Source: an uncultured Caulobacteraceae bacterium
Lineage (GTDB): Bacteria > Pseudomonadota > Alphaproteobacteria > Caulobacterales > Caulobacteraceae
Direction: 5' to 3'
Length of the DNA stretch: 10,886 bases
NCBI GenBank assembly: GCA_903884915.1
Contig: CAISGS010000133.1
Span: 1 to 10,886 of the forward strand
Below the pieces are notes generated by a model that saw only the letters and a program-made list of their open reading frames with translations, had not been told where the DNA came from and searched no databases. Of this stretch, positions 1-10,886 are shown piece by piece. The translations under genes and the position numbers were made by a program. Each line of letters starts with the position of its first letter. The first letter of the stretch is position 1.

Positions 1-2
1 AA

Positions 3-1376
<1,374 letters not shown>

Positions 1377-1388
1377 GGACCTCATCCC

Positions 1389-2417
1389 GTGACCGACCAA
1401 CTGGCCTTAGCGGCAGCGTTGGCTTGGGCAACGGGGACCGTGGTCGCAGGACTGGTGTCCCGTTGGGGACCGGTTGATCCGCCGAGGGATCGGGGCGCTC
1501 ACAAGGCCCCGACACCCACCAGCGGCGGCCTTGGGATCATGGCGGGCACCTGCGCCGGTCTCGTCCTCTTGGCCAGCCAATTGCCCAAAGACCATCTGGC
1601 ACCACTCGTCGCCCTACTGGGCATGGCGCTTGCCATGGGGGTGTTAGGCCTGATCGACGACATTTTTGATCTGAATGCCCGGCTTAAACTTGGCATCCAT
1701 GTCGCGCTGGCCATCACCTTTGCCGCAGCCGTGGCAAAGATCGGGGTTCTGCCTTTGGCGGCGGGGCTAGACCTGCCCCTGCTTACGATCTTCAGCATCC
1801 TCGGCACAGCTCTGTGGATCGTGGTTCTGGTCAATGGCTTGAATTTCATCGACGGTGCCAATGGGCTTGCTCCGGGTGCAGCGATCATCATTCTGGCCGC
1901 CATAGGCCTGCTGGCAGGGCAGCAGGGCCAGAGCGCCCTGAGTGCCGTCGCCATCATCGTGGCAGCCGCCTCGCTGGGGTTCTTGCCGTGGAACCTGCCG
2001 GGAGGGCGGGTGTTTCAAGGCGATGCAGGGGCCCTGTTCAGTGGCTTCCTGATTGCGGGCCTCGCCGTACTGATGGCCGACCCGAAGGTGGGGGGCAACC
2101 TTTCGCCCTATCCCGTGGTCTTTGCCAGCCTGCCACTGCTCACCGACGTGTTCTTGACCCTGTTGTCACGTGCGCGTCGAAAACAGGGCCTCTTAACCGC
2201 CCACCGCGACCATCTCTTTCAGCGCTGGCTGCTCGCTGACCCCAAGCGCACCCATGCAGGCCTATCGGTCAGGTTCTGGATCCTAACCGCAGCCTTCGCC
2301 GGACTGGGGGTCATAGCCGAGACCACACAAGTGGGCTCGCAGGCGGGCCTCCTGGCCCTCAGCATCCTGATCTGCGTCTTGCTGTGGCGGCGCTGGGATC
2401 GGTCGCTTCAGGCCTAG
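1389..2417 (+). CDS. Glycosyltransferase family 4 (WecA/WbpL-type undecaprenyl-phosphate sugar-1-phosphate transferase)
   Basis: This is a 342-residue, very hydrophobic inner-membrane protein with roughly ten membrane segments. Family members transfer a sugar-1-phosphate (GlcNAc-1-P, QuiNAc-1-P or similar) from a UDP-sugar to undecaprenyl phosphate, the first step of O-antigen or other surface polysaccharide synthesis. Diagnostic motifs are present in order: PTPTSGGLGI (41-50) near the N-terminus, the Mg-binding DD in GLIDDIFD (90-91), NGLNFIDGANGL (149-160), GDAG (211-214) and a cytoplasmic HRDHLFQR loop (272-279). The last resembles the HxxHxYQR loop of WbpL-like members more than the HIHH of MraY/WecA, so a substrate such as UDP-QuiNAc or UDP-FucNAc is possible. 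It starts with GTG. The ribosome binding site AAGGA (1375-1379) overlaps the aatA stop, implying translational coupling. The stop overlaps that of the convergent prenyl synthase. Confidence 0.88.
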   Translation: MTDQLALAAALAWATGTVVAGLVSRWGPVDPPRDRGAHKAPTPTSGGLGIMAGTCAGLVLLASQLPKDHLAPLVALLGMALAMGVLGLIDDIFDLNARLKLGIHVALAITFAAAVAKIGVLPLAAGLDLPLLTIFSILGTALWIVVLVNGLNFIDGANGLAPGAAIIILAAIGLLAGQQGQSALSAVAIIVAAASLGFLPWNLPGGRVFQGDAGALFSGFLIAGLAVLMADPKVGGNLSPYPVVFASLPLLTDVFLTLLSRARRKQGLLTAHRDHLFQRWLLADPKRTHAGLSVRFWILTAAFAGLGVIAETTQVGSQAGLLALSILICVLLWRRWDRSLQA

Positions 2418-3448
2418 GCGGCGCGGCTGACCGAGAAGTCGGCCAGAGCCTCGAGAGCCTGACGCCAGTCATTGTTCGGGAACACCGCCAACGCGGCCTT
2501 GGCCGTTTCGGCATAGTCCACCGCAAGGTCGAGGCTGGCATCGAGGGCGCCCGTGCTCAGGATAAGATCACGCGCGCGCAGGAAGTCCGCGTCGGTCTGA
2601 TCGAGCCGCCCGACCGTACGCTCCCAGAAGGCCGTCTCGGCCGTGCCCGTGCGGGCCATGGCCAGCAGCAAGGGCAAGGTGGCCTTACCCTCTCTAAAGT
2701 CATCACCGGCATTCTTGCCCAGCGTCTCGGTCTTGCCGCCATAGTCCAGCGCATCATCGGTCAACTGGAACGCCAGTCCCAAATTGAGGCCATAGGCGCG
2801 TAGGGCTTGGATATCGGTCTCAGACGCGCCGCTGACCACCGCGCCGGCTTCAGCAGCGGCGGCGAACAGTTCGGCGGTCTTGGCCTTGATGATTTCCAGA
2901 TAGGTGTCCTGATCCAGCGCCAGATCATGGGCGCGGGTCAGTTGCAAAACCTCGCCCTCGGCAATGACGCTGGAGGCATGGGCCAGAATATTCAGCGCCC
3001 GCAAGGACCCCGTCTCGACCATCAGCTCGAACGAGCGGGCGAACAGAAAGTCTCCGACCAGCACACTAGAGGCCCCGCCCCAGATCAGGTGCGCGGCCAC
3101 CTTGCCCCGGCGAAGGGTGCTGCCATCGACCACATCATCATGCAAAAGGGTTGCGGTATGGATGAACTCGACCGCTGCCGCCAGCTTCAAGAAGCCATCT
3201 TCGGGCAATCCATTGGCGACCGTCGAGGCCTGCCCGCGTGCCAGCCGCGCCGCCGCGACGGTCAGCAGCGGCCTCAGCCTCTTGCCGCCCGCCACGATCA
3301 GATGTTCGGCCAAGGCTGGGATCACCGGCACGGGGCTGTCCATCCGCCCCATGATCAGGCTGTCGACACCCGCCATATCCGACGCCGCCAAACGCACGAG
3401 GCGCTCGACAGAACCGATTGGCCGGGTGATGACCTCCGTGGCGTCCAA
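2414..3448 (-). CDS. ispB: Trans-polyprenyl diphosphate synthase (octaprenyl/decaprenyl type)
   Basis: A 344-residue all-helical E-type isoprenyl diphosphate synthase that condenses isopentenyl diphosphate onto an allylic primer to make the long ubiquinone side chain. Motifs are intact: GGKRLRP (54-60), the first aspartate-rich motif DDVVD (104-108) followed by RRGK (113-116), and the second motif DDALD (231-235) in FQLTDDALDY, then GDDFREGKATLP (248-259). Residues before DDVVD lack the bulky aromatic pair that limits product to farnesyl or geranylgeranyl length, which fits a long-chain enzyme. Exact chain length cannot be read; ubiquinone-10 producers of this group would need decaprenyl. The start codon is TTG, chosen because AAGGAG (3456-3461, minus strand) sits seven bases upstream. 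The next in-frame ATG would remove 24 residues. The stop overlaps that of the convergent glycosyltransferase by four bases. Confidence 0.9.
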   Translation of the reverse strand: MDATEVITRPIGSVERLVRLAASDMAGVDSLIMGRMDSPVPVIPALAEHLIVAGGKRLRPLLTVAAARLARGQASTVANGLPEDGFLKLAAAVEFIHTATLLHDDVVDGSTLRRGKVAAHLIWGGASSVLVGDFLFARSFELMVETGSLRALNILAHASSVIAEGEVLQLTRAHDLALDQDTYLEIIKAKTAELFAAAAEAGAVVSGASETDIQALRAYGLNLGLAFQLTDDALDYGGKTETLGKNAGDDFREGKATLPLLLAMARTGTAETAFWERTVGRLDQTDADFLRARDLILSTGALDASLDLAVDYAETAKAALAVFPNNDWRQALEALADFSVSRAA

Positions 3449-3455
3449 GATCTGG

Positions 3456-3461
3456 CTCCTT
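3456..3461 (-). promoter_or_regulatory. Strong ribosome binding site fixing the TTG start of the prenyl synthase
   Basis: On the minus strand AAGGAG is followed by seven bases and then TTG at 3448. This near-consensus site is the reason for preferring the TTG start over the downstream ATG codons. The remaining 130 bases up to the divergent methyltransferase gene must hold both promoters, but no convincing -35/-10 pair is visible on either strand. Confidence 0.65.
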
Positions 3462-3591
3462 GCTGATGCCGCTAGCAGACTAGACCCCTGCCCATCGCCT
3501 TCATACTGAATATGCGCTGACGGTTGCAGGAGACAAGGATTGCGGGATAGGTCAGGGGAGAGGCGAGCACAAGTCTTGAAGCGGTCAAACC

Positions 3592-4371
3592 ATGACGGAA
3601 TCTGAATCAGACGGCGGCGAGGGGTCTAATTTGACCCAATCTTGGTCGCAAGACACCGTCATGGGCGGCAAGGTCATCCTGCGCCAGCCGATCAAGGGCT
3701 ATCGCGCGGGACTGGATGCGGCCCTGCTGGCGGCCTGCTGTGACGCGGTTTCGGGCCAACGGGTGGTAGAAGCAGGCTGCGGCGTCGGTGGAGCCTTGCT
3801 GGCGGCTGCGACGCGCTGTCCGGGGGCCAAGCTCGTCGGGATTGAGCGCGACCTTCAGGCGGCGTCGCTGGGCCGCGACAATATAGCGCTCAACGGTCTG
3901 CAATATCGGGTTCAAATCATTGAGACCCCCCTGCCCGCCTCCGTCGCCAAGCTGGGGCTTGAGCCCTTCGACGCGGCCATTAGCAATCCGCCCTTCTTTG
4001 ACGATCCGGCCAGCCTTCGCACGCCAGATGCCAGTCGCTTGGGAGCCTATATGGCCGAAGAGGGCTTGGGTGCTTGGATCGGCTTTTTGCTGAAATCGGT
4101 GCGTGAGGGCGGCAGCATCACCATCATCCACCGCGCCGACCGTCTGGGCGATATTCTTAGCCTTCTGGCCCCCAAGGCCGGGTCCGTGCGGATCAGACCC
4201 ATCGCCCCCTTCGTGGACGCCCCCGCCAAGCGGGTTCTGGTCCGCGCGATCAAGACCGGCAAGGCCCCGATGGTCTTACTTGCGCCTCTCGTGCTGCATG
4301 ACCGTGGCGGCGGGCATACGGTGCAGACCGAGGCGATCCTACGCGGGGAAACGGCTCTGGGCTGGGACTGA
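3592..4371 (+). CDS. TrmN6/COG4123-like SAM-dependent N6-adenine methyltransferase
   Basis: A 259-residue class I methyltransferase. The SAM-binding motif I is VVEAGCGVGGALL (58-70), followed by an acidic ribose-binding residue in GIERD (83-87) and the catalytic SNPPFF motif (131-136). That NPPF/Y tetrad is typical of enzymes methylating exocyclic amines of adenine. Family members related to E. coli TrmN6 (YfiC) modify A37 of tRNA1(Val); whether this protein has that target is inference. The N-terminal TVMGGKVILRQPIKGYRAGLDA stretch matches the usual opening of the family. The start at 3592 keeps this opening but has only a weak upstream AAGCGG. An ATG at 3661 is possible but would clip the conserved opening. 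It diverges from the prenyl synthase and is followed by the hairpin terminator of ilvC. Confidence 0.85.
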   Translation: MTESESDGGEGSNLTQSWSQDTVMGGKVILRQPIKGYRAGLDAALLAACCDAVSGQRVVEAGCGVGGALLAAATRCPGAKLVGIERDLQAASLGRDNIALNGLQYRVQIIETPLPASVAKLGLEPFDAAISNPPFFDDPASLRTPDASRLGAYMAEEGLGAWIGFLLKSVREGGSITIIHRADRLGDILSLLAPKAGSVRIRPIAPFVDAPAKRVLVRAIKTGKAPMVLLAPLVLHDRGGGHTVQTEAILRGETALGWD

Positions 4372-4387
4372 TCTCGCCAAAAGAAAA

Positions 4388-4434
4388 GGCCACCCAGAGG
4401 GCCAACCGGTGATCCGGTCGGGCTCTGGGTGGCC
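4388..4434 (-). terminator. Intrinsic terminator of ilvC (possibly bidirectional)
   Basis: GGCCACCCAGAG (4388-4399) and CTCTGGGTGGCC (4423-4434) form a perfect 12-base stem. A second inner stem, ACCGG/CCGGT (4405-4409 with 4414-4418), caps it with a four-base loop. Read on the minus strand the stem is followed at once by TTTTCTTTT (4379-4387), the classic intrinsic terminator arrangement, 33 bases after the ilvC stop. On the plus strand no T-run follows, so termination of the methyltransferase transcript here would be weaker. Confidence 0.85.
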
Positions 4435-4466
4435 TGCGTTCTGTTGCTGCCCGAAGGCGGCTTAGA

Positions 4467-5573
<1,107 letters not shown>

Positions 5574-5608
5574 TCAAGGTCTGGGTGCATTGCGCGCAAG
5601 CTCTTGCC

Positions 5609-5637
5609 CTTATATGTGCTGGAATAGTGGATCTGAA
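5609..5637 (-). promoter_or_regulatory. Candidate sigma-70-type promoter for ilvC
   Basis: On the minus strand TTCAGA (5632-5637) and TATAAG (5609-5614) are separated by exactly 17 bases, which is a plausible -35/-10 pair. It would give a leader of about 115 bases before ilvC. A second possible -35, TTGACG (5572-5577), has only a poor -10 (TCGAAA) 17 bases on. The call rests only on resemblance to consensus. Confidence 0.35.
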
Positions 5638-5662
5638 CCGGCCGCTTTGAGGAATATCGCCC

Positions 5663-6226
5663 ATGTCACGACTAGCGACGCCGCATGACGTGGTGATCTA
5701 TTGGCAAAATGCGGGGCCTAGCAAATGGTTCGCCAAGAACGACCGGTTTGACGAGGCCCTGAGCCTGCGGTTCGAACCGATGCATATGGCTGCCGCGCGC
5801 GGCGAGCATGATGATTGGGAAGCCCAAGGCGCTGTCGGCGCGCTGGGCCTCATTCTTCTGTTCGATCAGATCCCCCGCAATATCTATCGCAAGACCGCCC
5901 ACGCCTTCGCCACTGACGGCCGCGCCCGGTCCGTTGCCCGCAAGGCCGTTGCCAGTGGCTTTGATCAGGAGATGGAACCGTCCCTTCGGCCCTTTTTCTA
6001 CCTCCCCTTCGAGCATTCTGAGGACCCCAGCGATCAGGCCTTCAGCGTCGAACTGTTCAGCGCCCATAGCCTGGCCAGCGGCGATGAGGACAGCCTCAAA
6101 TGGGCCATAGTCCATAGCCAGATCATCGAGCGGTTCGGGCGCTTTCCACACCGCAATCCGGCCCTCGGTCGGTCAACCACTGTGGAAGAGAAGATGTTCC
6201 TGAGCGAAGGCGGGTTCGGCGGCTAA
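5663..6226 (+). CDS. DUF924 family protein (COG3803), function unknown
   Basis: A 187-residue, mainly helical soluble protein, full length for the family, whose fold is TPR-like; the biochemical role is not established. Recognised features, in order, are the opening [22 protein letters not shown] (9-30), the signature [12 protein letters not shown] (65-76), PFEHSED (115-121) and a C-terminal RFGRFPHRN...EE..FL region (157-180). The start at 5663 has GAGGA (5649-5653) nine bases upstream. There is no signal peptide or membrane segment. It diverges from ilvC across a 176-base gap and reads toward thyA, whose start is 64 bases after its stop, so the two may share a transcript. Confidence 0.88.
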
Positions 6227-6290
6227 CAGAACCGTTGGATTTCTGTCCGCCCGCCCTTTAGCCTGTCCCCAGACCAAGGGTCAGAATCAC

Positions 6291-7130
6291 ATGAACGCAC
6301 ACGCCCCCGACTCAGTTGCAAAGACCGCTGCCCATCCTGAGCAGCAATATCTTGATCTGTTGGCCGACATCCTCGCCAACGGTTCCTATCGGCAAGACCG
6401 GACTGGCACCGGCGCAAAGAGCGTCTTTGGGCGGCAGATGCGCTTTGATCTGGCGGCAGGCTTTCCGCTCCTGACCACCAAGAAGCTGCATCTTAAGTCG
6501 ATTATCGTCGAACTGCTCTGGTTCCTGCGCGGCGACACCAATGTCAAATATCTGCACGATCACGGGGTTAGCATCTGGGATGAATGGGCCGATGAGGCCG
6601 GTGATCTTGGCCCGGTCTATGGCAAGCAATGGCGCAGTTGGGCCGCTCCCGACGGTCGCGTGATCGATCAGATGGCCCAACTGGTCCAAGGCCTGAAGAC
6701 CAACCCCAATAGCCGACGCCACATTGTCAGCGCTTGGAACCCGTCTGAGGTGGACGACATGGCCCTGCCGCCCTGTCATTGCCTGTTCCAGTTCTTCGTG
6801 GCCGACGGCAAGCTATCCTGCCAGCTCTATCAGCGCTCCGCCGACATGTTCCTTGGCGTGCCGTTCAACATCGCCTCCTACGCCCTCCTGACCTTGATGG
6901 TGGCGCAGGCGACGGGGCTGGAGCCGGGTGAGTTTGTCCATACGCTGGGCGACGCCCACATCTATTCCAACCATGTCGAGCAGTGCGAACGTCAACTGTC
7001 CCGCCAGCCCCGCCCTTTCCCGACCCTAACCATGGCCCCCAAGACTGACCTATTCAGCTTCGACTATGCCGACTTCAAACTCGAGGGCTACGACGCCCAC
7101 CCCGGCATCAAGGCCCCCATCGCGGTTTGA
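6291..7130 (+). CDS. thyA: Thymidylate synthase
   Basis: A 279-residue cytosolic enzyme that methylates dUMP to dTMP with 5,10-methylene-tetrahydrofolate and releases dihydrofolate. The phosphate-binding arginine is R37 in DRTGT. The nucleophile is C162 in [31 protein letters not shown] (182-200) and HIYSNH near 223 complete the active site. Residue numbers run 16 ahead of E. coli ThyA (C146), so there is a short N-terminal extension ([16 protein letters not shown]) with no alternative Met inside it. AAGGG (6276-6280) lies ten bases before the ATG. Its product dihydrofolate is the substrate of the folA product downstream. The two genes are normally close in this group but here are separated by the HEPN pair. 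No terminator follows the stop. Confidence 0.97.
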
Positions 7131-7151
7131 TATAAAAAGACATATACAATC

Positions 7152-7212
7152 TTGGTTTGCTTTCGTGCTAAGCACTGATAGGCTCACAGGATCGACCATC
7201 CTTGATCGAGCC
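7152..7212 (+). promoter_or_regulatory. Candidate promoter/operator and leader hairpin of the HEPN pair
   Basis: The 86-base gap after thyA is AT-rich and opens with TATAAAAAGACATATACAAT. TTGGTT (7152-7157) and TGATAG (7176-7181), 18 bases apart, could be a promoter. Within the spacer lies a perfect palindrome GTGCT-A-AGCAC (7165-7175), a possible operator. Further on, GGCTC (7181-7185) plus GATC (7190-7193) can pair with GATC-GAGCC (7204-7212), a bulged hairpin ending four bases before the HEPN ATG and covering its weak GAG ribosome binding site. These are seen sequence patterns; their function is inferred. Confidence 0.3.
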
Positions 7213-7216
7213 TTTC

Positions 7217-7648
7217 ATGAGCGATTTTTCCTTCACGTCGCGCGACAGCTTTCAACGCCTGTCTCAGGAAAAAATCGAAGACGCTATTTTACTGCTCGAA
7301 CATGAGCGATTTTCTAATGCCTATTACCTTGCTGGCTATGCCATTGAATCAGGTTTGAAGGCTGCGCTCTGCAAGAAATTTTTGGCCGAATGCCTTCCGG
7401 ATAGAAAACTTGTCCAGTCGGCCTATACGCATGACCTTCAAACCTTGATAAAACTTGCAAACCTTTCGCAAGAGCTGGATCAATCGACAAAACTTGATCC
7501 TAACCTAGCGAGCAACTGGTCAACAGTCTTACAGTGGTCAGAAGCCAGTCGGTATGAGATATTGGACGCGTTCAAAGTCTTCGAAATAATCAAGGCGGTA
7601 TCCGATCCAACACACGGAGTTTTGCAATGGCTCAAACAGCATTGGTAG
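7217..7648 (+). CDS. HEPN domain protein, probable member of an acquired two-gene module
   Basis: A 143-residue helical protein. The stretch RFSNAYYLAGYAIESGLKAAL (31-51) is the typical second helix of HEPN domains. THDLQTLIKLANL (71-83), the W107...SRYE (111-114) segment and the DPTHGVLQWLKQHW ending (130-143) match the small stand-alone HEPN proteins seen in many bacterial accessory regions. Many HEPN proteins are RNases or AMPylation targets acting as toxins. Here no R-x(4-6)-H catalytic motif is found: the nearest R63 and H72 are eight residues apart, so RNase activity is doubtful. ATG 7217 is preferred over an in-frame TTG at 7202. Rows counted within the gene are 40-45% GC against 70% in thyA (6901-6960), a sign of transfer. 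It overlaps the next gene by 22 bases. Confidence 0.8.
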   Translation: MSDFSFTSRDSFQRLSQEKIEDAILLLEHERFSNAYYLAGYAIESGLKAALCKKFLAECLPDRKLVQSAYTHDLQTLIKLANLSQELDQSTKLDPNLASNWSTVLQWSEASRYEILDAFKVFEIIKAVSDPTHGVLQWLKQHW

Positions 7649-7995
7649 ATCAAGATATCGAGGCAGGCCGTCAGTTCGTGCGTTTGCTCGATATGATCGG
7701 AATTAAGGCCCATGCCGCCTTCTGGCTCTATCGATCTGATACGGAGCGGTGGCGTCTGGTCATTGTCTGTGATGAGGCCGAAAAGGGTTCACGTGACCTC
7801 TATCTGAGGACCATCAAGGCCGGATCGACGATGGGACTGGGTATGGTTGAATTCCAAGCCCCGAGCAGTCGTTTCTATCAGACCTTCAGCAAAAATATGC
7901 ATGTCGATGGCCGCTCCGAAGTGCGTGTCAGCCAAAGCACATTTGAGGGTATCTATATCGAAGACGCCCTGATCTACCGCCTTTCAGCGGCTTAA
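7627..7995 (+). CDS. Uncharacterised partner protein of the HEPN gene
   Basis: A 122-residue soluble protein that I cannot assign to a named family. It begins with a helix (DQDIEAGRQFVRLLDMIG), followed by two apparent beta strands (KAHAAFWLYR and WRLVIVCDEA), a helix (SRDLYLRTIKAG) and further strands, ending with GIYIEDALIYRLSAA. This looks like a small alpha/beta domain. The closing IEDAxIYR segment resembles unnamed proteins I associate with HEPN genes, but that is from memory. The GSx(10)DxD motif of MNT nucleotidyltransferase antitoxins is absent. GGAG (7616-7619) seven bases upstream of the ATG lies inside the HEPN gene, and the 22-base overlap points to coupled translation. The one row counted (7801-7860) is 55% GC, intermediate. 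A role as antitoxin or regulator of the HEPN protein is inference. Confidence 0.72.
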   Translation: MAQTALVDQDIEAGRQFVRLLDMIGIKAHAAFWLYRSDTERWRLVIVCDEAEKGSRDLYLRTIKAGSTMGLGMVEFQAPSSRFYQTFSKNMHVDGRSEVRVSQSTFEGIYIEDALIYRLSAA

Positions 7996-8042
7996 GGGTC
8001 AGGGCGCTTCCCCTCTGGCGCAGAAGCGACTAAATCCTTGTC

Positions 8043-8558
8043 ATGGCTCTGATCCCGATCGCTCTCGTCGTCGCTCGCGCGCACAATAATGTCATTGGTG
8101 CCCAAGGCGGCATTCCTTGGCGGCTGAAGACCGATCTGGTGAATTTCAAGGCGGTGACCCTGTTCAAGCCGGTGATCATGGGCCGCGCGACCTGGGACTC
8201 CCTGCCCTTCAAGCCGCTGCCCGGCCGGCTCAATATCGTCCTGTCCCGCGACGGATCGTTTGAGCCCAAGGGTGCCCTGCCCTGCGAGCGGATAGACGAG
8301 GCCATCGGAATTGCGCGCGAGCAGGCCGAAGAGGATGGGGCCGAAGAGGTCTGCGTCATCGGCGGTGCCCAGATCTATGCGGGCCTTCTGCCCAAGGCCA
8401 AACGGCTCTACATCACCGAGGTCGAGACCGAGGTAGAGGGCGACACCCTGTTCCCTGATTTCGACGAAACGGAATGGCGCGAGACCAAGCGGGAAGCCCA
8501 TCCGGCAGGCCCTGACGATCAGTTCCCCTTCATCTTTCGGGTTCTCGAACGTCTTTAA
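8043..8558 (+). CDS. folA: Dihydrofolate reductase
   Basis: A 171-residue cytosolic enzyme reducing dihydrofolate to tetrahydrofolate with NADPH; it is the usual target of trimethoprim. The opening ALVVARAHNNVIGAQGGIPW is the standard N-terminal strand and Met20-type loop. D31 in RLKTDLVNFK is the catalytic acid (D27 in E. coli). MGRATWDSLPFKPLPGRLNIVLSR (46-69) binds folate and the NADPH phosphate, and IGGAQIY precedes the final strands. The family length is normal and no motif is damaged. The ATG at 8043 agrees with the family start, but no convincing ribosome binding site is visible in the 47 bases after the partner gene. It follows the HEPN pair in the same orientation and recycles the dihydrofolate made by the thyA product. 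Confidence 0.95.
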   Translation: MALIPIALVVARAHNNVIGAQGGIPWRLKTDLVNFKAVTLFKPVIMGRATWDSLPFKPLPGRLNIVLSRDGSFEPKGALPCERIDEAIGIAREQAEEDGAEEVCVIGGAQIYAGLLPKAKRLYITEVETEVEGDTLFPDFDETEWRETKREAHPAGPDDQFPFIFRVLERL

Positions 8559-8670
8559 GCCGCCATATCGAAAAGGACCCTCTAGCAGGGGGTGACGGCG
8601 CGAACCATTTCGCTAATCTGCTTCCTGAACGCCGCTCACCTGACGAGGCGGCCGCAAGAGGAAGACGTCT

Positions 8671-9582
8671 GTGAACATCGAACTGGTCGCCGAGAACCTA
8701 CAATTTCCTGAAGGCCCTATCGCCATGAACGATGGGTCCGTGATCTTGACCGAGATCAAGCGCGGCACCCTGACCCGCGTCATGCCAGACGGCACAACCA
8801 GCGTGGTGGCCAATGTCGGCGGTGGACCGAACGGAGCCGCAATCGGCCCTGATGGCGCGATCTATGTGACCAATAATGGCGGCAGTTTTGAGTGGCTCGA
8901 CGTCAATGGCATGACCATCCCCGGCCCCACGCCCCCCAGCCATACAGGCGGATATATCCAACGCGTGGATCTTACGACCGGCGAGGTCCGCACCCTCTAT
9001 AGCGAGTGCGATGGCAAGAAACTGGTCGGGCCGAACGATCTGGTCTTCGATAGGCAAGGCGGGATGTGGTTCACCGACCATGGCTGCTCGACCCCAGAGG
9101 GGCGCAAGTTCGGCGCGCTCTACTATGCTCAGCCGGACGGTTCGAGCATCACCCGCATCAAGGACCATTTCGTGTCGCCCAATGGGGTTGGCCTCTCGCC
9201 CGATGAGAAGACCGTCTATATGGCCGACACCAATCTGGGCCGCCTGTGGGCCTTCGACCTGACCGCGCCCGGCGTGGTGTCAGAGCCGCCGCCGTTCCAG
9301 CCCGCGCGGGTCGTGCACAATCTGCCCGGCTTCCAGTTGCTCGATAGTCTCGCCGTCGAGGCGGGCGGCAAGGTCTGCGTCGCCACGATCATCAATGGCG
9401 GGATCACCGCTTTCGACGAGGACGGCACGACCGAGCACTATCCCTTCCCCGACATTCTGGTCACCAACATCTGTTTTGGCGGCGCGGATATGAAGGATGC
9501 CTGGATCACGGCGTCGGGTACCGGCAAGCTCTACAAGTGCCGCTGGCCTCGCCCCGGCCTGAAGCTGAACTACAACGCCTAA
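8671..9582 (+). CDS. SMP-30/gluconolactonase/LRE-like hydrolase
   Basis: A 303-residue six-bladed beta-propeller of the SMP-30/gluconolactonase/LRE family, which hydrolyses sugar lactones or related esters using one divalent metal. Probable metal and active-site residues are E14 (FPEGP), N122 (GPNDLVFD), N171 (SPNGVGLSPDEKTVYMADT) and D225 (LLDSLAVEAGGKVCVAT). Blade repeats of the type DGxIYVTNxG and GGMWFTD are evident. No signal peptide is seen, so it is likely cytoplasmic. The start is GTG, supported by AGAGGA about seven bases upstream. The true substrate is unknown; the family includes gluconolactonases, lactonases of pentose pathways and organophosphatases, and no sugar operon surrounds it. 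It faces the OYE-family gene across a shared hairpin. Confidence 0.87.
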   Translation: MNIELVAENLQFPEGPIAMNDGSVILTEIKRGTLTRVMPDGTTSVVANVGGGPNGAAIGPDGAIYVTNNGGSFEWLDVNGMTIPGPTPPSHTGGYIQRVDLTTGEVRTLYSECDGKKLVGPNDLVFDRQGGMWFTDHGCSTPEGRKFGALYYAQPDGSSITRIKDHFVSPNGVGLSPDEKTVYMADTNLGRLWAFDLTAPGVVSEPPPFQPARVVHNLPGFQLLDSLAVEAGGKVCVATIINGGITAFDEDGTTEHYPFPDILVTNICFGGADMKDAWITASGTGKLYKCRWPRPGLKLNYNA

Positions 9583-9588
9583 AAGAAA

Positions 9589-9618
9589 GGGGTGAGGGCT
9601 GAAACCGGCCCTCACCCC
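9589..9618 (-). terminator. Intrinsic terminator of the OYE-family gene (possibly bidirectional)
   Basis: GGGGTGAGGGC (9589-9599) and GCCCTCACCCC (9608-9618) form a perfect 11-base stem with an eight-base loop. On the minus strand it is followed directly by TTTCTTTT (9581-9588), so it terminates the gene that ends at 9645. In the plus direction no T-run follows, but the hairpin lies six bases after the SMP-30-like stop and may also slow or protect that transcript. Confidence 0.82.
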
Positions 9619-9644
9619 ATCCATATTATCCAAATTACAGTGAC

Positions 9645-10745
9645 TTAGAACAGGGTTCCGAGCGCGCTGGTATTATAGTCCAACAGCTCGGCATCGCGGC
9701 CATCGCGGACCTTTTCCACCCAGTAGGGATCGACCAGCAGGGCGCGGCCGACGCCGACCAGATCGAACTCGTCATTTTCCAGACGGGTCAGCAGGGCGTC
9801 GAGCGAAGCAGGCTTAGAGCCCTCACCCGCCATACCGGCGACAAACTCACCCGTCAGGCCAACAGAGCCCACCGTGATGGTTGGCTGACCGATCAGCTTC
9901 TTGGCCCAACCGGCGAAGTTCAGGTCCGAGCCTTCAAATTCAGGTTCCCAGAACCGGCGCTGCGAGCAGTGGAAAATATCTGCTCCGGCGTCGGCCATAG
10001 GCTGGAGCCAAGCTTCCATTTCCTTAGGCGTGTGGGCCATCTTGACCGCAAAGTCCTGCTGCTTCCACTGCGACAGGCGGATGATGATGGCAAAGTCCTC
10101 GCCCACGGCGGCGCGGCAGGCCTTGATGATTTCCGACGCGAAACGGGCGCGCTCGGCCAGAGCCGTACCACCGAAGCTGTCTTCACGCACATTGGTGCCG
10201 TCCCAGAAGAACTGGTCGATCAGATAGCCATGGGCACCGTGAAGCTCGATGGACTCAAAGCCCAGACGCTTGGCGTCCGCAGCGGCGCGGGCGAATGAGG
10301 CGATGGCGTCGGCGACGTCAGCGTCGCTCATGGCCTCGCCAAACTGCTTGCCGGGTGAGGACAGACCCGAGGGGCTGTCGATAGGGCCCGGAGCGACCCA
10401 TTCGGTGCGGCGGTTGCGCACCGCGCCGACGTGCCAGAGCTGAGGCGCCATAGCCCCGCCCTTGGCGTGAACCGCATCAATGACCTTTTGCCAACCGGCA
10501 AGGGCCTCATCGCCAGAGAACCTAGGCACATTCGGGTCGTTGAGCGAGGCAGCGCGGTCCACGCCCGTGCCTTCGGACACGATAAGGCCAACATCGGCGC
10601 CCGCACGGCGCTCATAATAGTCCGCAACCTCTTGGGTCGGGATGCCGTTTGGCGAGAAGGACCGGGTCATGGGGGCCATGACCACGCGATTGCGCAGGTT
10701 CAGCGACTTATAATGAAAGGGACGAAACAGGGCGTCAGCGGCCAT
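9645..10745 (-). CDS. Old Yellow Enzyme family NAD(P)H:flavin oxidoreductase
   Basis: A 366-residue FMN-dependent TIM-barrel enzyme of the Old Yellow Enzyme family, which reduces activated C=C bonds (enones, maleimides) and sometimes nitro groups. The N-terminal LFRPFHYKSLNLRNRVVMAPMTR (7-28) is typical and includes the FMN-contacting APMT. APQLWHVG (100-107) carries the flavin-contacting Q102. HGAHGYLIDQFFWDGTNVREDSFGG (169-193) contains the ligand-binding H169 and H172. VGVGRALLVDPYW near the C-terminus is the phosphate-binding end. The length is normal for a single-domain member, with no fused iron-sulphur domain as in 2,4-dienoyl-CoA reductase. It is close to N-ethylmaleimide reductases and OPR-like proteins, but the physiological substrate is unknown. 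The ATG at 10745 has only a weak GAG upstream. A perfect hairpin terminator follows the stop. Confidence 0.92.
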   Translation of the reverse strand: MAADALFRPFHYKSLNLRNRVVMAPMTRSFSPNGIPTQEVADYYERRAGADVGLIVSEGTGVDRAASLNDPNVPRFSGDEALAGWQKVIDAVHAKGGAMAPQLWHVGAVRNRRTEWVAPGPIDSPSGLSSPGKQFGEAMSDADVADAIASFARAAADAKRLGFESIELHGAHGYLIDQFFWDGTNVREDSFGGTALAERARFASEIIKACRAAVGEDFAIIIRLSQWKQQDFAVKMAHTPKEMEAWLQPMADAGADIFHCSQRRFWEPEFEGSDLNFAGWAKKLIGQPTITVGSVGLTGEFVAGMAGEGSKPASLDALLTRLENDEFDLVGVGRALLVDPYWVEKVRDGRDAELLDYNTSALGTLF

Positions 10746-10839
10746 GGGAAAACTCGCAAGTTGGAGGACAATACAGATCCGGGCAGCCCCTATTTCAAGG
10801 ACTGCCCGGTGAGAAGAGGATCAAACCGTCGATCTTGGC

Positions 10840-10886
10840 TTAGAGGCCAAGGATCAGTTTGGCCATGATATTGTGCTGGATCTCGT
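10840..10886 (-). CDS. C-terminal end of a further gene, perhaps acyl-CoA dehydrogenase (partial)
   Basis: On the minus strand, entering from the window edge, one frame reads EIQHNIMAKLILGL and then TAA (10840-10842). The EIQxNI(I/M)A...LGL pattern is typical of the last helix of acyl-CoA dehydrogenases, which act in fatty-acid beta-oxidation. Only 14 codons are visible, so the identification is tentative. The gene would lie upstream of, and in the same direction as, the OYE-family gene, with a gap of 94 bases in which nothing else is recognised. Confidence 0.4.
   Translation of the reverse strand, partial: EIQHNIMAKLILGL

Follow-up and report, generated by a model that had tools for sequence, protein, structure and literature searches.

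In other HEPN systems, pairs of this kind in prophages and on plasmids often act in addiction or in the exclusion of phages. The HEPN/MNT system (HepT–MntA) consists of two short adjacent genes, encoding a HEPN protein and a small α/β protein, with a mobile and patchy distribution, and its components are defined by the motifs RX4HXY and GSX10DXD, respectively, in the accessible parts of PMC7641770 and PMC3710099. HEPN partners of MNT that belong to PF05168 are described as lacking the RNase motif in the accessible part of PMC7641770, where the toxicity tests concerned the other class. AbiV and AF0298-type HEPN proteins have lost the motif histidine and kept another, a possible alternative site, and an Ex3[KR] motif is common among HEPN proteins; MtlR has been proposed as a non-catalytic RNA-binding regulator of the mannitol operon (accessible part of PMC3710099).

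Like HEPN/MNT, the locus analysed here pairs two short adjacent genes for a predicted HEPN protein and a small α/β protein and is mobile and patchy, but its HEPN protein lacks RX4HXY, its partner lacks GSX10DXD and the HEPN gene comes first. With the HEPN-T family (PF05168) and AbiV it shares the predicted fold, the retained arginine, the loss of the motif histidine, another invariant histidine and Ex3K, whereas the HEPN protein falls below AbiV cut-offs and the partner matches nothing tested. The HEPN protein also matches component PDC-M28A of the PADLOC candidate PDC-M28, although the partner matches no PADLOC model, and the two proteins match PHROG 5737 and PHROG 5760, both listed as families of unknown function. 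Searches of the open part of PubMed Central returned no papers for PDC-M28, the PHROG numbers or three E. coli protein accessions, nothing related for HEPN with thyA and folA, and no title or abstract start naming the pair among the matches listed. Databases already contain single pieces (the PHROG numbers and PDC-M28A), but these searches found no paper on the pair.

A two-gene insert between thyA and folA

The window, the whole 10,886-nucleotide stretch of Caulobacteraceae DNA analysed (genome G000), carries the following features around the pair.

6291..7130, + strand: thyA, thymidylate synthase, left flank (Pfam PF00303, E 2.2e-126)
7131..8002, + strand: inserted segment of 872 bp, made up of a leader and the two overlapping genes; a gap of 46–49 bp takes its place in four congeners
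7131..7216, + strand: AT-rich leader, 86 bp, 42% GC, 5' of the HEPN gene, shared with congener G001
7217..7648, + strand: 143-aa protein with a predicted HEPN fold, predicted effector
7346..7360, + strand: E44-x3-K48 codons of HEPN, invariant in 61/61 aligned homologues
7430..7432, + strand: H72 codon of HEPN, candidate alternative active-site histidine, invariant in 61/61
7550..7552, + strand: R112 codon of HEPN, the histidine of R-x4-6-H absent downstream, invariant in 61/61
7562..7609, + strand: HEPN residues 116–131, fast-changing helix (dN 0.41, dS 0.37, G000 versus G001, 16 codons)
7627..7648, + strand: 22-nt overlap of the HEPN and partner genes, start codon at the same spacing in 20/23 loci
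7627..7995, + strand: partner protein, 122 aa, predicted cognate antitoxin or regulator (PHROG 5760, E 2.5e-6)
7852..7947, + strand: partner residues 76–107, hypervariable, apparently swapped segment
8043..8558, + strand: folA, dihydrofolate reductase, right flank (Pfam PF00186, E 5e-51)

The first-pass annotation had described an AT-rich HEPN and partner pair lodged between thyA and folA, and this description was confirmed: the insert has 48.2% GC, compared with 58.4–65.7% in 915 overlapping segments of the same size elsewhere in the window. The overlapping bases encode both the end of HEPN (WLKQHW-stop) and the start of the partner (MAQTALV). We found no transposase among the ten window open reading frames (ORFs) searched with Pfam and no repeats at the insert edges. 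Elsewhere in the window, a 219-aa ORF at 2807–3466 has no Pfam match and overlaps other frames; it may not be a gene.

Presence and absence among relatives

The genus sample comprised seven genomes, G000 itself and G001–G006, of which G003, whose contig ends in thyA, could not be assessed. The pair was present in G000 and G001, with the congener proteins 80% identical, whereas thyA and folA are separated by a bare gap of 46 bp in G002, G004 and G006 and 49 bp in G005. In an alignment without G005, occupied and empty sites come back together immediately behind the thyA stop codon on the left and near position 8002 on the right. The four empty sites thus bear out the proposed insertion, or as a minimum a cassette that is present in some genomes and absent from others; the pair in all close relatives, the outcome set beforehand as speaking against it, was not seen, since four of the five assessable congeners were empty.

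The accompanying suggestion of horizontal acquisition held in part. Presence and absence of the segment favour it, but the synonymous divergence between G000 and G001 gives no sign of recent transfer: dS is 0.35 for HEPN, 0.56 for the whole partner and 0.42 for the partner once its variable segment is set aside, compared with 0.27–0.36 for four flanking genes. Having a dS near that of its flanks, the pair is about as old here as the G000–G001 split, or moved together with the flanks. A tree of the flanking genes gave support of 34–46 among the five near species, supporting no branching and not grouping G000 with G001, so that one gain followed by losses is not separable from other histories. 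The flank-like synonymous divergence and the failure of G000 and G001 to group would also suit an ordinary, ancestral operon part lost in many lineages. We regard such an origin as highly improbable, given the AT-rich composition, the carriage of the pair by phages and plasmids, the empty site in the outgroup congener G005 and a count of three carriers among 131 genomes of a second genus (that of G007).

HEPN and partner as a module

The two genes occur together. HEPN and partner were each found in four of 100 relatives, the same four genomes (G000 included), and each in three of 385 members of the class, again the same three. Among 398 members of the phylum, HEPN was found in five, with a partner recognised by profile 3' of it in four; in the fifth, G761, a similar-sized ORF lies 3' of HEPN and is unmatched by the partner profile at E 1. 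This 129-aa ORF (L166, 3524–3913), next to a divergent HEPN, is partner-like by eye, not by profile.

Wherever the profiles recognised both genes, they were adjacent in every locus examined. Of 23 loci, 20 had a start codon placed for an overlap of exactly 22 nt, loci from phages, plasmids and other phyla among them, the exceptions being L041 (19 nt), L054 (19 or 4 nt) and L166 (4 nt); the 23 include near copies (the window and L040; L055, L170 and L171). Pairwise distances of HEPN and partner across 19 loci, leaving out L054, L166, L170 and L171, were correlated (r = 0.795), with none of 5,000 permutations reaching as high a value. Joint occurrence, adjacency, shared overlap and correlated distances together establish the two genes as a real module, as had been proposed from the window.

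The HEPN and partner proteins

The AlphaFold2 model of the HEPN protein (pLDDT 93.8) has as its best matches among solved structures proteins mostly named HEPN, and the window protein is accordingly predicted to adopt the HEPN helical fold. Against the PF05168 profile it scores 19.6 bits, below the cut-off of 22, whereas an Acinetobacter relative reaches 26.8. The AbiV models also fall short, with 16.8 versus 27 bits for NCBIfam TIGR04498 and 16.6 versus 27.1 bits for Pfam; the match to PDC-M28A has an E value of 2.1e-10 (39 bits), and that to PHROG 5737 is to a family of unknown function. R-x4-6-H occurs nowhere in the window HEPN and in only 2 of 61 aligned homologues, all of which retain E44, K48, H72 and R112 without exception. 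Judged from sequence conservation, the E-x3-K motif, H72 and R112 would fit the alternative site proposed for HEPN-T and AbiV. No sequence alignment of the window HEPN to AF0298 (2hsb) was found.

The partner matched nothing in Pfam (best E 0.3), NCBIfam or the 5,027 PADLOC models, nor did any PADLOC model match its relatives. It does match PHROG 5760 (E 2.5e-6), a family of unknown function, and a profile recovered 480 relatives at E 0.01. On a Deinococcus plasmid (L053, 7384–8766), the partner domain is fused to a DUF3800 domain in a 460-aa protein. The predicted structure (pLDDT 86.5) has the order α-β-β-α-α-β-α-β-β, and its top Foldseek matches are MNT antitoxins at E values of only 0.04–0.10, with no clear solved fold. 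The partner could be a degenerate minimal nucleotidyltransferase, making the pair a dead-antitoxin branch of HEPN/MNT; we think this quite unlikely. Profile comparison with 15 MNT proteins gave no similarity, and GSX10DXD is missing both from the partner sequence and from its invariant columns.

Distribution in prophages, phages and plasmids

The pair is present in 189 of 5,426 complete E. coli genomes, all copies being at least 99% alike, and in the three E. coli regions that we opened it lies in lambdoid prophages, between replication gene P and ybcN-ninE-rusA. In an E. coli O157 genome (L058, 6001–6796) the annotation gives a short fragment for HEPN and a whole partner, and this prophage has a SIR2-family gene further upstream. 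Klebsiella phage Kp4864-1 carries the pair, with strong matches to PHROG 5737 and PHROG 5760, as do five viral contigs, two of them nearly identical to that phage. We found clear pairs on two plasmids (Acinetobacter and Deinococcus), a weaker one on a Lichenicola plasmid, and others on contigs of Acidobacteriota and Hydrogenedentota metagenome-assembled genomes (MAGs). By annotation, the Acinetobacter plasmid also has two BrnT/BrnA toxin–antitoxin pairs (L052, 3837–4425 and 12471–12974), and in a Bryobacterales MAG a nucleotidyltransferase (PF01909) gene lies 3' of the pair (L046, 7523–7909).

Recurrence at thyA–folA

Five genomes of two genera, with two partner lineages, have the pair between thyA and folA: G000, G001, G007, G665 and G722. 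The last three are the carriers among the 131 genomes of G007's genus, which was searched after the pair had been sighted at thyA–folA in G007; they may share one arrival, and in each of them HEPN starts 3–4 bases after the thyA stop codon with no leader. A Rhizobiaceae MAG has a partner gene (43% GC) at the start of a contig, with a DUF4424 gene and folA lying downstream; we count it only as a possible sixth case because no HEPN was found in this genome and thyA was not seen. In the partner tree, where the bootstrap was not fully settled and several rows have long branches, the G000 and G007 groups are separate (96/93 and 100/99) and the Rhizobiaceae partner falls in a third group (80/94). 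Altogether, the nine alphaproteobacterial carriers comprise five at thyA–folA, one possibly there and three elsewhere (G089, G127 and the weak Lichenicola plasmid pair).

We sampled 88 regions downstream of thyA, 60 among the listed matches of 196 genomes and read for 3 kb, and 28 from 30 relatives (excluding G003 and G011; G089 shares only the order) and read for about 1.5 kb. In 83 of them folA was in reach, at about 3–2,889 nt as measured from the starts of tblastn matches, and the five without folA were all among the 28. The gaps contained MazG-like, hydrolase-like, aquaporin-like, oxidoreductase-like and transporter-like genes, identified with Pfam in some cases and otherwise by eye. Lodging at a permissive site, one of two explanations offered at first, is supported within limits by this loose spacing and the many unrelated genes, and would account for much of the recurrence of the pair. 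The other, a functional link to nucleotide supply, may also apply, and a link to this locus is favoured by the pair's recurrence there in five genomes of two genera and in two separate partner lineages, with the Rhizobiaceae MAG as a possible sixth. The idea of the gap as a dedicated defence island was rejected given the many unrelated kinds of gene in it.

Some of these gap genes are worth recording. In most sampled genomes of G007's genus, for example in L021, L022 and L163 (7683–8006 in the last), the gap contains a MazG-like ORF about 100 aa long, with a weak Pfam MazG-like match (E 0.0026) below the cut-off. In G722 (L163) the order is the pair, the MazG-like gene and then a gene for an HSDR_N_2 domain, the N-terminal part of a type I restriction R subunit (8003–8812; 26.3 versus 25 bits), inside thyA–folA. 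Between thyA and a MazG-like gene of G051 (L025) lies an ORF of 192 aa that is richer in AT, hydrophobic towards its N terminus and without a Pfam family over the cut-off; superinfection exclusion was considered for it and dropped, there being no such Pfam match.

The repeated location, the start of HEPN immediately after thyA in G007, G665 and G722 and the lack of R-x4-6-H in 59 of 61 homologues could also point to HEPN as a non-catalytic RNA-binding regulator of the thyA–folA transcript, comparable to MtlR on the mannitol operon (PMC3710099, accessible part). This we judge very unlikely: among 17 pair loci checked, three have both thyA and folA and one has folA alone, most sampled Caulobacteraceae are without the pair, and the charged invariant residues are retained.

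Variable segments and proposed mechanism

Partner residues 76–107 had a mean identity of 61%, compared with 86% and 93% on the flanking sides, among ten close sequences (G000, G001 and P0003–P0010, with fragment P0015 excluded). These bounds were picked after the differences between G000 and G001 had been seen; when columns were shuffled, one of 20,000 replicates produced a stretch of 32 columns that matched the variability of the best observed, 78–109. Comparison of G000 with G001 gives dN 0.49 and dS 2.3 for the segment and 0.03 and 0.42 outside it, a synonymous excess that looks as if the segment had been imported. Moreover, the P0005 partner is 99% identical to that of G000 in residues 1–75 and 38% in 76–107, where it is 88% identical to that of G001, a switch that marks it as a mosaic. 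From these sequence patterns, one segment of the partner looks to have been swapped by recombination. In the HEPN protein, residues 118–130 form the least conserved block (0.55) in eight sequences, two of them nearly the same, with 478 of 20,000 shuffles as extreme.

We lean towards a mobile two-gene HEPN module in which a HEPN effector with an alternative site is held in check by a co-translated cognate partner; the pair is probably a toxin–antitoxin or anti-phage unit. The effector would attack or bind RNA through E44, K48, H72 and R112 instead of R-x4-6-H. Translational coupling through the overlap would place synthesis of the partner after that of HEPN, and direct contact with the partner would keep the effector inactive, most likely between partner segment 76–107, exchanged between alleles, and HEPN helix 116–131. 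Were the partner lost or captured, for instance in a phage attack, the effector would then be freed. RNase activity, neutralisation, direct contact, a phage trigger, toxicity and defence are what we infer for the pair.

A variable, recombined segment could also resemble a phage-facing surface, and titles in the PDB present AbiV as an RNase that belongs to an antiphage system of two components. The partner might then be a sensor-activator whose variable segment recognises a phage product and switches HEPN on, with neither gene toxic alone. We consider this rather unlikely: the HEPN helix 116–131 is fast-changing too, which points to contact between partner and HEPN, and the shared 22-nt overlap fits stoichiometric control.

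Discussion

What emerges is a compact HEPN pair, scattered widely, whose partner belongs to an unannotated family of 480 profile relatives, together with exact residues and segments for testing. The preferred reading is a HEPN effector restrained by its partner. A bolder proposal, about which we are strongly doubtful, is that the partner founds a new class of proteins that control HEPN and carry a recognition segment open to exchange, and that the alphaproteobacterial pair settled more than once at thyA–folA because it watches or acts on the thymidylate and folate supply that phages seize. The pair is a small system in which to study the action of HEPN proteins that lack the standard RNase motif and, if the link to thyA–folA is functional, would be a mobile module tied to nucleotide supply.
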